Shown here one piece after another: positions 1-64,000 of a DNA stretch of 64,000 nt. The DNA is from a virus. The position numbers and the translations under genes were made by a program. The DNA lies in IMG/VR virus record IMGVR_UViG_3300007511_000003, positions 62,001 to 126,000 of that record; one strand, written 5' to 3'. Positions within the stretch are counted from its first letter, which is position 1. Each line of letters starts with the position of its first letter. The notes under the pieces were generated by a model, which saw nothing but the letters and a program-made list of their open reading frames with translations, was not told the origin of the DNA and ran no database searches.

Positions 1-1
1 T

Positions 2-598
2 GACTTTCAGGACTTTTCTGACAACATGGGTGGGTGTTTATATGAAAGGGTGGCAGAAAAAGCACATGACTGGGGGAAGGACTATCGACCCCTCCATTGT
101 AAATACTCCAATCTTGGGCTTGTTGTAGGGGCCACCAAAGACATACGAGAGGTGCGATCGATCCGGCAGTTTAATAAACGGGCTTTGTTCTTGATGCCTG
201 GTATTGGTGTTCAAGGAGGATCGATCGAAACGATCGTAGCTGGGGCAGGACCTGACTTACTAGGCGCCTATGCGGCAGCGTCACGGTCGGTATTGTATCC
301 AAAGAGAAGGACTAAAGAGGAACAAGCGTTGTGGGACGGAGAGAACTGGCCAGAGTTTATCCGTCTTCGGTGTGAAGAGGAAGCTCGTCTGTTGAAGGAA
401 GCCATCCAAAAGCGGTTCGCACTTGAAAGGTGGCGGAACAACTTAAAGAGCAAGGATATCGTGGTACACAACGGGCAACAAGAAGTGCTGGAAGGAGTTT
501 ACACCTCTCAGGATACCTTGATGGGCAGGATCCGCAAGTCAGGAGCCAAGGTCATCAATGTCCCAGTGTCAGAGTTTAATCCAGTTTCACAAGGTTAA
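2..598 (+). CDS. pyrF: Orotidine 5'-phosphate decarboxylase (PyrF-type), 5' end outside window
   Basis: The reading frame is open from the first base, so the start lies upstream of the window. The visible part has the C-terminal half of the type-2 OMP decarboxylase barrel: LGLVVGAT, then FLMPGIGVQGG (the phosphate-binding loop, usually PGxGAQGG), then a serine-rich SRSVLYP strand. OMP decarboxylase makes UMP in pyrimidine synthesis, so the gene would raise pyrimidine supply during infection. About 60 residues follow the usual end of the family and are not recognised. The catalytic Lys/Asp tetrad lies upstream and cannot be checked. The plus strand is unusual for this window. Confidence 0.8.
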   Translation, partial: DFQDFSDNMGGCLYERVAEKAHDWGKDYRPLHCKYSNLGLVVGATKDIREVRSIRQFNKRALFLMPGIGVQGGSIETIVAGAGPDLLGAYAAASRSVLYPKRRTKEEQALWDGENWPEFIRLRCEEEARLLKEAIQKRFALERWRNNLKSKDIVVHNGQQEVLEGVYTSQDTLMGRIRKSGAKVINVPVSEFNPVSQG

Positions 599-607
599 CT
601 GTAAATA
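598..607 (+). promoter_or_regulatory. ACTGTAAATA element, putative phage late-type promoter
   Basis: ACTGTAAATA starts at the pyrF stop codon, 44 bases before the next plus-strand start. The same element recurs in front of minus-strand operons (28626, 35121, 44831, 62317). It resembles the T4 late promoter TATAAATA. The promoter role is inferred from position only. Confidence 0.4.
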
Positions 608-650
608 AACCCTGAGCGTTCACCCAACTATTACCAGAAGGAGAAGTACT

Positions 651-1028
651 ATGGCCGATGAGCCGAAGACCGAAACACCCCAACCCCCTGCGCCCACAGT
701 AACTGCCCTGCCCGGAGAGAACGGGATCCAGCCGCCAGAGCCGATGGGAGCACGCCCACAAGGCCCCACGATTACCATGCCCATCGTCGAGCTGGCGGAA
801 GCCTTGACCACCGCTTATGTTGACGGATTCAACTCAGCCGCGGCAGGCGTTACCTTAATCAGCCGGAAGTTCAACCGCGAACAGCATAAGCAAGCCACGA
901 TCGTGCGAATTGCCAAAGCGGTCGGCGCCATCAAAGAGCCGGTTAAGGAAGCCCCTCCAGAGGGCCAGCCTGCCACTGACGCTCCGGCTGAGGCCAATGC
1001 CGAGGCAAAACCCCCGCAACAGGAATAA
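651..1028 (+). CDS. Hypothetical protein, Pro/Ala-rich ends
   Basis: A 125-residue protein with an AGAAGGAGAAG ribosome site before ATG. The ends are low-complexity (PxP, then Ala/Glu/Pro). A helical middle (residues 42-95) contains LAEALTTAYVDGFNSA. I do not recognise the family. Its last codons overlap the 3' end of the opposing cyclase gene exactly where the EAL homology of that gene stops, so its C-terminus may have been altered by that insertion. Confidence 0.6.
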   Translation: MADEPKTETPQPPAPTVTALPGENGIQPPEPMGARPQGPTITMPIVELAEALTTAYVDGFNSAAAGVTLISRKFNREQHKQATIVRIAKAVGAIKEPVKEAPPEGQPATDAPAEANAEAKPPQQE

Positions 1029-2301
1029 AATCATCTGGGCGTTTCAACTCACCTTTATGTTCCCAACGGACAAGGGCTTCGACTGCTTCTACCTTGTTGG
1101 CCCCCAGGTTTATTTTAGGTTGGTATACCAGATAAAACTCACCTTTTTCCAGACCTTCACGGACGGAGGCTTCTATTTCAACACGACGGCAAGCTTTCTC
1201 TTGCATTTCTGGATGATAAAAGTGGAAGGTACCACGTCCAGCATTCTTGGATTCATACATTGCACTGTCGGCACTCTTGAGCAGGTCTTCTTGGAGTTCT
1301 GCGTCGTCTGGGTAGACTGAGATACCGATTGAACAGGAGATGAAAATGTTCTGCCCACACAGCTGGAAGGGTAACGTTAACTGTTCCAGAATCTTACGGG
1401 CAACCAACTCAACATAACAGGGATGGGTGATACCTGTCAGGATAGTAGTGAATTCATCCCCTCCAAGACGGGCTACAGTATCCGACTGCCGCACGCAACT
1501 CTTGATACGGATGGCTACCTCCCGCAGCAAGTCATCCCCTGCGTCGTGTCCGAGAGTGTCATTCACCCACTTGAAACGATCCAGGTCAATAAACATTAAC
1601 ACAACCTGTTCTCTGTGCCTCTTGGCGGCATACATAGACTGTGACAAACGGTCCAAAAATAGGCTGCGGTTGGGTAACCCTGTCAGTTTGTCCCTCTCTA
1701 CCTGGAGTTTTAGCTGGTGTTCCAAATACCTCCGTTTGATTAAACACGCGACTGTCGAAGCTACCACGCCAAGGAAATCCTGTTCTTCCTTATTCACAGG
1801 ATGCCCTTCTTCCAGATATAGGTTAAGTACTCCCAAGAGCTTATCAGCATCCATGATGGGCACTACATAATGCCCATGAGGAACCATGCCCTCGAATGTA
1901 AAGTCATGTTGGTGGTCCACTTTATCGGCGAAGAGGAGGCTCTGTGATTGCAGTACTCTACCACACAGACAATCCCCTAGTTTTATAACCGCGCATTGTA
2001 CCTTCTGCTCTTCCAGGAACCCTTGCTGTGCCATCAAGTGTAGGTGACCTGACTGTTCGTCTACCAGGAACACTCCTCCTTTTGGCACCAGTTTAAACCA
2101 AGGTATGTCCAGGATGATCTTTAAAAACTCTTGTAACTGGGATTTCAAAGGCATCTGGTCAAGCGAGGTCAACAACAGACGGTTAAGTACCATCACCGAG
2201 TTAAATTTTTGTTGGTTAGAAATATTAGGCTCCTGTTGCATAAACCAAGCGGCGGATGGTGTCACCCCACAATCTTGTACGGCTGGTTTTTCTGTTAACA
2301 T
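943..2301 (-). CDS. GAF-GGDEF diguanylate cyclase with truncated EAL domain
   Basis: 452 residues. A GAF sensor domain (about 40-190, with CLCGR and FEGMVPHGHYVVPI) is followed by a complete GGDEF domain (about 200-365). RLGGDEF ends at residue 284, and an RxxD inhibitory site (RQSD, 271-274) sits exactly five residues before GGDEF. An EAL phosphodiesterase domain begins (LVYQPKI, EALVRW at 408-413) but stops near residue 430 at DDFIPV. The last 22 residues are read antisense to the neighbouring gene. Intact motifs predict c-di-GMP synthesis without breakdown. It starts directly after the stop of the upstream membrane gene (TGAATG). It looks like a captured host gene. Confidence 0.9.
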   Translation of the reverse strand: MLTEKPAVQDCGVTPSAAWFMQQEPNISNQQKFNSVMVLNRLLLTSLDQMPLKSQLQEFLKIILDIPWFKLVPKGGVFLVDEQSGHLHLMAQQGFLEEQKVQCAVIKLGDCLCGRVLQSQSLLFADKVDHQHDFTFEGMVPHGHYVVPIMDADKLLGVLNLYLEEGHPVNKEEQDFLGVVASTVACLIKRRYLEHQLKLQVERDKLTGLPNRSLFLDRLSQSMYAAKRHREQVVLMFIDLDRFKWVNDTLGHDAGDDLLREVAIRIKSCVRQSDTVARLGGDEFTTILTGITHPCYVELVARKILEQLTLPFQLCGQNIFISCSIGISVYPDDAELQEDLLKSADSAMYESKNAGRGTFHFYHPEMQEKACRRVEIEASVREGLEKGEFYLVYQPKINLGANKVEAVEALVRWEHKGELKRPDDFIPVAGVLPRHWPQPERQWQAGPLEGLP

Positions 2302-2700
2302 TCATCTATCACGACCCCCCAACACCTGTTCCTGGCGTAGGAGACGGTCGAGCCTCCTTTGGTTGTACTTGAGTAATCTGTGGTCATTGTCATTAGCCTC
2401 ACCTCTCTGTACACGGTCTTCCAAATACTCAATATAACCAGTCACACTCTCAATTTTATACGCCAGGAGTTCTCGCTCGACCGCGAGAATACGGGATGCC
2501 ACACCTGCCTCGATAACCTGACGCTCTTCTGCCAAGGCTTCTTTGGTCACGATGTTATTGGCAACCCACCAAACCCCACCTACCAAGGGTATAATCACAG
2601 ATAAAACAGCACTTACCTTTTGCCAGCCAAACTTCCTGTCCAGTTTCTCACGCACCTCTTTATCCACCAGCTCTTCCACATCCACATCGTTGTCACCCAC
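2302..2700 (-). CDS. Small membrane protein with coiled-coil tail
   Basis: 132 residues from a GTG start with a strong AGAGGAGG ribosome site. A charged N-terminus precedes one transmembrane helix (about 27-50: VSAVLSVIIPLVGGVWWVANNIV), then a charged, probably coiled-coil segment (55-125). The layout resembles phage lysis accessory or spanin-like proteins, but I see no family signature. Its stop abuts the cyclase start, so translation of the two is probably coupled. Confidence 0.6.
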   Translation of the reverse strand: MGDNDVDVEELVDKEVREKLDRKFGWQKVSAVLSVIIPLVGGVWWVANNIVTKEALAEERQVIEAGVASRILAVERELLAYKIESVTGYIEYLEDRVQRGEANDNDHRLLKYNQRRLDRLLRQEQVLGGRDR

Positions 2701-2750
2701 GGTACTATCCTCCTCTTTACCCCCTAGAAAGGGACATAAATAGCCGGTAT

Positions 2751-2891
2751 TTAAAATATTCTGGCCGTTAAATCTATGACAGCGACAGACACTCCGAGCA
2801 CTACGGCCAGAATCAAAAATTGAAAAAGCACTAGGGCCGCATCAACCAAGCGGTCCCTCCAATTACGCGGTGGGTCCTCCAGGTTTTTCAT
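2751..2891 (-). CDS. 46-residue single-span membrane peptide
   Basis: The frame opens inside the 3' end of the holin-like gene (29-base overlap) and encodes one hydrophobic helix (about 17-38: AALVLFQFLILAVVLGVSVAVI) after a basic, proline-containing N-terminus. The ribosome site is weak. It fits a lysis cluster (holin partner or antiholin) by position only. Confidence 0.45.
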   Translation of the reverse strand: MKNLEDPPRNWRDRLVDAALVLFQFLILAVVLGVSVAVIDLTARIF

Positions 2892-3186
2892 TTTGTTTAT
2901 CTGCCGAGCCGGATCTCTTTGTGAATCCCTTCAACATTGTGCTGGCGTTGACATAAAAGGCAAATAAAGGAGCGGCGAAACCAACAACAGCCGCCACTAC
3001 CCCAGCTTGTTGTGTGCTGATATCGGGCAACCCTTTTGCCCACGTAATGGTATCGTACACCAGCCACATGTATCCAAAGATTACAACACGCGGTACGATA
3101 CGCAATCGATCAAAGAAGTACCCAATGAGGTCAATGTTGACCTTCACAAGGTACTCGACGTTCTCTACGTTAAACGGGTTAGTCAT
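2863..3186 (-). CDS. Putative holin, two transmembrane helices
   Basis: 107 residues. The start chosen is MTNPF, preceded by TTGGAG at good spacing; a longer frame upstream overlaps the previous gene too far. Two hydrophobic helices (about 33-52 and 60-80) lie between a short N-terminus and a basic C-terminus. The text RIVPRVVIFGYMWLVYD followed by AGVVAAVVGFAAPLFAFYV is like holin-type proteins of other large phages. Holins permeabilise the inner membrane at lysis. No endolysin is seen next to it in this window. Confidence 0.5.
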   Translation of the reverse strand: MTNPFNVENVEYLVKVNIDLIGYFFDRLRIVPRVVIFGYMWLVYDTITWAKGLPDISTQQAGVVAAVVGFAAPLFAFYVNASTMLKGFTKRSGSADKQNEKPGGPTA

Positions 3187-3490
3187 AGTTAAACTCCAAT
3201 TGGAACGTACATGCGCCGCACTCCTTATGGATGCCAAAGTATTCCACCTCGGTAGAGTACCGCCTAGTTTTCTTGGTAGGGGTAGGCCCACCTTTCGACG
3301 TCTCCAGGTACCTTATTTGACGATGGGGTTCATCAGTATCCCAGATACAAAGGTCGAATATGTATACTGCATTTGTTTTTTGGACGGCCCGCATTAGTGC
3401 CCGTGAGAGGAACCTCAATAGATGGGCGTTGGCCTCGATGGAACTACATTTAGAGAGGGCGTTGGCAATATCGTTAATATAGAGTTGCAT
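3179..3490 (-). CDS. Hypothetical protein
   Basis: 103 residues from ATG at 3490, which has GAGGAG upstream; it overlaps the holin start by 8 bases. Mixed alpha/beta composition with a CGAC pair near the C-terminus and no membrane segment. Family not recognised. Confidence 0.5.
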   Translation of the reverse strand: MQLYINDIANALSKCSSIEANAHLLRFLSRALMRAVQKTNAVYIFDLCIWDTDEPHRQIRYLETSKGGPTPTKKTRRYSTEVEYFGIHKECGACTFQLEFNYD

Positions 3491-3553
3491 TGGAGTCACT
3501 CCTCGGTTTTCAGTACATGACACTCACCTCCTCATGCTCGCGCCCAACCACAC

Positions 3554-3733
3554 TTAACCATCCCACTCCTTCTCAATTTCATTGAAAAACTTCTTCCGTT
3601 CCTCGACACTCAAATCCGCGGGACTGGAGGCATCCCACTCATCCAATTTTTTGTTGAAAAACGCCTGGTATTCCCTTTGCTTATCACTCTGGGCACAGAC
3701 ACTAGGCGTTCGTGTGGCAAGTTCTTTAATCAT
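3554..3733 (-). CDS. Small conserved phage protein (SPADLSxEE type)
   Basis: 59 residues starting MIKELATRT, with AAAGAGGA before the ATG. Contains YQAFFNKKLDEW, SPADLS and KKFFNEIEKEW, a helical pattern I associate with short conserved proteins near structural genes of large phages. Function unknown. Its MIKELA start resembles the MKELxxLA starts seen elsewhere in this window. Confidence 0.5.
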   Translation of the reverse strand: MIKELATRTPSVCAQSDKQREYQAFFNKKLDEWDASSPADLSVEERKKFFNEIEKEWDG

Positions 3734-3770
3734 GGTATCCTCTTTGGTATACTCCGCGATCTGTTCCCAC

Positions 3771-3797
3771 AATAAAACGTAGGCAGGCCTACCTACG
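3771..3797 (-). terminator. Rho-independent terminator candidate
   Basis: On the minus strand the hairpin CGTAGGTAGGCCTGCCTACG (arms CGTAGG/CCTACG and a self-pairing AGGCCT core) is followed by TTTTATT. It lies downstream of the protease/portal/terminase operon and would end it. Confidence 0.55.
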
Positions 3798-3918
3798 CGA
3801 TCATGAAAACTTGGTGGTGGGGCGAGCGGTCAGTCCGAATCCCCAACCCCAGAGTCCCGGAAACTCGATAGGGCGGATAACACCACACTTGCAGCCCTTA
3901 TACAACTACCTTCTGAAG

Positions 3919-4713
3919 TTACTCCACTGAAAGTAAGCTAGAGTCCTCCTGGATAGCACTGTAAAACGCGGGAGAACTTACAGCACTGGTTTCAAAACCT
4001 TGGACCCCATGTACCTGCCGATACACCAGCCTGTTACCTTTCTTGTAGAAATCAACAGGCCGGTTGGCAGATATATGACTACAATGCCCCAGTTCCTTCC
4101 CACAGTAGGAACAACTGTACTGGTCTACGTAGGCACCCATGGAATAACTGTTCATCTGCCCACTAAGGATATCCTTCACCAGGTCAGGATCCTTAGTGCG
4201 GTCAAACGCCAAGAGCTCCAGGAACTTCCAGACCTTTCCTTGACCGAACTCCGGCATCTTACGGAGGTAGGTATCGGCGATAACACCACGGGCTTTTGAC
4301 AGAACAGTGTTCTTATGTTCAACAAAACATGGTTTCCCTTTAAACGTCTTGAACGCCTGCATCCCTGCTTCAGGGTTGAACGCTACCATTGATGCCAGCG
4401 GGAACGCCACACCATTCCTGTTTGGTAAGTCTGTTGGAATCGTAATAACCGGCACCATCACAAAGTCCTCGAGGTTGTCAGAGATCTCGTAGGTTTTGCT
4501 GGCAAAAGGTAACCATTGGCTGATGTCTAGCGAGGTATCTCCGCTTTCCATTCCAAGGACCTCATTCCGCATTACGACCCTGCCCGAGGCTAAGGTCACA
4601 TCTTTTCGTTTGACCGCCTGGTGGACCTCCAGAGGGTTGCAAAGGGCTCTTCCACCGAGATCATAGTTGGCTGTCTTGTTCACAGGACGCCGACCTGGCA
4701 AAAATTGTGTCAT
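3919..4713 (-). CDS. Prohead (capsid maturation) protease
   Basis: 264 residues. IPTDLPNRNG, FKTFKGKPCFVEH and a later NSYSMGA match the serine protease fold of phage prohead proteases. H133 (in VEH) and S191 (in SYSMG) are the likely catalytic pair. A Cys/His cluster follows (C201, C204, C211, H213), probably zinc-binding. It would process scaffold and internal head proteins. It overlaps the portal stop by 4 bases (ATGA), the usual portal-protease order. It is the natural candidate to remove the shared N-terminal tags of downstream gene products. Confidence 0.75.
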   Translation of the reverse strand: MTQFLPGRRPVNKTANYDLGGRALCNPLEVHQAVKRKDVTLASGRVVMRNEVLGMESGDTSLDISQWLPFASKTYEISDNLEDFVMVPVITIPTDLPNRNGVAFPLASMVAFNPEAGMQAFKTFKGKPCFVEHKNTVLSKARGVIADTYLRKMPEFGQGKVWKFLELLAFDRTKDPDLVKDILSGQMNSYSMGAYVDQYSCSYCGKELGHCSHISANRPVDFYKKGNRLVYRQVHGVQGFETSAVSSPAFYSAIQEDSSLLSVE

Positions 4714-7700
4714 GACACGTCTCCATAGGGATTCCGACGACCAATAAAACGCTGTGCCATTCGTTGTCGGCGTTTGTTGTTGGGTTCCTTGGCAATCTCA
4801 CGGACCGCCTTGATTATCTTATCATTGATGGCTTTGTTGGCACGTGTTTGGTTGAACACGTGCCGTTTCTTGCCAGCTTTGTCGGTCGTAGACAACTCTG
4901 CGAGGTCTCCGAAATCCCTGTCCGTAAGGGTCTGGCGTTTGATAGACCGCAGACCAGAGAAGGAAAAATCATCGTCGTCCTCGTCATCACCTCCACCTTT
5001 AAGTTCCTTGATTCGGTCCTTAATCTCCGCGTCTTCCTCAAGGTCACTCATCAGGCTGTCAACAGATAGACCACCGGCAGCAGCCCACATCCGCAGAGGG
5101 ACCGGCACTCCCTTCTCGGTCAGGGTCTCCAATACTGTCAGGTACTCGGTGTCCGCCTCAGGCCGAAGGGCTTTATGCCAGTGCATGGTTGGAATAACCA
5201 GTTTACTGGTATCAGCCGTATACCACTGTACCATGTCGGTTGTCAACATAGGAGTTGTCCGACGGGCCGCCGACTCCTCAGGTGTCCTGTGTCGATAGTA
5301 AGGGTTAGGCTTTGGAGCATCCTCTTCCTTCTCAAAGCCATTGATAACCGAGATCAATGGAAACAGCTTGTTGTAAAACACCCTGTGGGTGGTCATGTCA
5401 CGGAACGCCCGCATGTGTTCAATAAACACTGACAACGCTACTTCCATCGTTCCATACGACATGTCTCCACTGTTATGTACCACGATACCGTTAGACACAA
5501 AGGCAGGTGCCACTTTGTGTTCCATGGTCAGGTCATACAAATGGGAAGTTCCAGCTGGTTTTACCTCCTGTACCGGGTCAAAGAAGTACTGGAGTTCAGA
5601 CAAGCGCACCAATCGTCTGACAACTACAGGATCAATTTGTTCCAGGATATCCAATAAATCGGAGTATAGACCTTTCTCAAAGTTAGAGTAGGGCAGGACT
5701 CCATCTCGATGTTTACCCTTCCCAACCGTTGATCCCAAGTATTTTGAGGTGCGGTGACCAAAGCCTTCAATTAAAACTGGTTGGCCTTCCGCATTTTCAA
5801 ACCACTCACCAACATTGGTTTCTCTGCGGATCCAACGGGATGCCAAGAAGTTTCGGATAGGTGGTATAGGTACCCCGAATGTACGTCCTTGTAAATCCGC
5901 TTCACGTACATCGTACTGGTTTTTTTCAGTATGGGCCAACCAAGGACGTAGACGCCTGTAAAATTTGTTCCCAAAATACCGAATAACACTTAACCATTTG
6001 GGGTGGTCAGTCATCCGAAAGCTGGGTACCCCGAGGTCCGCCAATAGTATCTGCATTTGGTCCAACAATTGGCCACTACTACTGCAAAAACGCAGAGCCA
6101 CAGTATCTTTCCTTTGGGCAACAGAGCCATCACCGTCAAGAAAAGCGGCAATGAAAGCCAATCGGCATTCCGTCGGGGCCTGAAGGATGGACCAAGGTAC
6201 TACTCTGTAGGCAGACGGATTGTTCACCTCGGATTTCCGTTTCTGTACGACCCCGAGTTCCTTCAACCAATGTACGACCTTTACCTCCTCGAAGGACATC
6301 TTGTAAACATCCGAATTGGAGGTACCCGTCACACCCTTAATGTTATACCTACGACCTTTCGGGCTACTTAAGGTCCGTTCAGGAACCACACCAAAAACAG
6401 AGGTAAAAGCCTCTTGGTATCGGTCAAGGACTCCCAGATTCGAATTCGTGATCGAAACCACGTTTTTCTTCTTAAGTGTGCCCTCAGACACGATAAGTCC
6501 TAACACATAGGCCAAATCGGGTGTCATTTCTGTCGGTTTGGTTGCAGCTTTTTGGGACCAACCTCCTTTAACCAGATAATCTGTGAGGTTCAGCCTCAGG
6601 GGTTCCGTCGCCTCCTGCCCCTGTGTGTCAATGCACAGGTAATCGGATTTTTGAAGGCGCTTCACAGGAACCCATTCCGGACGTAGGTCTTGTCCCAAAG
6701 TCAGTACCTCATGCTTCTTTGTTGTTGTGACATTATACCCGGATTGTGTAGTGGTTTTGACAACAGGTGATTTACCCCGGTACCACCAATGAATGGCTTT
6801 TGCAAACTCTCCAGAACGCCCCTTGACCAACAAATCTGTGGTGTACCCTTGGTCTTTACGTAGGCCCCTACGATCATACAATTGGTCAATAGGAATTAGG
6901 CCACGTTCCGTGTGAACATACGAGCCTTCCGCCAAACACAAAAAGCCCTCATTTATCCCAAGAGCCTGCATCTTGAGGTTGGAGGTCTCTGGAATAGTAT
7001 CCGTCCATTTCCAGGAGTCACCGCCGCTCCTGATTTCATTGGTATTCACATCATCACGTGTGGCAATCATGGCACCAACAGGATCTAAGTCCGCTTGTTG
7101 GAACAGGGCTACGATAGCCTTGAGCTCCTCATCCGTGGGTTCCCAATCCTCATCCCCTGCCACGATATGCAGGATCGACCGTTGCCTCTTTGCTGCCTCT
7201 GTCAGTGTACCCCTGTACAGGATCTTCTCCAGAAAGTAAATAGGCAGCAGCCGATGATACAACGAGGTACCACGATTGTTAAAGGTAAAGCTGCGCCTGG
7301 GTACATAAAGCGTGGTCAACGGATCGAGCGTCACCTCTGGGGCTCGCATGGCTCTCAGCATACCCGGGGACAGTCGTTCCTTCAGACGTTCGATGTGCGG
7401 TTCCCGGCTGTTGATGAACTCCTTCATGTCGGCCCCAATTTTCATCTTAATCAGAGGATCGGTGCCATACAAGGGAGTCGGAATCACAGTACAGTCGGCT
7501 ATGTTCTGTGGTATCAAATCAGTAAATAATTTCTCCGCCTTTTTAAACACGAGGGTGGATACGAAGGTGCCGAGCACGAGGTAATCTACACTCATTTCAG
7601 GCATTAGACTACGCATGTTCAGGCGGTCCAAATTGGACTCGAACACCTCCAGTTGCCTCTCATCGGCTCCGCTAAGAGTCCAATCACTGAAGGGTAGGGT

Positions 7701-7961
7701 ACTCATGAGGTCTACAGCCGCGCCGGCGATAGGGTCGTGGTAGTAGATATCCGTGTAAATGTCAAACAGTTGGCGAGGGTCGGAGGGTATTACACCATCC
7801 AGCATACCGTCCTTGATGGCTCCGAGTCCGGTATAACCCATCTGCATGTTGACATTACCACCACCCATACCAAAGGGTGACATCTGATAACTGGATCTTA
7901 CCTGAGGACGTTGGTCTGTCACAGATGCCCGTACGGCTATCTTCCGGCTACTTTGAAACAC
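4710..7961 (-). CDS. Portal protein interrupted by an in-frame intein
   Basis: 1083 residues as encoded, about 594 after splicing. The N-extein (1-341) has portal-like text: LFDIYTDIYYHDPIAGAAVDL, LPFSDWTL. The C-extein resumes at Ser831 with GDMSYGTMEV and ends in a basic tail. The intein occupies 342-830. The portal forms the dodecameric DNA channel at the head vertex, and the terminase docks on it. Overlaps at both ends (protease 4 bases, zinc protein 14 bases) support one operon. The intein interrupts the conserved core, so splicing is needed for a working portal. Confidence 0.85.
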   Translation of the reverse strand: MFQSSRKIAVRASVTDQRPQVRSSYQMSPFGMGGGNVNMQMGYTGLGAIKDGMLDGVIPSDPRQLFDIYTDIYYHDPIAGAAVDLMSTLPFSDWTLSGADERQLEVFESNLDRLNMRSLMPEMSVDYLVLGTFVSTLVFKKAEKLFTDLIPQNIADCTVIPTPLYGTDPLIKMKIGADMKEFINSREPHIERLKERLSPGMLRAMRAPEVTLDPLTTLYVPRRSFTFNNRGTSLYHRLLPIYFLEKILYRGTLTEAAKRQRSILHIVAGDEDWEPTDEELKAIVALFQQADLDPVGAMIATRDDVNTNEIRSGGDSWKWTDTIPETSNLKMQALGINEGFLCLAEGSYVHTERGLIPIDQLYDRRGLRKDQGYTTDLLVKGRSGEFAKAIHWWYRGKSPVVKTTTQSGYNVTTTKKHEVLTLGQDLRPEWVPVKRLQKSDYLCIDTQGQEATEPLRLNLTDYLVKGGWSQKAATKPTEMTPDLAYVLGLIVSEGTLKKKNVVSITNSNLGVLDRYQEAFTSVFGVVPERTLSSPKGRRYNIKGVTGTSNSDVYKMSFEEVKVVHWLKELGVVQKRKSEVNNPSAYRVVPWSILQAPTECRLAFIAAFLDGDGSVAQRKDTVALRFCSSSGQLLDQMQILLADLGVPSFRMTDHPKWLSVIRYFGNKFYRRLRPWLAHTEKNQYDVREADLQGRTFGVPIPPIRNFLASRWIRRETNVGEWFENAEGQPVLIEGFGHRTSKYLGSTVGKGKHRDGVLPYSNFEKGLYSDLLDILEQIDPVVVRRLVRLSELQYFFDPVQEVKPAGTSHLYDLTMEHKVAPAFVSNGIVVHNSGDMSYGTMEVALSVFIEHMRAFRDMTTHRVFYNKLFPLISVINGFEKEEDAPKPNPYYRHRTPEESAARRTTPMLTTDMVQWYTADTSKLVIPTMHWHKALRPEADTEYLTVLETLTEKGVPVPLRMWAAAGGLSVDSLMSDLEEDAEIKDRIKELKGGGDDEDDDDFSFSGLRSIKRQTLTDRDFGDLAELSTTDKAGKKRHVFNQTRANKAINDKIIKAVREIAKEPNNKRRQRMAQRFIGRRNPYGDVS
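5472..6938 (-). mobile_element. LAGLIDADG-type intein in the portal gene
   Basis: Residues 342-830 of the portal frame (489 residues). It starts with Cys342 in CLAEGSYVHTERGLIPIDQL (block A) and has a block-B-like TTTKKHEVL. Two dodecapeptides of a homing endonuclease follow: AYVLGLIVSEGTL (484-496) and LAFIAAFLDGDGSV (601-614). It ends in LYDLTMEHKVAPAFVSNG then VVHN830, followed by Ser831. All residues for self-splicing are present (C1, B-block H, terminal HN, +1 Ser). The second dodecapeptide keeps its acidic residues and the first reads LIVSEG, so the endonuclease may be active. Confidence 0.92.
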
Positions 7962-8187
7962 GGCTGTTCTCCACAGGGAGGGCTACGCGGTGACCGAGAC
8001 AAACATAGGCAGGAATGTTATCAGCACATTCCAAAACCTCCATCTGTTTGCCACACCCAGGCACAGGGCAGACCCCTGCTTCAGTATTGGAGACACGGGC
8101 CATCTCTTTCTTGGCACCATCGGTTGACGCGGTGGCCACATTTGGCACGCGTGGTGGTGCCAGCGGGTTTTTCAGGTCACGTTTCAT
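7948..8187 (-). CDS. Small zinc-finger protein between portal and terminase
   Basis: 79 residues. CPVPGCGKQM and, 20 residues later, VCLGHRVALPV form a C-x4-C...C-x2-H zinc site. It overlaps the portal start by 14 bases. Small zinc proteins beside packaging genes are common in large phages. Role unknown; a packaging or head-assembly accessory is a guess. Confidence 0.6.
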   Translation of the reverse strand: MKRDLKNPLAPPRVPNVATASTDGAKKEMARVSNTEAGVCPVPGCGKQMEVLECADNIPAYVCLGHRVALPVENSRVSK

Positions 8188-8253
8188 ATCGGTATCCTTT
8201 TCGGATTAACGTTCCAATAAAATTAGTGTGGGCTATAGGTGGGAGAGTACTAC

Positions 8254-10497
8254 CTATCTTCTTCTTTGAGCAATGGCCCCTTGGTTGTTCCTACTTGGAT
8301 CCTGTGCTAAGGTTCCAGAATTCGTTGACAGTGCACCTATACCTTCTGCCACCCCGATAGGTTGCCGAAGTGGAGTTCCGAGTACACCTACCCCGCGTCT
8401 ACGGCTTCGGTCCTTGTTCAACAGGTGGCGTTTTACCAAGTCTTCATCAAATAGTTGTGACAGGCACAGGGCAGCCGCTCGGAACAAGTCGTCCGTCAGG
8501 TTCATGCCTTTGGTGACGGTTTTTCCAGTATCGTTGACGGTTAAACACTGGAAATAAAAGTGACTGACAGGCTTGTACCGAAAGCATTTTGGGTACGTTC
8601 CTTGATCAATTTCCAGGATATCTTTGGTTGGCATCTCTGCCCTCGGTAAGACTACCTTTGGTTGCTCATCCTCTAGGTAGTCGCGGACATACACAAAGTC
8701 AGGGTACTTCATGCTATACTGGAACGCCAAGATACCAAGCTCTTCCTCCACATCGTGCAAGAGTTTCAAGCTATTCCATCGGTCGGCCACCACTATACCG
8801 ACATTGAGTTCCTTGATAAGTGGATAAATGAGATCTCGGGCCAGCTTCGAGTAGTTTAGTACCACCAAGTCTTTTGTCGGCGCCACCTCCACAAAAGTGT
8901 CAAGGTGGTATGTAACCTCCCCATCCAGTGACTCCCGCGGGTGTCCGATAACAAGGGCAAAGCTGTTGTTGGAGAATCCTGCGTCGATAGCAAGGAGACT
9001 ACGCCTTACCTTGGACTCGGTACGAACGTTTTCGACCGATGCTGCCCGCATACGGCGTCCTGCTTGGTCTTTTTTGTGCATATATTGGTATTGTACTCTA
9101 TTGGTTCCACTGGCTAGCCTATACAGCAACTGGCCGTTATGTATGAAGGGGTTTTCGTTTAGGGGAGGGTTGGCACCGTAATCCCGTTCTGCTTTCATGG
9201 GATTTTCTTGGTACACTTTCTGGATATCAGGAGAGTCCTGTGGAAGGTCAGGATTCATTTCCCAGGTAGGGAGGTGAACAGTAAACACCTGACTTGAGTT
9301 AGCGTGGTCTCGTACCAACGTCATAATCTTATCACGTGGATGGCTTGGGCTGCTAATGTTAAAAGCATAGGCAGTAGGGACGTTGTGGTACCCTTGTTCC
9401 AACAACCGACGGGCCTTGGCTCGGATAGTCAACAACGACCTGTCCAGAGCCGTATAGATTTCGTCGGCACCCGCACGTTCCTTACTATCACTATCCCCTT
9501 CATTCAGGAACCACCCAAGCTCGTCAATCGCGGTTAAAAATCGGGTATCCCCACGAAGAGTCCTTTTATTGGGTCCAGAAGGATACATAACAAGTGACCG
9601 GTGTGGGTACTCCACGATCTGGTCCTTTAGCTTGTACACCTCCTCGCCATACTTTTGACCGTAATAGTCTAGTACCTCATGGTAAGCCTGGAACCAAGGG
9701 CTGCCTGTAAGGTGATTGTGAAGAGGTGCCCAGAGAAGACGGAGAGCACGATTGAACGTCAGGGCAACAAAGGTGGCGGTCAAGATAGAACCGCGCATGA
9801 GGCCAAAGACCTCAAGAGGTTTCTGGAGCTTGAGGTACTTATGAATCAGGTAGGCAGAGAATAGTGCCACAGCACTCGACTTGCCCGCCCTTTGACCAAC
9901 GCACGCCGCCAACTCCGCATAAGAGTGAAGCCGGTTCCTTCTTACCCATCCACGCTTAGTATGCCCACACTTAGGACACGTACCATGCTTCAACATCGTG
10001 ATCTTGTCAGGAAAGTCGGCAGCGGGGAAATCCACAGGGACGTTGGTGATGTCCATGAACCGAGGACTACTACACCTTTTATTTGGACACCACTCTCCAA
10101 ACAGGTGTAGGCCAATAGCTAACTGACGGGCAAAGGGCGGGGTATCCAAACCATCTTTGGACATACAGAACTCAAAGAAGTTTGGAAACTCTGGTACATC
10201 TCGGTCATCGATGCGGATATCAGGTGGTACCTTGTTATGCGAAGCAAAGGCTTGATCCAGCATTTTGACCAGTTGGAGTTCCTGGCCATGAGCTTCACCG
10301 TCCGACATATTAAGCCCTTCCTGGACCTCTGTGGACCTCCTCCGCCCTTTTCTCTTTTTTCCCGGCATTTGCATATCCAGCAGTTCTGCGATGCTGGAGA
10401 CTGTCTCTCGACCCTCGTACCGATCACATAGGTGTTGGTGGCTTTTGTCGGGGTCCCGACAACTCACGTACAAGACACAGGATAGGCAACTACTCAC
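8254..10497 (-). CDS. Terminase large subunit
   Basis: 747 residues. The ATPase has Walker A GQRAGKS (201-207) and Walker B FLTAIDE (D325, E326). The RNase H-like nuclease has its acidic residues in LLAIDAG (D505), VVADRW (D572) and LTDD (669-670). Two cysteine clusters, at the N-terminus (C4, C7, C13, C24) and in the inserted region CPNKRC...CPKCGH (137-177), suggest bound zinc. It pumps and cuts the DNA concatemer at the portal. It overlaps the upstream gene by 8 bases. It is slightly long for the family because of the N-terminal extension. Confidence 0.93.
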   Translation of the reverse strand: MSSCLSCVLYVSCRDPDKSHQHLCDRYEGRETVSSIAELLDMQMPGKKRKGRRRSTEVQEGLNMSDGEAHGQELQLVKMLDQAFASHNKVPPDIRIDDRDVPEFPNFFEFCMSKDGLDTPPFARQLAIGLHLFGEWCPNKRCSSPRFMDITNVPVDFPAADFPDKITMLKHGTCPKCGHTKRGWVRRNRLHSYAELAACVGQRAGKSSAVALFSAYLIHKYLKLQKPLEVFGLMRGSILTATFVALTFNRALRLLWAPLHNHLTGSPWFQAYHEVLDYYGQKYGEEVYKLKDQIVEYPHRSLVMYPSGPNKRTLRGDTRFLTAIDELGWFLNEGDSDSKERAGADEIYTALDRSLLTIRAKARRLLEQGYHNVPTAYAFNISSPSHPRDKIMTLVRDHANSSQVFTVHLPTWEMNPDLPQDSPDIQKVYQENPMKAERDYGANPPLNENPFIHNGQLLYRLASGTNRVQYQYMHKKDQAGRRMRAASVENVRTESKVRRSLLAIDAGFSNNSFALVIGHPRESLDGEVTYHLDTFVEVAPTKDLVVLNYSKLARDLIYPLIKELNVGIVVADRWNSLKLLHDVEEELGILAFQYSMKYPDFVYVRDYLEDEQPKVVLPRAEMPTKDILEIDQGTYPKCFRYKPVSHFYFQCLTVNDTGKTVTKGMNLTDDLFRAAALCLSQLFDEDLVKRHLLNKDRSRRRGVGVLGTPLRQPIGVAEGIGALSTNSGTLAQDPSRNNQGAIAQRRR

Positions 10498-11089
10498 TTT
10501 TTTGTTCCTGCATCATCTTAGTTAACCGAGTCAATGTATCTGGTTTGGCTTTCCCTGACGGAGGCGCGTGCTGACGTCCTAACCAAGATTCCAGAAATTT
10601 ATCGCGCACTCGGTTGTCAAGCGCCAATAAATCCGCCAGCTTATGGATGACCTTCAGGACCACCAACTGAGAGGTAACTTCCCGTATCTTCCCTACGGAT
10701 GCCTGTACACCACTGTCATCCGTCATCATGTTAAGGGTTTGCTGGGCGGCGGATATCGCAGGTTCAAGGGCCATGGAGATTGTACTAATGTCATGGATCA
10801 GGAACTCACGGAGCTCAGAGATGGTTGAGTCCAGGCCATCCACCCACTCCTTCCGGTCTTTTTCCGGTACTTTAATGGTATCAACAACCCGATCCTGGAT
10901 GTTATGTAGGGGCGAACCTGTTCCTGCCCGAAGCTTTATAGGTCGCCTTTTGTCGGTGATAAAAGGGTTGTAGGCTCTTCGTTTTATAAAACAGGAGCCT
11001 CCCTCGGCAGAGTCTGGAACCGACCCCATGTATTGTTGCTCAAGACGGTCGAGGATTCCCTCTTGGTCAGTCTTCTCCCTCGTCGCCAT
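10490..11089 (-). CDS. Hypothetical protein upstream of TerL
   Basis: 199 residues, mostly helical, with a basic stretch near 30-55. It lies directly before TerL (8-base overlap) and overlaps the helicase by 23 bases. The position is where a small terminase subunit could lie, but no helix-turn-helix or family signature is visible, so no function is assigned. Confidence 0.55.
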   Translation of the reverse strand: MATREKTDQEGILDRLEQQYMGSVPDSAEGGSCFIKRRAYNPFITDKRRPIKLRAGTGSPLHNIQDRVVDTIKVPEKDRKEWVDGLDSTISELREFLIHDISTISMALEPAISAAQQTLNMMTDDSGVQASVGKIREVTSQLVVLKVIHKLADLLALDNRVRDKFLESWLGRQHAPPSGKAKPDTLTRLTKMMQEQKSE

Positions 11090-12416
11090 CTGATATATCC
11101 TCTAGGTAGGTATCTAGGTTTTGCCGTTTCTTCTCGCCCTCATCAGTAGCCAACTCCTGGGCTTCTCCGGCTTTTAAATCCCGGACCCGCATACGCTTAA
11201 AGTCTTGCGCCAACTGGAACGAGAAAGGATCCTGATTACGGGCTTTGGCTTGTCGGATATCAAGGATACCCGTCTCACGGTTCTCATCGGTCATCACCCA
11301 GAACCAAGCATTGTTGCTGTGTTCCACGATGGACCGAGCGTACCGGATCTCACCTTCCTTGTTAAGCTGTGCCAACAGGACGATGATGATCTTGTGGGTC
11401 TCTGCAAATATCTTACAAAATCGGGCTACCTTACCCAGCTGTTGCCAGCTATCATCCCCGTCCACCCCTTTGAGGAGGGAGATATAATCAATAATGATTA
11501 CCTGGTACCCGTAAGGTTTCAGGATAAACAGTATTTCTTCGACGGTCAGGTCTTCCTGTGGTTTGAAAATCGAGTACCTGGTTTCGCTGGCTCGGAGGGC
11601 ATCAACATACTTTCGGTACGCCCTGGTGGTTTTTCTGTTCTCCCTCTTTGTAACCTTGCGTAACATGTACTTGGTTACCTCGACCCCGGATAAGGAACTC
11701 ATCAGACGGGCGGTAGACTCCTCCTCTGACATTTCAAGGGGAACCAAAGCACAGTCATGACCAGCCAACGTCATGTTGATCAACAATTGGCCTGCCAACG
11801 TGGTTTTACCACCACCTGTTGTTGAGGCGATCGTCATCAAGGAACCCTGAAAAATACCACCATTCCTTTTATCAAAGGTGCGGAATCCTGTAGGTACCAA
11901 CGGGGCCCTATCATTAGACAACAAGGCTTTCACTACACGGGAGCTGTTGTTTTCCCGACCAAAATGGAGTAAGTGGTGTTCGGACCCTGTAGAGCGGGCC
12001 CTCATAAGTGCCCGACTGTTCTTCTCCAAGATAATGTCAAGGTCCAACTTTTTCTCTGTCAGAGCCTCGATGGTTTTTTCTGCGTTGTGGAACAACAGGC
12101 GTAGCTTACGGTACTTCTCCAAAGCACTTACCATGCTGTCCAGCTTTTCTTTGCTTTGGGCCTCTCGTTGTTTACTGGCCAAGAGGATTTGCCTGTTATC
12201 TTCAGGTATGACAGGATCCGCGCATATCTCACTGTAATCAGGTATGGTACCTTTTGTGCGTACAAGGGAGGACAGGCGCCTATAGGCAGCACGGGTGGGC
12301 TCATAGAAAAAGTGTTCGTCAGACACTCTTCCCAGTAGGATGGAGGCCAAACTGTCGGGAGACTGGCAAATGGACAGGATGGTCTTGAGCTCTAGTTCGA
12401 CGGATAGTAGCTTCAT
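11067..12416 (-). CDS. dnaB: DnaB-type replicative helicase
   Basis: 449 residues. An N-terminal helical domain (ILLGRVSDEHFFYEPTRAAY) is followed by a RecA-like motor: VPTGFRTFD, Walker A TTGGGKTT (199-206), LEMSEEE, Walker B QVIIIDYISLL, LLAQLNKE and a C-terminal RQAKARNQD. A hexameric 5'-3' helicase for fork movement. The acidic C-terminal tail (DGDEGED) may recruit partners. It overlaps the possible loader gene by 4 bases. Confidence 0.92.
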   Translation of the reverse strand: MKLLSVELELKTILSICQSPDSLASILLGRVSDEHFFYEPTRAAYRRLSSLVRTKGTIPDYSEICADPVIPEDNRQILLASKQREAQSKEKLDSMVSALEKYRKLRLLFHNAEKTIEALTEKKLDLDIILEKNSRALMRARSTGSEHHLLHFGRENNSSRVVKALLSNDRAPLVPTGFRTFDKRNGGIFQGSLMTIASTTGGGKTTLAGQLLINMTLAGHDCALVPLEMSEEESTARLMSSLSGVEVTKYMLRKVTKRENRKTTRAYRKYVDALRASETRYSIFKPQEDLTVEEILFILKPYGYQVIIIDYISLLKGVDGDDSWQQLGKVARFCKIFAETHKIIIVLLAQLNKEGEIRYARSIVEHSNNAWFWVMTDENRETGILDIRQAKARNQDPFSFQLAQDFKRMRVRDLKAGEAQELATDEGEKKRQNLDTYLEDISDGDEGED

Positions 12417-13078
12417 AGGACTTCCCTATTAACCGTCAAATAGGCGGAAAAATGGAGTGGGTAAAATAATTGGCGCCTAAAGAAGGAAATGGGGTCGGTA
12501 CCTGTAGTTACAACGATCCTTGGAATCTCACCGTATAACTCCAGTATGTCACGTAACTTTTCCAGCTTGGTCTGAGTCGAGTTGACGGTCACGTTACTCA
12601 ACACCAATAGGGAAGGCTTGGCTTTGGTGTCCCGTAACTTATCACCGAACCCCCCAAGTAACGTGTGCCACAATGGAAGGTCCCTGCCTGACAAGGTTTC
12701 ATTAAGTGGGTGTGGTTCTTCATCGCCATTGGACTCCCTTACTTGGTTGTGTATGCTCAATGCTTGTATCATCAGACGGAGAGCCACCAATTTTGCCTGA
12801 CTATCGTTGGTGGCTCCACTAATACAATAAATGTATGGTTTTTTGAAAGGTTCTACAAAAATGCGCTTGTAGTACAGGAGTTGCTTATCCTTGTTGACCC
12901 TAACTGGTTTACGCCCTTCTACTCCAGAGGTGATGGGAGTGATATACCCAGGTAACTGGAAGGGCTTCGTTCGTAGCGTCTGCCAGCTAGCACCACGAGA
13001 CACCGCCTGGTTAACAAGCGTAGTCCTCCTGTGGTCCACCCCGACATACAGCTTGTTCCTGAGAGTTCTCTGTGTCAT
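12413..13078 (-). CDS. Possible helicase-loader-like protein (degenerate AAA+)
   Basis: 221 residues. The second half runs YIYCISGATNDSQAKLVALR, LLVLSNVTVNSTQTKLEKLR, PRIVVTTGTDP, the strand-loop order of DnaC/IstB-like AAA+ loaders. However, there is no GKT Walker A and the Walker B position lacks its acidic pair. It precedes dnaB with an ATGA overlap. A loader or a loader-derived protein is plausible but unproven. Confidence 0.4.
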   Translation of the reverse strand: MTQRTLRNKLYVGVDHRRTTLVNQAVSRGASWQTLRTKPFQLPGYITPITSGVEGRKPVRVNKDKQLLYYKRIFVEPFKKPYIYCISGATNDSQAKLVALRLMIQALSIHNQVRESNGDEEPHPLNETLSGRDLPLWHTLLGGFGDKLRDTKAKPSLLVLSNVTVNSTQTKLEKLRDILELYGEIPRIVVTTGTDPISFFRRQLFYPLHFSAYLTVNREVL

Positions 13079-13170
13079 ATCACCACTATCAGTAAGGTTA
13101 CACCAAAGACCAGTAAGGTGGTCCAGCGGTATTGGAAGTCAGTGAGCTCTGGATCCTTGTTTAGATTCAC
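13075..13170 (-). CDS. 31-residue membrane micro-protein (GTG start)
   Basis: GTG start with AGGGG eight bases upstream. One hydrophobic helix (WTTLLVFGVTLLIVVI). It overlaps the upstream stop by GTGA and the downstream start by ATGA. That exact stitching on both sides is the main evidence that it is a real gene. Role unknown. Confidence 0.5.
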   Translation of the reverse strand: MNLNKDPELTDFQYRWTTLLVFGVTLLIVVI

Positions 13171-13388
13171 GGTATACCCCTATTTACAGTATGTTCTTCA
13201 AGTCCTACCAGTAAACAGAGACCTAGATAGGGCAGAAACAACCACACACCACAGCATTTAAGCGGGAAGCCTAGGCCCCATTGTCGGCTGACGCCTCGGT
13301 GGATGAAATCCCCGTCATAGGAAAAGCGGAGACCTATCTGGAACACTGGAGTTGTAAGCCGTACCAACCATATACCACTTTCCATCAA
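13167..13388 (-). CDS. Hypothetical small membrane protein
   Basis: 73 residues with a hydrophobic segment near 44-62 (CCGVWLFLPYLGLCLLVGL). The start overlaps the helicase stop by 4 bases and the stop overlaps the GTG start of the next gene. Function not recognised. Confidence 0.45.
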   Translation of the reverse strand: MMESGIWLVRLTTPVFQIGLRFSYDGDFIHRGVSRQWGLGFPLKCCGVWLFLPYLGLCLLVGLEEHTVNRGIP

Positions 13389-14917
13389 AATCTCCTGCCT
13401 ATCGCGGACCTGCGTGGTTTGAGATCATCATCCAATGGCTCTTCGGCTCCAAACTTAGGTCTGAGCTGAGCCAAATGATGGCGCATGATACCTCGGTCCC
13501 TGTCAGTCCACCGAAACTTGAGCTTCTTGAAGGTCGCACAACAGGTACGAAAACAGTGTCGTGTCAACGACATGTTGTCAATGAAGAACTTAACCTTCGG
13601 TGTCTTCTTGCCCTCCATTGGTGTGCAGATCCGTTGTACTTCCTGTTCATAATTCGGCGGGTTGGAGATCGGCATGATACCATAGATGGTGTCCCATCGA
13701 GGTACGTTTATCCCGGTCAACATAGTACGGCGTGCAACCACCACCCGGATCTCCCCTGTCCTGGCTTTCTCAATGATCTCCCTACGCTTTTTCTTGGATT
13801 GCTTACCAGTGAATGCCCACGCTGTCTGTTCTCCAGTAGCTTTGTTAATACGGTCCACCAGGCTGTTTATATGACTGATATGCCAACTTGGGATCAGGAT
13901 ATGCCGACCCTTCTGGAGGTCTCTCACCACGTGCTTAACAATCAAGCGGTCACGACCTCGCACCTTTTCAAGAAAACGGAGGGCATAGTGCCAAAGCTTG
14001 TACTCTTTACCTTCGATGCCTGTCTCAACCATACGGACCCAAGGAATCAAGGTTTTGGTGTTAACGTCATAAGACACAGGACCCAACACGGCTGCCATAA
14101 TGAAGTGCTTGAGATCCTTCCGTTCAGGTGTTGCCGTCAGCCCTACCTTGTACCGGCTGTTGAGGCTGGCAATCACTCGGGAATACTCTAAGGCATTCCC
14201 ACGATGTACCTCATCAATGATCACCAGCCCGAACATATCCCGGATCGCTTTTAATCGCTTAGGGTGCCTCAGGAAGCCCTGGTAGGTGGTGATGCATACG
14301 TCATGACGCTTGAAGTCCTCGAAGGTCTTACAGAGTCCTACAAGGGGGCGGCCCTCGAATTTTTCCACCGCCTGGATATCCGTGAACTCTGGATCATGAA
14401 AGGTCTCAAGAAATTGGAGGGCTAAGTCGTGCTGGTGGACCAAAATCAGGGTCTTAAACCCCAGACGGGCTGTTAGATCTGCCGCCATGACCGTCTTACC
14501 AGTTCTGGGCGGGGCTTTCAGGATACCGCGTTTTTTCTTTTCGAGAGCATTAACGGCAGGCACTTGGTCAGGCCTCAATGTACCGCAAAACTCGAACGAT
14601 GTTTGAGCCTTTGCCGTGGACCGGAGGTCCTTCATAGGACGTTGACGGAACTTGGGCACTACATGGGCAATCTTTTGTCGGTCCCCAGGAGGGAGACCAT
14701 AATACCAAACGCCTTTTACTTGTTTACGTCGGTAAAGGGTAAACAAGCCCTTATAAGCGGGGCATGTATCACAGACCTCGTTAGGACGATCATCCTTGTG
14801 CTCACACTTGACACACCCCTTTTCCTCGAACATGTGAGTGGTATAGGCTTTCTTCAGACGGTCGCGGTCCACCCATTGCTTAGGCACCCACACACGCTCA
14901 CGGAGGACGATGTTCAT
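13385..14917 (-). CDS. SF2 DNA helicase (UvsW/DEAD-like)
   Basis: 510 residues. An N-terminal zinc-type cluster C35-x2-C38...C49-x2-C52 precedes the helicase core: Walker A APPRTGKTV (K141), ITTYQGF, DEVH box VIIDEVH (235-238), motif III GLTATPERKD, then the C-terminal lobe with RTMLTGINVP and YEQEVQRI. By analogy to T4 UvsW it would unwind recombination and R-loop intermediates. It overlaps genes on both sides by 4 bases. Confidence 0.88.
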   Translation of the reverse strand: MNIVLRERVWVPKQWVDRDRLKKAYTTHMFEEKGCVKCEHKDDRPNEVCDTCPAYKGLFTLYRRKQVKGVWYYGLPPGDRQKIAHVVPKFRQRPMKDLRSTAKAQTSFEFCGTLRPDQVPAVNALEKKKRGILKAPPRTGKTVMAADLTARLGFKTLILVHQHDLALQFLETFHDPEFTDIQAVEKFEGRPLVGLCKTFEDFKRHDVCITTYQGFLRHPKRLKAIRDMFGLVIIDEVHRGNALEYSRVIASLNSRYKVGLTATPERKDLKHFIMAAVLGPVSYDVNTKTLIPWVRMVETGIEGKEYKLWHYALRFLEKVRGRDRLIVKHVVRDLQKGRHILIPSWHISHINSLVDRINKATGEQTAWAFTGKQSKKKRREIIEKARTGEIRVVVARRTMLTGINVPRWDTIYGIMPISNPPNYEQEVQRICTPMEGKKTPKVKFFIDNMSLTRHCFRTCCATFKKLKFRWTDRDRGIMRHHLAQLRPKFGAEEPLDDDLKPRRSAIGRRF

Positions 14918-15060
14918 ACCAGTCGGATACCTTTTTCGTCAGGAACCATTTCCCACACCAACGTGTCCCTGCAATTTGGACAGGTCCGCGGTGGTTGGTC
15001 ATCAGATAGGTCAAACCGAATAGGCCACCCACAATAGGGACATTCCTCTTCTATTATCAT
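14914..15060 (-). CDS. Zinc-ribbon micro-protein
   Basis: 48 residues from MIIEEECPYCG, with GAGGGTG upstream; ATGA overlap with the previous stop. Two CxxC knuckles (CPYCG and CPNCR) 20 residues apart form a rubredoxin-type zinc ribbon. Function unknown. Confidence 0.6.
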   Translation of the reverse strand: MIIEEECPYCGWPIRFDLSDDQPPRTCPNCRDTLVWEMVPDEKGIRLV

Positions 15061-15287
15061 AACACCCTCATACCTTTGAAGCCACAAGCCGTGCAATGGA
15101 CGGGGGTGGTATACACAGGTTCCCGTCCCTGCTCAAGATCATCCACAAACCGCTTTTCCAATATACCGTTGGTGTCACAAAGTTGCCCCTGGCAATTCGG
15201 GCAGGTCAACGGGATTGCCCGAGGGTATCGGCGACCGCTCCATTGGCGGTAGGTGTTCTCGCGGTTGTTTTGTTCAAGTGATTGCAT
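15057..15287 (-). CDS. Zinc-ribbon protein
   Basis: 76 residues starting MQSLEQNN with GGGAGG upstream, one base after the previous stop. CPNCQGQL and CTACGFKG form a four-cysteine ribbon. Not assigned. Confidence 0.6.
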   Translation of the reverse strand: MQSLEQNNRENTYRQWSGRRYPRAIPLTCPNCQGQLCDTNGILEKRFVDDLEQGREPVYTTPVHCTACGFKGMRVL

Positions 15288-15288
15288 G

Positions 15289-15768
15289 TCATGCCTCCCA
15301 CAAACTAAAGTTGGCAAAGTACTCGGGTACAAAATAGTTACCGACTCCTGTAGATGAGGATAAAAACCCCAAAGGAAGGACTTTGGTATAATAGTGTTCA
15401 TTCGCAATAATTGCGGCAATGAGGATGCCGACCGGAAAATCTACACCCGTTTCTCTTTGGGATACCTGGTGTAACTGGGTCAAAGGTACGTCCATGTTAA
15501 GGGTCTTACGTGGACGACAGGTTCTTACCCAGGCGGAAGCCCGTAAAAAACACTGGAACCACTTATCGTCCAACGTCATGGCTGTACGGTCTTTATCCTG
15601 ACGTTTTTGGGCCTTCTTTAACTTTTTCTCCTTATGGGTATTAGGACGTACCCAGAAACCCTCAAATGTCAGAAGGGGCTCGCTTTCCATGGCAAACATA
15701 AGGAGATTTTCCATCTTGGATTGCTGACCGGATAGTTTTTCATACTCTGCTTGGATCTTAGGTGTCAT
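15289..15768 (-). CDS. Hypothetical protein
   Basis: 159 residues. A basic helical stretch (KEKKLKKAQKRQDKD, 46-60) is followed by a mixed domain containing DKWFQCFLRASAWVRTCRPR. No known signature. It sits between two tightly packed genes. Confidence 0.5.
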   Translation of the reverse strand: MTPKIQAEYEKLSGQQSKMENLLMFAMESEPLLTFEGFWVRPNTHKEKKLKKAQKRQDKDRTAMTLDDKWFQCFLRASAWVRTCRPRKTLNMDVPLTQLHQVSQRETGVDFPVGILIAAIIANEHYYTKVLPLGFLSSSTGVGNYFVPEYFANFSLWEA

Positions 15769-15770
15769 GG

Positions 15771-16295
15771 CTATTCCTCTGTAATAGGTGTGCAGGTCAC
15801 CAACTCCAACTCTACGGCAATAACCTTGGTAACCAATAATTGGACCCAGCCAAACTCGTCTATGGCCTGAGCTCTTTTTACATGTTCGGGAATGTTAAGC
15901 ACCACCGACTTCTTGTGTGCGGGTTGCCCGAACAATACCTGTTGGCCCACCAATGTCCCGACAACATTCCAACCTTTGTCGTCAGGATACAGGAAGCCCT
16001 TACCGCGCCATCCCAGTTCGTTCAAACCTGCGTCTGACAAGTAGATGCGTGTGTAGTTACCAACAGGTTCGTCGTGAAGGGTAAACTGCCTGTTGATAGC
16101 GGTTGGTGTTTGGGCCCCGGCAGGAATGAACAAGAACTGGTGGTCGCTTACGATACCCTTCACCCACACCAGCGGTTCAGGCATCACGCAAAGGGGTTCT
16201 GTTTGGACCTCTGCTTTGACAGTGTTTTGCCCTTTAATAGGTCGCCAGGCTTCTTCAGAAAATTGGGTGGCGAGGGCCATCACGTTGGGTTTCAT
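15771..16295 (-). CDS. Hypothetical protein, beta-rich
   Basis: 174 residues, rich in beta-type segments (WVKGIVSDHQFLFIPAG, GWNVVGTLVGQQVLFG, LLVTKVIAVELELV). ATGA overlap with the TSCPD gene. No family recognised. Confidence 0.5.
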   Translation of the reverse strand: MKPNVMALATQFSEEAWRPIKGQNTVKAEVQTEPLCVMPEPLVWVKGIVSDHQFLFIPAGAQTPTAINRQFTLHDEPVGNYTRIYLSDAGLNELGWRGKGFLYPDDKGWNVVGTLVGQQVLFGQPAHKKSVVLNIPEHVKRAQAIDEFGWVQLLVTKVIAVELELVTCTPITEE

Positions 16296-16912
16296 GGGCT
16301 CTCACACCTATCATATGGACAGTTAAGACAATGCTCGCAGTTCTGCTCTACCACGAGGGCTATGTGGTGGCACTTTGGACACTCGACACAATTGGTAGGA
16401 AAGTCCCCTACCTCATCCAACGCCAGTTTACCTGCCCGTTTAGCGTAGCCTATCTTGTGGAGGTGTTCCTCCACAATGTACCCGAGTTCTGCCACCACAG
16501 AAGGCATCCGCCGCGACCCCTGCATGTAACCACCACGAGGATCAAAAATGGCCGCCAGCTCTTCGACCACAAAGCTGACGTTACCTCCATTGCGGAACAC
16601 TGCACTCACCATACGGGTAAGGGCAACGATCCACACAAAGTACTCCATATTCTTGGAGTTGATGAAAATCTCGAATGGTCGGCGGTGTTCGTGTTGGGTG
16701 CCTTCATCCAACAGAATATCATTGATCGTGACGTAGAAGGCGTGCTCAGACCAAGGCGGTTTAAAATAATAGGTTTCCCCGGGTAGAACACGAGGTCGTT
16801 TAATCTTTTCGTGCATCTGGGTAGGCTCTAGCCCAAGGTCTTCCTCTTTCTTGGCCTCTGACTTACCATGGGTTCCTGTAATAAGGGCCTTGATTACAAC
16901 CGGTTCACTCAT
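16292..16912 (-). CDS. Stand-alone TSCPD-domain protein (ribonucleotide-reductase associated)
   Basis: 206 residues from MSEPVVIKAL, with GAGGATAAG before the ATG. RPRVLPGETYYF, YVTINDILLDEG, RPFEIFINSKN, WIVALTRMVSAVFR and FDPRGGY make a TSCPD domain. That domain is normally fused to the C-terminus of adenosylcobalamin-dependent ribonucleotide reductase or encoded beside it. A cysteine-rich tail (CVECPKC...CEHCLNCPYDRC) probably binds metal. No reductase catalytic subunit is present in the window. It may modulate host or phage reductase; inference. Confidence 0.75.
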   Translation of the reverse strand: MSEPVVIKALITGTHGKSEAKKEEDLGLEPTQMHEKIKRPRVLPGETYYFKPPWSEHAFYVTINDILLDEGTQHEHRRPFEIFINSKNMEYFVWIVALTRMVSAVFRNGGNVSFVVEELAAIFDPRGGYMQGSRRMPSVVAELGYIVEEHLHKIGYAKRAGKLALDEVGDFPTNCVECPKCHHIALVVEQNCEHCLNCPYDRCESP

Positions 16913-16919
16913 CTTATCC

Positions 16920-17429
16920 TCACACAATATGTTCGCGTTTCGTTCGCATCTCCAGACCTTTGACAGCGGTGGAGAGTGCCCAAGCACACTTGTCTATATC
17001 AGTTAAAACGTGGTCACAGGCTTCGATGGTGGTCTTCAGCCTGTTTAAAGCACTGTACCCCGTCTCCAACAGGGTCTTCACGTAGGTCACCTTGTCTGTC
17101 TTGGTGGTATACGGAAGCTGGCGGCCATATTGGACAAGGATATAATTGTGGAGCCCGTCAGTGGCGGCCAGTAGATGGTTATAAGTGCGACTGGTCTTCA
17201 CCAAGAGGGAGACGATACGGCTCCGATAGGACTGATCCTTTGTCGAGGCGTCAATAATGGACGCCGCGTCACGAGCTTCGATAAGGTGGCCCGTGGTCGA
17301 TGCCCGTAGTTTATGAAGCTCCATCACCTCGTCTATGCCACGCTCAGCAAGCACCTTCTCTGCTTGCTGCCGAATACGGCGCCACTTGAGATATGTTTGG
17401 TCCTTACGGAGCAAAGGTTTGATTGACAT
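16920..17429 (-). CDS. Hypothetical helical protein
   Basis: 169 residues, almost all helix-forming, with regular heptad-like spacing after residue 60. No signature. It touches the downstream TSCPD gene and shares one base with the upstream start. Confidence 0.5.
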   Translation of the reverse strand: MSIKPLLRKDQTYLKWRRIRQQAEKVLAERGIDEVMELHKLRASTTGHLIEARDAASIIDASTKDQSYRSRIVSLLVKTSRTYNHLLAATDGLHNYILVQYGRQLPYTTKTDKVTYVKTLLETGYSALNRLKTTIEACDHVLTDIDKCAWALSTAVKGLEMRTKREHIV

Positions 17430-17686
17430 TAGGTAAGTCTCAACAAAGGATGTTGGCTAGCTTTCATACGATGGATAACACCAAACTCCACGATATAGAG
17501 GAATCGTTCACCAGTATCAGGATCCTCCTTATAATCAATCTGGGAGTCTGGTTGGATGGGCACAATATTAACCGACTCACACCCATGGCAATTCACCATC
17601 AACAAAACCTCCGGGTCAGGGTCCTGCTGGTCAGCAAGAGCTTTTTGGGCGGCCTGTAGTGCCCCAATCATCTCAGATAATTTCAT
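17429..17686 (-). CDS. Small conserved phage protein (paralogue of next gene)
   Basis: 85 residues. MKLSEMIGALQAAQ...DPDPEVLLM is the N-terminal pattern of a widespread small phage family. The next gene has the same pattern (MKxSxLIxxLQ...GDLEV), so the pair probably arose by duplication. Function unknown. One-base overlaps on both sides. Confidence 0.55.
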   Translation of the reverse strand: MKLSEMIGALQAAQKALADQQDPDPEVLLMVNCHGCESVNIVPIQPDSQIDYKEDPDTGERFLYIVEFGVIHRMKASQHPLLRLT

Positions 17687-17889
17687 TAGTTGGCCTCTGG
17701 TAATGGATATCTTGATATTAAAGCGTGGTCAGGTGCGGAACCAGGGGCTGTACCAACGTCCCAGTTAGGACTGACGGACTCCACAGGTTCTGCAAAACCT
17801 TCGGCGTCATATCCCGCCCCATATACCTCTAGGTCTCCATGGTTGTCCAGAATAATCTGAAGCTGGGCTATTAATCGGGACGCCTTCAT
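17686..17889 (-). CDS. Small conserved phage protein (paralogue of previous gene)
   Basis: 67 residues: MKASRLIAQLQ, then GDLEVYGAG. Same N-terminal design as the neighbour with a diverged second half. ATGA overlap with the Lar-like gene. Confidence 0.5.
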   Translation of the reverse strand: MKASRLIAQLQIILDNHGDLEVYGAGYDAEGFAEPVESVSPNWDVGTAPGSAPDHALISRYPLPEAN

Positions 17890-18122
17890 CGAGTGGGCCC
17901 GTCCAAGATGTAGTCACCAGGGCATCCAAGCCGAGTGTTCCAACGCCTGACAGCTAGTTGCTGGCGTGTATCCTGGTTCTCGTGTTGTACGGCAGGACCC
18001 ATAGCCTGACAATCTATATTCCGGCAAGCTACAAAAGCACATAGTGGGCCGTCCCTGAGACCATCATCTATCTCTGGGTCTGGGTCCCTGCAAAACACAC
18101 ATGGTTCAGGTTTTGTCATCAT
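17886..18122 (-). CDS. Lar-like zinc protein (restriction-alleviation family)
   Basis: 78 residues. CVFCRD near the N-terminus, then C-x4-C (CRNIDCQAMGP), then AVRRWNTR give the CPFCG...CxxCxAxGP...AxxxWNxR layout of Lar-type zinc-knuckle proteins, some of which modulate type I restriction in prophages. Function here is inferred from the layout only. Confidence 0.6.
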   Translation of the reverse strand: MMTKPEPCVFCRDPDPEIDDGLRDGPLCAFVACRNIDCQAMGPAVQHENQDTRQQLAVRRWNTRLGCPGDYILDGPTR

Positions 18123-18708
18123 GTTTCCCTCGTTTAATTGCCCGTCGTATATCAGTTACAGCTGTCTGGATTTCCTGCCTGCCGTTTGGACGCATCAGGT
18201 AAGATGGATGGAACGTCGGCATCACAGGAATCGCCCTTGTTGGACCTGTAGATACCCTAGGCTCGTATTTCTTCCATTGGCCTCGCACTTGCCCCATCTT
18301 GGCTCTCTGGCCTGTCAGGCGCTCGTAGGCGGACAATCCGAGGGTAACGATAACCCTAGGTCGGATGATCGACAATTGTTGGTCCAAAAAGTGGGCACAT
18401 GCCTCCGCTTCCTCCGTCTTGGGTACCCTGTTGTTTGGGGGCCTGCATTTCAGGACGTTAGCCACAAACACCGCGTTACGGTGGAGACTAGACTCATCCA
18501 ACATACGGCTTAGCATCTTACCCGCTCTGCCAACAAAAGGTAAACCAGTTTCGTCTTCGTCGGCCCCAGGTGCCTCGCCCAAAAAGAACAGACGGGCTCC
18601 TGGGTACCCAATACCCGGAACAACCAGGGTCCGTGTAAGACCTAGTTCACAGACCTTACACCCGGCAATCTGGCGGTTTAGCTGATGGAGTTGTTGGCTG
18701 CGGCTCAT
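18106..18708 (-). CDS. Uracil-DNA glycosylase, family 4
   Basis: 200 residues. GEAPGADEDETGLPFVGRAG (motif 1), NVLKCRPPNNR and the late motif MPTFHPSYLMR are diagnostic. Cysteines in CKVCELG, LKCRPP and EACAHF are the four iron-sulfur ligands of this family. It removes uracil from DNA. The DNA polymerase of this phage also carries a UDG-like N-terminus. 17-base overlap with the Lar-like gene. Confidence 0.9.
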   Translation of the reverse strand: MSRSQQLHQLNRQIAGCKVCELGLTRTLVVPGIGYPGARLFFLGEAPGADEDETGLPFVGRAGKMLSRMLDESSLHRNAVFVANVLKCRPPNNRVPKTEEAEACAHFLDQQLSIIRPRVIVTLGLSAYERLTGQRAKMGQVRGQWKKYEPRVSTGPTRAIPVMPTFHPSYLMRPNGRQEIQTAVTDIRRAIKRGKHDDKT

Positions 18709-18962
18709 TGTTGTGGCCGGAAGTAAGGTCCCTTTGGATCATGCTTGACGAAGAAACGGTGGGCTCTGCAGATCATAACCTTGGCCCGCTTCTTGCCTTT
18801 TTTCTTCTGGCTGAGGCAGTACATAGGAGCCTCAGACTCAGTGAGGTTGTCAGAAGCAGTAGTCTGGATCTGCGGTTCAAGTTTGGTGCCGACGGCAAGC
18901 ATACAGCTTGCAAAGTGAGCACAGGTATCTCGTTCACAAATGTGGTTATAATGGTTGGTCAT
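18705..18962 (-). CDS. Cysteine-rich small protein
   Basis: 85 residues. CERDTC-x4-SC near the N-terminus and a later MYC...ICRAH suggest a metal-binding fold. A basic stretch (KKKGKKRAK) follows residue 52. ATGA overlap with the glycosylase gene. Unassigned. Confidence 0.5.
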   Translation of the reverse strand: MTNHYNHICERDTCAHFASCMLAVGTKLEPQIQTTASDNLTESEAPMYCLSQKKKGKKRAKVMICRAHRFFVKHDPKGPYFRPQQ

Positions 18963-18981
18963 CTGTTAATCCTTTTGATGG

Positions 18982-19545
18982 TTACCATAAAAGTGTGATG
19001 CCCCTGATTTCGCTGAGTACCAAACTCAGGCTTATGTTCTCTGATTCGATGTGGCTTTCCCACCAACAGTACTTACAGGGGCAATCCTTGACATGATGGC
19101 GCCCGGTTTGCATCAAGTGGGTGGTTTTTTCATGACGGATCCATTGCAGGATCCTCTTCTTGGTCTGCTTCTCCGTCAACTCTGGACCGTCGTCAGTATA
19201 TCGCGAGTACAGAACCGGATAGAATTGGTACTCTGGATGTTCGCAATATTGTTCCTGGTGTACGATGGTACAAACACCATCGCCACAAAACTTGGTAACA
19301 GCTCTAGCAAGGTTGGCGGTATAGAGGGATTTACCTTCCTCCTCCATGTTTGGAAACACGGTGTTAAACAGGATCTTGCCCAGGCTTTTGGATTTACCGG
19401 TTTCCCTTACATGTAGAAGGACAGGCAGGATAAACATACCATCTGGGTCACAAGGACCTTCCGCTGTAAGAGAAAACCAATTACCTTTACCTAGCATGAA
19501 AGCTTGCTTGGTGTCGGTATTCAAAAGTACAAATTCAACGCCCAT
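18982..19545 (-). CDS. Hypothetical protein
   Basis: 187 residues. Contains CEHPEYQFYPVLYSRYTDDG and, near the end, CPCKYCWWESH, a cysteine cluster that may bind zinc. Function not recognised. Confidence 0.5.
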   Translation of the reverse strand: MGVEFVLLNTDTKQAFMLGKGNWFSLTAEGPCDPDGMFILPVLLHVRETGKSKSLGKILFNTVFPNMEEEGKSLYTANLARAVTKFCGDGVCTIVHQEQYCEHPEYQFYPVLYSRYTDDGPELTEKQTKKRILQWIRHEKTTHLMQTGRHHVKDCPCKYCWWESHIESENISLSLVLSEIRGITLLW

Positions 19546-19554
19546 AACATCACC

Positions 19555-19710
19555 TCACATTGGATGGTCGTTATACCGATCCATCAGGACCCAGGCATCA
19601 CCGACCATTATAAAAGCCGCTACGAGCATGAACGTCCCAAACACGAGCATGCAGAGTGGGATTGCCAACAAAAGTTCCTGAAAAGAAGTCGTATGTCGTA
19701 TCACTCTCAT
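19555..19710 (-). CDS. 51-residue membrane protein overlapping the folE 3' end
   Basis: Read in a different frame from folE, overlapping its last 113 bases. AGGGG lies eight bases before the ATG. The product has a long hydrophobic span (about 12-38: LLLAIPLCMLVFGTFMLVAAFIMVG) and a polar tail ending 9 bases before the next start. Placement between two genes and the span support it, but the overprinting is unusual for this window, so it could be chance. Confidence 0.35.
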   Translation of the reverse strand: MRVIRHTTSFQELLLAIPLCMLVFGTFMLVAAFIMVGDAWVLMDRYNDHPM

Positions 19711-20350
19711 TTTCAACACCCCTACATTTCATACACAGATGGACACCGGAGGTTACGGCCATCACACCATCCACTTTAATAGCCTTGCGGTGGTCCACAG
19801 GAAGCCCTACCTGCCCTCCGATAACCTGGTCTTGCATAACCGTAACAAGATCCTTGCAATACTGTTCCTGTATCACAGGACGCCGTGCCAACAGCTCTGC
19901 GATGCGGGTAAGTTTGGACAAGCCAATAACCCGAGCACCATCCCCTGACAAGTAGGCATAGGTGACCTTGTATAGGACGGGAAGGAAGTGGTGGGGGCAT
20001 AGGCCGTGAGCTGGAATCGGTGACTGGATAGTCAACCCACCCATAGCGTAAGGCCCTTTAACAGGGCGTGTTTCTGTTAAACCACCCATTGGTGGGCCTG
20101 TAACCACTTCCTTGGGAATACCAGAAACCGGGAACGTCCTGATCAAAAGACCAGACACCTCCCCAAGGATACGTTCGACGGGTAACGCCATCTCAGACAT
20201 CAAAGCCTTGGACGCCCGCTCCCCACTTCCTTCGAGATTGGATCGGTCATCCTCAGTAAAGCAGCAATGCTGTCGGAAGTACTCAGCAATAACGTTGTAG
20301 GCTTCGACAACCTTTTTCTGGTCGGCGTTAGGGGTAAATTCAATAGGCAT
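19598..20350 (-). CDS. folE: GTP cyclohydrolase I
   Basis: 250 residues. CPHHFLPV (zinc C118 and H120/H121), IGLSKLTRI, ARRPVIQEQ and SGVHLCMKCRGV (C209) are the catalytic and zinc motifs. The enzyme converts GTP to dihydroneopterin triphosphate, the first step to folate and to 7-deazaguanines. With queE and queC nearby it most likely feeds preQ0-type synthesis. A Gly/Pro-rich insertion (about 82-106) precedes the zinc motif and is not typical. Confidence 0.93.
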   Translation of the reverse strand: MPIEFTPNADQKKVVEAYNVIAEYFRQHCCFTEDDRSNLEGSGERASKALMSEMALPVERILGEVSGLLIRTFPVSGIPKEVVTGPPMGGLTETRPVKGPYAMGGLTIQSPIPAHGLCPHHFLPVLYKVTYAYLSGDGARVIGLSKLTRIAELLARRPVIQEQYCKDLVTVMQDQVIGGQVGLPVDHRKAIKVDGVMAVTSGVHLCMKCRGVENESDTTYDFFSGTFVGNPTLHARVWDVHARSGFYNGR

Positions 20351-20358
20351 TTCGGCTC

Positions 20359-20790
20359 CTAATCAAGAAAACGTGTTACAGTGGATGGGACCTCGGCAGC
20401 GGTCACAAGTACGGCAGAGTCTCCAAAAGTGAAGATGCGCACCATAGGCAAGCGGCACCGCAACTCCGCTTGCTGGTGTTTCATTAATCTAGCTGGTGTT
20501 TGTTGGTAAAACTGTTCACGGTACGCCAAAAGATATGAGGCTTCCATGCGGTACTTAGGGCCCACCCTCAAAACGTATCCCACATGGTGACCGACATCCA
20601 CCATTAAACGCAGGTCATACACATGTAGTATTCCAATCCGTAGGTCTTTGTTCCTCACTGCTACCAACGTATTGGACATATGTACCTTCTTGGTCAGGAA
20701 CGTGAAGTGTTTGGGCATACCCGGTATCGGGTTAAATGTATGAAGCAAGAAGTGCGTCAGGTCGCTCGCATGAAGTTCCAGATGACCCAT
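20359..20790 (-). CDS. Hypothetical protein
   Basis: 143 residues with several beta-type segments (TLVAVRNKDLRIGILHVYDL, VGYVLRVGPKYRM). It sits between folE and the clamp gene. It was checked for the histidines of QueD and lacks them. Unassigned. Confidence 0.5.
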   Translation of the reverse strand: MGHLELHASDLTHFLLHTFNPIPGMPKHFTFLTKKVHMSNTLVAVRNKDLRIGILHVYDLRLMVDVGHHVGYVLRVGPKYRMEASYLLAYREQFYQQTPARLMKHQQAELRCRLPMVRIFTFGDSAVLVTAAEVPSTVTRFLD

Positions 20791-20791
20791 A

Positions 20792-21970
20792 TCACTTGGA
20801 AACCGCGGGTAACAGGTAACAAGCGTATAACGTGTGCCCTTCCCCTGTCGGTACCTCAGTAGACAACACCCAAGGGATGGTGTTCCCTGTTGAGTCTTCC
20901 TTGAGATGGAAATTAATCTCTATCAGCTGGTTCGGGACCAACGACAGCATGTCACGTAGAGTATAAGGATCCAATGCAAACACCATCCCCTTGTCACCAG
21001 TCTGGGCCTTTACCTGGCGTTTGTCCTGTGCTTTACCATAATTCGTTTCGATGGCAAAGGTAACGTGGCCCTTGGCCTCAAACTTAACGGTCACAGGCAC
21101 ACCGCGCTCAAAGATGGCATCAAAATTACCGATGATTGTTTGGAAATCGGAGGAGTTGATCTCCAATGACGCAAAGGGCGTGCCCTCCAATTGTTTGGAT
21201 ATGTGCTGAATGTTGGCAAAGGCAAAGGCAGCCTCAGTGGACAAGGCCTCTGTGGAGAACTGAAAGGTTTTACCTGAGGCGTAGACATGGGCAACCCCCA
21301 GCCTCAGCATGTACTTGGTACCTTGTGCAAGGGCTTCAATAGTATTCATGGTTTGCTGGGCAAGGGTAAACTCCAGCTTGTCCTCCACCGTGGCATCATG
21401 GTTGCTGTGGAAGGCAATGTGATAAGCATCACCACAAGCAACGAACGTCCCGGCGGCTCCCATGTGAGCAGACACTGACAAAACAGTGTCGTCCTTTGCA
21501 TGTTGAGGTGTCAAGGACACCGCTTTTAAAACCCGTTCCATCGAGGACTCTTCCGACTGGTCGTCGTTCATGTAGAAAAACGGACCTTCAGTAGGCACCT
21601 CGAAAGATAACTTCTCGAAAGGCAGTACCACGACGTACCCAGTGTACCGAGAGGACTTGGATTGTGGGGCCCTGAAAAATAACTTTTCTGCTGAGTTGGC
21701 CGGGTCATGCTTGAGTAGCAGTTGCTTGCGCCCCTTCAACAACTTTTGGAGGATCTCAATGCGAACGATGAATCTTCCCCTACTATACTCCTCAATCTTG
21801 GCATCCGGAAGGTAACAAGCAAGGACCGTTCCCTCCCCGGAACCACCAAAACACAACTTCATTTTGTCCTTACGCTTTTCGATAAACACCCGCACGTCTT
21901 CGGTCTTGGCGTAGTCCACTATCTGTTTGAGGACCGCCAGCACCTCTTTACAATCGATTTGTACCCTCAT
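20792..21970 (-). CDS. dnaN: DNA polymerase sliding clamp (beta-like)
   Basis: 392 residues with a three-domain beta-clamp layout: MRVQIDCKEVLAVLKQIVDYA at the N-terminus, FIVRIEILQKLLK, LSVSAHMGAAGTFVACGDAYHI, and the ending LYACYLLPAVSK, which corresponds to the YxVMPMRL ending of DnaN. It tethers the polymerase to DNA. It overlaps the next gene by 4 bases. Sequence is divergent, so the assignment rests on domain order and these segments. Confidence 0.7.
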   Translation of the reverse strand: MRVQIDCKEVLAVLKQIVDYAKTEDVRVFIEKRKDKMKLCFGGSGEGTVLACYLPDAKIEEYSRGRFIVRIEILQKLLKGRKQLLLKHDPANSAEKLFFRAPQSKSSRYTGYVVVLPFEKLSFEVPTEGPFFYMNDDQSEESSMERVLKAVSLTPQHAKDDTVLSVSAHMGAAGTFVACGDAYHIAFHSNHDATVEDKLEFTLAQQTMNTIEALAQGTKYMLRLGVAHVYASGKTFQFSTEALSTEAAFAFANIQHISKQLEGTPFASLEINSSDFQTIIGNFDAIFERGVPVTVKFEAKGHVTFAIETNYGKAQDKRQVKAQTGDKGMVFALDPYTLRDMLSLVPNQLIEINFHLKEDSTGNTIPWVLSTEVPTGEGHTLYACYLLPAVSK

Positions 21971-22692
21971 CCGTTTACTCCTCTGTTATGTCGTGCTGTC
22001 CTCTGTAGGTACCGTTGTAGGGCCCCAACAGCAGGAAAAGTTTGCCCACCATTAGCCGCCATCCATCCATTGAATTTGGTCTCCAAGAATAACGTTTGAA
22101 GAACCAAAGACTGGTTCCTCAGCGTTATCAAAGGGACTTCCATCACCCTGTTTTGCTCCCTGGCTCCCGCTTTATTTACAAAATTGGGATCATAAGGACT
22201 CCAATAAAGTATATGCACACCCTTATACCACACCAGGTATAAACAAAGTGGTTTGTCTCCTGAAGACAGGATAAAATTAGACCGAGGGCCTAGGTAAAAA
22301 GCCGACAACAAACGACTTTGGGCAGGGAACCTGCTTATCAACGCTGCCACCGCGTCAGTGTAAGGAACACTGGTAGTATCCAGTTGGGCGAAACCCTCCA
22401 AGAATTCTGACAGGTGCTCGGTATTCCTGGTAAAAACGGAGTGGGCGGCGAGTATGTAACCACCTCTCTGTGGTATGTGTAAGTCCTGTGACCCTGAAGA
22501 GATGCAAAAGTCCACGGGTGAAGGGCCCGGTAATTCCCTGAGACCTTCCTTGTTTTTAACCGACCCGCCTACCATCGGTCGGCTAGGAGGGCCCTGAAGG
22601 TCAGTAAAGAATAATCGGTGGATCTCCAGTTTCCGGTCTTCCGTTACAACGTAGTCTTTTACCGGAAGGATCCAGTAACCAAGAGTTCTCAT
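21967..22692 (-). CDS. Hypothetical protein between clamp and queE
   Basis: 241 residues, mixed alpha/beta, with LSAFYLGPRSNFILSSGDKP and a basic C-terminus. Stitched to both neighbours by 4-base and 1-base overlaps. No family recognised. Confidence 0.5.
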   Translation of the reverse strand: MRTLGYWILPVKDYVVTEDRKLEIHRLFFTDLQGPPSRPMVGGSVKNKEGLRELPGPSPVDFCISSGSQDLHIPQRGGYILAAHSVFTRNTEHLSEFLEGFAQLDTTSVPYTDAVAALISRFPAQSRLLSAFYLGPRSNFILSSGDKPLCLYLVWYKGVHILYWSPYDPNFVNKAGAREQNRVMEVPLITLRNQSLVLQTLFLETKFNGWMAANGGQTFPAVGALQRYLQRTARHNRGVNG

Positions 22693-23465
22693 TAGTAGTA
22701 CCCTAACAGTTTATGTTGTTGAGCAACCACCCGGATGTTATATCCTTGGTTCCAGTTCAGGATCATCTGGGTGATGCGTTGGAGTTCCTTAGTAGGAACA
22801 GGGCCCTTGGTGTTGTCAGCACAGGGCGTAAGGATGATTGGGTGTGACATAAAAGCGTGGTCTTGTAACAACCCACTGAAATGTTGTAATAACCAATCCA
22901 GGTCTTCTTGGTCTCGTACCACTGCCTTGGCATATACCTGGGGCATCTTCTCGATAACTTGGTAAAGGGCTGCCAGCACGTCGGCCCCCAATTCGACACC
23001 TGTATTTGGCGTCTTGATATCCAACGACACCTGATCAAAACAGTTAAAGGCTTGGCTGTCAATGATAGTACCGCTAGTCTCCAGGTTTGTTCGCAACCCT
23101 CGCCGTCGAAGTAAAGTCGAAAGGCGGGTTACTTGGGGGCGGTAGTGGAGAGGTTCGCCCCCTGTAATGGAAACCTCCACCACTTTACCTTTGACTATCT
23201 TTACCAATCGGTCCGCAAGCGAGGAGACCTCAGCCAAGGGGTGTTCTCCTACTGCCCAACTATCCTTGGTATCACAAGTAGTGCAGCCTACAGCACATCC
23301 GGATACACGGATAAATAGCCTGGGTACCCCTATGTTTATACCCTCCCCCTCCAAAGTCTCCTGGATTTCCATCACAGGGAGAACATCGTCGGGCACCTCA
23401 TGGATTCCCAGTTTCAAGAGGTTACACTTAAACTTGGGTACCACCACATTGATCGGCTTAATCAT
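22692..23465 (-). CDS. queE: 7-carboxy-7-deazaguanine synthase
   Basis: 257 residues. A radical SAM cluster C57-x3-C61-x2-C64 (CAVGCTTC), an earlier EIQETLEGEG, VSITGGEPL (SAM-binding GGEP) and LETSGT define QueE. It converts 6-carboxytetrahydropterin to 7-carboxy-7-deazaguanine. The substrate comes from FolE plus QueD; no QueD is visible in this window. 4-base overlap with the polymerase gene. Confidence 0.93.
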   Translation of the reverse strand: MIKPINVVVPKFKCNLLKLGIHEVPDDVLPVMEIQETLEGEGINIGVPRLFIRVSGCAVGCTTCDTKDSWAVGEHPLAEVSSLADRLVKIVKGKVVEVSITGGEPLHYRPQVTRLSTLLRRRGLRTNLETSGTIIDSQAFNCFDQVSLDIKTPNTGVELGADVLAALYQVIEKMPQVYAKAVVRDQEDLDWLLQHFSGLLQDHAFMSHPIILTPCADNTKGPVPTKELQRITQMILNWNQGYNIRVVAQQHKLLGYY

Positions 23466-25534
23466 CCTTCGACTCCTTCATAAAATTCAGTGTTCAGCGG
23501 GAAGTGTTCGTCCAACCAAGGTTGTATCCGTTTGCCTTCCGCACGAATCATTGCCATTGTCTCTTCTACATTTACATTGTAGCCAATTTCATCGCGTTGA
23601 CGTTCTAACGCCGACCGGATGTTGTGCAGGAGGTTTTTCTTGGTGTAATCCCACTTTTGCATGGCGTCCCCGGAAGCCCCTATGTCAAAGTCTACCGCTA
23701 GCCCTACGTTAAACTGGAAATGAAACGTCTCTGCCACTTTCTGCTCAACGCCGACTGTAGTACACCACTCCAGCAATCGGAGGACCAAAGGAATATACCG
23801 ATAGTTCACCTCCACTTCAACGCTGTCATGGACCATCATGGACGGGTAAAGGTTCGTTGGAACCCCTATCGACTGGAGTTCTTCCCCGTCAGGATCCAGC
23901 CCATATAAGTCCTGTAAGCTTTCCCACAGTTTTTCACTGTACAGGCGTGCAGCAAGGAATCCCAACTGGCTGGCGAATCCCTGAATAGGGCTGTTGGCCG
24001 CCCGTCGTTTCATGGCGGACACCAGACCAGGAACCTCTGTCATGTAAGCAAACAGGTTTCGCTTGAACCCCAGAGGGTTGTAGGTGTACAAACGGTCGGC
24101 ACTAAAATCGCATGTCCACTGGATCCAGTTGCCTGCCTTGAAAAACTTGGCAAAGAAACCGCCCTTCACCTTTTTCATCTCAGCTTCTGACTTTCCAGTG
24201 TCCCGAGCCAAAGACCTATCCGACTTACCATACATGGTCCCAAAGGTAATCACCTTTGAATCCTGCCGTTGTTCCTTTGTCACCTTCTCTACAGGTGTGC
24301 CAGTAAAGAACTGGTAGTTAAGTTTGTGGGGGTCGCCCTTCTCTTTTAAGTCGTCTCTGTGCCGAGCGGTCGGTTGCTGGCGGAACCGCAGACGGAGGTT
24401 GTGCACAACCTTAAACATCATGGCCAGCACGGCATCCTTGCTGATGATACCCCAACAACGCACCTCATGAGCGGCATAATCAAGCTTAATAACCAAACAA
24501 CCCACACGGGCAGTGAATGAACGTTTGATAAACTTGGCATCAGGACCGTGTTGGGGTGTTTGTTGGAGGCTTGGTTCTGAGCTATTACTGCGCCCTGTCA
24601 CAACATCCTTAAATCCATACTGCGGACGTAACCTGTGGTCCACCTTCCCGTCACGGGATTTACCAATCTTCTTGTAGAAGGCGTTGACATAGGATGTGAG
24701 CAACTTCTTGAGCTTGGACAAGGTGGTGAAGTCAGCCACCTCTGGATGTTCTTTGTACTTTTTCTGGAATGCGGCGTCTATTGAAGCGGCATCATCCTTA
24801 CCTGTTGACAGAGGTTCCAGCCCCATCACCTGGATAAACAACATCTGTTTGTGGGCGGCTTTATTGGGATCAAATACCCAAGCCTGGGTGTTACCAAATA
24901 TACCACCGCCTGGGGGAACCCCTTGTACTTCACACAACAATCGGTTGGCGGTCTGGACATGTTCTGACTCTCTCATCTGAGCCGCGAGTTCCTTCCGTTT
25001 GGCCAGCACTGGGGACCGTCGGCGGTCGCGGAGCAACAACAGGTATTCGATATCCAGATGGGCTCCTGTTTGTTCCATGCCACTCATCACATGGACAGTA
25101 TCCGACATCTGAGTAAGCAATAAGCGCCTATAAAACCTTCTGTAGTTGTGTTTACCTACCCGTTGGAGGGCCGCCCTTTCTTGCTGGAGTTCATGGACAC
25201 GGAAGCAAGCTTGAGTATCCATTGCACAATAGTCTAATACCTCGTCAGACAGGTCTCTGTTGGCTATGTCTTGACGGTCATCTTTAGAAAACCTGGCGTC
25301 ATAGTAAAAGGCGTTCCCATAGTAGGCCAATATTTGTGCCAACCCATAAGCTGGTGTACCGTACAGCATCAACACCTTCATGTTCTCGTCAAGGCAATTG
25401 TGAACCAAAACTGGTTTATCACTAATTTCATTACAAATAAATAGGTTGTGATTATCCTGTACCGTAACATCACATACCATAGGTGGGGAGTCAACCACCT
25501 TTACCGACTTAACTCTTACAGTTCGGGTAACCAT
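23462..25534 (-). CDS. DNA polymerase I family, C-terminal half with split-intein C fragment
   Basis: 690 residues. Residues 1-46 are a C-terminal split intein ending in VLVHN, followed by Cys47. The extein starts CLDENMK, then the Exo III motif (Y102, D106 in LDYCAMD). The polymerase domain has motif A VIKLDYAAHEVR (D352), motif B RQDSKVITFGTMYG and motif C MMVHDSVEVEV (H569, D570). It is joined in trans to the N-terminal gene 1 kb upstream, giving a spliced polymerase of about 1010 residues. Its ATG is back to back with the ATG of the endonuclease gene on the other strand (CATATG). Confidence 0.92.
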   Translation of the reverse strand: MVTRTVRVKSVKVVDSPPMVCDVTVQDNHNLFICNEISDKPVLVHNCLDENMKVLMLYGTPAYGLAQILAYYGNAFYYDARFSKDDRQDIANRDLSDEVLDYCAMDTQACFRVHELQQERAALQRVGKHNYRRFYRRLLLTQMSDTVHVMSGMEQTGAHLDIEYLLLLRDRRRSPVLAKRKELAAQMRESEHVQTANRLLCEVQGVPPGGGIFGNTQAWVFDPNKAAHKQMLFIQVMGLEPLSTGKDDAASIDAAFQKKYKEHPEVADFTTLSKLKKLLTSYVNAFYKKIGKSRDGKVDHRLRPQYGFKDVVTGRSNSSEPSLQQTPQHGPDAKFIKRSFTARVGCLVIKLDYAAHEVRCWGIISKDAVLAMMFKVVHNLRLRFRQQPTARHRDDLKEKGDPHKLNYQFFTGTPVEKVTKEQRQDSKVITFGTMYGKSDRSLARDTGKSEAEMKKVKGGFFAKFFKAGNWIQWTCDFSADRLYTYNPLGFKRNLFAYMTEVPGLVSAMKRRAANSPIQGFASQLGFLAARLYSEKLWESLQDLYGLDPDGEELQSIGVPTNLYPSMMVHDSVEVEVNYRYIPLVLRLLEWCTTVGVEQKVAETFHFQFNVGLAVDFDIGASGDAMQKWDYTKKNLLHNIRSALERQRDEIGYNVNVEETMAMIRAEGKRIQPWLDEHFPLNTEFYEGVEG
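25397..25534 (-). mobile_element. Split intein, C-terminal fragment (IntC)
   Basis: The 46 residues before Cys47 of the polymerase C-half: VKSVKVVDSPPMVCDVTVQ, then NHNLFICNEISDK and PVLVHN. They match the last intein blocks (F: DVTVxxNHNLF; G: VHN|C). There is no upstream intein part in this gene; the partner is IntN at 26553-26846. Confidence 0.9.
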
Positions 25535-26593
25535 ATGAAGACCTCAGAAATACGTATGTTAGTGGAGCGGCGAGTGTTTGACCAAAAAATAAAGTTAACT
25601 CAAAAATTTGTACGAGACATGTCACCAAAACTCTTAGGATATTGCCAAAAGGAAGCTCTGCGAATTTATGGAGGTAAATACCCACCCTGGTGGGCTATTC
25701 TCTATAAAGTTATTTACAAGGACCACTATCGGTGCCGGTGTGGGTCCGAAAAACTAGCTTGGCAGGGTTGGGAAGGCGGTCTGGCGGAATACTGTTCCTG
25801 TAAATGTGCAGGGGCCTCTCCGGATGTTTTGAAAAAGAGGGAACATACTTGCCAACAAAAGTACGGTACTAAACATGTACAATCGGTACCTAGTATACGT
25901 GCTAAATTTAAACAGTCTATGGTACGAAACCAAGGAGTAGAATACACAGCCCAAAGCCCACGCTTAAAAAAGAAGATGCGTAAAACACTCAAAAAGAACC
26001 ATGGAGTCGAAGAAACTTTCCATTCCATGGTTCTTTATGGTAAAGCAAAGGCCACCATGTTACAGAAATATGGTGCTGAGCATAACCAACAGGTCCCCCA
26101 CCTGTTTGAACAACAACAAAGGTCAGGTTTTAAAATACGTACCATAAAAGTTAATGGGAAACGGTTTAGGGTACGTGGAGGGGAAGGTCATGCTATAAAA
26201 TACCTTGTCCACGAACTTGGGTGTTCTATAGACGAAATTTACACGACGGCGGTACAAGGTAAGCCATCCATCCCTTGGTATGACAATAAAAACAAGTACC
26301 ACATATATCACCCTGACATCTATGCCAAAGTTAAAGGGCGATGGTTTATTATTGAAGTCAAAAGCACGTATACAGCGGGTATAACCACCAAGTCTGGGGC
26401 TGAGTTTTACCGGCTACGTATGAAGGCAAAGGGTGTGGAAGAGGCCGGTTACAATTTCAGGACACTCCTTGTCCATTATGGACGGTCCCTCCCTCTTGAC
26501 TACCGTCCACTTGTTATTAAAGACATACACCAAAAGACCAGAAAACAGGTTAGGTCTGAAGTAAAACTTCATCGTCAGAGGTTAGGTTCTTAG
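25535..26593 (+). CDS. Homing endonuclease, Vsr-like PD-(D/E)XK type, between polymerase halves
   Basis: 352 residues from the ATG at 25535; an open frame extends further upstream, but that start would lie inside the polymerase gene. The N-terminal half has about three repeats of the KYGxxHxxQ / GVExxxxS / KYGxEHNQQ type found in phage-borne DNA-binding proteins. The C-terminal nuclease has GGEGHAIKYLV, then YHPDIYAKVKGRWFIIEVKS, followed by TAGIT. It lies on the opposite strand between the two genes of the split-intein polymerase and overlaps the tail of the N-half by 44 bases. Small basic/zinc parts (CRCGSEK, CSCKC) also occur. It probably cuts intein-free polymerase alleles. Confidence 0.82.
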   Translation: MKTSEIRMLVERRVFDQKIKLTQKFVRDMSPKLLGYCQKEALRIYGGKYPPWWAILYKVIYKDHYRCRCGSEKLAWQGWEGGLAEYCSCKCAGASPDVLKKREHTCQQKYGTKHVQSVPSIRAKFKQSMVRNQGVEYTAQSPRLKKKMRKTLKKNHGVEETFHSMVLYGKAKATMLQKYGAEHNQQVPHLFEQQQRSGFKIRTIKVNGKRFRVRGGEGHAIKYLVHELGCSIDEIYTTAVQGKPSIPWYDNKNKYHIYHPDIYAKVKGRWFIIEVKSTYTAGITTKSGAEFYRLRMKAKGVEEAGYNFRTLLVHYGRSLPLDYRPLVIKDIHQKTRKQVRSEVKLHRQRLGS

Positions 26594-27944
26594 CTTTTAC
26601 ATAGGAACCTCGGGTAACCGACCAAACCTCATGGTCTTCAGTAACGCGAATGGATCCCCCTTCATAGGATATTTCCACCATTCGTTGGTCTGTTGGGTGG
26701 GTAGAAGTAGCTAAAAGTGGTTTATATTCTTCCTGTTGTGTTTTATGGTTATATGATAAAACCTGAGGAGGATTCCCCATAACCACCAAGTCTTTCATTT
26801 GTACCATACCACGTTCCGTTACCACCCAAGACTCTGGGTGTATACAGAACTCACCGGCAATGGTGTCCCAAACAGGCCAATAAATGAATGGGAGATCGAA
26901 CTCCTGACGTATAATACGAAGGTCAAATTTGGCGTTGTGCATAACCAAATAACGAGGGGATTTAGGCTGCCATTCCACTCGTTGCCCAAAGTAGGCACGT
27001 AGTTCCTTAAATATTGTGCGGAACTCTGATCCTGAGAATGGGGTATCACGATGGTGTACAGGGAGGATAAAAGCCCTGTCGGGATTGTCTGAGAATTGGA
27101 GGGTCTGGAGTTGGTTATGATGAACGGACAGGTTCTTGGTCTCTGAGTCAACGGAAACCACGGGAGCCCGTTTAATGACCCTCATCATACGCTTAAACTT
27201 GCTCAACGTATCGATGAGGATTGGATTTGGCCGCACCTCGGAGGCCGTAAATGGGAGTCGGTCCAAAAACGCCGACATGAGAGTGCGTCCGATATATCCA
27301 AGAATATTGGCCTGGGTGATGGCTTCATCCATCTTTGTCTGACTCTCGGCATCGGAGTCATTGTCCATGTCGGTACCACGCAAAAAATAGGTGTGGTCGT
27401 ACCGTATGGTGTTGGTGACCAGGACAGGCTTCCCTCGCACTTTGATAGCATGGGGCCAACCCCTTTTATGTGAAATGTCATCCACCCGGGGTAACAGGGA
27501 TTCTGCCGCTTCATCCCCAAATACTATCACGTTCGTCGGATCCATCTTGCGAACAAACGCCTTTACTCGCTTAGAAGCAGCATCATTGGCGTGCTTACGT
27601 CGGGCACCTTTGAGGTGGTAGGTCTTGAAGAAATTGAAGTTGATGGTGGCATAAGCCACCGATTCCTCAATGGATTCTGGGTTGACAAGAGCACATTGTC
27701 GGCGGGCAAATTGTAGGAGGTTCGTGACAACGGTGGCGCCGGTTCCTCGATCCAATAACGCCTTTTCCTTGAGGTCTTTACCATCCACATGTTCTACCAC
27801 CAGAATAACACGGCGCCTGGCGGTCTTCCAGTTTTTCGTTATAGGGATAGCTACGTCAAATGCGGGGCATTCCTTTGGGCTCCAACCCTCTGGAAGATCG
27901 TTTTGGAAAGTCACATAACGCATCTGCCGGCGGTCTGTTATCAC
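26550..27944 (-). CDS. DNA polymerase, N-terminal half (UDG-like and 3'-5' exonuclease) with split-intein N fragment
   Basis: 464 residues. Residues 1-230 resemble a uracil-DNA-glycosylase-like domain, as in SPO1-type polymerases (VIVFGDEAAESLLP, GWPHAIKVRGKPVLVTNT). Exo I (VVSVDSET, D266/E268) and Exo II (VMHNAKFDL, D341) follow. The extein ends WDTIAGEF366 and Cys367 opens the intein. The break lies between Exo II and Exo III, which sits in the other gene. ATGA overlap with tmk upstream. Confidence 0.92.
   Translation of the reverse strand: MITDRRQMRYVTFQNDLPEGWSPKECPAFDVAIPITKNWKTARRRVILVVEHVDGKDLKEKALLDRGTGATVVTNLLQFARRQCALVNPESIEESVAYATINFNFFKTYHLKGARRKHANDAASKRVKAFVRKMDPTNVIVFGDEAAESLLPRVDDISHKRGWPHAIKVRGKPVLVTNTIRYDHTYFLRGTDMDNDSDAESQTKMDEAITQANILGYIGRTLMSAFLDRLPFTASEVRPNPILIDTLSKFKRMMRVIKRAPVVSVDSETKNLSVHHNQLQTLQFSDNPDRAFILPVHHRDTPFSGSEFRTIFKELRAYFGQRVEWQPKSPRYLVMHNAKFDLRIIRQEFDLPFIYWPVWDTIAGEFCIHPESWVVTERGMVQMKDLVVMGNPPQVLSYNHKTQQEEYKPLLATSTHPTDQRMVEISYEGGSIRVTEDHEVWSVTRGSYVKAKNLTSDDEVLLQT
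26553..26846 (-). mobile_element. Split intein, N-terminal fragment (IntN)
   Basis: The last 98 residues of the polymerase N-half: CIHPESWVVTERGMVQMKDL (block A, Cys1), a middle SYEGGSIRVTEDHEVW with the block-B TxxH (here TEDH), and KAKNLTSDDEVLL before the stop. With IntC it makes a complete trans-splicing intein of about 144 residues with no endonuclease of its own. Confidence 0.9.
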
Positions 27945-28579
27945 TGGCGTGCTCCCAGTTGAGGGTGTTTTTGGATGGCAGACTGGGCGGCTGCCAGTAT
28001 ATCTTCTGGTGGTTGGTCGGCATTGATTTGGTCTACTGACCTGCCCCTGAACAAGGGAGATCGGTGTAGGTTCTCAAAGTTGTAGGCTACGCGGTCGAAG
28101 AAAGCCCGATCCTCTTGTTCCATTCGATCCAACCCACGTTCAATCCTGGCCATTGCTTTAACCGGATCCATCAGCAACAAAAGAGTCAGGTGTGGGAACA
28201 CTCCCTGGACGGCCATGGCAGAAGCGGCCCGAAAATTGTCAACTGAAGTACGGCGACCACCTACTTGGTAAGCGAACGTACTGTCAATAAACCTATCACA
28301 GATAACCCAGTCTCCTCGGTCCAAAGCAGGCTGGATTACCTGGTGTACGTGTTGACAACGAGCGGCTGACACCAACAATAACTCGGCATCCCCACATAGG
28401 TCAGTCTCTGGGTCCAGAAGGATACTACGCATCCTTTCTCCAGCGGGAGTCCCGCCAGGTTCCCTTGTCACGACTACCTCCACCCCTTGGGTCTCTTTAA
28501 CCCAAGGGATCAGACCTTTCAAAAGGGTGGTCTTCCCTGTACCTTCACCACCCTCAATAGCAATAAACCTTCCGCTCAT
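27941..28579 (-). CDS. tmk: Thymidylate kinase
   Basis: 212 residues from MSGRFIAIEG; the AGGAG site is spaced for this second ATG rather than the one two codons upstream. P-loop GGEGTGKTT (K16), REPGGTPAGE (dTMP site), CDRFIDSTFAYQ (DR motif) and a lid segment follow. It phosphorylates dTMP to dTDP. It lies just downstream of a terminator and an ACTGTAAATA element and heads the tmk-polymerase-queE-clamp operon. Confidence 0.93.
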   Translation of the reverse strand: MSGRFIAIEGGEGTGKTTLLKGLIPWVKETQGVEVVVTREPGGTPAGERMRSILLDPETDLCGDAELLLVSAARCQHVHQVIQPALDRGDWVICDRFIDSTFAYQVGGRRTSVDNFRAASAMAVQGVFPHLTLLLLMDPVKAMARIERGLDRMEQEDRAFFDRVAYNFENLHRSPLFRGRSVDQINADQPPEDILAAAQSAIQKHPQLGARQ

Positions 28580-28625
28580 AGCCATGCTCCTTCTTTGTAC
28601 CTGTGATGGTCATTTCCTTGAATTC

Positions 28626-28635
28626 TATTTACAGT
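28626..28635 (-). promoter_or_regulatory. ACTGTAAATA element upstream of tmk
   Basis: Minus-strand ACTGTAAATA, 47 bases before the tmk start and directly after the T-run of the preceding terminator. That is the position expected for the promoter of the tmk-polymerase operon. Same element as at 598, 35121 and 44831. Confidence 0.5.
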
Positions 28636-28637
28636 TC

Positions 28638-28661
28638 AAAAAAAGAGGCCCGCGAAGGGCC
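28638..28661 (-). terminator. Rho-independent terminator after 28696-29229
   Basis: Minus strand: GGCCCTTCGCGGGCC (5-bp GC stem, TTCGC loop), then CTC and seven T. It ends the operon containing the SNF2-type gene. Confidence 0.75.
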
Positions 28662-28695
28662 CCAGTATAACATCCAAGGAAAGGAGAGTGGTTGG

Positions 28696-29229
28696 TCAGT
28701 CAGGACGCGTGTTTTCTTCGGTCGGCTCGTCGGCCCGTATGAGACCTACCTGGGAGGCAGTCACAGAAGCGGGATGTGGGTGGGCTTGCTGTTTCTCAGG
28801 TCGGGCATCCGGATCCACCGACTTGGGCTTTTGCTGGACCGCTTTGGGTTCTCCCTCGGGTTTTTCTTGGCGTCGGGGGCCTTTGCCTTTCCGAGAACCA
28901 GGAGGGGTTACAGGACCGCTGGAGGGAGGTCGAATGGTGGCCGCCGTTTTGGGTGGCATGATGGGTTTGGGTGTCGCTTTGGCAGGAGCCGGATCTGGTT
29001 TCGCAGCAGGTTCTTCCACCAGCAAGCCTCGCAAAACAGGTTCTAGGCTTTCCATGTTGACAGGTTGAGAATTACGAACCAACCGAGAGGCGCCCTGCGC
29101 AGCACACCAACCAAAGTAGGCTTTACTTGTTACGTGGTCCCAGATTCCCGTGGTTTTGCCTGATAGGAATCCCTTATCAATCAACACCTGTTGGATCTGG
29201 GTGATTTCTTTGTGTCCAATGTCGGTCAT
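28696..29229 (-). CDS. Peptidoglycan-binding-like N-terminus with proline-rich tail
   Basis: 177 residues. The first 50 (IQQVLIDKGFLSGKTTGIWD, SKAYFGWC) resemble the repeat of PG_binding_1 domains. The rest is Pro/Ala/Lys-rich low complexity. It directly follows the SNF2-type gene (1-base gap). It could be a virion or lysis-associated protein; weak. Confidence 0.45.
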   Translation of the reverse strand: MTDIGHKEITQIQQVLIDKGFLSGKTTGIWDHVTSKAYFGWCAAQGASRLVRNSQPVNMESLEPVLRGLLVEEPAAKPDPAPAKATPKPIMPPKTAATIRPPSSGPVTPPGSRKGKGPRRQEKPEGEPKAVQQKPKSVDPDARPEKQQAHPHPASVTASQVGLIRADEPTEENTRPD

Positions 29230-29230
29230 G

Positions 29231-32200
29231 TTATTCGTTGCCTCCTGAGTCTTGTTTGGTAACCTTGAGTTGTTTATACTCTTCCTTCACTTGGTCGAGG
29301 TTACGAATATCATAACCTGCATCTACCATCTCCTTTACCTTGTCCTTGGCATCGTTCTTGGACTTGGCGAAGTAGAACCACTCTCCATTGGAACGCTCCC
29401 ACTTGACTCCCGGTACCTTGGCTTTCTGCCTCAGCGTCTTGGAAGCAGGTTGGGTGGGAATCGTAGCACAGATAAAGAGCTGGCCGTCTTGGATAACCGG
29501 GTACGGCCGCAGTATGGTTGGTTTTCCAACAGGGCGGAACCGCATACGGAAGAAGTTCTTGATATCCATCTGAGTGGCTTTAGGTACGTTCAACAGGCGT
29601 CCTTTGCCTTGGTCAAATGCCTGTTGAAGGCGACGAAGGGTACGGACGAAACTGCTCCGCATTTCGTAACCCTCGACTAAGGCATCCACCATAAGCGCCA
29701 TCTTTTGCTTGTTCGGGATATAGGCAAAAGCGTAAGCCGGGATCAGATGGAACCCAAGATCCTGCATCTCACTTGCAGGCGGAGCATCAGGGTCGTCGTC
29801 ATCAACGGTCACACAAATGATGTTGTTGGCGACCGTCAAGAACGCCTCAAAGCCATTACCTGCCTGCTTGTCACCTGTTGGAACAGGCTTCCGAACTTGG
29901 TCCCCACTTGGGCCCACCGGCTGTTCATCCTGGTCTTCGACTACCTCTGTGGGATCAACATCCATGCGGGGTTCTTCTTCGGCAGGAGGCTCTTCTTCCA
30001 TCTGTTGTTGGGCATCATCCATGAGATCTTCAACATGGTCTTCTGCCTGCTTCTTAAGCTGGTCTTTATGGTCCTCGGCTTGTTTCTGTTCTTCCTCCTC
30101 ATTGGTGGGCTCCTGTTCAACCTTAAGTTCCTTGATACCCTCACCTTCCGGCTGTTCGTCTGTAGGTGGAAGTCCTTCGTCCACCGGAGCCTCTGGAGTC
30201 TCCTCTGGTCCCATCTCTTGCGTTTGTTTCATAACCCGACGTAGGCGCCTACGTTCACGCCGCAATTCCTTTTCCAGTTCCTCGTTACCTTCTTGTACAG
30301 CCTGCTTGATCTTGACGGCAGTTTGTTTAATCTCCATCTGGAGTTCTTCAACCGTACGCCCGTCAGGCACCAAAGCACGCCGACGTTTTTGTTGACGTGA
30401 GGCTTTACCCGCTTTGGTCGCCGGGGCATTGGTTTTGTCACGCTGGACCTGAGCGTCAGAGCCAGTGTCTGGAACATTAACGGGCTCACCAACATCAATA
30501 ACCCCTACCGTGGGTAAGCCTAGCAAACCAACCAGACGTTCTTGGACCGGAGCGGTATCCTCAGACTGGATGATAAAACTCCGCATCTTGAAAGCCGACA
30601 CTGTTTGACCACTTGCCAGCTTGACCCTGATCTTGTTCTTAGTACCCCCAACAATAACACCATCCCCGAACTCTGTGTGGACACGGGCATTCACCGGGGT
30701 GAAATCATCCAACTCTTGCCCGTTGTCCTCCGCATAGTTGGCAAACGTCGATACCCCGAGTTCGTCCATGTATGGCAACACCTGCCCGTCAATGTAGGGC
30801 ACACCTACCATATACTGAGAACCCTCGAGGTCTGGGGCCGTAGCCACCAACCTTGGCTTTTTGTGGTGCTTGGGGTTGTTCTTATAGTTCTGGAAGTCCT
30901 TATGCTCTGCCTCCTTGTATGTGTGGAAGCCTTCCAGATACTGAGACAGGTTGGTCTCGAAATCGTTCTTCTCAGTGATCGAATCCAGTGTCATCGACAC
31001 CAGTGGAAGGTTCGGTACTCCATCGTACAGCGGGTTACCTTGCTCATCGAAACGAACCTTGGCCAACATTTTGGAGATCAAGCGGCTGATCTTGGTGACA
31101 TCAATGGATTGGTCACAAATCACCCAGTCAAAGTACACTTTGTCACGCTCGGCAAACTGCCCTTTCGGATCCGGCCGGAAGATACGCGACTCTGCCTGGT
31201 CCAACGCTCCGGGGCTCCACACCGACTCAACCCTAATCAACCGACTCGCCATTTGGAGGTTGAGGCCTTCCTCCAGAGACTTGCCCACACCGATCAGGAT
31301 CTGGATACGGTCATCCTTCATGAACTGGGCGACATGCTTGGCTTTCTCCGAAGCATGGTACCGAAGGGCCCGGCTCTGCAAGTCAGGAGGCAGGCCCTCG
31401 TACATGGCATCTGCTGATCGGTTGTAACCGCAGAACACCAGAATCTTGCCCGGGATACCCTGGCTGATGTGCTGGTTGCACAGCTTCGTAACCTGCATGG
31501 CTTTGGGGCTGACCTGGTCTGCGGGGTCCTTCAGGAGGGCTTCACCATCGTGGTCCATCGCAGGCGCCGACAGGAACTTTTCCATCCGTTGCATGTAGGG
31601 CCGTAGCAAAAACTCGATGTTCTCAGCTTCTACTTCATCACCAGACCTCAACTTGGACAAGAGGTCTTCGTTTTGGGCGATGAGCTCCAACGTCTGCTTG
31701 AGGATCGAATCGTAGACCGTCCGTTGGTTGGGCCTCATCTTGACAAAGTGGAAGTTCTCCACACGCTTTGGCAGGAGAGCCGCCCATTCCTTCCTCTTAA
31801 TGGTAACAAGGTTGGAAAACTGGCCTACTCGTTGGGCGATCTTCCGCTCAGCGTCAGGCTTCCAGCTCAAGACCTTTCCACCACGCCAATCCGAGGCATA
31901 GGCTTCGATGAACTTTTTCCTATTGCCAAAGGTAGCGGGGTCGATCATGTTAAACTGACCGACAATATCCGTCATCTGGTCAGTAACAAAGGTACCAGTT
32001 GCCAGCCTACGATAAGGGATATCTGCCGCTAGCCGTTGAGTAACCTGGCTACGAGTGGACGCTGGGTTCTTGACATTGTGGCTTTCATCCAGCGCGATGT
32101 AGTCGAACCCAAAGGACCGCAGCATCTCGCTGTTGTCACCAATCTTAATCGGTTCTGGACCGTAGGACTCTTCGCGGACACGACCCTTGATGAAGTCGTA

Positions 32201-34636
32201 GTCAGATACCACGATGGTATTCCGAGGTGCCTGTTCCAGGACTTTCTGGAGGCCTTCCTCTCCATATTGACGGAAAGTCTGGGTGGTGATTGGGATCATG
32301 TTCATCTTCCCTTTGAACAGGAAGACGCCATCCTCAATGTAGTTCCGCACCAAGTACCCAGGACACAAGATAATACCTCGCGTTACCTTGCCAGCCTGGA
32401 CCAACCGAATCAGGTCCGTCAAGATCAAAATCGTTTTTCCGCCCCCCGGCGACACATCCAGGATCGCAAACTGCGGATCCTGCACAAGATAGTTCTGGGT
32501 CTTCATCTGATGAGGCAGGAACGAAAACCCTTCGACATAAGGGAGAGCCGTAGGCTCTGCGTTGGGGTCGATCTGTGGATCGATGTAGGGTTGGCGCCTC
32601 TTGAGGTCAGCAGCAACCACCTGGTCATACTTGGAAGCGTACTTGGCAATACACAGGAGTTGGGCAACCTCTTTCATACCGTTTAGTACCGAACGCCCTG
32701 AGAGGGCCGCTGTCGGGTCCCCCTCAACCAACTTCCAAGCGGCTTCGACCATACGCCCGAGGGGACGGAGGGCCGGGACAGGGCTGTTGGAGGACACCAG
32801 GTGGAGTTTCCAGTCATCCATGGACGAATGTTGTTCCACCCATTCAGGCACATCAGCGGGGTTGGCAGACCGATCGTAGTCGTAGTAGGTCTTCAGATCG
32901 CGGACTGCGGAGTGTACTTTCCTGACGATCTCCCCTGGCGACATGTCAAAATAACCTCCTAGGATGTTGCGGAGACCCCAAGGTACACTGTACTTGTCGT
33001 CAGGGCTGTACTTTTCTGCCTGGGCAGGGTTCAGCAAAGACAAGAGTTCATCCGACTGACCAACGGGACCATCACCCATGAAAGAGTTAAGGTCGGTACC
33101 TCCGTCAGTCAAACGGTTGGCGGCGCGGCCGAGGTTCTCTAAGAGTTCTTCTTCCTCGTTATATCCAAACAACGGACGCTCCAACAAAGAAGCAATCGCG
33201 GTAGACTGGCCACTGGCAAAGCCTTCCAGGCTCCAGATTTTGAGAGCCGCACTCGTATCAGTGTAAGCAAGCCGGTTGTTTACCCAGTCTGTGTACACCA
33301 ACATATTGGCGGGGAGTTTCTTTGGCTTGACGGGTTCTTCACCTTCATCCACAGATACTCGACGGCGCCGACCAGATGGTTGTTTGACATCCTGGAAGGT
33401 GACTTCTTCCCCACCATGTTGGGAAGCAAAATCTTTCACTTCCTGGTCATAGGCGTCAACGTTATCAGATGTTGGAATCCAAACCAAATCCCCTTGGAAG
33501 GTGATGGACAGACCATCCTCGTTAACACGAGGCTTCACATCACCCTGCACATCGCTGTTAGAGTCACGGATGTTGCGGATGGGGTTCATCCGCGGTTGCC
33601 ACTTTTCACCCTTCTTGAACAACCCTTGGATCCATTGTTGACTCCACAAGAGCATGTCACTGGCTTCTGCCTGGGCAAAGGGCGTTTGGATTATGTACTC
33701 CGCGTACTCAGCAGGAACGTGCAACACCATTGATGTAAAGAAGTCCCGAGAGTTCAATGCCTGTGCGGCGAATCCAATTGGATTGGCGGCGTCTTTGATG
33801 CTGGTCAGTGGACTCTCTTTGTTGATGTCGGACTCATTGTATAGACCGCCACCATACCCCAAATCCTTGGCATCCAACGGAGGTGACATGAGGCGGATCA
33901 TCTTGACGTATTTTTTGAACAACGCCAGAGAGTCCTTGGAAACCGCCAAATCAGAATGGGTGGGGTCGAACCAAGGGCTTGTCTCAACAGCATCAGACGC
34001 CCTGTAGGTGTGATCGACTGCTTGGGATATGTCGAAGAGGGCAGGACCTGGGAATTTATTCAACGCCTCAATCATTTGTTGTTTAAGTGCGTTGGCCTCT
34101 GGGTTGTTGTCACCCCAAGGCATATAGGTATCAACACTGCGTGCGATGCTGGAGAAATCAAAAGCGGCCCCAATGGTACCACCAAGAGGGATCGTAAGGA
34201 GGAAACCATCATCGGCTTTTTTGACACGAATCTGGTTGGTTTTCTCTGCAATGGCTGCATGAGAGGCATCAGAAATTGCTAACCTTGGGTTCGGCTCCTT
34301 GGGCTCGTCCCGCTGTACCTGGAGGTTATCCATAAAATGAGTAATGAATTCGTTCTGGGCCCCACTTACTGCCAGCCGAACAAACTCCCCAAACTTATGC
34401 AGGACAGGCTTCAAAAAAGCCTTCTTGAAAGACTTGGGCTCAGGCACTGCCGCCTGGAGTTGGCTGCGAACGCCTGCTTCTTCCAAATAATGGAAGGGTT
34501 TGACCTTGGACACCAATGGAACCGGGCGTTGCCAGCTGGAACGTGTGTTAACACGCCCGGTCACGCCGTTACGGCGTTGTACCTTCAGGCCCTTTATGAC
34601 TTTACGGTTCGGGATCCTTAGTTTCAGTCGTCGCAT
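29231..34636 (-). CDS. Giant SNF2-type helicase/ATPase protein, putative virion-associated
   Basis: 1801 residues. About 700 N-terminal residues match nothing I know. The SNF2 core follows: SFLPHQMKTQNYL, Walker A DVSPGGGKT (about 732), DESH box (about 849), LATGTFVTDQM, and in the second lobe KILVFCGYNRS, GVGKSLEEGLNLQ and DQAESRIFRP (about 1150). After that come a basic/acidic low-complexity linker (about 1400-1570) and a C-terminal domain with PGVKWERSNGEW. Size and design recall virion-packaged antirestriction helicases such as P1 DarB, but no methyltransferase motif is seen. MRRLKLRIPN resembles other start tags of this region. Confidence 0.8.
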   Translation of the reverse strand: MRRLKLRIPNRKVIKGLKVQRRNGVTGRVNTRSSWQRPVPLVSKVKPFHYLEEAGVRSQLQAAVPEPKSFKKAFLKPVLHKFGEFVRLAVSGAQNEFITHFMDNLQVQRDEPKEPNPRLAISDASHAAIAEKTNQIRVKKADDGFLLTIPLGGTIGAAFDFSSIARSVDTYMPWGDNNPEANALKQQMIEALNKFPGPALFDISQAVDHTYRASDAVETSPWFDPTHSDLAVSKDSLALFKKYVKMIRLMSPPLDAKDLGYGGGLYNESDINKESPLTSIKDAANPIGFAAQALNSRDFFTSMVLHVPAEYAEYIIQTPFAQAEASDMLLWSQQWIQGLFKKGEKWQPRMNPIRNIRDSNSDVQGDVKPRVNEDGLSITFQGDLVWIPTSDNVDAYDQEVKDFASQHGGEEVTFQDVKQPSGRRRRVSVDEGEEPVKPKKLPANMLVYTDWVNNRLAYTDTSAALKIWSLEGFASGQSTAIASLLERPLFGYNEEEELLENLGRAANRLTDGGTDLNSFMGDGPVGQSDELLSLLNPAQAEKYSPDDKYSVPWGLRNILGGYFDMSPGEIVRKVHSAVRDLKTYYDYDRSANPADVPEWVEQHSSMDDWKLHLVSSNSPVPALRPLGRMVEAAWKLVEGDPTAALSGRSVLNGMKEVAQLLCIAKYASKYDQVVAADLKRRQPYIDPQIDPNAEPTALPYVEGFSFLPHQMKTQNYLVQDPQFAILDVSPGGGKTILILTDLIRLVQAGKVTRGIILCPGYLVRNYIEDGVFLFKGKMNMIPITTQTFRQYGEEGLQKVLEQAPRNTIVVSDYDFIKGRVREESYGPEPIKIGDNSEMLRSFGFDYIALDESHNVKNPASTRSQVTQRLAADIPYRRLATGTFVTDQMTDIVGQFNMIDPATFGNRKKFIEAYASDWRGGKVLSWKPDAERKIAQRVGQFSNLVTIKRKEWAALLPKRVENFHFVKMRPNQRTVYDSILKQTLELIAQNEDLLSKLRSGDEVEAENIEFLLRPYMQRMEKFLSAPAMDHDGEALLKDPADQVSPKAMQVTKLCNQHISQGIPGKILVFCGYNRSADAMYEGLPPDLQSRALRYHASEKAKHVAQFMKDDRIQILIGVGKSLEEGLNLQMASRLIRVESVWSPGALDQAESRIFRPDPKGQFAERDKVYFDWVICDQSIDVTKISRLISKMLAKVRFDEQGNPLYDGVPNLPLVSMTLDSITEKNDFETNLSQYLEGFHTYKEAEHKDFQNYKNNPKHHKKPRLVATAPDLEGSQYMVGVPYIDGQVLPYMDELGVSTFANYAEDNGQELDDFTPVNARVHTEFGDGVIVGGTKNKIRVKLASGQTVSAFKMRSFIIQSEDTAPVQERLVGLLGLPTVGVIDVGEPVNVPDTGSDAQVQRDKTNAPATKAGKASRQQKRRRALVPDGRTVEELQMEIKQTAVKIKQAVQEGNEELEKELRRERRRLRRVMKQTQEMGPEETPEAPVDEGLPPTDEQPEGEGIKELKVEQEPTNEEEEQKQAEDHKDQLKKQAEDHVEDLMDDAQQQMEEEPPAEEEPRMDVDPTEVVEDQDEQPVGPSGDQVRKPVPTGDKQAGNGFEAFLTVANNIICVTVDDDDPDAPPASEMQDLGFHLIPAYAFAYIPNKQKMALMVDALVEGYEMRSSFVRTLRRLQQAFDQGKGRLLNVPKATQMDIKNFFRMRFRPVGKPTILRPYPVIQDGQLFICATIPTQPASKTLRQKAKVPGVKWERSNGEWFYFAKSKNDAKDKVKEMVDAGYDIRNLDQVKEEYKQLKVTKQDSGGNE

Positions 34637-34657
34637 GTCACTTGTCCTCTATTATGC

Positions 34658-35092
34658 TTATTCAGCCGCCCGTTCCCAGACACGGTAGGCGCCGGATGGA
34701 CCAAAATGGTTCAGGAGTGCTTCTGCCAATTGCCGTGCAAATGTTCGGTCTTCTTGTTGTTGGAAAAAATCTTGGTTATACATACGGGTGGCCCGTTCAA
34801 ACCCAGCAGGCTGGCCCATGTCTTTTAGGTCGGAAACAATACGACCAATGGTACGATCACGCTCTTCATCGGTAAACGACACCAATTGCATGTACTTGGC
34901 GTGTAACTTATCGTATGCCTCTGACAAAGAGTCCATTTGTTGGTTCAGGCGGGCATTGCGGGCATCCACCTGGTCCTCTGTCATGCCAGGGTCATACCCC
35001 TGTTTGAGGTCCTGCCGCAGTTCTGCCAACTCTTTGCCCATCTCATGGACTGGCTGTTGGAGGCCGATGATCCTAAGGGACTTTATGGTCAT
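34658..35092 (-). CDS. Coiled-coil hypothetical protein
   Basis: 144 residues, helical, with heptads across about 17-75 (LAELRQDLKQ, LNQQMDSLSEAYDKLHAKY). Starts MTIKSLRIIGLQ. It leads the operon with the SNF2-type gene, after an ACTGTAAATA element and hairpin. Unassigned. Confidence 0.5.
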   Translation of the reverse strand: MTIKSLRIIGLQQPVHEMGKELAELRQDLKQGYDPGMTEDQVDARNARLNQQMDSLSEAYDKLHAKYMQLVSFTDEERDRTIGRIVSDLKDMGQPAGFERATRMYNQDFFQQQEDRTFARQLAEALLNHFGPSGAYRVWERAAE

Positions 35093-35120
35093 TTCTCATG
35101 CTCCTGTTCTACCGTGAATT

Positions 35121-35130
35121 TATTTACAGT
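35121..35130 (-). promoter_or_regulatory. ACTGTAAATA element upstream of the SNF2 operon
   Basis: Minus-strand ACTGTAAATA 29 bases before the start at 35092, preceded by a perfect hairpin (35131-35159). Position suggests the promoter of the 35.1-28.7 kb operon. Confidence 0.45.
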
Positions 35131-35159
35131 AGAACCATATGAAATTAGCGTATGGTTCT
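35131..35159 (-). promoter_or_regulatory. Hairpin before the promoter element
   Basis: AGAACCATA / TATGGTTCT, a 9-bp perfect stem with an 11-base loop, directly upstream of ACTGTAAATA. No T-run follows, so it may be a weak terminator, a processing site or an operator. Confidence 0.4.
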
Positions 35160-35165
35160 TGTGGT

Positions 35166-35906
35166 TCAGAATAAACTCTTGGGGTTTTTGAGGGTCTTGA
35201 AGCGGTTCGCCCTCACAACTGGCAACCAAAGGCGCCGTTCAACAAAGGATAGGAACTGCTTCTTTGACACTACCCCATTACCCCTTACCCGAATAACCGG
35301 GTCCTGGTGGACCTCCACGGTGTAGGACAGGGTTGGACGACGATTGAGCTGTACACGTACCCCAGGGCAGACCTGACGCTGGAGGGACCCTCCCCTGGGC
35401 ATTGTGAACCCATGACCAGATAACTGTTTCACCAGGTCCCCGTACGCCGATAGAGTAGGGACCTTCAATTCGGCAGAGCTGGTGATCAGGAACCCAGAGT
35501 TTCGTTGAGCAACCAACCGATGAGGTTTCATCAAGCGAGCCGTTGACAGGAGCCCTGTTTTATCCAGAGCCGCCACCAGTTTACGCCGACCGTTGCCAAG
35601 GTAGTTCTCAATACGTTTGTTGGCCGATGCCCCTGAGGTATCCTGAACAGCCACCACATTGGCGTTCCGTGCCCGTTTCATGAACTCGGAGAGCGCCATC
35701 CGCCATTGGCTTTCGGGTGTTCCCAGGGCCCCCATCATCCCCAAGAACTCCTTGGACGCCATCATCTTGTCCCAGATTTTCCGGGCATCAGGGTTAAACC
35801 GTGGAGGATAAGCAGATTTGGTAGGACGTTTACCATGGTGGCGTGCTGCTACCCCAAGAGACTGGAGGTTAACCGAACCCTCCTCAATGTGTGTAAGTTC
35901 TTTCAT
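35166..35906 (-). CDS. Hypothetical protein with MKELxxxE start tag
   Basis: 246 residues, basic (many K/R), starting MKELTHIEEGSVNLQSLGVA. No domain recognised. The start is of the MKEL type shared with genes at 36438, 45326 and 48036, which I interpret as a possible capsid-targeting leader. Confidence 0.5.
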   Translation of the reverse strand: MKELTHIEEGSVNLQSLGVAARHHGKRPTKSAYPPRFNPDARKIWDKMMASKEFLGMMGALGTPESQWRMALSEFMKRARNANVVAVQDTSGASANKRIENYLGNGRRKLVAALDKTGLLSTARLMKPHRLVAQRNSGFLITSSAELKVPTLSAYGDLVKQLSGHGFTMPRGGSLQRQVCPGVRVQLNRRPTLSYTVEVHQDPVIRVRGNGVVSKKQFLSFVERRLWLPVVRANRFKTLKNPKSLF

Positions 35907-35913
35907 AGGGCCC

Positions 35914-36036
35914 TCACTTAATACCTGTCATGTCTACGAGGTCCCAGATGGTTTGGACCTGTTGAGTGGTAAAAGAATAATTTGGTATATCTTTGGCAGC
36001 CCATTCCCTTAAGGAGGTTCCTAATTCCAGGGACAT
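35914..36036 (-). CDS. 40-residue hypothetical protein
   Basis: MSLELGTSLREW start with TGAGGTGG upstream, fitted between two genes (6-base and 7-base gaps). Helical, soluble. Unassigned. Confidence 0.45.
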   Translation of the reverse strand: MSLELGTSLREWAAKDIPNYSFTTQQVQTIWDLVDMTGIK

Positions 36037-36042
36037 GCCACC

Positions 36043-36438
36043 TCAGTCTGCAACCATGTCCACCAAATCCACATCTTGCATCCTGTCGTCCGCTCCATGG
36101 GCCTCGGGGTGGTGTAAGTTCATCCGCACATGGTGCTCAGAAGCACGATGAGTCCAGGCTTCAATCCCAGGAGGGTACTCATAAGGTGTAGGGGTGTCCT
36201 TGTGCTTATACCACCAGGAAATGAAGATGTAGGGCACCCGCTCTTGAGGGCCATACTTGGTACGATCATGGCCCTTCAGACGCTGCTTGAACAACGTAAG
36301 GTCCTCTGGATCAGCAAAGAACCTGAACAAAGAGGTGCCAGCCCGTTGTACTAACTTAATGTGTCGGGCCGTCCGATGCTCAAACCACCGCTCCATCTCT
36401 GCGGTGTATGTAGGAACCTTTACCGCCAACTCCTTCAC
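36043..36438 (-). CDS. DUF5662-like phage protein
   Basis: 131 residues starting MKELAVKVPT. RTARHIKLVQRAG, LKGHDRTKYGPQERVPY, HHVRMNLHHPE and DLVDMVAD match the histidine-rich helical family (DUF5662) common in phages. The conserved HHPE and final D suggest a metal-binding HD-like fold. Biochemical role unknown. ATGA overlap with the HNH gene. Confidence 0.65.
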   Translation of the reverse strand: MKELAVKVPTYTAEMERWFEHRTARHIKLVQRAGTSLFRFFADPEDLTLFKQRLKGHDRTKYGPQERVPYIFISWWYKHKDTPTPYEYPPGIEAWTHRASEHHVRMNLHHPEAHGADDRMQDVDLVDMVAD

Positions 36439-36716
36439 CGTGAGCCTCTCATGTGTTTGTGTTTACGGACGTGGCACCGATCACACACGGCCATCAAGTT
36501 ACTCATGGAATCGGAACCTCCCCTAGACTTTGGGCGAATATGGTGGGCTTCTAACTTCCCACCTCGCGCCTTACGGGCTGACGCGGTCTCACCACATGAC
36601 CGACAAGTGTGGTTATCTCGTTCACGAACACGGGCTGATAACTGGGCCCACTGGGACCCATACCCAGGACGTTGGATACGGGTCACCCCACCGGATTTAC
36701 GATAAAAGCGTGTCAT
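36435..36716 (-). CDS. HNH endonuclease
   Basis: 93 residues from ATG at 36716 (GGTGG eight bases upstream; a GTG start 24 bases earlier is possible). CRSCG, LEAHHIRP, GGSDSMSNLMAVCDRCH and H give a full HNH motif with both CxxC zinc pairs. It could be a homing or packaging-associated nuclease. It does not interrupt a recognisable gene. Confidence 0.85.
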   Translation of the reverse strand: MTRFYRKSGGVTRIQRPGYGSQWAQLSARVRERDNHTCRSCGETASARKARGGKLEAHHIRPKSRGGSDSMSNLMAVCDRCHVRKHKHMRGSR

Positions 36717-36762
36717 CCTTGTAACCACCAAGGTAGGCACCCGAGGTATCCATCCATACCGT

Positions 36763-37410
36763 TTACTCCATTGATTCGACCATCTTTTCCTTTATGTGCC
36801 CTCGCTGTGACTCAATGTATCGAGCAATCGTACCGGCACTCTCACGCGCCAAATTGTTCAATTGAGGATGCCTGTGCTCTGGCACATAGGTTTCCAATGA
36901 TCTCTTGAGATTGTGTAAGCTATCAATCACCACCTGCGCGATACCGATAAAGGCGGGATCGATTATTTCCGATGACAGTTGCAGAGCCAGTTGCCTACCA
37001 TCCCTCTCTGCCTGCATGTCTGCAATTAGCTCCCTTGCTTGGGAAACCAGACTGTTTAAGGCATAGGCAGCCCTCTCTGAACCCTCCTGCCTGTACTTGT
37101 CTTCTGCTATGGGTATCAGGTCCATCAGGGACTTCAACATAGTACGCTGAAACCGATTGACCGCGCTCTCTGTCTGCTGGTCTTCCAGTAGGGATGCGAT
37201 TTCTGTTACGTCATCCTTAAACAAAGAACGCAGGTTCTTCAAACGACGTGCTTGTTGACGCTGTTTCTTGGTCAAGCCGCTAGACGGGGGCCTCCCCTCT
37301 TTATGAGAGGAAGAGACCTTGCCCGCCCGCGATTTTTTTAACCGCTGCGACTTAACATGTGATACAGCCACATCCCGACGTTGGGCATATTGCTTACCCC
37401 TGACTGTCAT
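36763..37410 (-). CDS. Hypothetical helical protein with basic N-terminus
   Basis: 215 residues. The first 60 are Lys/Arg/Ser-rich (nucleic-acid-binding-like), the rest amphipathic helix. Possible internal head protein by context; no family signature. Confidence 0.45.
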   Translation of the reverse strand: MTVRGKQYAQRRDVAVSHVKSQRLKKSRAGKVSSSHKEGRPPSSGLTKKQRQQARRLKNLRSLFKDDVTEIASLLEDQQTESAVNRFQRTMLKSLMDLIPIAEDKYRQEGSERAAYALNSLVSQARELIADMQAERDGRQLALQLSSEIIDPAFIGIAQVVIDSLHNLKRSLETYVPEHRHPQLNNLARESAGTIARYIESQRGHIKEKMVESME

Positions 37411-37469
37411 TAGGCTCCCTCCAGTTAATATTCAGGATGTGTTGGACCCTTACCAATCAGAGAGATAGT

Positions 37470-37565
37470 TTATGCCCGTGTCCTGACGGCCACAACTACA
37501 CTGGTACCCGGAAACAGGTAACCCACACGAAATCCCATTGTTACAAACCCAGTCTCAAATCTCAT
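37470..37565 (-). CDS. Possible 31-residue ORF
   Basis: ATG at 37565 with no clear ribosome site. MRFETGFVTMGFRVGY start and a hydrophobic middle. It fills an otherwise empty 160-base gap, but nothing else supports it. Confidence 0.2.
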   Translation of the reverse strand: MRFETGFVTMGFRVGYLFPGTSVVVAVRTRA

Positions 37566-37572
37566 AAATAAT

Positions 37573-37941
37573 TTACATTGGTCCCACATAGATGGTCTTT
37601 GAGTGCGGAGACAGCACGATACCGTTGTATTCCCCGGACTTCCCAAAGGTTGGCGGAACAATATAATATTCTGGACCATTCCCCATATTAACATCCGGGA
37701 AGTCCGTGTCCTCGTCAGGAGTGGGTTTCCACTTGGCGGCCCTCATCGCCTTTTTGAGAGCACCCTCACCAGCAAAACGTAGGAGCTTGTAGGTATCCAT
37801 AGTACCGGTAACCTTGGGCCCGATCTTGAAACCATTGGCCACCAGTTGTTCCACCATCACCTCGTAAGGTTCGCCCCAAGGTTCATCCTCGGCTGTTTCT
37901 TTAAGACGAGCCAGTGCCTGTTGGTGGGTGTTCATGGTCAC
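37573..37941 (-). CDS. Hypothetical protein with HQQALARL start tag
   Basis: 122 residues. MNTHQQALARLKETAEDE is nearly identical to the start of the gene at 39188 and similar to several others, while the rest (YKLLRFAGEGALKKAMR, EYYIVPPTFGKSGEYNG) is unique. ATGA overlap with the STAS gene. Probably a head-associated protein; inference from the shared leader. Confidence 0.55.
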   Translation of the reverse strand: MTMNTHQQALARLKETAEDEPWGEPYEVMVEQLVANGFKIGPKVTGTMDTYKLLRFAGEGALKKAMRAAKWKPTPDEDTDFPDVNMGNGPEYYIVPPTFGKSGEYNGIVLSPHSKTIYVGPM

Positions 37942-38234
37942 TCCATCTTGAAAAGTTTTTGAAAGTTGGCTACTTCCAGTATTCTACGGACGCCAGGACG
38001 TGCGTGACGTAATACTACACGCTTGGGTCCTAGCTTTTCGTTGGCTATTAACAGAATACCAAGGGCAGCACTATCAATGTACCTGGCATGTCTTAGGTCA
38101 ACCACAAGATTCTGGTCGGGTTTAACCTGGTCCATAGCCTTCCGAAACATACCATGACATTCAAATTGGAAGGTACTGGGTGGTACAAACACCACTTCCT
38201 TACTATCCGAGTGTATTTTGCACTCCTGTTCCAC
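37938..38234 (-). CDS. STAS-domain protein (anti-sigma-factor antagonist-like)
   Basis: 98 residues, one complete STAS domain: NLVVDLRHARYIDSAALGIL with the phosphorylatable serine at residue 55 (YIDSAALG), then RVVLRHARPGVRRIL and FQKLFKM. In bacteria such proteins (SpoIIAA/RsbV family) bind anti-sigma factors or partner kinases. A phage version could redirect host stress or anti-sigma switches. No kinase partner is seen in the window. Confidence 0.82.
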   Translation of the reverse strand: MEQECKIHSDSKEVVFVPPSTFQFECHGMFRKAMDQVKPDQNLVVDLRHARYIDSAALGILLIANEKLGPKRVVLRHARPGVRRILEVANFQKLFKME

Positions 38235-38938
38235 TATGATACTCCACTTGCGAAGTCTATTGCCATCTGCTTCGCGTCATCCATCGTTTCCGCCTGCCAC
38301 TCCCCACGCCCTCTGTTAAACTGCTCAACATGGTCTGTATAGATGACCTGACTTTCATCACCTTTTGGCCAAATTTCATAGGATACATGGATGTTTACAC
38401 TGTCACCGTCCTCGTGGAGAGTGATCTCTTTGTTCTGGTACATGTCATCTGAGTACCATGCCTCAACGTCCTCGAGGAATTCCTGTGGGTCGGAAGGGTG
38501 AAAAGCACAATCACCTTTCTTGACTTTGGAGCCGACTCCAAACCCATACATGGCGCGGTGACTCCACCCATACCACTTTTGTTTGGCCTCACAGTATCCA
38601 ACAGAGCAGACATTGTGGTCGGGTGCTGACAGTTCGGGTACGATTCCTCGTTTTGCCAAAGAGGCAGCGAACTCGGGATCCCCTATATAATCCCCATCTA
38701 GGTTGTATGCACTCTTCATCTCCAGCGGCTTATTGGAACCCGACTCTCCAGGCGGAATCTCTTCGGTCCTCACTTGGTAAGTAGGGAACGTCTGTATGCT
38801 TAGGACCTTTCGCAAACTCGACAAGGAGAGCCGGGCTAGGGCCTGAAACCTCAGGCCCTTGCTAGGCACCATGGCACAAACTTGGCCGCGGTGTATTACT
38901 GGAATACGTGGAAGCAGGACAACCCGTAGGGATTTCAT
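38234..38938 (-). CDS. Hypothetical protein with QALARL-type leader
   Basis: 234 residues; ATG at 38938 follows the previous stop by 3 bases (an inner ATG at 38872 is possible). MKSLRVVLL starts it and QALARLSLSSLRKVL lies near 32-46. The later domain has VGYCEAKQKWYGWSHRA, a text I associate with conserved large-phage proteins of unknown function. One-base overlap with the STAS gene. Confidence 0.55.
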   Translation of the reverse strand: MKSLRVVLLPRIPVIHRGQVCAMVPSKGLRFQALARLSLSSLRKVLSIQTFPTYQVRTEEIPPGESGSNKPLEMKSAYNLDGDYIGDPEFAASLAKRGIVPELSAPDHNVCSVGYCEAKQKWYGWSHRAMYGFGVGSKVKKGDCAFHPSDPQEFLEDVEAWYSDDMYQNKEITLHEDGDSVNIHVSYEIWPKGDESQVIYTDHVEQFNRGRGEWQAETMDDAKQMAIDFASGVS

Positions 38939-38941
38939 AAA

Positions 38942-39188
38942 TCAGGCTTGGAACAAGGCATTACCCTTACCCTTCATATCACGCATGGAATCGGAATATT
39001 GGCCTTTACGGCGGAGCAAGGACCAGAAAGCTTTGGCTTTCTTCCGGTCACCGTCAGGGAGCGGCGTAAACAACAGTTGTTCGAAGAACACCAGGTCTTC
39101 AGGGATTTGGAGTTCATTGCGTGTATGTTCGTAGGAAGTCGCCTGCTGTTTCCTGAAGGCGAGCCAACGCCTGTTGGTGGATGTTCAT
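38942..39188 (-). pseudogene. HQQALARL-tagged gene with an apparent +1 frameshift
   Basis: From ATG 39188 the frame reads MNIHQQALARLQETAGDFLR and stops after 24 codons. One base downstream, the +1 frame is open and protein-like from about 39137 (SYEHTRNELQIPEDLVFFEQ) to a stop at 38942, three bases before the next gene. The joined product would be 81 residues. The +1 frame has no start of its own. This is either a frameshift mutation, a sequencing error or a programmed shift near GAC TTC CTA. Confidence 0.6.
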
Positions 39189-39190
39189 GG

Positions 39191-39364
39191 TTATTTCCTC
39201 TTGGCACGCCGCACAGCAATCTTTTTCTTGTTCTTCTTGCGGTACTGTTGCTGCTGCTTCTGGATCTTGGCCTTGTTCTTTTGGTAGTACTTCTGGCGGG
39301 CCTTCTTCTTGGCCGGATTTTTCTCAGGCTTCCGCTTGGGCTTCAGGGCAGTGACGGTGGGCAT
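39191..39364 (-). CDS. 57-residue highly basic peptide
   Basis: MPTVTALKPKRKPEKN start. About half of all residues are Lys or Arg, with a Gln run (QKQQQQYRKKNKKK). Ends two bases before the next start. Composition fits DNA condensation, for example an internal head protein. Not a recognised family. Confidence 0.6.
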   Translation of the reverse strand: MPTVTALKPKRKPEKNPAKKKARQKYYQKNKAKIQKQQQQYRKKNKKKIAVRRAKRK

Positions 39365-39369
39365 CTGCT

Positions 39370-39477
39370 TTACTCCTTAACTTGAGTGGTTTTACGTTCG
39401 TGATTACGTACCGCCATATCATTGGCAGCACTCCAGGCCTGACGCAGCCGGGCCAATGCTTCTTTGTGTGGGTCCAT
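39370..39477 (-). CDS. 35-residue peptide consisting mostly of the HxxALARL leader
   Basis: MDPHKEALARLRQAWSAAND, 15 more residues, then stop. GGGAGG is placed well before the ATG. Nearly the whole product is the leader motif shared by larger neighbours, so it could be a minimal form or a remnant. Confidence 0.55.
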   Translation of the reverse strand: MDPHKEALARLRQAWSAANDMAVRNHERKTTQVKE

Positions 39478-39616
39478 TGAGACCTCCCTTTTTGAAAAGT
39501 TGACGCCAAGATACGTTACAGCTCAAGACGCCGCTGATAAAACCAATGGTTAAAGCCGGCATTCCAATAATGATGAGTGCCGAAACAAGGTCGAGGGGCG
39601 GAATAAAATCAAACAT
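39419..39616 (-). CDS. 65-residue membrane protein
   Basis: Starts MFDFIPPLDL with GGAGG upstream. One hydrophobic span (VSALIIIGMPALTIGFISGVL), then a basic tail; the end overlaps the next gene by 59 bases in another frame. Unassigned. Confidence 0.45.
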   Translation of the reverse strand: MFDFIPPLDLVSALIIIGMPALTIGFISGVLSCNVSWRQLFKKGGLNGPTQRSIGPAASGLECCQ

Positions 39617-39645
39617 GGCGGGCCTCCAATTGATGGGTCCACCAT

Positions 39646-39765
39646 TCACATTCCCAGCAACAGCCTCATTTTTACCCATGCAAAAAACATCGCACCACCT
39701 ACTATATACAGTAATCCCATAAAGAACAGCTCTTCCTTCCAGTGAGGGCCCCTTGGATCTTTCAT
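39646..39765 (-). CDS. 39-residue membrane peptide
   Basis: Starts inside the ligase stop (ATGA overlap): MKDPRGPHWKEELFFMG, then a hydrophobic helix (LLYIVGGAMFFAWVKM). The exact coupling to ligA supports a real gene. Unassigned. Confidence 0.5.
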   Translation of the reverse strand: MKDPRGPHWKEELFFMGLLYIVGGAMFFAWVKMRLLLGM

Positions 39766-40730
39766 TTTTCTAGGTTGAACGTCTCAACCAGCTCTTCCCT
39801 AGTCATGATCTTGATGCCAAGGTTAACCGCTTTCCGCTCCTTGGAACTGCCAGTACCTTTAAGTTTCATCACCAGGACTGTCACTTTCCTGGAGATGCCG
39901 CTGGCGATAGTACCGCCCTCACGTTCGATTTGTTCTTGTAAGTCTTTATCCCTGAAGCCGGTAAACACCACAATCTCACCCGACATCTTGTCACCCTCTG
40001 GAGGAGCCACAGGACCTAGTGTTTCAATGGTAATCAGGCGTTTGATGGGTTTTACGAAGGCCTGGAATTTGGGAAATCCTTGGGCAAACTGCTTGGCACG
40101 CTTACTGCTGAACCCAGATACAGACAGGGCCATATGCTCCAAGTCCCGAGGGTTAGGTCTGTTAAGATCCATGATCTGCGGGTATTTCTCAACCAGTGGT
40201 GTTAACTGCCGTACACCAAAGCCAGGACCGAATACCCCAGAAGCCGCCATCAATACGGGCAGAGACACTGGATTCAAAGCTTTCTTAATCCCGGTGACGA
40301 TGGTGGTGGCCGTTTTATCCTGGATGCCAGGAACCGCCATCAAGTCTTTTTTCGTGGCTCGGATAACGGCTTCGATGGAGTCGATTCCATGAGTAGCCAA
40401 CCGTTGGATTGTACCTTGAGCAAAGTTTTCGACTTCAATGGCCTTAAAAAACCAAGCAATTTGTTTTACCAACTGTTCGTCGGTGTCCCCCGTGGCGCGT
40501 ATATCGACACCAGAGGAAGTCCATTCAAAGTTACCGTCTTCCGGTAATCCTGCCTTGCGGCTAGGAGCAACAACCTCCAAAATATGCGGGATAACATCTC
40601 CACTCCTTGTAATCTTGAGGACCGCACCAGGCCCTACCTTGTTGTCGTTGATGAACTTGGCATTGAAACCAGTTACCCGACGGATAGTTACCCCTCCCAA
40701 TCTAACACCAGGACGTACACTTTTAGCCAT
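39762..40730 (-). CDS. ligA: NAD-dependent DNA ligase, C-terminal fragment
   Basis: 322 residues. It begins inside the OB domain (VRLGGVTIRRVTGFNAKFI, ITRSGDVIPHI), continues with helix-hairpin-helix repeats (LMAVPGIQDKTA, GVFGPGFGVRQL) and ends with a BRCT domain (GEIVVFTGFRDKDL). The four zinc-ligand cysteines of LigA are absent. It starts 8 bases inside the 3' end of the endonuclease gene (ATGGCTAA). With the N-terminal fragment at 41760-42743 it covers a whole LigA, so the two products probably assemble without covalent joining. Confidence 0.88.
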   Translation of the reverse strand: MAKSVRPGVRLGGVTIRRVTGFNAKFINDNKVGPGAVLKITRSGDVIPHILEVVAPSRKAGLPEDGNFEWTSSGVDIRATGDTDEQLVKQIAWFFKAIEVENFAQGTIQRLATHGIDSIEAVIRATKKDLMAVPGIQDKTATTIVTGIKKALNPVSLPVLMAASGVFGPGFGVRQLTPLVEKYPQIMDLNRPNPRDLEHMALSVSGFSSKRAKQFAQGFPKFQAFVKPIKRLITIETLGPVAPPEGDKMSGEIVVFTGFRDKDLQEQIEREGGTIASGISRKVTVLVMKLKGTGSSKERKAVNLGIKIMTREELVETFNLEK

Positions 40731-41760
40731 GGTGTATCCCCTTTAAAATCTGAGTGCGTGTCTTCCGATACCAACCTCGTGGCAAAACTATGCGTTTGGG
40801 GGAGCCGTTATCATTTTGCATAACCAAAAGTCGAAAGATAAAACCATCCTTCATTGTCTGTCGGGCTTTAGCACACAAAATGTGCCATAAACGGTCAGGG
40901 GAGCTTTTATGTAATCTATGGTTTGTTAATCCTGCCGTGTGTAAAGACTTTACTTCTATAAGTATGTTACGGTCCGGGAGGAACAAATCGGGGTAGTACC
41001 TACGGTTCTTTCCGTCAAGTTGGTAATATACAACCGGCACTTCGCGGTCACTAAATACTCGGATCCTTGAAGGATCCACCCCTTTTTTGTGGAGTAACCA
41101 ATCCAATGCTAGGTCTTCATATCCTTGTACCTGAACGACCCGGGAACCTAACGTATAAGAATGATAAAATCTTGTGCTGGAACAAGCATTACATGCCAAG
41201 CCTCGTTTAGCCAACACGGAAGAAGGGCGGGCCGTAAATAAGGCACCGCAAGAAAGGCATTTATGTTCTATTGGAACACTAATACCCTTATACACTCCTA
41301 TAGGCTGTAGGGCTTTACCTAATTTCTCCAACCTCTCACCGTATCTCTCTGTGGTATGTAGGCCATGTTTTGACGGGTTGCATGATCGACAACCAACACC
41401 ACGTTTAACAGCCTCTGTGGTATACCAATCCTGGGTATTACAAAACTTACATTGATACAGGTTTTTGGCATTCTTCAACCGACGATAACCTTCCATAACA
41501 TAAAAGGAAGAGTTACGGATTTCTGTCATATGGTTGCACATCGAATGGAAATTCTGCAACCTATCAGAGCAGGCAGGGCAGTTAAGGAACCCGTTTTTCG
41601 TGGTCCTGGGTTTAGTTATAAACCCATTACCGCAGATCTTACAATAATGGCTACAAGGTACGTGAACACCGGAATACCCGGAAAGGTACCCTACCAAAGT
41701 AGAATCCAAGGATTTAATATACTCTTGTTCTCTTACCTCGAGAGATTTAGACATACCCAT
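40723..41760 (-). CDS. Homing endonuclease (zinc-finger, Vsr-like PD-(D/E)XK) splitting ligA
   Basis: 345 residues. Five CxxC pairs in the N-terminal two thirds (CKICGNGF, CPACSDR, CKFCNTQ, CRSCNPS, CLSCGALF/CNACSS) form repeated zinc modules. The C-terminal nuclease reads VQGYEDLALDWLL, YYPDLFLPDRNILIEVKS, TAGLT, colinear with the enzyme at 25535. It starts on the TAATG of the ligase N-fragment and ends on the start of the C-fragment, so it fills the gap completely. Likely cuts uninterrupted ligA. Confidence 0.85.
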   Translation of the reverse strand: MGMSKSLEVREQEYIKSLDSTLVGYLSGYSGVHVPCSHYCKICGNGFITKPRTTKNGFLNCPACSDRLQNFHSMCNHMTEIRNSSFYVMEGYRRLKNAKNLYQCKFCNTQDWYTTEAVKRGVGCRSCNPSKHGLHTTERYGERLEKLGKALQPIGVYKGISVPIEHKCLSCGALFTARPSSVLAKRGLACNACSSTRFYHSYTLGSRVVQVQGYEDLALDWLLHKKGVDPSRIRVFSDREVPVVYYQLDGKNRRYYPDLFLPDRNILIEVKSLHTAGLTNHRLHKSSPDRLWHILCAKARQTMKDGFIFRLLVMQNDNGSPKRIVLPRGWYRKTRTQILKGIHHG

Positions 41761-42743
41761 TACATCGGTTCCACTATGACAGTAGGTTTCAAAATACCAT
41801 GCTTAGACACGTTCCATTCTACACTCACCACCCTACATTTCACTATCTGATCCTCCATCAACATCTTGAAGGCTACGCTGTACCGAGGGTTGCCAGATGT
41901 GGCGCGTTTGTATATTGAGTCCTGTGTGACCACCAGACCGTCTATGGCAAACTTAGAGCTCTTCCGCCTCGCAATGAGTCTGTCAGAGAGTGTCTGGGCG
42001 TCCAGGACCTTATAGGCCTTGGCAGGAGCGACCGTGAATCCAAGCTGGTGTTTCAGGTAGTTGAGCTGTTCGGAGGGTTTCTTGCGTGGAACGATGAGTT
42101 CGTAGCACACCAAGGTGGCGTCTTTGAGGGCAGGGCTGACATCCGGGCGGTTGACCAACCCACCCATGAAATTCCGTGGGTTTGCGAAGTCCTTGGCGTA
42201 CTTCTTGAACGCCGTCTCGGACATGATGATCTCGGCCCGTACCGCGAAGGTGTCCTGTGTCTTGGGAAGCCCAAGAATTGGCACCATGGACGTTACATCC
42301 TGTCCGACCTTACCGTTACCTCGGGTAAACAGTTGGTACCGGCCCTTGGTACAGATGATAAGCATTGAGATGCCGTCCATCTTGTCCGACACCACGTAGG
42401 GCCCTGGGTTGGCGTCAAACCAACGGTCAAGGTCTGGAGTGTTGGGTTTGATCTTGTCGAGGGAACCCATCCAATAGGGCAGTTTTTGTTTCTTACCCTG
42501 ATCGACAGGAGCGCCTACTTTTTGGAGCAAAGGGCTGTCAGGGAACCTCTGGCGGAACGTATCCTCAATCGCGTCAAACTCGGCGTCTGACAAGAAAGGG
42601 CTTCCCTTGTAGTACGTGTTCTTGGCCCGGCGGTATAACTGACGTAGCAGCCGAGCGGACAACTTTGAGGCATAACCTCCAGGGTCTGCCTTTAGGGCTG
42701 TCAAATCGAACTCATACGCTGCCACTTCCCTCAACCTTTTCAT
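41760..42743 (-). CDS. ligA: NAD-dependent DNA ligase, N-terminal (adenylation) fragment
   Basis: 327 residues. Ia-type NAD-binding text YYKGSPFLSDAEFDAIEDTF, adenylation lysine K121 in SDKMDG, FTRGNGKVGQDVT, and AIDGLVV then VAFKML. It stops in the OB domain at the conserved EP (VEWNVSKHG, TVIVEPM). No intein sequence is attached. The rest of the ligase is the gene at 39762-40730. ATGA overlap with the upstream tagged gene. Confidence 0.9.
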   Translation of the reverse strand: MKRLREVAAYEFDLTALKADPGGYASKLSARLLRQLYRRAKNTYYKGSPFLSDAEFDAIEDTFRQRFPDSPLLQKVGAPVDQGKKQKLPYWMGSLDKIKPNTPDLDRWFDANPGPYVVSDKMDGISMLIICTKGRYQLFTRGNGKVGQDVTSMVPILGLPKTQDTFAVRAEIIMSETAFKKYAKDFANPRNFMGGLVNRPDVSPALKDATLVCYELIVPRKKPSEQLNYLKHQLGFTVAPAKAYKVLDAQTLSDRLIARRKSSKFAIDGLVVTQDSIYKRATSGNPRYSVAFKMLMEDQIVKCRVVSVEWNVSKHGILKPTVIVEPM

Positions 42744-43057
42744 CCGTCCAGTACCTGCTCTGTGGATGACTCATCATAATCTTCGTCCGCGTCACCAGCC
42801 TGACTTACCTCCATCTCCATGTCTTCCAACAAGGAACTTGCTTGGCTGAGCAGAGCATGGAGTTTCTTACTGTCACCAAGGAAACCAGGATCCAGACGCT
42901 TGAGTTCCTTGGACAGAGGAGACCCTGGAGTTTTGGTCATCGTCAAGGCATCTTCGACCATCGTGTATAATTTGTCGATGATTTTCAGGGCAGGGTCTGC
43001 GGTACCTGCCTGTTGGCATTGTCTGAGGCGTGCCACCGCTTGTCGTGTCGTGGTCAT
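42740..43057 (-). CDS. Hypothetical protein with RQAVARLRQ leader
   Basis: 105 residues from MTTTRQAVARLRQCQQ, with AAAGGAAG upstream. Helical with an acidic tail (DADEDYDESS). The leader groups it with the HxxALxRL family of this region. Confidence 0.5.
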   Translation of the reverse strand: MTTTRQAVARLRQCQQAGTADPALKIIDKLYTMVEDALTMTKTPGSPLSKELKRLDPGFLGDSKKLHALLSQASSLLEDMEMEVSQAGDADEDYDESSTEQVLDG

Positions 43058-43073
43058 TTCGTCTTCCTTTGGG

Positions 43074-43508
43074 TTACAGGGATTTGTAAACCAAGTCATC
43101 CAATTCACGGATAACCTGGTGGGTAGAAGAGCGTAAACACCGCAGGGTATCTTGTGGTGTACCCTGCTTATAAAGCAAGTTGGCTAGGCCCCGGGCTTTG
43201 CTTCTCTTTTCTAACCAACGTTGGCACAATTCTTGGGCAGTAGTAAGGGCCTTTAAAGCATGAAGAATATATAACCGCCCTGCGAGTTCCTGGACATCGT
43301 AGTAATCCAGGCTAGATACCCCATCAAACAAGGTAAGAACCTGAAGAACATCTTGTGGGTATTGTTGGTCAGACTGGGCTACAAAATCATCAAGATCAAA
43401 GTCTGAGCCAGACCCAGACCGAGTGGGCTCCAAGGCGTCAAAACTTGCGTTAACCGAGGAGCGGCCCATTCTTTTCAGGCGAGTTAAGGCTTGTTTGTGG
43501 GTGCTCAT
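43074..43508 (-). CDS. Hypothetical protein with HKQALTRLKRMG leader
   Basis: 144 residues: MSTHKQALTRLKRMGRSSV, an acidic linker (DFDLDDF), then a helical domain. ATGA overlap with the next tagged gene. Possible internal or head protein. Confidence 0.5.
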   Translation of the reverse strand: MSTHKQALTRLKRMGRSSVNASFDALEPTRSGSGSDFDLDDFVAQSDQQYPQDVLQVLTLFDGVSSLDYYDVQELAGRLYILHALKALTTAQELCQRWLEKRSKARGLANLLYKQGTPQDTLRCLRSSTHQVIRELDDLVYKSL

Positions 43509-43879
43509 TCCATTTCCCCTTCAGCCTCAGGCTCTTCTCCGTGGGTTTGTTGGAGACGCAGGAACAGGTCGATCCCGAAAGTATCGAGGTCCGACGTCAA
43601 CTTAGTGACCTGCCGAGCTGCAACAGATGCCCGTTTCTTGAATGCGATGAGTGCCTGTATCACCTCATCACTATACTCAAGTTCGCGGGCCACATCCAGG
43701 ATCGTCCACAATACCTGGTCGGAGATCACCCCTTGTAGAGGTTCCAGTTGGTCTACGATTTTCTTTTCTTGGGGTCCCAGACCACCCAGCTTCTTCCGGT
43801 CGAAGCCTGCCAAAACAGGCTCCCTACCGGTAAAGCGAAGGCGTCCGAGAGCCTGTTGGTGTGCAAGCTCACGTTTCAT
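43505..43879 (-). CDS. Hypothetical protein with HQQALGRLRFTGR leader
   Basis: 124 residues: MKRELAHQQALGRLRFTGRE combines the MKxEL and HQQALxRL patterns; the body is helical with an acidic tail (EEPEAEGEME). One-base overlap with the upstream gene. Confidence 0.5.
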   Translation of the reverse strand: MKRELAHQQALGRLRFTGREPVLAGFDRKKLGGLGPQEKKIVDQLEPLQGVISDQVLWTILDVARELEYSDEVIQALIAFKKRASVAARQVTKLTSDLDTFGIDLFLRLQQTHGEEPEAEGEME

Positions 43880-44799
43880 CAGACGACTCCATGGGTACGC
43901 ATCAGTTGTTCGAGGTTGCTGTAGTAGCTGGGATCCTGTTGGTATAGGTCGGCGTAGTACTGCTTGAGGTCGGTCTCCGTCAAGTCCTCTGGGTCTTCGA
44001 CCGTGATGGGCTTGATTTCGTCCGCAACCTCTTGTTTCTTGGCCCAGGCTTTCAACTTCTCCTCGGGGATGTAGGTAGGTCGTGCCTTGGCCGTCACCTG
44101 CATTTTGGGTTCGCTGTCACCCAAGGAAGCCACCTCCACGATCAGGTCAGGGTGCGTGGCCACAGCCTCTTCGTCCCGCACCGCAATCAGCACGTCGCCG
44201 GAGTCCGTGCAGGAGGTTAGGACGTAACCGAACTTGACAATGCCCTCGGCTGGATCGACAAACCCAACGTAGGACCTCTCAGGGCTGGCAATACGTGCGA
44301 TCTCCTGAATCTGTGGAACACCTACCCGACGGGTGCGGGCATGGGCCAGCAACTCAGACAGGTCTTCGTCTTGGTCACGGCACAGGAACTTCTGACCACC
44401 GCTTGTCTTGACGTTCCACAAGCTTTGGTCTTTGGCATCCATCAGGATATTGGATGCCATCACCCGCATGTCCTTGACACGCTCATCGGTGTAGGGTTCA
44501 ACCACACGGTTGGGAACAACGAAACCCGAAAGGATTGGCCGGTTACCTCGGATGTTTACCAACTGGCGGAAAGAGTCAGGTACGATCACGGCCTTACCGT
44601 CAAAGGCGTTGTTGATAGCCGCCTGGATGGCTTTCCGGTCAGAGGTAGGGGACGACAGGCCAACGATAACTTGGCCCACTTGACCCTCCGCCAACACATT
44701 GAATTCATGGACGGTTGCAAGCAGACGGCGGCTGTTACGCTTCTGCAATTTCTTGGCAACCCGCGCGGGGTCAAAGTAACGACTACGATTGGCGTTCAT
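43879..44799 (-). CDS. Hypothetical, possibly structural protein
   Basis: 306 residues. MNANRSRYFDPARVAKKLQK start, then a mixed alpha/beta body (VIVPDSFRQLVNIRGNRPI, GFVDPAEGIVKFGYVLTS) and an acidic helical end. It lies in the run of tagged genes. No recognised domain. Confidence 0.45.
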   Translation of the reverse strand: MNANRSRYFDPARVAKKLQKRNSRRLLATVHEFNVLAEGQVGQVIVGLSSPTSDRKAIQAAINNAFDGKAVIVPDSFRQLVNIRGNRPILSGFVVPNRVVEPYTDERVKDMRVMASNILMDAKDQSLWNVKTSGGQKFLCRDQDEDLSELLAHARTRRVGVPQIQEIARIASPERSYVGFVDPAEGIVKFGYVLTSCTDSGDVLIAVRDEEAVATHPDLIVEVASLGDSEPKMQVTAKARPTYIPEEKLKAWAKKQEVADEIKPITVEDPEDLTETDLKQYYADLYQQDPSYYSNLEQLMRTHGVV

Positions 44800-44826
44800 T
44801 TACGCTCTCCTACTGGGGTGTTATGC

Positions 44827-44840
44827 CTTGTATTTACAAG
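44827..44840 (-). promoter_or_regulatory. CTTGTAAATACAAG palindromic element
   Basis: A perfect 6+2+6 palindrome (CTTGTA-AA-TACAAG on the minus strand) holding the TGTAAATA core, 28 bases before the start at 44799. Candidate promoter with an overlapping operator. Confidence 0.4.
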
Positions 44841-44846
44841 ACGGGT

Positions 44847-45326
44847 TCATTGGTCAGGCAGAGCCTGGACTTCCTTGATGACACCGGCCACCATCTTTTC
44901 CTGAGCCATCATGACACTCGCCCACATTTTTTCCAGTTTGCGGAACTTGGCGTTCATCACGTGACCCTTTTTGATTAACGGATTGATCACGGCTTTAAAG
45001 GGCTTGAGACGCCACTGCTCTGCCAACCACTGCTGTACTTTCTTGGCATCAAGGGATCTAGACACAGATACCACGATAAACGCCTTCCCGGGCTTGGCTC
45101 CGGAGTACGGAGCGGCACCACTACCATCCAGCTTTAACTCGAGGGCTTCTTCCATTTCATCGGTATCAATCACCAGGTAATGCCCGTCAACGTCATACGT
45201 TTCACCGTCAACGATCTCCATCAACAGGTCGATACGTCGTAACATACCACGAAACTTGCGGACCAGCTCTTTGAAATGCTGGTTTTCTTCTGGGCCGAGG
45301 TCGGCCAACACACGTAGTTTCCTCAT
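44847..45326 (-). CDS. Hypothetical protein with MRKLRVLA leader
   Basis: 159 residues from MRKLRVLADLGPEENQ (ATGA overlap with the upstream stop). GTPase-like text was not found. LVIDTDEMEEALEL and KAFIVVSVSRSLDAKKVQQW lie in a mixed domain. MRKLRVLA matches MKELRVLA of the topoisomerase gene. Confidence 0.5.
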   Translation of the reverse strand: MRKLRVLADLGPEENQHFKELVRKFRGMLRRIDLLMEIVDGETYDVDGHYLVIDTDEMEEALELKLDGSGAAPYSGAKPGKAFIVVSVSRSLDAKKVQQWLAEQWRLKPFKAVINPLIKKGHVMNAKFRKLEKMWASVMMAQEKMVAGVIKEVQALPDQ

Positions 45327-46471
45327 CGCCCTACTGCCCTCCCGGCTTGACTGACCAGACTCATCTGGACACCGCATACTCCAACCCGGCTGGCGTTGGC
45401 GCCTGCGTTCTCAGACCCATCCCCTCCGATAATGCCCTTCTTACGAGCCTGCCGTTTAAAACGCTCTGCATTCTCTTGGAGGTAGGACTCAGCGTTTGAT
45501 AGTTGACTTTCAAGGTACCCTGTAACATCGGTGGACAGACTGATGGCTTGCCCTCCAAAGTCAAAGCTTTTCTCGCCTTCAGCCAGGTACTGACTACGGA
45601 GGGCCACTGCCTTGGCGGCTGTGATCCAGAAATGAGCAATAGGTCCTTTGGCCCGTGTCATGGAAAAGGTAGTGACCTGATCCAGAGTGTTAAAATAATC
45701 AGCCCCGCTCTTAAGGAACGACATCATGTCAACCATCGTATACTGGGCTTCTTCCAGGCCAGTATCCGTGTGGAGCCTGTTAATCCAATCACCGAGTTCC
45801 TTCTGAGCCTGCAAAATAGATGGAGTGGTCACAAATAGACGGCCAAGTTCCTGTTGGGGAACTCGATCGACTCTGTAGTTCCATATAACTGAGTATGGAA
45901 CGAGGGAAGGGACCAACTTATTGGTCACTAGGTCAACGGCATCAACAAAGCGGTACTTGCCATTATCCCCGGCAGAGGAACGGATTACCTGCTTGGAGTA
46001 AAGGGAGACGTTATCTTCGTTGAACACCGTGACAGAAGCGGTTGGAATACGACCACCAATAGGAAGGATACAAATCAGCTCAGCAGATCCCATGCCATAT
46101 ATCTCCACGGCATCCATAGGACCAAAGGGATCAGTAACAGGTGGATAAACCAGGAAAGACTCAAAATAATGTAGGTCTTCTTCACCGTCAAAGTCAAAAA
46201 TCCACTTAACTTGGTATTCGGTACCATAGTCGTCGGCTTCGAGGTTATCAGGTAAAGAGAAGTAAGCGGTCGCAGTGGTACGTCGGGTCATGACCTCCAC
46301 GTGTGGGGCAAACCCGCGGGCATACTCAACACCGTCTGGGTCTTGGAGGATCCAAGTCACTACGACGTGTTCTACCTCTTCCAACGGTTCTGGAATCTGG
46401 ACGACAGCCCGCGCGGTTACTTGATGTCCTACCACCGCTTTGAGAATAGCCTCGATGGTATCGTGACTCAC
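45323..46471 (-). CDS. Putative virion structural protein
   Basis: 382 residues. Beta-rich first half (VVVTWILQDPDGVEYARG, ATAYFSLPDNLEADDYG), then a helical segment (GADYFNTLDQVTTFSMTRAK, LRSQYLAEGEKSFDFGGQAI). This layout occurs in head- or neck-associated proteins of large phages, but I cannot name the family. 4-base overlaps with both neighbours. Confidence 0.45.
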   Translation of the reverse strand: MSHDTIEAILKAVVGHQVTARAVVQIPEPLEEVEHVVVTWILQDPDGVEYARGFAPHVEVMTRRTTATAYFSLPDNLEADDYGTEYQVKWIFDFDGEEDLHYFESFLVYPPVTDPFGPMDAVEIYGMGSAELICILPIGGRIPTASVTVFNEDNVSLYSKQVIRSSAGDNGKYRFVDAVDLVTNKLVPSLVPYSVIWNYRVDRVPQQELGRLFVTTPSILQAQKELGDWINRLHTDTGLEEAQYTMVDMMSFLKSGADYFNTLDQVTTFSMTRAKGPIAHFWITAAKAVALRSQYLAEGEKSFDFGGQAISLSTDVTGYLESQLSNAESYLQENAERFKRQARKKGIIGGDGSENAGANASRVGVCGVQMSLVSQAGRAVGR

Positions 46472-48036
46472 AATTCGGCTCCTTCAAAAGCACGTTGCAT
46501 ACTGCTAACCGAACTCATCATACGCAACAAGGGTTGTGGTGTGCGAACACCAATCGACCGGAAATGCTGAATCATGATCGATGGGTCAATGTAGTTTTGT
46601 ATGGCCGTGTCTGGAGTGAGCTTATCCCCACTGTAATGGCCCAACGCCTTTGCTACCTTCATCAGCAACAAACGAAATTCTTGTAGGGCCTCCTTTTGGG
46701 AAGGCGGGACCCCTTGTCTATGGTACCTGCTACCCTTCAATACCTGTTCCGCCAAAAGAGTACCGCGGAGGGTGCGTAACTTGTGGATGGTAACAGGACT
46801 TCCGATCCCTTTGAAATAAGCGTTCACCACGGTAGCAGAGACATGGGCTCCTGATGGTCCGCGAAACACCAAGTCATCTGGTTCCAGACCTTCTGTCAGG
46901 ATCTTGAGCAAAGCCATTACCTTGCGGCTCCATTTGGTGTCCGGAATAATAGCATGCTTATGAGAAATACCGTCCTTGCCCTTATAATGCAGTACCGCAG
47001 TGTTTCCCTTAAGCTGGATATGTTTGGCCCTCAGCGTGGACAAACCATAGGTACTCTGTCCTTTGGTCGAAGAACCAGGGGTCCCTATACGACCCTGTGT
47101 AAGGTAAGCAATTTCCACCAGCAAAGCCGGAATCTGCTTCTTGGAGCCATCCGACATCAGGTCACGGCGCCATTTCTTGAGAAGGGCTTCGATACCTTTG
47201 ACCAGCTTAGCCACCTTGGCAAACTTTTCCTTGGTACGGGCCTTGTGGTACTTTTCGGTATAGTAATACTTGAACTTGGTCCCTTTTGGAGGCTGACCTT
47301 TAAACACCCAAGTGTCATCAGATTTGGGGTCATACTTAGGGTTCATTTCGATCGTACCAGCAGGAACCCCATTAATCTTTTGTCGTGCCTTGGTATACAG
47401 GCCACCGTCTTCCCCAACAAATCCGGTAAACCCCTCTGGTATCTTGACCGCCACCCCTTCTTGGGACGCAGCGGTCCTTACATCAGAGGCATCCAAGATT
47501 GGTTTACCGCTACTCCGAATGTGGTTAAGTAACCACTCTTTTGGTGTGCTCGGTGGGTCCTCATGGACAAAAAGCTTATTGATATGGGGGTCTTTCAATA
47601 CACCTATGTTCTTATGAAACCGCTTGTAGGCGGCAGGGCTAGGCTTGGCAGACAGGACGGAAAAGTCTTTCAGGAGAGCAAAATATTCCTCTGGAATTGA
47701 GTCCTCAGTGGCTCCGTATATATTAGGAAATTTGACCTTCAGGATGGAACCCAAAGCGAGTAGGGCCTTGCTTTCATCCGAGGCGGTGCCACCCTGCTCT
47801 AGCTTATCTACAACCTTGCGTAGAGGCGGGACTTTGATACCGAATTGGGTGAGGAAGTCCTCAGCTTGGGCAAAGAGCTGGTTCAAACGTACCCTTTGCT
47901 GGACCTGTAAGGGCCTTCCAGACTTGACAGAATAGATGATATATGCAAGGGTGCGAAAGAAGGAAAGGACGGCTTCAGGGGTTAAATCCACCTGTAACGC
48001 GATCTCTACATTGGCAAGAACCCGCAACTCTTTCAT
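46468..48036 (-). CDS. DNA topoisomerase IB
   Basis: 522 residues. About 200 N-terminal residues are unassigned after the MKELRVLANVEIA leader. The eukaryote/poxvirus-type catalytic region follows: KFKYYYTEKYHKART, IAYLTQGRIG, STLRAKHIQL, KGKDGISHKH, HKLRTLRGT and the ending TPDTAIQNYIDP with catalytic Tyr482. This R-K-R-H-Y set nicks one strand and relaxes supercoils without ATP. It sits among virion-like genes and carries a possible capsid-targeting leader, so it may travel in the particle; inference. Confidence 0.82.
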   Translation of the reverse strand: MKELRVLANVEIALQVDLTPEAVLSFFRTLAYIIYSVKSGRPLQVQQRVRLNQLFAQAEDFLTQFGIKVPPLRKVVDKLEQGGTASDESKALLALGSILKVKFPNIYGATEDSIPEEYFALLKDFSVLSAKPSPAAYKRFHKNIGVLKDPHINKLFVHEDPPSTPKEWLLNHIRSSGKPILDASDVRTAASQEGVAVKIPEGFTGFVGEDGGLYTKARQKINGVPAGTIEMNPKYDPKSDDTWVFKGQPPKGTKFKYYYTEKYHKARTKEKFAKVAKLVKGIEALLKKWRRDLMSDGSKKQIPALLVEIAYLTQGRIGTPGSSTKGQSTYGLSTLRAKHIQLKGNTAVLHYKGKDGISHKHAIIPDTKWSRKVMALLKILTEGLEPDDLVFRGPSGAHVSATVVNAYFKGIGSPVTIHKLRTLRGTLLAEQVLKGSRYHRQGVPPSQKEALQEFRLLLMKVAKALGHYSGDKLTPDTAIQNYIDPSIMIQHFRSIGVRTPQPLLRMMSSVSSMQRAFEGAEL

Positions 48037-48803
48037 GGCATGTGCTCCAACATTTGTACCTTGGATGAAACGAGGAGGTTCTCTTCAGCCAACAAGGAAG
48101 GGAGGAGGGAGAGACCTTCACGGAGGGAAGTAAATTGCTTGGCACCGGAATGGGTGCTCAGTGGTGTAAATGATGGGGACAGTGAAAGGGAAAATTGAAA
48201 ACCAGATTTTGTTTGTGTGCCAGATACGATGACATGGAAGGAGTCGTAGGTAAAACCTTCTGGGTCCGTTACTCCTGCCAACTCAAGTACCGAAGTGAAA
48301 AGAGGGGAATCATTTTCAGCAGACACGTGACTATGTATACGGTGATGGTCAAACCTGCCTGAAAGAAGGCGCCGACTCCGTTTATGGATGCCTTTTGCCA
48401 CTGCTCTTACTTTCGTAGGCATTACCTTCAACGTAGCTTTTTCTGTGCAGGCCCTTATAGTAAGGAGTTCAGCACGGACCAAAGCTTGGAGTTCCTCGAT
48501 CTCCCCGAAGACCTTGCCTAGCTTGTTTTCGTTATGGAACTGGTATGTTAACTGTGCCTTTAGGGCACCCAAGGTATCCAATTTGGTTCCATAGACTTGC
48601 AAGGCTTCAAGATGCCGGTCCAACGTCAACAGGGAGGGCCCTACCTCATCCTCTTGTAGTTGGTCGAAAGCAGCAGAGAGTTTGTTTACCCGGGAACGCA
48701 CACCACGTAAGTAACGAGAAACGTCGGGCAGACTGCGAAACTTGGGTTCCCCATTTCGACTTAGGATGCGTATTTCCTTCAGCAATTTCTGTTGGACACT
48801 CAA
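48033..48803 (-). CDS. Hypothetical protein
   Basis: 256 residues starting MSVQQKLLKEIRILSRNG, a variant of the K-E-L/I-R-x-L-A leader. Helical first half, Ser/Thr-rich beta second half (VSGTQTKSGFQFSLSLSPSF). Unassigned; ATGA overlap with topoisomerase. Confidence 0.45.
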   Translation of the reverse strand: MSVQQKLLKEIRILSRNGEPKFRSLPDVSRYLRGVRSRVNKLSAAFDQLQEDEVGPSLLTLDRHLEALQVYGTKLDTLGALKAQLTYQFHNENKLGKVFGEIEELQALVRAELLTIRACTEKATLKVMPTKVRAVAKGIHKRSRRLLSGRFDHHRIHSHVSAENDSPLFTSVLELAGVTDPEGFTYDSFHVIVSGTQTKSGFQFSLSLSPSFTPLSTHSGAKQFTSLREGLSLLPSLLAEENLLVSSKVQMLEHMP

Positions 48804-48806
48804 CGG

Positions 48807-49976
48807 TCAAATCCTCTCAATAGGGTTACCAGCTTTCATCGCTTTGTTACCTCCGTGTGGTAACATGGTGCCCAACTCAAATTCTTTTAATGGAAAGGCG
48901 TTACACTCGTGCCCGTAAACATGACCGCGGGCATCCATCAATGGGTCAGAATCTGTGGTACGCCAATATCGGCTATATACGTGGTCAAACAACATGGACA
49001 GCTTGGGTACCTCAGCCACCAGGGAGGGTAAAACAATAGTGCCCGTTGCAAGTCCTTCCAACAGGATGATGTCCTGCAGGTCCTGAATCTTGGAGAAGTC
49101 CGCCAGTAACATTTCACTGGACAGACGGAATTGCAGTTCAATGTGAGTAATCTTGGCACCACGGACAGGAAACTCCAGCTTCAGGAGGCTTTTCACACCT
49201 GTGGCAAAGGCCAGGATAGACTCTGGGGAACATCCACCCTCACCGCCCAACAATACGTTGTTGACAGACAGGGGTAAAAACACCTGTTGCTGGTTATCAA
49301 AGATGCGGATAGATTCGACCGCTACCGCGTTCTTGGGTACCATTATATTAAACAGTACAAACGCGCCTTCTCGTTCCGCCATCAGCTTATTGGGTGCCGA
49401 GGTATGGTCAATGGAAACGCCCTCTGCATCTTTAAAATTAGAGGGCGTGAGCACTGTGCGAGAACCTCGAAAAACGTTGTACCCGCCAATATAAGAGGTA
49501 CCAAAGCAAACGGGACACGAGGTCCCAGAAAAGCCAAATGGGTTGGTGGATGGTGTGGACATGGACTCATCTATTTCCCCGAGATCCACGATTTCTTCGT
49601 CGGCTGTCAATGAATCAGGTGTACGCTTGTTCTCTCCGGTACGCATACGAATGTTGGTTGTGTTGGTCAATGTCGACCGGTCAGCATGAGCACTGTCGGC
49701 AGGCGTCATCGTAACAGGGGATCCGCTCAACAAGGTGTCCATCACTTCTGGTTTCATGGATCCATCAGAAGCCAAGGTATCGTTATAAGTGCAGGTACAA
49801 CGATAACCATTGGTGAGAGGTAGGTACAAGGTTACAGGGTGCGGGTTCACCAAAAACGCATTGTTGAACTCATGCTGGGCTACTTCAGAGGTACGCTCCA
49901 ACACACGATCTGCCACCTCTTTCACCCTGTGATTCTTGGGCTTTCTCTGGCGCCCTCTTTGACGAACAACTGGCAT
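48807..49976 (-). CDS. Putative structural protein with zinc site
   Basis: 389 residues from MPVVRQRGRQRKP (CGAGGG upstream). CTCTYNDT...CPVCFGTSYIGGYNVF makes a four-cysteine zinc site of the CPxCxGTGYxGGY type seen in neck or tail proteins of large phages. The rest is beta-rich. Precise role unknown. First gene of the 50-39 kb minus operon. Confidence 0.5.
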   Translation of the reverse strand: MPVVRQRGRQRKPKNHRVKEVADRVLERTSEVAQHEFNNAFLVNPHPVTLYLPLTNGYRCTCTYNDTLASDGSMKPEVMDTLLSGSPVTMTPADSAHADRSTLTNTTNIRMRTGENKRTPDSLTADEEIVDLGEIDESMSTPSTNPFGFSGTSCPVCFGTSYIGGYNVFRGSRTVLTPSNFKDAEGVSIDHTSAPNKLMAEREGAFVLFNIMVPKNAVAVESIRIFDNQQQVFLPLSVNNVLLGGEGGCSPESILAFATGVKSLLKLEFPVRGAKITHIELQFRLSSEMLLADFSKIQDLQDIILLEGLATGTIVLPSLVAEVPKLSMLFDHVYSRYWRTTDSDPLMDARGHVYGHECNAFPLKEFELGTMLPHGGNKAMKAGNPIERI

Positions 49977-50035
49977 GAAAATCCCTCGTATAATCCAGAA
50001 AAAGTGCTGGTATCGGCCCAAACGCCCTTAGTTCC

Positions 50036-50045
50036 CTGTAAATTA
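50036..50045 (+). promoter_or_regulatory. CTGTAAATTA element before the plus-strand cassette
   Basis: A variant of the TGTAAATA element on the plus strand, 23 bases before the resolvase start, in the divergent gap 49977-50067. Candidate promoter for the three-gene plus cassette. Confidence 0.35.
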
Positions 50046-50067
50046 AGAGAGTACAAGGCGTACCTAA

Positions 50068-50718
50068 ATGAAATTATTGACAGACGGGACAGATATAGTG
50101 GAAAAAGGAAGGATAAGGGTCATAGGGCATGACCCAGGATCACGTAATTATGCCTACTCAGTGGTGGATGCTCGTGTGTGGGGGCACCTATTCCAGTACA
50201 AGGTACGCAAGTGTGGCATCATAGAAAAGGCAATACCTGCCCTTAAAGATGACCTCAAGGAGGGTACCGTTCAATTTATTAAAGAGGTAGATGGTATAAT
50301 AGGAGACTTTAAACCTGTCAACTATTTCATCGCAGAGCGGTTCGTGAGTAGGGGGCTGCGTGGAGATATTGGGGAACGTGCCAATATCATGCTAGGCATC
50401 GCGCTAGCACTCACCACCAGAAAAAAGGTAGGTGTGGTGGAGACCCCCATGATTACCGCCTCCACCTGGAAGAACAGGACGAAAAAGATTTTGGACCTAA
50501 AAGAGTTATACAAGCAATGTCGGGTGCCACCACATGAGGTAGACGCTACGTTAATTGCCTTGTTTATAGCGTGCCAGCATTTTAAAATTAAACCCTATTC
50601 CTTCTTCAAGTCGGTAAAACATGTCCGAAAGTTTGTAGACAGGGTGGAGTCGGCTACAACCAGCAAACACCGCAACATACGACCAAAAAAATCTTTTGAC
50701 CAATGTTTTGTCCATTAA
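50068..50718 (+). CDS. RuvC-like Holliday junction resolvase
   Basis: 216 residues with an RNase H-like fold: VIGHDPGSRNYAYSVV (D22), FIAERF (E90), and VPPHEVDATLIALF (H156, D159) give the D-E-H-D active site of RuvC. It resolves recombination branches before packaging. The first of three overlapping plus-strand genes with their own terminator, set between two minus operons. Confidence 0.82.
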   Translation: MKLLTDGTDIVEKGRIRVIGHDPGSRNYAYSVVDARVWGHLFQYKVRKCGIIEKAIPALKDDLKEGTVQFIKEVDGIIGDFKPVNYFIAERFVSRGLRGDIGERANIMLGIALALTTRKKVGVVETPMITASTWKNRTKKILDLKELYKQCRVPPHEVDATLIALFIACQHFKIKPYSFFKSVKHVRKFVDRVESATTSKHRNIRPKKSFDQCFVH

Positions 50719-51167
50719 TAGGGAACCGGTTGGCAGAGTGCCAACCATCATGTATGTGGCAATCCAACTCTGGGTGCCTGCACTCGGAGGACGAGATACC
50801 AGATAAAATTCTGGCCAAGGCTAAGGGAATACCAGTACAAGAGGTAAAAAGGAGGAGGGAGGAGGGTGTGCGCAAAATCCACATCCTGATCATGTTACAC
50901 CATTACCTAGAATACACGGCTAACAGGGCGGGACCCGCCCTGAACCCCTTGCAAGAGAGTTTACATATAAGGTATCCGTACAACCTACCAGACATTAAGG
51001 GGAAGCTAGGGTACGTCCTACCCGCAACCAACAAAAATTTATTTAGGTCCTTTTTAAATGATACGAAGGCCCGACGAAGGTTTCCATTAAAAACCGTATT
51101 ACACCTATCTGCCAAGGAGTTACACCGACTCCGACGCCACCACAAGGAGAACGAAACTGATGGATAA
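50703..51167 (+). CDS. Cysteine-rich hypothetical protein
   Basis: 154 residues. MFCPLIGNRLAECQPSCMW...CLHSEDE is an N-terminal four-cysteine site of a kind seen in small phage metal-binding proteins; the rest is basic. 16-base overlap with the resolvase gene. Function unknown. Confidence 0.5.
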   Translation: MFCPLIGNRLAECQPSCMWQSNSGCLHSEDEIPDKILAKAKGIPVQEVKRRREEGVRKIHILIMLHHYLEYTANRAGPALNPLQESLHIRYPYNLPDIKGKLGYVLPATNKNLFRSFLNDTKARRRFPLKTVLHLSAKELHRLRRHHKENETDG

Positions 51168-51807
51168 CGACCAAGCAATGCGCCCGAGTGAAGTTACCAG
51201 ACTGGATTTCCACGAGTTGGAAAAGGCCAGCATTGGTCCTGTATGGGTATTCAACAACACCAAGGGTACCAAACGTAGTGACATCATGTTCAGTAGTGCC
51301 CGACCCAATGGCACGGGTACCGACACAGTGAAAATACCTGTTACGTTCCTACCAATCGATCTCACCACCCAGGTCCCTCGTGAACAACTTATGACAGGCG
51401 CCGAGTTTCGGCGAGCGGTATCCGGGGGGCTTCTCAAAGTGGTGTCAGATACGGACGCCCGCGGTTACATGCGGTCGCTAGATCGGGAAAGCATCTCAGA
51501 AGAAAAACGGCGGCTGCGTGATCTGGATGCCACCAGTGCTATCCAGAGCCAGTCTACCAGCATGGGACATTCTGCGGCGGAAGCCGTGGTGAGAAACAGT
51601 TTGGACGTGGATGGAGTATCACCGGCTGTAGTAAGCTTGATGGCAAGCGTGGGGGAAGACTCCCACCAATCCCAACTTAACAACACCTTGAGGTCCATGG
51701 CAGAGAGTCTGACCGATACGGATTGGGATCACATCATGAGTGAAGCCCGTCGAAACAAGTTGAAGAAGACCCTCCAGTATGCGAAGAAGGAAAAAGAGCA
51801 GAGGTAA
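51160..51807 (+). CDS. Hypothetical protein
   Basis: 215 residues. KASIGPVWVFNNTKGTKRSD, TVKIPVTFLPIDLTTQVPRE and EFRRAVSGGLLKVVSD form a beta domain; a charged helical tail follows. It resembles conserved proteins near structural genes of large phages, function unknown. 8-base overlap with the previous gene. Confidence 0.5.
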   Translation: MDNDQAMRPSEVTRLDFHELEKASIGPVWVFNNTKGTKRSDIMFSSARPNGTGTDTVKIPVTFLPIDLTTQVPREQLMTGAEFRRAVSGGLLKVVSDTDARGYMRSLDRESISEEKRRLRDLDATSAIQSQSTSMGHSAAEAVVRNSLDVDGVSPAVVSLMASVGEDSHQSQLNNTLRSMAESLTDTDWDHIMSEARRNKLKKTLQYAKKEKEQR

Positions 51808-51836
51808 CACGCCCGTCACCTTTGCTGGTCCTGTGA

Positions 51837-51875
51837 GGGTCCAGGTCGGGTTTTAAGCCTGCCTGGACCCTTTTT
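51837..51875 (+). terminator. Rho-independent terminator of the plus cassette
   Basis: GGGTCCAGG / CCTGGACCC, a 9-bp perfect stem around a 16-base loop, followed by five T. It lies 30 bases after the last plus-strand stop. Confidence 0.9.
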
Positions 51876-51916
51876 ATCATGTGTGAGCTAAAAGTAGTGG
51901 AGAGGACCAGAGGAGG

Positions 51917-53026
51917 TCAGGAAAGGCGAACGCGGAGTTCTTGGAGGAAGGCAAGGCCCGTACGTTGTGGAACGTCCAGGGAACGAAGACAGTACCGGAT
52001 GTAGCGGTGTAGGCGCCCGCAACCCAACAAACGTTCAAAGTATTGTTCGTTGGTTACACCTTTACGTACCATCTTCTTTTCTTGTAGCCAGTCTGTGAAC
52101 CGGGCATCATGAGTACCCGTAAGGAGTTCCAGGAACCTACGCTTTTTCCCACCGTACCCAGCCAGCAAGGATCTGGCGGTTAAAGCATCTTCGATTGTGA
52201 AAGCTCGATCACGGAAACTCTGTTGGGAACCTGTCAACGTCGATACCAAAAAGTCATCCGATTCCACCACGCGGAGGCTATCCCGTAACATATCCAATGA
52301 CACCTTGAGGCTGGAGAAAGTACCATCATCATTCCGGATGAGGTTATTCCTGCTCTTGGATGTATGCTTGAGGATCAGGTTCACACCATGGTTGTGGATA
52401 CTGCGTTTGGCAATGTTCGTGCTGTGAAGCCGACTGTCCACACAGGGGTACATCAACAACAGACTTTGGATACCCCTAAGCAACAAGTCCATCACAAGGT
52501 CTTCAAGGTCAATGCCATAGGACCGGGCCAGAAACCGCATTTTCTTGGTAACAAATTTTCGGGTATATATGTCCACCTCTTTTACCACCCGCTCTGTAGC
52601 GGCGTTAATGCCTCGTAGGGGCAAGGCCTTGTAGCGGTCTGTATAGGGGGGTAATGCCCGTCGAAGGTCCTTCGACCGTTTGAGATATCGGGCAAGCTCA
52701 GTGTCACGGCTTTTGACTTCAAATTCCTGGGAGGTCCTGGTGGCTTGCTGACGTGTCCAGTAGGCATTATGGACGTAGCTGTAGTATAACCAGGTTTTAA
52801 TATTTTTTAAGATGTACCCTTGTACCCCCAACTCTGCCCTAAATTCCCTGACGCTGATACCTTCACCAAGGAGGTCCTCCAACCGTCGGGTAAGCTCTCG
52901 GCTCTTAATACCCCTGAACAGGTAGAGCAGAACGGCGGTAACTGCCCTACGTTGCCAGCTTAGGGGTATCCTTAAATAACTTGGGAAGTGGTGTATTAAC
53001 ATCAACTCGATGGTGTTTCGGCCCAT
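51917..53026 (-). CDS. Putative sigma-factor-like protein
   Basis: 369 residues, helical and basic. The middle part (about 150-245: KFVTKKMRFLARSYGIDLED, LLLRGIQSLL, NIAKRSIHNHGVNLI) has the charge and helix pattern of sigma region 2, and the later half could hold a second DNA-binding part (FTIEDALTARSLL). The similarity is by eye and weak. If right, it would be the natural reader of the TGTAAATA elements. Alternative: a helical structural or recombination protein. Confidence 0.35.
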   Translation of the reverse strand: MGRNTIELMLIHHFPSYLRIPLSWQRRAVTAVLLYLFRGIKSRELTRRLEDLLGEGISVREFRAELGVQGYILKNIKTWLYYSYVHNAYWTRQQATRTSQEFEVKSRDTELARYLKRSKDLRRALPPYTDRYKALPLRGINAATERVVKEVDIYTRKFVTKKMRFLARSYGIDLEDLVMDLLLRGIQSLLLMYPCVDSRLHSTNIAKRSIHNHGVNLILKHTSKSRNNLIRNDDGTFSSLKVSLDMLRDSLRVVESDDFLVSTLTGSQQSFRDRAFTIEDALTARSLLAGYGGKKRRFLELLTGTHDARFTDWLQEKKMVRKGVTNEQYFERLLGCGRLHRYIRYCLRSLDVPQRTGLAFLQELRVRLS

Positions 53027-53037
53027 TTGTCATCCCC

Positions 53038-53817
53038 TCACTTTTCGTCAAATTCGATGCTAACGGTAGCCCCTGTTTCATGGTCCCGGACCTTCATCGT
53101 GTCCCGTCTGCTGCGGGAACCGCGTTTCTTTTTTGGCTTTTTCCCTTGAGCCAAAGATTCCAAGTCTGAGGTACAAGCATCAATGGTGGGTGCTTCGTAA
53201 CTATCCAGGTCTGACTTCTTTCGGATGACGGGCATACGCTTTTTGGTCAAAAGGTGGGAACGTAGATCTTTGGGCGTTTGGATTTTCCCTTCTTCCGTCA
53301 AACGTTCCGATAGGGCTGTAAACCGACTCTTGGACAGGACTGAGGCAATCGGAAGGGTTAAGAAAACCAACTTTTTGCGGTAACGTTTGGAACGGAGTGA
53401 GCTGGCAACATGGAGGTACTTGAGGTCCTTGGTGGCCCCAATGACACGCCCCTGAAACCAACAGTCGAGGTAGGATATACGGGGAGCCGACAAGTTCATA
53501 AAAATGGGCTGGCCAAATTTGTAACCCGTCTTTTGGACGGTGGCAGCGTACTTGAACAAGTAGGCCAATATGCGGAGTTGGCTGGGTTTGAGGTCCTTGG
53601 CGATTATCGCGATTTGCTCGATCGCGTCTTCCTGGACCGTCACCAGCTTGTAGGTATCTGGGGTAAAATCGTCACAGGCAGAAGCAAAGGACTGAACCCC
53701 GAGGTCCTTACACTTTTTATCATAAACAGCGGGCCCTCTCTTATGATGGAGGCATTCCCCGCACTTCATACCCAAACTTAGCTTCCCTGACTTGGAAGGC
53801 GTCCCTTTCTTCAACAT
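53038..53817 (-). CDS. Zinc-binding hypothetical protein
   Basis: 259 residues. CGECLHHKRG, KKCKDLGV and ACDDF form a four-cysteine N-terminal site. A helical middle is followed by a very basic segment (KKPKKKRGSRSRRD) near the C-terminus. It may bind nucleic acid. Operon partner of the sigma-like gene (11-base gap). Confidence 0.5.
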   Translation of the reverse strand: MLKKGTPSKSGKLSLGMKCGECLHHKRGPAVYDKKCKDLGVQSFASACDDFTPDTYKLVTVQEDAIEQIAIIAKDLKPSQLRILAYLFKYAATVQKTGYKFGQPIFMNLSAPRISYLDCWFQGRVIGATKDLKYLHVASSLRSKRYRKKLVFLTLPIASVLSKSRFTALSERLTEEGKIQTPKDLRSHLLTKKRMPVIRKKSDLDSYEAPTIDACTSDLESLAQGKKPKKKRGSRSRRDTMKVRDHETGATVSIEFDEK

Positions 53818-53837
53818 AAGGATTCCCCGGTTGGTAG

Positions 53838-53856
53838 GTGAGCGTTATACGCTCAC
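53838..53856. promoter_or_regulatory. Perfect dyad GTGAGCGT-TAT-ACGCTCAC
   Basis: An 8-bp inverted repeat with a 3-base loop, flanked on both sides by GGTTGGTA, in the 55-base gap between the HNH and zinc-protein genes. Candidate operator or RNA hairpin; no T-run. Confidence 0.4.
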
Positions 53857-53872
53857 GGTTGGTAGTTGGTAT

Positions 53873-54367
53873 CTAGTGCCCTATGTGCCTCATATATACC
53901 ACTTTAATTCCCTCTTTCACCACTTGGTCCTGCGTTAACCCTAGACCCTTCGCTGATAGTTTTAACATACGATGGGTTGCAGCGTCAAGCGTTGTCATGT
54001 ATTTCACGGGTCGGTGGTCGGAACCCTTTGATATTTCGTTCGCTTTGGAGATGACAGAAGCCAGATAAACCGCTTGGTCTACCTGGCCGGAACCCTTCCA
54101 TTTGGAACAGAGTTGGGTGATATACTGGGTACCATACTTGACATACTGGGGAATGCGTATCTGGTGGGTGTTATAATGACAAATCCCGCACAGGGTTACA
54201 GTAGGACCGGTTTCCCCTCCGCAATGCCGAGGTACCACATGGTGTTCTTCCAAGCCATCTTTGTCTTGGCAAATCCAACAGTGGTCCAACTTCAATGTAC
54301 GCTTAATTTCCAAACGTTGTGCCCTTGTTAATACTTTAACTTGATGGAGCCGTGCGGGTTTGCCCAT
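53873..54367 (-). CDS. HNH endonuclease
   Basis: 164 residues from MGKPARLHQV (ATG at 54367, directly behind a sigma70-type promoter). CWICQDKDGLEEHHVVPRHCGG, then VTLCGICHYNTH is a complete HNH core with paired cysteines. A later helical part (about 118-155: KYMTTLDAATHRMLKLSAKG) looks like a small DNA-binding or ribbon-helix segment. Free-standing mobile nuclease likely. Confidence 0.82.
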   Translation of the reverse strand: MGKPARLHQVKVLTRAQRLEIKRTLKLDHCWICQDKDGLEEHHVVPRHCGGETGPTVTLCGICHYNTHQIRIPQYVKYGTQYITQLCSKWKGSGQVDQAVYLASVISKANEISKGSDHRPVKYMTTLDAATHRMLKLSAKGLGLTQDQVVKEGIKVVYMRHIGH

Positions 54368-54385
54368 ACCCAACACTACGACACC

Positions 54386-54414
54386 ATTGTAACATATACC
54401 AACAGAAGAGTCAA
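54386..54414 (-). promoter_or_regulatory. Sigma70-type promoter for the HNH gene
   Basis: TTGACT, 17 bases, TACAAT, 19 bases before the ATG at 54367. A near-consensus host-type promoter, so the gene is probably expressed early. Confidence 0.8.
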
Positions 54415-54454
54415 GTAAAATTTCATGACTCGAAAAACCCAAGGATTTCAATGT

Positions 54455-54563
54455 CTTGCCATAGAAGAGCCCAGATGGAGGCAGGCAACGTTGGGCATGG
54501 ACGTTAGGCGGCACTCGGAGACCGGGGAGATCACACTATACACCTGGGCCCTTCTATGGCAAG
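54455..54563 (-). ncRNA. Putative non-coding RNA with a 20-bp closing stem
   Basis: Inverted arms at 54455-54474 and 54544-54563 pair over 20 bp with one G-U (core CTTGCCATAGAAG / CTTCTATGGCAAG). Small internal hairpins lie between them, and a further GGCAGG/CCTGCC stem lies just upstream. A TTGTAAATA element (54600-54609) precedes it and a run of five T lies about 20 bases beyond the stem. No protein-like frame exists on this strand. Direction and ends are inferred. Confidence 0.45.
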
Positions 54564-54599
54564 GCAGGCCCACCTACTTGGGACCCTGCCCTCATGGTT

Positions 54600-54609
54600 T
54601 ATTTACAAG
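54600..54609 (-). promoter_or_regulatory. CTTGTAAATA element
   Basis: Minus-strand CTTGTAAATA between the tRNA-Thr gene and the structured region 54455-54563; same core as the other late-type elements. Confidence 0.35.
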
Positions 54610-54634
54610 AAATTATTATAAACTGAGCCAAAAA

Positions 54635-54722
54635 TGGAGCCAGGAACAGGATTCGAACCTGCGTTGGGTTTTCGCCGTCGGCTTACAAAGCCGCTCCTCT
54701 CGGCCGCTGGAGGGACCCTGGC
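54635..54722 (-). tRNA. tRNA, anticodon TGT (Thr) on a class-II-like body
   Basis: 88 nt with encoded CCA. Acceptor GCCAGGG/TCCTGGC pairs (one G-U), T-arm GCAGG-TTCGAAT-CCTGT, anticodon loop TTTGTAA giving TGT. The variable arm is long (17 nt with a GCG/CGC stem) and the D-arm text resembles bacterial tRNA-Tyr, so the charging identity is uncertain although the anticodon reads Thr. The first anticodon-stem pair is mismatched. Confidence 0.8.
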
Positions 54723-54745
54723 AAATCAAGATTAGACTAGAGATA

Positions 54746-54819
54746 TGGACCTGCGTTTGGGTAGAACCAACAACCTAAGGCTTAACAGGCCCTCACTTTA
54801 CCAACCAAACTACTGTGGA
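54746..54819 (-). tRNA. tRNA-Asn (GTT)-like, acceptor stem degenerate
   Basis: The D-arm (TAGTTTGGTTGGTAA) and anticodon arm (AGGGC-CTGTTAA-GCCTT, anticodon GTT) are good, and a T-arm-like segment (TTGG-TTCTACC) follows. However, the 5' strand TCCACAG does not pair with the 3' strand around GCAGGTC. It is likely a decayed or rearranged tRNA gene. Confidence 0.5.
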
Positions 54820-54825
54820 TTAAGA

Positions 54826-54933
54826 TGGCACGTAGTAGGAATCGAACCTACGATTCTCGCTTAAACGGTTGATCAGTCCGCTATCGGCGAGCACAGACTC
54901 TGCCTGCGCGTTTACCACTCCGCCATACGTGCC
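54826..54933 (-). tRNA. Anomalous 108-nt tRNA-like gene
   Basis: Perfect acceptor (GGCACGT/ACGTGCC, extendable to 8 bp) and T-arm (GTAGG-TTCGATT-CCTAC) and a Leu/Ser-like D-arm (GGCGGAGTGGTAAACG). Between them lie about 60 nt instead of 40. Two alternatives fit: a very long variable arm closed by CTCGC/GCGAG, or an extra hairpin (GGC-GAG/CTC-GCC) before an anticodon arm GCGGA-CTGATCA-ACCGT. No anticodon can be assigned safely. No CCA is encoded. Confidence 0.65.
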
Positions 54934-54939
54934 ACAAAG

Positions 54940-55200
54940 AAAATATGGTGTGCTATTACGCCAAAGAGGAGTTCACCCTTACCATCTCTGGGGTGGCTTA
55001 CTACTTCACCAAGTGGCGCCCGTCGCCTATCCCTCATAGCAGGTGGTCCTGCAGAGCTCTTTATTTGGATGCCGCCACCCAAACGTTAGCCTAGAGGTTT
55101 CCCTGGTTCATGCCCTTGCAATCCAGGTACGTACTACAACTAACGGCCTTTGCCTCACTCTTTAAAGGATGGCTGCTTCTAAGCCAACCTCCCATACCTT
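54940..55200 (-). ncRNA. Structured RNA containing the 23S rRNA GTPase-associated-centre (L11-binding) domain
   Basis: TTGGCTTAGAAGCAGCCATC (55168-55187) is identical to E. coli 23S rRNA around A1067. TTTAAAGA follows, and GGCGTAATAGC (54952-54962) matches the A1095 loop. In 23S these lie within 58 nt; here about 195 nt are inserted between them, entered by a stem AAAGAG(T)GAG / CTC-CTCTTT. The terminal helix is AAGGTATGG/CCATATTTT (9 bp), different from E. coli GCCAG/CTGGT but fully paired, so it is compensated. The insert has its own stems (CGTTAG/CTAACG, CCTGG/CCAGG, GGGTGGC/GCCACCC, GCAGG/CCTGC). It lies 6 nt from a tRNA and just after a protein gene. I read it as a ribosomal GAC mimic; function unknown. 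Confidence 0.8.
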
Positions 55201-55209
55201 ATAGTATAT

Positions 55210-55581
55210 TCAATACCACGTTCGATGTTGTTCAAATACCCATTCACGACCATCGTCAGCTTCACCGATACTCCACTTAATGTCCTCCGGAATCTCTATG
55301 ACCTTCAGGTCAGGGGCCAAATCCTGGTGTTGGTTGAATGCTTCCAAGAGAGCAGGGTCATCACGCGGTATATCAAACACTGGGCAAAATCGTTCACCAT
55401 CCTTGGTGTAGTTAAAGGATGCATGTGGTTCGTCTTCATGGGCCTGGTCTTTATAAGATTGGACATACACTCCGTCCAGTTCCCACTGGAGATCAACACC
55501 AGTAGCCTGTGCCCAGGCCATCACAATTTTGTGTGGAAGGGAAAACCCACCGATTTCTTTGTTAATGAGTATATGCCTCAC
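55210..55581 (-). CDS. Conserved hypothetical phage protein
   Basis: 123 residues starting MRHILINKEIGGFSLPHKIV. The acidic C-terminus IKWSIGEADDGREWVFEQHR is a text seen in conserved large-phage proteins of unknown function. It ends 10 bases before the GAC-type RNA, so the RNA may be cut from the same transcript. Confidence 0.6.
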   Translation of the reverse strand: MRHILINKEIGGFSLPHKIVMAWAQATGVDLQWELDGVYVQSYKDQAHEDEPHASFNYTKDGERFCPVFDIPRDDPALLEAFNQHQDLAPDLKVIEIPEDIKWSIGEADDGREWVFEQHRTWY

Positions 55582-55608
55582 GAGTAACTACCTTAAGTAC
55601 TGGTTGAT

Positions 55609-55685
55609 TGGCTGGCCCTCCTGGATTCGAACCAGGGATACACAGAATCAAAATCTGTTGCCTTACCAAACTTGGCTAAGGGCCA
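55609..55685 (-). tRNA. tRNA-Gln (TTG)
   Basis: 77 nt with encoded CCA. Acceptor TGGCCCT/AGGGCCA, anticodon arm ACAGA-TTTTGAT-TCTGT (anticodon TTG), T-arm CCTGG-TTCGAAT-CCAGG. All stems pair fully. Confidence 0.93.
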
Positions 55686-55864
55686 ATCGAATACCACAGG
55701 CTGGGCGTTACTCCAGCTACACGGTTTCTCACCAGGAATATAACCGGGATCACCTGGTAATTCGCACGAGCTACACTGGCATCAGGCCCTTATCCCTTGC
55801 CATTTGGGCAATATCCCTCCTGTCACCAGGAGGCCCCCGTTTACCGCGGGGCGGTACAACGCAA
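55686..55864 (-). ncRNA. Possible structured RNA between tRNA-Gln and 55865
   Basis: No gene in this gap. On the minus strand several strong hairpins follow each other: CCCCG-CGGTAAA-CGGGG, CCTCCTG-GTGA-CAGGAGG (GNRA loop), TTGCC-CAAAT-GGCAA, CCAGG/CCTGG, CGGTT/AACCG, GCTGG/CCAGC, and a long-range CGAAT(T)ACCA/TGGTATTCG stem. Function and exact ends unknown; no Rfam family recognised by eye. Confidence 0.45.
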
Positions 55865-56113
55865 TTATGCCACTCCTCTATATATTATTATTATATAGAG
55901 ATGTGTCCTGTTTCCCCGCCCGATCAGGTGACGGGCCTGACGCTCGGTGCCGACACGCCAGTCTTGTTCTTGAGCGAGTTTGGCAAAGGCAAGGGCCAAT
56001 AGGTTGCGATCATAATAGGCGGCCTCCAATGCTTGCCCCTCCGCTCGCAACTTAACCACTTCTGCCTTTCGCAGTTCCTCAGCATGAGCGCCTGATAATT
56101 GGACATTACACAT
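55865..56113 (-). CDS. Hypothetical protein
   Basis: 82 residues. The helical first 50 residues (LEAAYYDRNLLALAFAKLAQ, DWRVGT) resemble a common small phage family. The tail (GNRTHLYIIIIYRGVA) is encoded by an AT-rich inverted repeat (CTCTATAT/ATATAGAG, 55876-55900) and looks like readthrough into non-coding sequence, so the protein may be truncated. Confidence 0.5.
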   Translation of the reverse strand: MCNVQLSGAHAEELRKAEVVKLRAEGQALEAAYYDRNLLALAFAKLAQEQDWRVGTERQARHLIGRGNRTHLYIIIIYRGVA

Positions 56114-56122
56114 GGTCAGTTC

Positions 56123-56311
56123 CTAATCAACAATAGTAAAATCAAAGGCCCCATAATCCAAGATCACGCTTTTACCTGGAGGAACATGTGTCAGAACAAA
56201 CTGTTCAAAGGTAGGGTCGTTTCCTTTTAAACGGAGAAACCGTTCATCCTTTGGCATTCCTTCCCACTGCTCCTTAACCATCTTTTCCAGTTCGTCATAG
56301 GTTAACTTCAT
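56123..56311 (-). CDS. Hypothetical protein
   Basis: 62 residues, MKLTYDELEKMVKEQWEGMP start, soluble and mixed. ATGA overlap with the zinc protein upstream. Unassigned. Confidence 0.5.
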   Translation of the reverse strand: MKLTYDELEKMVKEQWEGMPKDERFLRLKGNDPTFEQFVLTHVPPGKSVILDYGAFDFTIVD

Positions 56312-56487
56312 GATAGTGACCCTAAGTTACCACCCCAAGTATTTTTGATCACATGGCCACGCCACATGTGAAGACCCTCCTCCGTGGCGTGGCACCTTTT
56401 GCAAATACAGGCCCCTGCATAAAACCTATATATCTCGTTGTCTTCCTTGGGCTGGTGGCAACAAACACAATTCAGAGTTTCTTCCAT
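56308..56487 (-). CDS. Small zinc-finger protein
   Basis: 59 residues: CVCCHQPKEDNE...CICKRCHATEEG, two CxxC pairs 19 residues apart followed by His. ATGA overlap with the next gene supports it. Function unknown. Confidence 0.6.
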   Translation of the reverse strand: MEETLNCVCCHQPKEDNEIYRFYAGACICKRCHATEEGLHMWRGHVIKNTWGGNLGSLS

Positions 56488-56506
56488 GGAACCATGCCTT
56501 TAAGTT

Positions 56507-56582
56507 TGGTGGAGACGGACGGAATCGAACCGCCGACATCCTGCTTGCAAAGCAGGCGCTCTCCCAACTGAGCTACGCCCCC
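56507..56582 (-). tRNA. tRNA-Ala (TGC)
   Basis: 76 nt with encoded CCA; D-arm GTAGCTCAGTTGGGAGAGC, anticodon arm CCTGC-TTTGCAA-GCAGG, T-arm GGCGG-TTCGATT-CCGTC, acceptor GGGGGCG/CGTCTCC with G-U pairs. Standard tRNA-Ala. Confidence 0.93.
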
Positions 56583-56593
56583 ACGAGATAAAA

Positions 56594-57133
56594 TTACTTC
56601 TTTTGGAAAACCAACATCAAAGCCCCAAGGATCGATGCAAGACCAGCAAAAAGTTGACCGGGCAAAGGGTTAGTGTTGTTCGGAGTCTGCGCCAGCTGGA
56701 CCGCCGCCACCCGAAGCTGGTTCAGAAACATTGGGTTGGTCAAATCCATGGCCCCGCTTTGCTGAGGAATCTGGGCAGGAGCAGAGGGACCACCCCCAAC
56801 CACAGGAAACACCTGCTTCTCCTCAGGGTTCACAGCAACCTTCTGATCAACCAGGAACCCCTGTCCCGCTGTCAGGTGCTGCTTGAGCTGGTCAATGGTC
56901 CACAACATTCCTGCGTGGTCGGGTGGGGCCGGAGGGGGGCGGCGGAGGTTACGTGGTTTGAACCCTTGTTCCAAGGCAGACATGTACAGGACCTCAACAC
57001 CATTCTGGCGGGTGTACAGGCTGACGTTGAACACTGTGTTATCCGCTACTCCATAGATACGTACCTGTTGGCCTGGGGTAAATTTACGAAGCTGCTCCAA
57101 ATCAGCTGGTTTGTGGACTTCGATTACACTCAT
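56594..57133 (-). CDS. Hypothetical protein with C-terminal membrane anchor
   Basis: 179 residues. A beta-type N-terminus (GQQVRIYGVADNTVFNVSLY), a proline-rich linker, and a hydrophobic C-terminal helix (LFAGLASILGALMLVF) followed by QKK. Tail-anchored topology is likely. Unassigned. Confidence 0.5.
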   Translation of the reverse strand: MSVIEVHKPADLEQLRKFTPGQQVRIYGVADNTVFNVSLYTRQNGVEVLYMSALEQGFKPRNLRRPPPAPPDHAGMLWTIDQLKQHLTAGQGFLVDQKVAVNPEEKQVFPVVGGGPSAPAQIPQQSGAMDLTNPMFLNQLRVAAVQLAQTPNNTNPLPGQLFAGLASILGALMLVFQKK

Positions 57134-57212
57134 CTCGGCTCCTTTGTTCTACTGTTCCCACTGAACATGATCTAACCTCTGATAACCCAAAACCACCTCG
57201 GCTCTCAATAAT

Positions 57213-57300
57213 TGGTAGGGCTGGAGGGAGTTGAACCCACGGTAGGTCGCCCTACGTCGGTTTTCAAGACCGGTACCTTTAACCACTCGGCCACCCTTCC
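57213..57300 (-). tRNA. tRNA-Ser (TGA), acceptor stem mispaired
   Basis: 88 nt with encoded CCA. The D-arm (GGCCGAGTGGTTAAAGG), anticodon arm (CGGT-CTTGAAA-ACCG, anticodon TGA) and long variable arm (GTAGGGCGACCTAC) are good. The acceptor strands GGAAGGG and CAGCCCT pair at only about three of seven positions, so function is doubtful without repair or editing. Confidence 0.75.
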
Positions 57301-57306
57301 ACAAAC

Positions 57307-57561
57307 CTACAAGGATTCCTCTAGGCAGGAGAACTCTGTGTGCCCGCAGTTTGGACATACGTCATCCTCCAGCTCTTCTGTTGTAAACTCTTGATTACAC
57401 TGCAGGCACTCACAAAGCTTACCGTAAGTGGTAGTTTCCCCTTCTGGTTCCGCGGTCCAATGGAGTTCATCGTTCCCACAGTTAGGGCAAGCATCACTGT
57501 ATAATTTATCAGGTGGACCTTCCCAACAACAATCCGGACACTCACAAACTCGATCACTCAT
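57307..57561 (-). CDS. Double zinc-ribbon protein
   Basis: 84 residues from MSDRVCECPDC. Four CxxC knuckles (CPDC, CPNC, CLQC, CPNC) form two tandem copies of the same roughly 40-residue ribbon, an internal duplication. 8-base overlap with the upstream gene. Function unknown. Confidence 0.65.
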   Translation of the reverse strand: MSDRVCECPDCCWEGPPDKLYSDACPNCGNDELHWTAEPEGETTTYGKLCECLQCNQEFTTEELEDDVCPNCGHTEFSCLEESL

Positions 57562-57856
57562 CCCACACTCCAATTATTCCTTGGTAGGCATCTGGTGGTG
57601 GTCCATGGCCAGGTCGTGGTCTCCAACGTAACGATGCCTTAATTTGGCCCGACTTTTCAGAACACCAGTAAGCTTCAACGGTACCACTTACGTTCAAAGG
57701 TGAGCCTATGCCCACCCTGTATACTGGTGTTGTGGTTGTTAACGAGAACTTTGCGAGGACTTCGTTGTTATGGAGGACCTCCACCTGACAGGTTTTGGAC
57801 TCCAGATAACGTTCCCAACGAACCTTGATAGGACCTAAGATTATCATTTCGCTCAT
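57554..57856 (-). CDS. Hypothetical beta-rich protein
   Basis: 100 residues, mostly beta strands (IKVRWERYLESKTCQVEVLH, LTTTTPVYRVGIGSPLNVSG), immunoglobulin-like in pattern. Unassigned. Confidence 0.5.
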   Translation of the reverse strand: MSEMIILGPIKVRWERYLESKTCQVEVLHNNEVLAKFSLTTTTPVYRVGIGSPLNVSGTVEAYWCSEKSGQIKASLRWRPRPGHGPPPDAYQGIIGVWDE

Positions 57857-57952
57857 TGCGGCTCCTCAGAGGGCCACCCAAGCACTTTAGGTCCTTGAGA
57901 GTCCAAAGATATGTCCAAAGATAAAAACCCGACAGAAGTCCTCTGAGGGCGT

Positions 57953-58336
57953 TTATGAGGTAAAGGGTATTGACGGGGCTTTAGGTCCCAGTTTGAAGAA
58001 CTGCTGGTTCCCGTCTTTGTAATCCTCTGTCAACCATCCCTTATCCAACCACTTGCGGATGGTCTTCCACTGAGCACCTTTTGACCTATACACCACCCGT
58101 TCACCCTCCCGTACTTCATTTGTGACCTTACCTTTATCATCGGTTGAGGTGTAAGGTACCTTCTTGACCACACGTTCGATGACCACAGAGACACGGCCGC
58201 GAGCGGCAGCCCGCAACACTCGCAACTGACGACGATCAGCGATACCAGGAGGGAGTGGTTGTTTCTTATTTAACCTTCCGTCAATGCCGGAGGGTTGACG
58301 GGAAGTCTTCTCTTGTTTCGGTTTCTTGGCACTCAT
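57953..58336 (-). CDS. Basic hypothetical protein, possibly DNA-binding
   Basis: 127 residues from MSAKKPKQEK (the frame continues upstream, but a ribosome site precedes this ATG). Lys/Arg-rich first half; WKTIRKWLDKGWLTEDYKDG near the end looks like a winged-helix segment. Not assigned. Confidence 0.45.
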   Translation of the reverse strand: MSAKKPKQEKTSRQPSGIDGRLNKKQPLPPGIADRRQLRVLRAAARGRVSVVIERVVKKVPYTSTDDKGKVTNEVREGERVVYRSKGAQWKTIRKWLDKGWLTEDYKDGNQQFFKLGPKAPSIPFTS

Positions 58337-58383
58337 TTCAACGTCCCTTTGGGTACCCAGCCAACTAAGCCGGTTCGTTAAAG

Positions 58384-59355
58384 TTAAAAACCTAAGCCCC
58401 AACCGCGTATCTTCATGGAGCGATCAGTGCCCACCATATGGTTATATTGTGATTCTGGAATCAACCAAATATAGGAGAACCCTGTGCCCTCATGAGTGGC
58501 AGTGGTTTCTGAGGGCACGAATGAAAATCCAAGCCGTTCCGTCAATAAGTGCTGGATACGCTTCAGATAGTTTAATGGAGTAAGCCCACGCTTCTTTAGG
58601 TAACGTTGGTTAATCCCAACGACTGGTTGGCCCTTCAGGATCACGTAGGTTTCCATCACTCGAATATCAAAGCCTGCCTGTGCCAAGTCTTCTCGGTTAA
58701 TGAAGCCTTCAAACACAGGGGCTACCGGCAATTTCAGTACCTGAAATTTTTTCCTGCTCGTTTTTACGTTAGGCAAAAGGTCCTTAAAATGTTGTACCTC
58801 CGCCAACACACCTTTAGCTTGTTCCATGGTACGAGTGGCTTTTCGGTCGGACTCTGCTTGGTTGGGATCGTTCGTATCTACCACCACCGTCTCACGGGCC
58901 TTGGCTTGTTCCATGGCGGCATTAAGTCCATCATTCCATTCCATGGATCTAGAAAGCCCCTCCTTTAATTTAACAGGAGCAGAGCCTACTCGTTCATCCT
59001 CAAGAGCTACCGCGACCCTCAGTAAATCGTGCAACCGGGATCCGACCTGGGCTTTGACACTACGGAGGTCATCTACTTCCAAGTCACCCTCTTCCAAAGC
59101 CTCCAGCGCACTCTCCACAGCGTTGTGACAGTAATCAATGCCTTCCCGGATCTCCTTCAAAAACTGCGGCAGGCGTTTACTAGCACGGGAAGCTAAGGCT
59201 TCCCTGGCGGTTTTTAAAAATGTGACCAGCACTCCTAAGATATCTACACCTTCGGTCTCTGCCGTTTTACGGTTAAGACGACGGAGTTCCTTCTGGGCTT
59301 CCTGTAGGTGCAGGACCAGTGCCTCTTTCCGACTCTTGCTGATCCTCGTTGCCAT
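58384..59355 (-). CDS. Hypothetical, possibly virion-associated protein
   Basis: 323 residues with AGGAGG before the ATG. Helical first 200 residues, then a mixed domain (FEGFINREDLAQAGFDIRVM, RLGFSFVPSETTATHEGTGF). The start overlaps the ClpX-zinc-finger-like gene by 83 bases. No family recognised. Confidence 0.45.
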   Translation of the reverse strand: MATRISKSRKEALVLHLQEAQKELRRLNRKTAETEGVDILGVLVTFLKTAREALASRASKRLPQFLKEIREGIDYCHNAVESALEALEEGDLEVDDLRSVKAQVGSRLHDLLRVAVALEDERVGSAPVKLKEGLSRSMEWNDGLNAAMEQAKARETVVVDTNDPNQAESDRKATRTMEQAKGVLAEVQHFKDLLPNVKTSRKKFQVLKLPVAPVFEGFINREDLAQAGFDIRVMETYVILKGQPVVGINQRYLKKRGLTPLNYLKRIQHLLTERLGFSFVPSETTATHEGTGFSYIWLIPESQYNHMVGTDRSMKIRGWGLGF

Positions 59356-59599
59356 GATTTTCCTCCTGATTGATTGTCGGGGTAGTACCCCTTGTTGGTT
59401 GGTGTTCTTGTGTTAATATCTCTTTACAGTCTGCCAAACAGTGGGAACAAATGCATACACGTTCTTCCTGTTTGGCGCCTTCTATGACCTGCATAGGGCC
59501 TAAAGCCACTTCCTTTGGAGGTCGTAACTCCATGCAAAAATGGCAACGAAAGGCACTCCATTTTAGTAACGACTTTTCTCCAGGAAGGATCTCTGTCAT
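59273..59599 (-). CDS. ClpX-zinc-finger-like small protein
   Basis: 108 residues. FRCHFCMELRPPKEVALGP followed by VCICSHCLADCKEIL reproduces the C4 zinc-binding domain of ClpX (CSFCGKSQ...VYICDECVDLCNDI), which binds adaptors such as SspB. No AAA+ domain follows, only a disordered polar tail. It might mimic or block the host ClpX N-domain. One-base overlap with the topoisomerase gene. Confidence 0.65.
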   Translation of the reverse strand: MTEILPGEKSLLKWSAFRCHFCMELRPPKEVALGPMQVIEGAKQEERVCICSHCLADCKEILTQEHQPTRGTTPTINQEENHGNEDQQESERGTGPAPTGSPEGTPSS

Positions 59600-61065
59600 T
59601 ACACCGTCACCTTGGCAAACTCGCGAAGGTCCTCCACCATTTTTGGGCGTGGGTCTTTAAGGTGGTATCGCAGATCATCCCTCTGTTTATTCAAATTATT
59701 AATGCGGGCCTCAAGGTCCTCGATATTCCAGCGGTGTAACTGCAGGATCTTAAACCCCAATATCTGGTCAGCCTCTTCCAAGGTAATACCCTCGAGGTGC
59801 TTAACCAAGTAATTGGCAGGCTCCTCATCATCCAAGGACTTCAATACCGTGTCTTTATTCAGGGACGCCAGCAGACGTAGTTCCAAGTCCCGTATCTTTT
59901 TATCCAGCACTCGTATTAGGTACCGCAAGCTACGACGTTCCTGTTTGAGCCTCCAAGCCACCCAGTTTTTCAGTAACTTGGGGATCGAGGTCCTACGGAA
60001 CCGGGCCCTCATCTTCCCAGTACTGGCATCGAATGACCTACTGACAATGTTGACGCGGAAGTCTAGTTTGGAATCAAAGTAGGACACCACCTCTTGGGAT
60101 AACGTAACAAAGCGTGAAGCCGCGGTCTTCTTCAAGAATACCGTATACCTTGGACCCGTCTCTAGGGAAGTCTCATCGTCTACAGAGGCAACGTAGGACA
60201 GCTCTCGTACTTTGGCAACCACTTTTCCGATATTCAGATTGGGTGCGAATCCGGTAAACGTGAGGGAAAGCTGGTGTTGGTTTACGTGATGGGGCGAGCT
60301 GAACCACACCCCACCTGTGCCCTGTTCGTAGAAAGCCCTTAGGTCTGCCAGACCTTCTTTGTCCAGGATGGCTTCCCCACCATATTTATACCGGAATTTC
60401 AGATGTTTAACACACTCGGCAACACCCACTGGTTCATCGTCCAATAAACGTTGGACCAATGTGATGAGACCCTTGAGCTCATAACTTGGTATGTGGGCGG
60501 TACCGCCCATTGCGATCCCGAAAGTACCATTCACCAAGATATTGGGGACTAGGGAGGGCAGCACTACAGGCTCCACCGCCTTTCCATCATACGTGGGCAT
60601 CTCCTCAAGGGTAGGTACGTAGTCAGGGTGGAAGAGACCCTTGTCTGCATATTTGGTGAGGCGACCCTCTGTGTACCGCATAGCAGCGGGCCCGTCTGTT
60701 AGCGAACCCCAGTTACCTTTACCATCGATGAGGGGCGTACTGAGGTTTGCCATGGTGACAGCGGCCCCATAGATAGCACTGTCACCATGTGGGTGGAACT
60801 TACCCATTGTATCACCAACAATCCTGGCGGCTTTCAAAACCCCGGCGTTATGGGTAAGCCCTAACTTGTGCATCGCCCAAAGGATGCGACGTTGGACTGG
60901 CTTGAGTCCATCTCGGAAGTCGGCAATTGCCCGGTCCTCCAAGGTGTACTTTCCATAGTCCATCATCGCCCCTCGGGCGTACTCCAATAAACCTACCTCT
61001 GGAACATGGGCAACACTCGCAGGGGCTTGGAGCGCGGGGTTAACTTTTCGTGTTCGTCGGCTCAT
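59599..61065 (-). CDS. Type II topoisomerase subunit, GyrA/T4 gp52-like
   Basis: 488 residues. DGLKPVQRRILWAM, KFHPHGDSAIYGAAV and DGPAAMRYTEGRL with catalytic Tyr131 are GyrA/ParC motifs. A coiled-coil follows and the protein ends without the beta-pinwheel C-terminal domain, as in T4 gp52. It cuts and rejoins double-stranded DNA together with an ATPase subunit not found in this window. Behind a strong sigma70 promoter. Confidence 0.92.
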   Translation of the reverse strand: MSRRTRKVNPALQAPASVAHVPEVGLLEYARGAMMDYGKYTLEDRAIADFRDGLKPVQRRILWAMHKLGLTHNAGVLKAARIVGDTMGKFHPHGDSAIYGAAVTMANLSTPLIDGKGNWGSLTDGPAAMRYTEGRLTKYADKGLFHPDYVPTLEEMPTYDGKAVEPVVLPSLVPNILVNGTFGIAMGGTAHIPSYELKGLITLVQRLLDDEPVGVAECVKHLKFRYKYGGEAILDKEGLADLRAFYEQGTGGVWFSSPHHVNQHQLSLTFTGFAPNLNIGKVVAKVRELSYVASVDDETSLETGPRYTVFLKKTAASRFVTLSQEVVSYFDSKLDFRVNIVSRSFDASTGKMRARFRRTSIPKLLKNWVAWRLKQERRSLRYLIRVLDKKIRDLELRLLASLNKDTVLKSLDDEEPANYLVKHLEGITLEEADQILGFKILQLHRWNIEDLEARINNLNKQRDDLRYHLKDPRPKMVEDLREFAKVTV

Positions 61066-61114
61066 ATGTTATTTCCTTGGACCTTTCTACGTTGGACCAT
61101 TGTTTACCCCTATA

Positions 61115-61143
61115 AGTATAGCATCGGGCGAGCCCAATGTCAA
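61115..61143 (-). promoter_or_regulatory. Consensus sigma70 promoter with internal dyad
   Basis: TTGACA, 17 bases, TATACT, 49 bases before the topoisomerase start. The spacer holds an imperfect palindrome ATTGGGC-TC-GCCCGAT, a possible operator. Near-perfect host promoter, suggesting early expression. Confidence 0.88.
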
Positions 61144-61160
61144 GCGAGTGTTTTTGACCA

Positions 61161-61568
61161 CTATTGACAGATTGGCACCACGTTTGTCATGTTGTTTCCA
61201 CTACCTTCTGGGAGCGCAGAGGTTCCAGCAGGGATGATGCCGGTCATTGCCTGGATGTACTTGTCCTGGATATCCTTCTTGGGGAAGTAGGGCATGGTTT
61301 CCACCTGACTGAAGTGGAACCGCATGTCAGAGGTCGGCAACTTCATCTGGTTGGTGGGTTCCTGCATGTAGTATGAGATGGGTACGAATCCAATCTGGGC
61401 GACCTTGACGGGCTTTCCCGTGGCGGGATCCGTTTGATTCTGGATCGCCAGTTGCAACAGGACGGCATTGTCCAAGTAGATCATTTGCTGCTCTTGGTCA
61501 ATACGACACTGGCCCAGATACTCGCGGTTTGGTGACCGCATGACAACCATGATGGTACTTCTGTCCAT
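61161..61568 (-). CDS. Hypothetical protein
   Basis: 135 residues from MDRSTIMVVMRSP, with AAGGAG upstream. Beta-rich first half (MIYLDNAVLLQLAIQNQ, AQIGFVPISYYMQ), Gly/Ser-rich end. Downstream neighbour of queC. Unassigned. Confidence 0.5.
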   Translation of the reverse strand: MDRSTIMVVMRSPNREYLGQCRIDQEQQMIYLDNAVLLQLAIQNQTDPATGKPVKVAQIGFVPISYYMQEPTNQMKLPTSDMRFHFSQVETMPYFPKKDIQDKYIQAMTGIIPAGTSALPEGSGNNMTNVVPICQ

Positions 61569-61579
61569 TGTTCTGCTCC

Positions 61580-62281
61580 TTAACAAACATCAAAGTGGTT
61601 GAGGCGTTCCAGTAGGGGATCGGATAACCCAGCATCCGCAAAACCCTTGGCACGCAATAAGCAACTACGGCACTTGGTACATGGGGATTTACCCCCTTCA
61701 TAGCAAGTGGTGGTGAAGGCCAATAATTCCATACCACGCGGCAACGACTGAGCAAACTCTACCACCCCTTGCTTACCCCACTGCATTAGAGGAGTAAGTA
61801 CCTGGAAGTGGTAGTCCATTCCTTTCGTCAGAGCCTCGGCCATGGCATCCGCAAAGTCACGGCGAGCGTCTGGGTACCCGCCCAACCCCTGTTCAGATAT
61901 GCCAAACACCAGGTTAGGGCAATCCAAAGCATAGGCCCTGTTCGCGAGCAAAATGGAAAACAGGATGTTACGCCCTGGAACGAACGTAAGGTCCTTGCCA
62001 CCATCTGGGATCTCCGACGCGTCTTCGTATCGTTTGACTTCGTTCGCGCTGTTTACCAGTGGACTGGTGGACCGCAAGAGCTCATTCGGGACACTGATAA
62101 TATCCTGACGTATGCCAAGTTGGCGGCATATGGTCTGGGAAGCAAGCCGTTCCGCTTCCCATGTTTTGTGTCCATAGTTGAAGGTGATAGCGCGAACCTC
62201 GTCAAACTCTTGCTGGGCCCAAATCAGGGCAAGAGTCGAGTCGAGGCCTCCGGATAAACTGACAAGGGCTTTCGTTGTCAT
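61580..62281 (-). CDS. queC: 7-cyano-7-deazaguanine synthase
   Basis: 233 residues. ATP-pyrophosphatase loop SGGLDST (9-15), FVPGRN, and a C-terminal zinc set CYEGGKSPCTKCRSC. It converts CDG to preQ0 with ammonia and ATP. Together with FolE and QueE it covers the path to preQ0 except QueD. The product can enter DNA or tRNA. Preceded by a terminator, a TATAAT box and the TGTAAATA element. Confidence 0.95.
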   Translation of the reverse strand: MTTKALVSLSGGLDSTLALIWAQQEFDEVRAITFNYGHKTWEAERLASQTICRQLGIRQDIISVPNELLRSTSPLVNSANEVKRYEDASEIPDGGKDLTFVPGRNILFSILLANRAYALDCPNLVFGISEQGLGGYPDARRDFADAMAEALTKGMDYHFQVLTPLMQWGKQGVVEFAQSLPRGMELLAFTTTCYEGGKSPCTKCRSCLLRAKGFADAGLSDPLLERLNHFDVC

Positions 62282-62316
62282 GGTAGGTTCCTTTCAATAA
62301 AATTATGGCTACCCTT

Positions 62317-62329
62317 TATTTACATTATA
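62317..62329 (-). promoter_or_regulatory. queC promoter: TATAAT overlapping TGTAAATA
   Basis: Minus strand TATAATGTAAATA: a perfect -10 box runs directly into the TGTAAATA element, 36-48 bases before the queC start. No good -35 is seen. It could be read by both host sigma70 and a phage factor. Confidence 0.5.
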
Positions 62330-62339
62330 CAAATCAAAA

Positions 62340-62367
62340 GGGCCAACGTCGTGTTTAACGTTGGCCC
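62340..62367. terminator. Bidirectional-type hairpin terminator
   Basis: GGGCCAACGT / ACGTTGGCCC, a perfect 10-bp stem with an 8-base loop. On the minus strand TTTTGATTT follows, ending the operon before queC. Confidence 0.85.
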
Positions 62368-62406
62368 TTTGTTGGAAATCCTATTGGGTTGTCAGGTTCC
62401 GAGGTG

Positions 62407-62643
62407 TTAACTGTCGTCACTTTCTGATCGGTCCATCATCTCTGTCAACAGGTCTTCAAAGTCATCACCCCCTGTAACCTGTTCTCCTCCGTCATTATCC
62501 CAGACCAGAAACGACACGCCAGCGTCATGGTCCTCGGGAAGTGGGTATAGGTTGACCCTGAAACTCCCGCCTGTTCCCTCAACTACCAATACATCCCTGT
62601 GGCCTGTGGGAGTTTCCTGGTTTCTGATTGCGTAAATAGCCAT
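62407..62643 (-). CDS. Hypothetical acidic protein
   Basis: 78 residues from MAIYAIRNQ with AAGGAGG upstream. Beta-type start (RDVLVVEGTGGSFRVNLYPL), acidic helical end (DDFEDLLTEMMDRSESDDS). Unassigned. Confidence 0.55.
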   Translation of the reverse strand: MAIYAIRNQETPTGHRDVLVVEGTGGSFRVNLYPLPEDHDAGVSFLVWDNDGGEQVTGGDDFEDLLTEMMDRSESDDS

Positions 62644-62697
62644 CTTGTCCTCCTTGGCTTCCACCCTTGCTGGTCCTCATAGGGCCTCCTGCAGGTC

Positions 62698-62907
62698 CTA
62701 CATGTTTTCGGGTATATTTGGGTTACCCGGATCCCCTGTCCGATTGCGGGCGGGCTTCTCTTCGGTAGCACCTTGTAAACGTTGGTCCAACCACTCGATC
62801 TTTGCATCCAAGGAATTCGGGGACATTGCGTCATGAAAAAGTTTGGATAATGTTCCTCCGAAAACCCGAAGGGGTGTGGGTTGGAGTCCTTCATATACGA
62901 TCCTCAT
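62698..62907 (-). CDS. Hypothetical protein containing a shared repeat
   Basis: 69 residues from MRIVYEGLQPTPLRVFGG. Its GATEEKPAR segment is encoded by a 31-base sequence that occurs twice more in the gene at 62980-63570. The end (NRTGDPGNPNIPENM) looks like a shifted tail, so the gene may be a recombination product. Confidence 0.4.
   Translation of the reverse strand: MRIVYEGLQPTPLRVFGGTLSKLFHDAMSPNSLDAKIEWLDQRLQGATEEKPARNRTGDPGNPNIPENM
62744..62774. repeat. 31-bp direct repeat, copy 1
   Basis: TTGCGGGCGGGCTTCTCTTC plus 11 further bases (plus-strand reading), identical to copies at 63221-63251 and 63353-63383. Confidence 0.9.
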
Positions 62908-62930
62908 TTTGACCTCCACATTTTACCTTG

Positions 62931-62965
62931 GAGGGGTTGGGATCAAACTTATTTCCCAACCCCTC
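62931..62965. promoter_or_regulatory. 11-bp hairpin downstream of the alpha-CTD-like gene
   Basis: GAGGGGTTGGG / CCCAACCCCTC with a 13-base loop, 15 bases after the stop at 62980. No T-run, so a factor-dependent terminator or mRNA-stabilising hairpin. Confidence 0.5.
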
Positions 62966-62979
62966 GAGGGGCCACCATG

Positions 62980-63570
62980 TTACTTGGAGGCTTTGAAAGC
63001 GAGGCCGTGAGAGGCCAAAGCATCCTTGACAGCCCTAACCGACCGGCGACCCAAGCCTGAGATATCGCTCATCTCGGCATGGGTTTTGGCCTTGAGCTGG
63101 GAAACGGTCTTGATTCCAGACTTGGCCAGTGTCTCAACCACACGATCAGTCACACCCAGGTCTGCCACGTTCCGCGGGGCCTTGTCACCGGAAGCCTTGG
63201 TTTGGGTTCCCCGACGGGACTTGCGGGCGGGCTTCTCTTCGGTAGCACCTTCGGTGGCCTTGGCTTTCCGGCTCCGACGGCTGGACTTTTTGGTCGCCTC
63301 TTCCTTGGGTTGGCTGTCATCAGCGGTCTCCGCCTTGGCTTTCCGACGGGACTTGCGGGCGGGCTTCTCTTCGGTAGCACCTTCGGTGGCCTTGGCAGTG
63401 GGCTTGCGGACGCGAGTCTTTTTGCCTTCGGTCTGACGCTTTTTGAGCTCCTGCTCCCACTGCTCCGCGAAATCGAAAGCCTTGGCAGCAACGTTCTCAG
63501 TTTCACCAGACTCGATCAAAGCGGCCATGGCGAGGATGGAAACCTGGGTTTTGTTAGACTGACTGTTCAT
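62980..63570 (-). CDS. Lys/Arg-rich protein with RNA-polymerase-alpha-CTD-like domain
   Basis: 196 residues. A helical N-terminus (1-45), a basic repeat region (45-130; ATEGATEEKPARKSRR occurs twice), then LGVTDRVVETLAKSGIKTVS...ISGLGRRSVRAVKDALASHG. The last part has the helix-hairpin-helix layout of the alpha C-terminal domain (hydrophobic R, GIxTV, GLGxxS, LxxxGL). It could bind DNA or contact the transcription machinery. A generic HhH DNA-binding protein is the alternative. Confidence 0.6.
   Translation of the reverse strand: MNSQSNKTQVSILAMAALIESGETENVAAKAFDFAEQWEQELKKRQTEGKKTRVRKPTAKATEGATEEKPARKSRRKAKAETADDSQPKEEATKKSSRRSRKAKATEGATEEKPARKSRRGTQTKASGDKAPRNVADLGVTDRVVETLAKSGIKTVSQLKAKTHAEMSDISGLGRRSVRAVKDALASHGLAFKASK
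63221..63251. repeat. 31-bp direct repeat, copy 2
   Basis: Identical to 62744-62774. With copy 3 the identity extends to about 53 bases (CGACGGGACTTGCGGG onward), marking an internal duplication. Confidence 0.9.
63353..63383. repeat. 31-bp direct repeat, copy 3
   Basis: Third copy, inside the basic repeat region of the alpha-CTD-like gene. Confidence 0.9.
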
Positions 63571-63757
63571 CGTTTTGTTCTCCTATGAAATGGTTGCGGG
63601 CAAAAACACGCCCTCTTTTTGGTCCTGCTCCTTGCTACCTGCTTCTCGTCATTCCTAACCTTCGCCTACATTGCAGCCTACCGGCCTCCTGGAGGCAAAT
63701 AAAAAAATGCGCGTGGTGGTGGATTTTTCGTATCTGGCTGGAAGGAGTACCTTTATC
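63571..63757 (-). other. Intergenic leader, no gene seen
   Basis: 187 bases between two HhH genes. It contains GCCTCC/GGAGGC next to a T/A run and a short GGGC/GCCC hairpin. No convincing promoter or open frame. Confidence 0.4.
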
Positions 63758-64000
63758 TTACCTTTAGCTTATGACGAATCCCCTTGTCATTTAACTTATC
63801 GATGATCCTCTGACGAGCGTGCTTACCCAGTCCTGTGATGGCTACGAAGTCCTCTTGGGAAAGCTTTGCCACCAGTGACCTGTCCAAACCAGCTTTCCGC
63901 AAGGCGTTGTCGATGCGAGTCCCAAGAGCATCACGCTTTTTCTTCGACTCTACTTTCTTGGGTTCAGCTTTGGGTTCTGTGGTCGATCGCCGGGAGGCGT
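63758..64000 (-). CDS. HhH/alpha-CTD-like protein, 5' end outside window
   Basis: The last 80 codons are visible. A Lys/Glu/Pro linker (EPKAEPKKVESKKKRD) is followed by TRIDNALRKAGLDRSLVAKL, then ITGLGKHARQRIIDKLNDKG, a helix-hairpin-helix domain paralogous to the end of the gene at 62980. Likely a tandem duplication. Same possible role in DNA binding or transcription. Confidence 0.6.

What the first reader, a model, noticed from the sequence alone, without database searches (positions are those of the whole stretch)
23462..27944. DNA polymerase broken into two genes by a split intein, with an endonuclease gene in the gap
The N-half ends with a 98-residue IntN; the C-half starts with a 46-residue IntC and Cys+1. 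The exonuclease domain is interrupted between Exo II and Exo III. A Vsr-like homing endonuclease lies between them on the opposite strand, its ATG back to back with the C-half ATG (CATATG). This is the fractured-gene arrangement known for some metagenomic split inteins, here on a phage family-A polymerase with a UDG-like N-terminus.
Basis: partly seen in the sequence, partly recalled or inferred. Interest (0 to 1): 0.85.

Follow-up and report, generated by a model that had tools for sequence, protein, structure and literature searches.

The report
Phage DNA polymerase fractured by split intein
A large phage's DNA polymerase gene is cut into two genes by an inserted mobile block (two halves of a protein-splicing intein around an endonuclease gene), so the enzyme must almost certainly be glued together after translation; this is a good new example of a known arrangement, and a pair of near-identical Dickeya phages found here shows such a block inserting cleanly as one unit.

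Summary
On the minus strand, gene 26550-27944 encodes 366 polymerase residues plus a 98-residue IntN; gene 23462-25534 encodes a 46-residue IntC, Cys+1 and 644 polymerase residues; a complete endonuclease gene (25535-26593, plus strand) fills the gap. All splicing residues are present. The intein is nearest in the PDB to NrdJ-1; its nearest relative found (43%) is an unsplit mini-intein at another site of a related polymerase. All 78 related viral loci read uninterrupted across this junction. IntN-HEG-IntC is the lowest-GC 1450-bp stretch of the window, so it looks like one foreign cassette. This is a fractured gene in the sense of Dassa 2009: a new member of a known kind. Correction: the endonuclease is not Vsr-like by motif; it is a DUF7487 protein with an intact PD-(D/E)XK signature. 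New evidence on mechanism: Dickeya phages JA33 and JA13 are an occupied/empty pair for the same kind of cassette in a helicase, with mismatches clustered at the junction (P about 1e-16), a homing footprint. The same phage also has its DNA ligase broken by a related endonuclease without any intein. Splicing and homing of the window cassette itself remain inferred.

The parts
26847..27944 (-). N-extein, 366 aa: UDG-like N-terminal region plus Exo I and Exo II of the 3'-5' exonuclease
   Evidence: Pfam DNA_pol_A_exo1 E=1e-8 covering profile 3-98 of 173; phrog_17 DNA polymerase E=1.8e-15; alignment with 8 intact polymerases
26553..26846 (-). IntN, 98 aa, C1 ... TEDH (block B)
   Evidence: TIGR01445 intein_Nterm from residue 367, above cut-off; NrdJ-1 match
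26550..27944 (-). N-half gene, GTG start in a 4-nt overlap with the thymidylate kinase gene; stop codon 26550-26552
25535..26593 (+). Homing-endonuclease-type gene, 352 aa: N-terminal part matching phage homing endonucleases (61-197) and C-terminal PD-(D/E)XK nuclease domain (200-352) with E217, D261, E274, K276 intact
   Evidence: Pfam DUF7487 E=3.8e-28; phrog_3339 homing endonuclease E=2e-11; alignment A8; AlphaFold2 model; Foldseek
26550..26593 (.). 44-nt tail-to-tail overlap of N-half and HEG
   Evidence: same geometry in JA33 (69 nt) and fHe-Yen9-02 (64 nt)
25397..25534 (-). IntC, 46 aa, block F VTVQDNHNLF and block G VLVHN
   Evidence: sequence; aligns with the C-terminal part of the L086 mini-intein
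25541..25545 (-). GAGGT, Shine-Dalgarno-like site for the C-half, lying inside the HEG codons
   Evidence: sequence; function is inference
23465..25396 (-). C-extein, 644 aa from Cys+1: Exo III and the complete family-A polymerase domain
   Evidence: Pfam DNA_pol_A E=2e-36; phrog_17 E=1e-65
23462..25534 (-). C-half gene, ATG start, stop in overlap with the radical-SAM (QueE-like) gene
25397..26846 (.). Whole inserted cassette IntN-HEG-IntC, 1450 bp
   Evidence: GC 0.426, lowest of 1251 sliding 1450-bp windows; GC3 0.33-0.41 against 0.55-0.57 in the exteins

Best explanation
A mobile cassette (IntN - antisense homing endonuclease - IntC, 1450 bp) has inserted in frame into a family-A DNA polymerase gene of a jumbo-type phage. 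The operon transcript yields two polypeptides. IntN and IntC associate, splice themselves out through Cys1, the block-B His, the terminal Asn and Cys+1, and join ...AGEF to CLDEN... to restore a 1010-residue polymerase whose exonuclease domain is otherwise incomplete. The endonuclease, read from the other strand, cleaves uninterrupted alleles and the break is repaired from the occupied copy, spreading the cassette. Shown by sequence: anatomy, intact residues, empty homologues, foreign composition. Shown by proxy in Dickeya phages: clean insertion as a unit with a conversion footprint. Inferred: actual splicing, actual cleavage, expression.
For: Splicing motifs complete and TIGR01445 placed exactly at Cys1; NrdJ-1 is the best PDB sequence match (E=2e-9). 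The related mini-intein model also has NrdJ-1 as best fold match, though at low model confidence. Joined exteins align without gap or loss at the junction with intact polymerases, and natural uninterrupted alleles read AGEFCLDENM or AGEFCFDENM. 78 of 78 other viral loci are uninterrupted at this site. The cassette is compositionally foreign. HEG catalytic residues intact. Same architecture in three helicase genes (JA33, fHe-Yen9-02, L038/L103). JA33 carries a 1496-bp in-frame insertion absent from JA13, with 13 mismatches in the 30 nt at the junction, then none out to 220 nt on one side and 599 nt on the other (P about 1e-16).
Against: No experiment, transcript or proteome. No close (over 50% identity) uninterrupted relative of this polymerase was found, so the homing footprint cannot be read in the window itself. 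The HEG has no convincing ribosome-binding site and no promoter signal above chance, so its expression is unproven. The two halves could also work without splicing, as split polymerases and reductases of T4-like phages do (PMC2988022).
Confidence: 0.9

Rival explanations
1. The two halves act as a two-subunit polymerase held together non-covalently (by the intein domains or by the exonuclease fold); the intein no longer splices.
For: Split phage polymerase (43A/43B) and NrdA halves of Aeromonas phages are functional without an intein (PMC2988022). In this same phage the DNA ligase is in two pieces with no intein.
Against: Every residue needed for class-1 splicing is kept in both halves; the ligase shows that a fracture without an intein looks different, since its LigA match runs 1-332 and 333-652 with nothing between.
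Confidence: 0.06
2. The polymerase gene is decaying: the cassette has killed it and another polymerase replicates the phage.
For: None direct; the 168.9-kb record may be incomplete, so a second polymerase cannot be excluded.
Against: Both halves have intact frames and intact exonuclease and polymerase motifs and sit in the conserved replication operon; the only match to the C-half in the record is this gene.
Confidence: 0.02
3. Assembly artefact or chimera.
For: Source is a metagenome-derived virus record.
Against: A second record from another dataset is identical over 14 kb and a third carries the IntN/HEG end; the same architecture occurs in the isolates JA33, JA11 and fHe-Yen9-02.
Confidence: 0.01

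Closest known systems
Fractured genes (Dassa et al. 2009, doi 10.1093/nar/gkp095; text not held, known to me from memory)
   Same: Conserved DNA-replication enzyme cut by a split intein with a free-standing endonuclease gene between the intein halves; intein-free homologues exist
   Different: Here in a family-A polymerase of a jumbo-type phage, with an antisense DUF7487 PD-(D/E)XK endonuclease rather than the Vsr-like family prominent in that paper; whether family-A polymerase was among its eight enzyme types could not be checked
NrdJ-1 split intein (PDB 8ubs)
   Same: Best PDB match by sequence (E=2e-9); same Hint fold
   Different: Different extein; clearly diverged
Pseudomonas phage MIJ3 PolB split intein (PMC6892783)
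   Same: Jumbo-phage DNA polymerase in two genes with an endonuclease gene between the intein halves
   Different: Family-B polymerase and an HNH endonuclease
Contiguous mini-intein in the polymerase of IMGVR_UViG_3300006086_000006 (L086)
   Same: 43% identical intein in an orthologous polymerase
   Different: Unsplit, no endonuclease, inserted at polymerase motif A (DYSAHEVR|CW) instead of between Exo II and Exo III
Dickeya phage JA33/JA11 helicase (JA33_155/156; PMC6143709)
   Same: IntN - antisense DUF7487-type HEG - IntC, tail-to-tail overlap with the N-half, head to head with the C-half
   Different: Extein is a UvsW-like helicase; the endonuclease is unannotated, and the passages of the paper that I read report two ORFs and an insertion or deletion only

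Membership tests
Fractured gene (split intein plus endonuclease gene) | Conserved enzyme coding region divided into two same-strand neighbouring genes ending in IntN and starting with IntC | tested here: met
Fractured gene (split intein plus endonuclease gene) | Free-standing endonuclease gene between the halves | tested here: met
Fractured gene (split intein plus endonuclease gene) | Intein-free homologues read through the site | tested here: met
Fractured gene (split intein plus endonuclease gene) | Protein trans-splicing occurs | not testable with these tools
   needs expression
Class-1 split intein | Cys1, block B TxxH, terminal HN, Cys+1 | tested here: met
   C1, T69-E-D-H72, V-H-N, C+1 in the sequences
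Vsr-like / EDxHD homing endonuclease (I-Bth0305I) | Vsr-like catalytic domain | tested here: not met
   No Vsr or I-Bth0305I match in Pfam, PDB sequences or the top 50 PDB folds; the motif has E-x-K after PD. A direct profile comparison with I-Bth0305I was not made.
PD-(D/E)XK endonuclease, DUF7487 type | Conserved E...PD...E-x-K on the expected alpha/beta core | tested here: met
   invariant G215, E217, P260, D261, E274, V275, K276 in 10 of 10; core model mostly pLDDT 80-95; weak fold matches to PD-(D/E)XK enzymes
PD-(D/E)XK endonuclease, DUF7487 type | Site-specific cleavage of the intein-free allele | not testable with these tools
   indirect: insertion footprint of a related cassette in JA33/JA13
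Family-A DNA polymerase with proofreading exonuclease | Exo I-III and polymerase domain | tested here: met

The most novel reading that the evidence does not exclude
DUF7487 PD-(D/E)XK endonucleases are general gene-fracturing elements of jumbo phages. Paired with a split intein they travel as one cassette across replication genes (polymerase, helicase), and without an intein they split genes outright (the ligase here), so one genome holds both outcomes of gene breaking side by side.
Probability: 0.5. Interest if true: 0.65.

Novelty: new member of a known kind. Interest (0 to 1): 0.5.

Why it matters
It adds a family-A polymerase to the replication enzymes that seem to depend on protein trans-splicing in phages, gives a new split-intein candidate related to NrdJ-1, and ties an uncharacterised Pfam family (DUF7487) to homing. 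The JA33/JA13 pair turns the question of how fractured genes spread into something testable with existing isolates, and the intein-free ligase fracture in the same genome offers a direct comparison for how gene breaking starts.

Tried and rejected
Vsr-like endonuclease: rejected on motif and fold searches. Assembly error: rejected. Bacterial origin: the polymerase profile found no relative in genome contigs, and the record is viral. Promoter scan of the cassette: no excess over shuffles, so no claim on its promoters. PDB sequence searches with the HEG, single and as a profile, found nothing meaningful. The first HEG alignment was too divergent for a collection scan. The Dassa 2009, I-Bth0305I and Carvajal-Vallejos papers are not held.

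Full report
What is there. The window is bases 62001-126000 of a 168.9-kb virus record. On the minus strand, downstream of a thymidylate kinase gene, lies a 464-codon gene (26550-27944) whose first 366 residues are the N-terminal part of a family-A DNA polymerase and whose last 98 residues are an intein N-fragment. A 690-codon gene (23462-25534) starts with a 46-residue intein C-fragment and continues from Cys+1 with the rest of the polymerase. Between them, on the plus strand, a 352-codon gene (25535-26593) starts back to back with the C-half and runs 44 nt into the tail of the N-half.

The polymerase. Pfam sees the 3'-5' exonuclease split over the halves (profile 3-98 in the N-half, 108-166 in the C-half) and the whole polymerase domain in the C-half. 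Joining the exteins aligns without gap at the junction to eight uninterrupted phage polymerases: AGEF|CLDEN here, AGEYCLDEN in Vibrio phage GR11A, AGEFCLDDN in Pseudomonas phage Pori-4. A search for uninterrupted alleles found contigs reading AGEFCLDENM and AGEFCFDENM. Of 79 related viral loci one is this virus again, and the other 78 align in one piece across the site. Neighbouring genes (large helicase, polymerase, radical SAM, clamp or GTP cyclohydrolase) are shared with several of these phages.

The intein. The NCBIfam intein N-terminal model starts exactly at residue 367 and passes its cut-off. The combined 144 residues match the NrdJ-1 split intein at E=2e-9 and other Hint domains. Cys1, block B T-E-D-H, block F, terminal H-N and Cys+1 are intact. 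The nearest relative found is a contiguous mini-intein, 43% identical over the whole length, in an orthologous polymerase but at another site, motif A (L086). Its model, of modest confidence, has NrdJ-1 as best PDB match. So the splicing domain exists in split and unsplit form and has entered this gene at two sites.

The endonuclease. It belongs to Pfam DUF7487 (E=4e-28) and matches a phage homing endonuclease family. Ten relatives share G-x-E, P-D and E-V-K-S, a PD-(D/E)XK signature. The modelled C-terminal domain (mostly pLDDT 80-95) gives only weak matches, among which PD-(D/E)XK enzymes recur (RecU, RecE, HincII, Cas4-type, MGME1, cap-snatching nucleases); Vsr and I-Bth0305I do not appear among the top 50. 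The label Vsr-like is therefore not supported at family level. A distant relation inside the large restriction-endonuclease-like fold is not excluded. PMC12350094 describes phage endonucleases with CapR-like domains and a nuclease domain distantly related to EDxHD/Vsr; whether they are related to DUF7487 was not tested.

One foreign block. IntN, HEG and IntC have GC 0.43, 0.43 and 0.38 and third-position GC 0.37, 0.41 and 0.33, against 0.50 and 0.55-0.57 for the exteins. The 1450-bp cassette is the lowest-GC stretch of its size in the window. This supports arrival as a unit.

The same cassette type elsewhere. Fractured UvsW-like helicases with an antisense relative of the HEG between the halves occur in Dickeya phages JA33/JA11, Yersinia phage fHe-Yen9-02 and contig L038/L103. 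In JA33 the endonuclease is an unannotated 375-codon frame. The JA-phage paper (PMC6143709) noted two helicase ORFs against one in JA13 and JA29 and left the meaning open; the passages I read do not mention an intein. Comparing the sequences, JA33 has a 1496-bp in-frame insertion running exactly from Cys1 to the last residue of IntC. Mismatches between JA33 and JA13 cluster at the insertion (13 within 30 nt), then none out to 220 nt on one side and 599 on the other; under the background rate this has P about 1e-16. Short co-conversion of flanking sequence is the expected trace of repair after a homing cut (PMC2988022 for T4 introns). In terminase genes (L111, L112) a DUF7487-like gene also lies within an atypically split intein, on the same strand.

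A contrast in the same phage. The NAD-dependent ligase is also broken by a DUF7487 gene (40723-41760), here on the same strand and without an intein: the N-half matches LigA model positions 1-332 and the C-half 333-652. This is like the mobE-split NrdA of phage Aeh1, whose halves form an active enzyme (PMC2988022).

Mechanism and limits. Most likely one transcript gives both halves (the C-half has a GAGGT site inside the antisense HEG), they splice in trans, and the HEG spreads the cassette. The anatomy is shown; cassette mobility is shown by proxy; splicing, cleavage and expression are inferred. Fractured genes are known, with a polymerase B case in jumbo phage MIJ3 (PMC6892783) and PolB split inteins in T4-like phages (PMC12707363). 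I therefore file this as a new member of a known kind. The original fractured-gene paper was not available to check whether family-A polymerase was among its examples.

Noticed in passing
window 39762-42743 (-): NAD-dependent DNA ligase split into two genes by a DUF7487 endonuclease gene (40723-41760, same strand), with no intein; the halves are exactly contiguous on the LigA model (1-332, 333-652). The endonuclease is also low in GC (GC3 0.425).
   Followed up: partly
window 4710-7961 (-): Portal-like protein (1083 aa; the portal label is my reading, not a database hit) carrying a contiguous LAGLIDADG intein, C...VVHN|S.
   Followed up: partly
L096 1393-2691 (G000 near base 37000, outside the window): Third DUF7487 gene of this phage, free-standing and antisense between a QueD-like and a pyrE-like gene.
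   Followed up: partly
L093 1042-4148 (Dickeya phage JA33) and L118 (JA13): Occupied/empty pair of a helicase cassette with clustered junction mismatches; the endonuclease frame is missing from the deposited annotation.
   Followed up: yes
L094 2748-5845 (Yersinia phage fHe-Yen9-02): Helicase fractured at the DExH motif by a split intein with an antisense endonuclease; its C-half and the endonuclease are annotated as hypothetical proteins.
   Followed up: partly
L111 3404-6472 and L112: Terminase large subunit with an atypically split intein (about 36-residue IntN) and a DUF7487-like endonuclease on the same strand.
   Followed up: partly
L070 4951-8666: Related polymerase with an in-frame HNH-like insert and a break into two overlapping reading frames, no intein recognised; L077 is also in separate frames.
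   Followed up: no
window 38234-38938 (-): Tad6-like protein (Type I Thoeris inhibitor, Pfam E=1.7e-48).
   Followed up: no

Follow-up and report, generated by a model that had tools for sequence, protein, structure and literature searches.

How does a phage NAD+-dependent DNA ligase gene (ligA) come to be broken inside its OB-fold region by an endonuclease gene, and what has become of the enzyme that it encodes? The window analysed here is a 64,000-nt stretch (G000:C1:62001-126000) of an IMG/VR virus record of 168,900 bases, in which a ligase N-half, an endonuclease and a ligase C-half follow one another on one strand (Table 1). The initial annotation held that such a ligase must work as a two-chain enzyme, be spliced by an unknown route or be dead; the first of these alternatives is supported by the analysis, whereas the other two found no support and are disfavoured. 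Insertion of a homing-endonuclease gene has very probably turned ligA into a working two-chain ligase.

Table 1. Features of the split ligA locus, the split polA gene and a paralogous endonuclease (window coordinates unless marked otherwise)
Feature	Position	Strand	Description
Ligase N-half (N-fragment)	42743-41760	-	327 aa; NTase (adenylation) domain with KxDG lysine K121, and first OB-fold strand
Endonuclease E	41760-40723	-	345 aa; putative Cys-rich zinc-finger repeats and C-terminal PD-(D/E)XK (Vsr-like, DUF7487) nuclease
Ligase C-half (C-fragment)	40730-39762	-	322 aa; remaining OB fold, HhH, BRCT
N-half end / endonuclease start	41760-41765	-	codons ATG TAA; TAATG stop/start overlap, A at 41760 shared
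Endonuclease stop / C-half start	40723-40730	-	8-base overlap ATGGCTAA
Shine-Dalgarno-like TAAAGGGGA	40737-40745	-	within endonuclease 3' end, 6 nt before C-half ATG
Insert relative to intact ligA	40707-41765	-	1059 bp: ATG TAA, endonuclease and MAKSVRPG codons
polA N-part	26550-27944	-	ends in intein N-part from CIHPESWVV
DUF7487 endonuclease in polA	25535-26593	+	antisense between polA halves
polA C-part	23462-25534	-	begins with intein C-part ending VLVHN/C
Free-standing endonuclease paralogue	G000:C1:37046-38253 (outside window; L042:7048-8253)		32% identical to ligA endonuclease E

The N-half matches PF01653, the adenylation domain of NAD+ ligases (7.3e-17), and the C-half matches PF03120 (OB), PF14520 (HhH) and PF00533 (BRCT), which gives the NAD+-dependent LigA features in order (adenylation, OB, HhH, BRCT), together with the KxDG lysine. 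Cellular LigA has a Zn-finger stretch that is absent here, as it is from the aligned intact phage relatives. On phrog_3869 (656 positions), the N-half covers 7-335 and the C-half 336-654 without a gap, and the two halves thus together tile one ligase family. The break was aligned against intact ligases of Vibrio, Pseudomonas, Rhizobium-group and uncultured phages, in which N-half residue 326/327 and C-half residue 9 are adjacent; on one intact relative (L022), N-half residues 1-327 align with 2-337 and C-half residues 9-320 with 337-655. No ligase residue is missing at the break, and the insertion lies directly behind a conserved EP inside the OB fold, as had been proposed in the initial annotation, where LigA was said to stop at this EP and to resume in a second gene. 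In the predicted structure of the same relative (pLDDT 85), the break falls close to where a long OB strand (residues 326-338) ends, just before the hairpin turn; in solved Thermus ligases, the end of the N-half corresponds to residue 347 of 1v9p and the restart of the C-half to residue 344 of 1dgs. Because the break is inside the OB fold, neither chain has a complete one, which counts against a working two-chain enzyme.

Homology to intact ligases stops at codon CCG before the insert and restarts at codon GTT behind it. The N-half terminates in VIVEPM, whereas the C-half starts with MAKSVRPG/VRLGGV, i.e., with 8 additional N-terminal residues (MAKSVRPG, 40707-40730) ahead of the first homologous residue, V9. 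These residues resemble the end of the N-half (V-R-P versus V-E-P) over a very short match; possibly they are the end of the strand, re-made after insertion. The insert length is divisible by 3 and the C-half shares the frame of the N-half, which meets 17 in-frame stops on its way through the insert. GC content is 43.5% in the endonuclease versus 52.8% in the N-half and 49.4% in the C-half. The earlier description of the gap as one endonuclease gene, joined by TAATG at its start and by an 8-base overlap at its end, agrees with the ORF coordinates. A gene that is continuous in relatives is thus interrupted here exactly by an endonuclease ORF.

An identical arrangement is present in three further IMG/VR contigs from different assemblies, with 0 to 7 differences across ~11 kb; the variants among these near-identical copies include one synonymous change in the endonuclease and one missense change (Q223R) in the C-half. 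Since the four records agree, an artefact of a single assembly is ruled out, and assembly error was rejected as the origin of the split. Outside the split itself, six of the seven differences from contig 3300008954_002089 are clustered within 64 bases (window 37365-37428), which suggests local recombination or an assembly error at that point. Two genes downstream of the ligase, window positions 38234-38938 (minus strand) strongly match PF25188 (1.7e-48), the type I Thoeris anti-defence protein Tad6, and add some 50 residues at the N-terminus.

Profiles of both halves were run on all ORFs of 173 loci drawn from phage records and viral contigs, the latter contributing at most 80 loci to each search. 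Both halves lie in a single frame in 135 ORFs (83 distinct), and among these loci split ligases occur only in the present virus (four IMG/VR records) and in phage T5. A split at the OB-fold EP site is confined to the present virus, with no independent case among the 83 distinct intact ORFs. A scan of genome contigs gave no relative, and the nearest intact relatives in the collections searched are 42-44% identical. Among the open-licence papers searched, none was found that describes a homing endonuclease within a phage NAD+ ligase gene; gene splitting by homing endonucleases has precedents in other phage genes, and, as far as these papers show, the combination of a ligase with the present endonuclease family is new.

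The inserted ORF matches DUF7487 (6.4e-14) and PHROG endonuclease families. Residues Glu215, Pro257-Asp258, Glu269-Val-Lys271 and Lys298 are invariant across eight relatives and follow the PD-(D/E)XK/Vsr-like pattern; 'HNH', as PHROG labels the protein, is misleading, and it is a predicted zinc-finger/Vsr-like (PD-(D/E)XK) homing endonuclease. Foldseek with its structural model gave RecE and Vsr as the best sensible matches, both weak, the zinc-finger half being poorly modelled, and a PDB sequence search gave chance matches only. The N-terminal half is Cys-rich, with Cys pairs common to the free-standing paralogue; the endonuclease itself scores DUF4379 at E=0.022 and RNHCP at 0.003, both below cut-offs, and the paralogue scores four DUF4379 zinc-finger stretches and CapR. 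By eye, the paralogue lies between QueD/6-pyruvoyl-tetrahydropterin-synthase-like and orotate-phosphoribosyltransferase-like genes. An outgroup of homing endonucleases that combines CapR/DUF4379 with an EDxHD/Vsr-like domain has been described from phage group I and II introns (PMC12350094), and the ligA endonuclease matches this group in its C-terminal Vsr-like nuclease domain and, putatively, in several Cys-rich repeats of ~60 aa.

Three relatives of the endonuclease sit between the halves of split-intein genes, each antisense to the gene that it interrupts: those in the helicases of Dickeya phage JA33/JA11 and Yersinia phage fHe-Yen9-02, and that in polA of the present genome. Further relatives are free-standing. 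Because its members are found in several split genes and on their own, the family is probably mobile and recurrent in replication genes. The JA33 (L047 2997-6112) and fHe-Yen9-02 (L046 2663-5847) helicases are split-intein fractured genes with two distinct insertion sites; they are annotated as separate helicases or hypothetical proteins, and the JA33 endonuclease carries no annotation.

In the mechanism that we propose, phage NAD+-dependent ligA was continuous until a homing-endonuclease gene, bringing no self-splicing element, entered its OB-fold region. One message would carry all three ORFs: the N-half would be translated normally, the endonuclease poorly through re-initiation at TAATG, and the C-half efficiently, with a Shine-Dalgarno site of its own. 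Pairing non-covalently across the broken OB strand, the two chains would then form a working two-chain ligase, and the endonuclease would spread the insert by cutting the empty site of uninterrupted ligA alleles. The calculated Shine-Dalgarno strength of the C-half (-7.8 kcal/mol) exceeds the upper-quartile cut of 60 window ORFs (-7.4), whereas that of the endonuclease (-3.3 kcal/mol) is weaker than their lower-quartile cut, a pattern consistent with low expression of the parasite and with expression of the C-half.

Assembly of the fragments into an active enzyme is what conservation and branch lengths point to. Both halves keep all catalytic and structural residues that are invariant in close relatives. 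The terminal branch of the present ligase on a fixed tree measures 0.627 in the N-half and 0.729 in the C-half, a C/N ratio of 1.16 against a median of 1.13 (rank 31 of 58), and the divergence of the C-half is thus ordinary; prolonged decay of the C-half is therefore disfavoured, although the comparison is blind to any loss of function much younger than the separation from relatives of ~40% identity, and a very recent loss could be hidden. The 168.9-kb record, which may be incomplete, yielded no further ligase: PF01653 matches once and PF01068 never, and a paralogous intact ligase in the same genome was rejected on these grounds.

These data bear on the possibility that the ligase has been inactivated, with a recent insertion, a phage that uses the ligase of its host, and two halves that are passengers yet to decay. 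The split is seen only in the present virus, host LigA could replace the phage enzyme, a signal of decay would be absent anyway after a recent insertion, and a missense change (Q223R) in the C-half stands among the few variants between near-identical copies. However, neither half is frameshifted or stopped in any of the four records, invariant residues are retained without excess divergence of the C-half, and the new C-half start is preceded by a good Shine-Dalgarno site, which an accidental insertion would not need. We therefore regard an inactive ligase as unlikely, and the earlier proposal of a dead enzyme as unsupported, with the reservation that a very recent insertion could mask the loss.

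A second alternative concerns origin only and is compatible with a working two-chain ligase: ligA may once have been a split-intein fractured gene, the halves of which came to assemble without splicing, after which the intein was lost and the endonuclease left behind. Relatives of the endonuclease do lie in split-intein genes, including one in the present genome, where the gene for DNA polymerase I is, from its predicted intein parts, a classical fractured gene. In these three cases, however, the endonuclease is antisense, whereas in ligA it is sense and overlaps both halves. With both ends of the break read, no intein block or remnant was found at ligA; the halves stop and start at homologous ligase residues, and an intein was rejected accordingly, as was a split-intein fractured gene, the intein N- and C-halves present in polA being absent. 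In addition, the residue behind the break is V, not the C, S or T needed for splicing. We give such an origin little credence.

Self-splicing RNA was sought with Rfam, which gave no RNA family, group I and II introns included, at the locus at the gathering cut-off. Elsewhere in the window, Rfam tRNA matches above the gathering score lie at 54827-54932 and 57216-57297 (both minus strand) and were not called by ARAGORN; the former spans 106 bases, long for a tRNA. The ribosomal hop of T4 gene 60 crosses ~50 nt. Restoration of a full-length ligase, by an undescribed intron or by a hop over the endonuclease, is scarcely credible. In its favour, the two halves share a frame, which chance would give one time in three, and relatives of the endonuclease do inhabit group I and II introns (PMC12350094); however, no Rfam model matches even at E<=1 over 39600-42900, the endonuclease ORF occupies all but ~30 bp of the insert and leaves no space for a separate ribozyme, and a hop here would span ~1 kb. 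A group I or II intron was rejected on the same search, and the earlier statement that the gap has no room for an intron and holds no intein is thus borne out.

A working two-chain ligase would extend to DNA ligase the few known cases of replication enzymes that homing endonucleases have split, and would place in a genes-in-pieces arrangement an endonuclease family hitherto reported from introns. Chances are about even for a broader reading, in which the ligase is obligately two-chain, the endonuclease is locked in the operon by the start/stop overlaps, and one family makes insertion into replication genes tolerable either by protein splicing (polA) or by fragment self-assembly (ligA). The presence in one genome of a split-intein polA and a splicing-free ligA allows one to ask directly which of the two solutions a given gene will tolerate. 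A ligase broken in its OB fold would also probe the minimum of covalent continuity that nick sealing requires, and a natural split-ligase tool may follow from it.

Known systems make the splicing by an unknown route that had been suggested needless, since independently expressed fragments that assemble by themselves are documented for Aeh1 NrdA, T4 gp39/60 and the phage 25 polymerase (PMC2988022), and T5 has a two-gene ligase. In 'fractured genes', as outlined in PMC12350094 from Dassa et al. (2009), split inteins and an EDxHD/Vsr-like endonuclease lie between the halves of a gene. The present ligA is similar in that a Vsr-like endonuclease gene parts the halves of a DNA-metabolism gene, and polA has the same layout; however, fractured genes, polA included, have intein halves and an antisense endonuclease, whereas ligA has neither, its endonuclease being in the sense direction and translationally overlapping, without a splicing element. 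The CapR/DUF4379 enzymes with EDxHD/Vsr-like domains are intron-borne (PMC12350094), whereas the ligA endonuclease is inserted without an intron.

In Escherichia phage T5, the NAD+ ligase is likewise encoded by two adjacent genes, ligA and ligB (T5.116/T5.117, AY543070), annotated as subunits A and B. T5 LigA (323 aa) runs through the OB fold, and the split falls between OB and HhH, with two annotated promoters and no endonuclease between the genes; LigB is far diverged. A T5-type arrangement was rejected for the present ligase, the break of which falls within the OB fold, close to where strand 326-338 of the L022 model ends. In phage Aeh1, nrdA is interrupted by mobE, and this 'genes-in-pieces' ribonucleotide reductase is, by the account that PMC2988022 gives of its ref. 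91, fully functional in two pieces. The two cases share a homing endonuclease in a critical region of a DNA-metabolism gene, two ORFs and the lack of a splicing element; Aeh1 concerns a ribonucleotide reductase of proven activity and an HNH endonuclease, whereas the present virus has a putative two-chain NAD+ ligase and a predicted PD-(D/E)XK/Vsr-like endonuclease. A comparable arrangement in T4 mobE, UAAUGA, hints at translational coupling (PMC2988022). In phage 25, the DNA polymerase fragments encoded by genes 43A/43B (seg) co-purify and are active, and the T4 topoisomerase genes 39/60 (mobA) are an endonuclease-associated split in which the chains work together (PMC2988022); both resemble the ligase proposed here as endonuclease-linked two-chain replication enzymes, but in other genes and with other endonuclease families.

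Follow-up and report, generated by a model that had tools for sequence, protein, structure and literature searches.

The GTPase-associated centre (GAC) of bacterial 23S rRNA is the binding domain of ribosomal protein L11 and comprises helices H42–H44 (nucleotides 1051–1108). In the known structure of this domain, G1071 and C1072 form base triples through which H43 docks on H44. Ribosomal recognition sites of this kind also occur off the ribosome: rRNA mimicry is established in the mRNA leaders of ribosomal proteins (Meyer 2018, cited in PMC10931766). The stringent factor RelA binds L11 and nucleotides 1051–1108 (PMC8801413), and its activation requires the L11 N-terminus (PMC4974054). GOLLD, a structured RNA of phage and prophage tRNA islands, combines a conserved with a variable region, and binding to ribosomes has been reported for it (PMC12286853). 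The locus described below belongs to a family of phage RNAs with the fold of the GAC; that the family and its fold are real is near certain.

Architecture of the locus

The window, a 64-kb stretch out of the 168.9-kb record of an uncultured virus, carries tRNAs and genes for a topoisomerase II subunit (59599–61065, minus strand) and a Holliday junction resolvase (50068–50718, plus strand). A search for a close cultured relative of this virus found none. A sequence-only reading of the DNA had placed both loops of the L11-binding domain here in the right order, and both are present, on the minus strand and in rRNA register. The minimal extent of the RNA, from P1 to P1′, is 55200–54940, a delimitation that draws on the sequence, the rRNA register and more than 150 related loci; all parts named below lie on the same strand. 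The 5′ half of the GAC (rRNA nucleotides 1056–1090) occupies 55157–55191 and includes H43 and the A1067 loop (55185–55171), with A1067 itself kept at 55180. The 3′ half (nucleotides 1091–1103) occupies 54949–54961. It includes the A1095 loop, GCGTAATAGC, at 54961–54952, where A1095 is 54957, and the family-diagnostic A1101 at 54951. Counted jointly in an ungapped alignment, nucleotides 1056–1104 are identical to Escherichia coli rrlB at 44 of 49 positions.

The two halves are closed by a terminal helix, P1, whose 5′ strand (55192–55200; nucleotides 1047–1055) forms 9 bp with its 3′ strand (54940–54948; nucleotides 1104–1112). The strands of this outer helix agree with rrlB at 3 of 24 positions, which is chance level, and they still pair, just as the same reading had described. 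Its proposed insertion of about 195 nt with stems of its own measures 195 nt (55156–54962) and interrupts the GAC exactly between nucleotides 1090 and 1091 of H44. The insert opens with a short helix, P2, formed by GAGG, its first nucleotides (55153–55156), and CCTC (54966–54969); it ends in a UUUG linker (54962–54965). Inside P2 lies a variable structured arm, or payload (54970–55152), which contains the hairpin P3 (54975–54997; GCC-ACC-CCA-GAGA-UGG-UAAG-GGU).

A permissive Rfam search recognized the first half alone as LSU rRNA (54 nt aligned; 21.8 bits against a gathering score of 50) and gave no match to the L10 leader in the window. No further part of 23S rRNA adjoins the GAC of the window, which sets it apart from bacterial LSU rRNA (RF02541). 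The RNA stands between a tRNA-Gln upstream (55612–55685) and a tRNA-Thr downstream (54638–54722), both on its own strand. After a gap of 7 nt it is followed on that strand by a tRNA-like gene (54827–54932), which is matched by the Rfam tRNA model at 43.7 bits and not by ARAGORN. The middle 49 nt of this gene are unmodelled; it is either a tRNA with an unusually long arm or a tRNA with an insertion.

A family of split RNAs in large phages

More than 150 diverged loci have the split GAC design. Nearly all belong to large phages, of which about 20 are named and in culture, and none of the loci carries an RNA annotation. IMG/VR was searched for exact copies of a 15-mer of H43. Among the matches listed, almost none were ordinary rRNA and some were protein-coding coincidences; most of those listed read GGNNGUNGGCUUAGAAGCAGCC...UUUAAAGAGU, followed by unrelated sequence and, 90–380 nt on, by GCGUAAYAGC. 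Searches of annotated phages found the GAC RNA in Pseudomonas phages Astolliot, UNO-G1W1, Milchi and pf16, Aeromonas phage 4_4572, Cronobacter phage GAP32, Pectobacterium phage CBB, Serratia phage BF, seven Erwinia phages, and Xanthomonas phages XacN1 and XbC2. Xanthomonas phage XaC1, Acinetobacter phage ME3 and Vibrio phage 2.275.O carry it as judged by similarity only. In the phage records inspected, the RNA lies in a gap devoid of RNA annotation and commonly adjoins tRNAs. A second search approached the RNA from its opposite end, used a pattern clear of the A1067 loop and added more loci; after dereplication 92 members were left.

The near identity of the core could suggest a fragment of host 23S rRNA, be it an intervening sequence, an assembly chimera or a piece that was captured, and true rRNA fragments do occur in phage records. 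One such record, that of Paenibacillus phage Pd_22F (MZ092003.1), holds an ordinary stretch of 23S rRNA including the sarcin–ricin loop, which is probably host sequence in the record. For the split RNAs this origin is scarcely credible. Their outer helix is unrelated to rRNA and covaries, and cultured phages have the same interrupted design. A strict interrupted pattern has 80 viral matches against six in bacterial and archaeal genomes totalling 257 Gb, and two of the six (L135 and L136) read as ordinary rRNA variants. In two genomes, G001 and G004, the interrupted copy and an ordinary rRNA GAC lie on separate contigs. No host 23S rRNA carrying this insertion was found; with compensated homologues in hand, the original proposal of a GAC-mimicking phage RNA rather than a piece of host rRNA is supported. 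An rRNA intervening sequence or intron was rejected for the window because its GAC is flanked by tRNAs and phage genes and does not lie inside a host rRNA gene.

Diverged members have in common the split at 1090/1091, P2, the linker (UUUG in 68 and UUUA in 7 of 83 dereplicated members) and A1101. The last of these, a U in rRNA, is present in 100 of 104 members and pairs with U1090 in 79 of 83. Because these derived features are common to the members, the comparison points to what would be one old phage family of single origin, and not to repeated capture of host rRNA.

Some forms depart from the usual plan. One contig (L063) carries two different GAC RNAs in tandem, at positions 5137 and 5455; the first is of a shifted type (UUAAUCAGC), and a similar form is seen in L038, L068 and L238. 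A viral contig (L016, position 3723) has an apparently arm-free GAC with a non-rRNA closing helix, TGCTAGTAA/TTACTAGCA, which would be a minimal form.

Fold and covariation

The lone window sequence folds no better than shuffled sequences (z −0.95), and it is the comparison of members that supports the fold. All column pairs of a 73-column core were ranked across 83 dereplicated members with a G statistic and APC. The 12 strongest (scores 55–142, against maxima of 17–22 in the column-shuffled null) are expected GAC pairs: those of P1 (1047–1055/1104–1112), 1058–1080, 1057–1081 and the tertiary pair 1082–1086. The tertiary pair co-changes as UA in 48, CG in 24, AU in 5 and other combinations in 6 of the 83. 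Across the same members, 90.4% of P1 cells are paired, compared with 51% after shuffling and 35–48% when the partners are slid by 1–3 nt; five core and tertiary pairs reach 96.6%, compared with 76% in shuffles. Of the 83 members, 83, 81 and 75 form the first, second and third pairs of P2, respectively (shuffle 51.5, 49.6 and 34.9). Within H43, compensated changes are seen in the second set: 1064–1074 goes from CG to AU four times, and 1062–1076 from GC to UA or AU, also four times. The homologues with compensatory changes on which the sequence-only reading had staked its case therefore exist, for the outer helix, 1057–1081, 1058–1080, the tertiary pair 1082–1086 and the closing helix of the insert. 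The pairs that define the fold of the L11-binding domain, 1057–1058/1080–1081, 1087–1102 and P1, are all found in rRNA register.

Unpaired positions are conserved as well. U1083, A1084, A1085 and A1088, all in the tertiary core, are invariant (104/104). In a set chosen without reference to them, U1060, G1063, G1071 and C1072 are present in 92 of 92 members and G1059 in 91; U1066 is also nearly invariant in the set chosen without the A1067 loop. The tip of H43 is looser in that set, with A1067 in 75, G1068 in 72, A1069 in 86 and A1070 in 78 of 92. These four positions thus vary in 7–22% of phage members, and they read AGAA in 20 of 20 sampled rRNAs. A strict factor site for GTPases and thiostrepton, meaning A1067 together with the neighbouring loop bases, is not kept across the phage set. 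In the other loop, A1095 is kept in 101 and A1098 in all of 104 members, and position 1096 is G in 19 of 104. Since the core is near-invariant and 1067–1070 are varied, the fold that L11 binds is kept more strictly than the surface that faces thiostrepton and the elongation factors. The phage RNA lacks the L10/L12 site of H42, since its P1 spans about 9 bp and has no fixed sequence.

These patterns bear on the main rival to the capture of L11, in which the RNA is a decoy for ligands that touch the GAC at its factor-facing tips. Candidate ligands are RelA, the translational GTPases, inhibitors resembling thiopeptides and a defence toxin that attacks ribosomes. Both loops are there, with A1095 and A1098 conserved as just described, and RelA contacts nucleotides 1051–1108. 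The relaxed tip weakens such a decoy, and a form presenting A1067 to GTPases or thiopeptides in particular, because 1067–1070 vary; so do the G at 1096 and the missing L10 site. A search of the payloads for a second mimic of a factor site, the sarcin–ricin loop, gave chance-level similarity overall. The decoy is therefore considered unlikely.

Another view takes the GAC as a mere self-folding, sturdy scaffold that presents the variable arm and binds no ribosomal protein. The conserved portion is indeed the tertiary core, and the arm is elaborate. Such a scaffold would not need a copy of an rRNA protein site, yet rRNA letters are kept at many unpaired positions, and a correct GAC fold is expected to meet L11 in the cell. 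This view too is doubtful.

The variable arm

The insert ranges from 49 to 350 nt among members and differs widely in sequence; helices covary within subfamilies. In the subfamily of the window (23 members) the arm ends in P3, a GNRA-capped hairpin of the form NNC-ACC-CCn-GNRA-nGG-UAAG-GNN; for its second outer pair, canonical pairing is seen in 21 of 21 against 10.6 expected by shuffling. Another subfamily, of 22–24 members, is marked by the conserved internal loop GUGCGAAAUG/UGAUGUG, the flanks of which covary in part. In about 10 members H43 holds a second insert. Folding payloads one sequence at a time produced structures that were inconsistent.

Mimicry of other parts of rRNA or tRNA by the payloads was rejected, their 80 short matches to E. 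coli rRNA comparing with 74–100 in shuffles. Five payloads (L046, L092, L234, L242 and L346) contain a hairpin UAGUAC-NNNN-GGA. It was considered as a mimic of the sarcin–ricin loop and rejected as such: the 13-mer UAGUACGAGAGGA is exact in only two, and the tetraloop varies in the others. In all five, UAGUAC has its complement in a GUACUA further upstream, so a long-range helix would explain this strand better than sarcin–ricin mimicry. For the hairpin as a whole, a pseudoknot, a switch and a mimic are candidates.

Genomic setting

A tRNA lies within 500 nt of the RNA in 66 of 108 loci, and in all 66 the nearest tRNA is on the same strand. It lies within 50 nt in 43 of the 108, and in 27 loci a downstream tRNA starts no more than 10 nt from P1. 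Judged from these same-strand arrays, the RNA is probably expressed as a non-coding RNA; the arrangement also fits release of the RNA from a tRNA precursor by tRNA-processing enzymes. A promoter search ahead of the RNA returned nothing above chance.

The setting also speaks to a role in cis, either as a leader that regulates its own transcript by rRNA mimicry or as a target at the DNA level such as a homing-endonuclease site. Mimicry of this type has its precedent in ribosomal protein leaders, and homing endonuclease genes are near some loci. A leader should precede a ribosomal protein gene, and none follows the element: its neighbours are tRNAs and unrelated small genes, and it sits between tRNAs in both orders, the nearest being upstream in 30 and downstream in 36 of the 66 loci. 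Covariation at the RNA level and a helix of free sequence do not fit a DNA target. A role in cis is accordingly very improbable.

Among the neighbours, no recurrent protein family was found except homing endonucleases. An L11 homologue was found in none of 54 phage records with the RNA, in a search whose controls were positive in 14 of 14 genomes. An L11 of the phage's own and a conserved partner gene were both sought as counterparts of the RNA, and neither was found. A clear bL12 domain is present in only one of the 54 records, a 316-kb phage (G108) with a bL12 C-terminal domain at 292735–292932; six other records have weaker, partial L12 matches.

Proposed capture of host L11

The most likely constant activity of the RNA is capture of host uL11, to which a probability of about 0.5 is assigned. 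The steps envisaged are as follows. (i) A stable non-coding phage RNA would be transcribed and processed along with the phage tRNAs. (ii) Its constant part, closed by a helix of free sequence, folds as the L11-binding domain of 23S rRNA, and a structured variable arm leaves H44 at 1090/1091 via P2 and the UUUG linker. (iii) The constant part is predicted to bind host uL11 during infection. (iv) Captured L11 would be depleted from ribosomes or from factor-dependent processes, RelA activation being the best documented of the L11 functions that could be lost; alternatively, L11 would be an anchor that tethers the arm for a second task. Binding of uL11 is proposed because selection keeps the fold that L11 recognizes, in phages that encode no L11 themselves and in which the RNA has no accompanying partner gene. 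The use made of the capture, depletion or tethering, is less certain.

Several points stand against capture. The insert in H44 could in principle hinder L11. Free L11 is scarce in cells, where most of it sits on ribosomes, so an L11 sponge would need high RNA levels or exchange. Capture alone leaves the varied payload unexplained, and the lone window RNA is not unusually stable. A bolder version, in which this copy of a ribosomal centre strips or shields uL11, so that cells become functionally relaxed with RelA not activated, and the arm supplies a second activity specific to a host or a defence, is a long shot.

A virus RNA that keeps the tertiary structure of a functional centre of the ribosome is undescribed in Rfam 15 and the literature searched. 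The statement of the sequence-only reading that no phage RNA of this type had been described holds within that range, which took in only a minority of subscription journals and bioRxiv preprints; a prior report is possible. The RNA is common in large phages and has been overlooked in annotation. Its cultured carriers pf16, GAP32, CBB, Astolliot and Aeromonas phage 4_4572 are open to immediate test. Capture of L11 would connect phage tRNA arrays with this protein and possibly with the stringent response. The covariation is, in addition, independent evidence from nature on the GAC bases that are required for the fold once the ribosome's own work is taken away. Because an RNA of tRNA arrays keeps the exact GAC fold and adds a variable arm, the family suggests that viruses make a look-alike of the ribosome to capture host translation components.

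Comparison with known systems

The bacterial GAC and the phage RNA agree in their secondary and tertiary pairs, register included. Unlike the bacterial domain, the phage RNA is free-standing, is split at 1090/1091 by 49–350 nt, has A1101 for U and is closed by a short, unrelated P1 that lacks the L10 site; its tip at 1067–1070 is less conserved. GOLLD and ROOL are likewise phage or prophage RNAs of unknown function encoded near tRNA islands. The GAC RNA is much shorter than these and carries an rRNA domain, and the Rfam models of GOLLD and ROOL matched neither the window stretch at E up to 10 nor any of 11 related loci at E up to 0.5. RNAs C and D of phage T4 are small stable RNAs, also of unknown function, encoded where a phage tRNA cluster ends; as members of the family they were rejected, neither having a GAC sequence. 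Phage-encoded ribosomal proteins (bL12, bS21; PMC6375957) are another case of a translation component, connected with the stalk region, that comes from a phage. The GAC element, unlike them, is an RNA, and it rarely shares a record with bL12. In ribosomal protein leaders (the uL1 site of the L11–L1 operon and the L10 leader), rRNA mimicry binds a ribosomal protein; the GAC RNA differs in being viral, in its place in tRNA arrays and in having no ribosomal protein gene downstream. By analogy, it would work like these rRNA-mimic regulatory RNAs, presenting an rRNA protein site off the ribosome.
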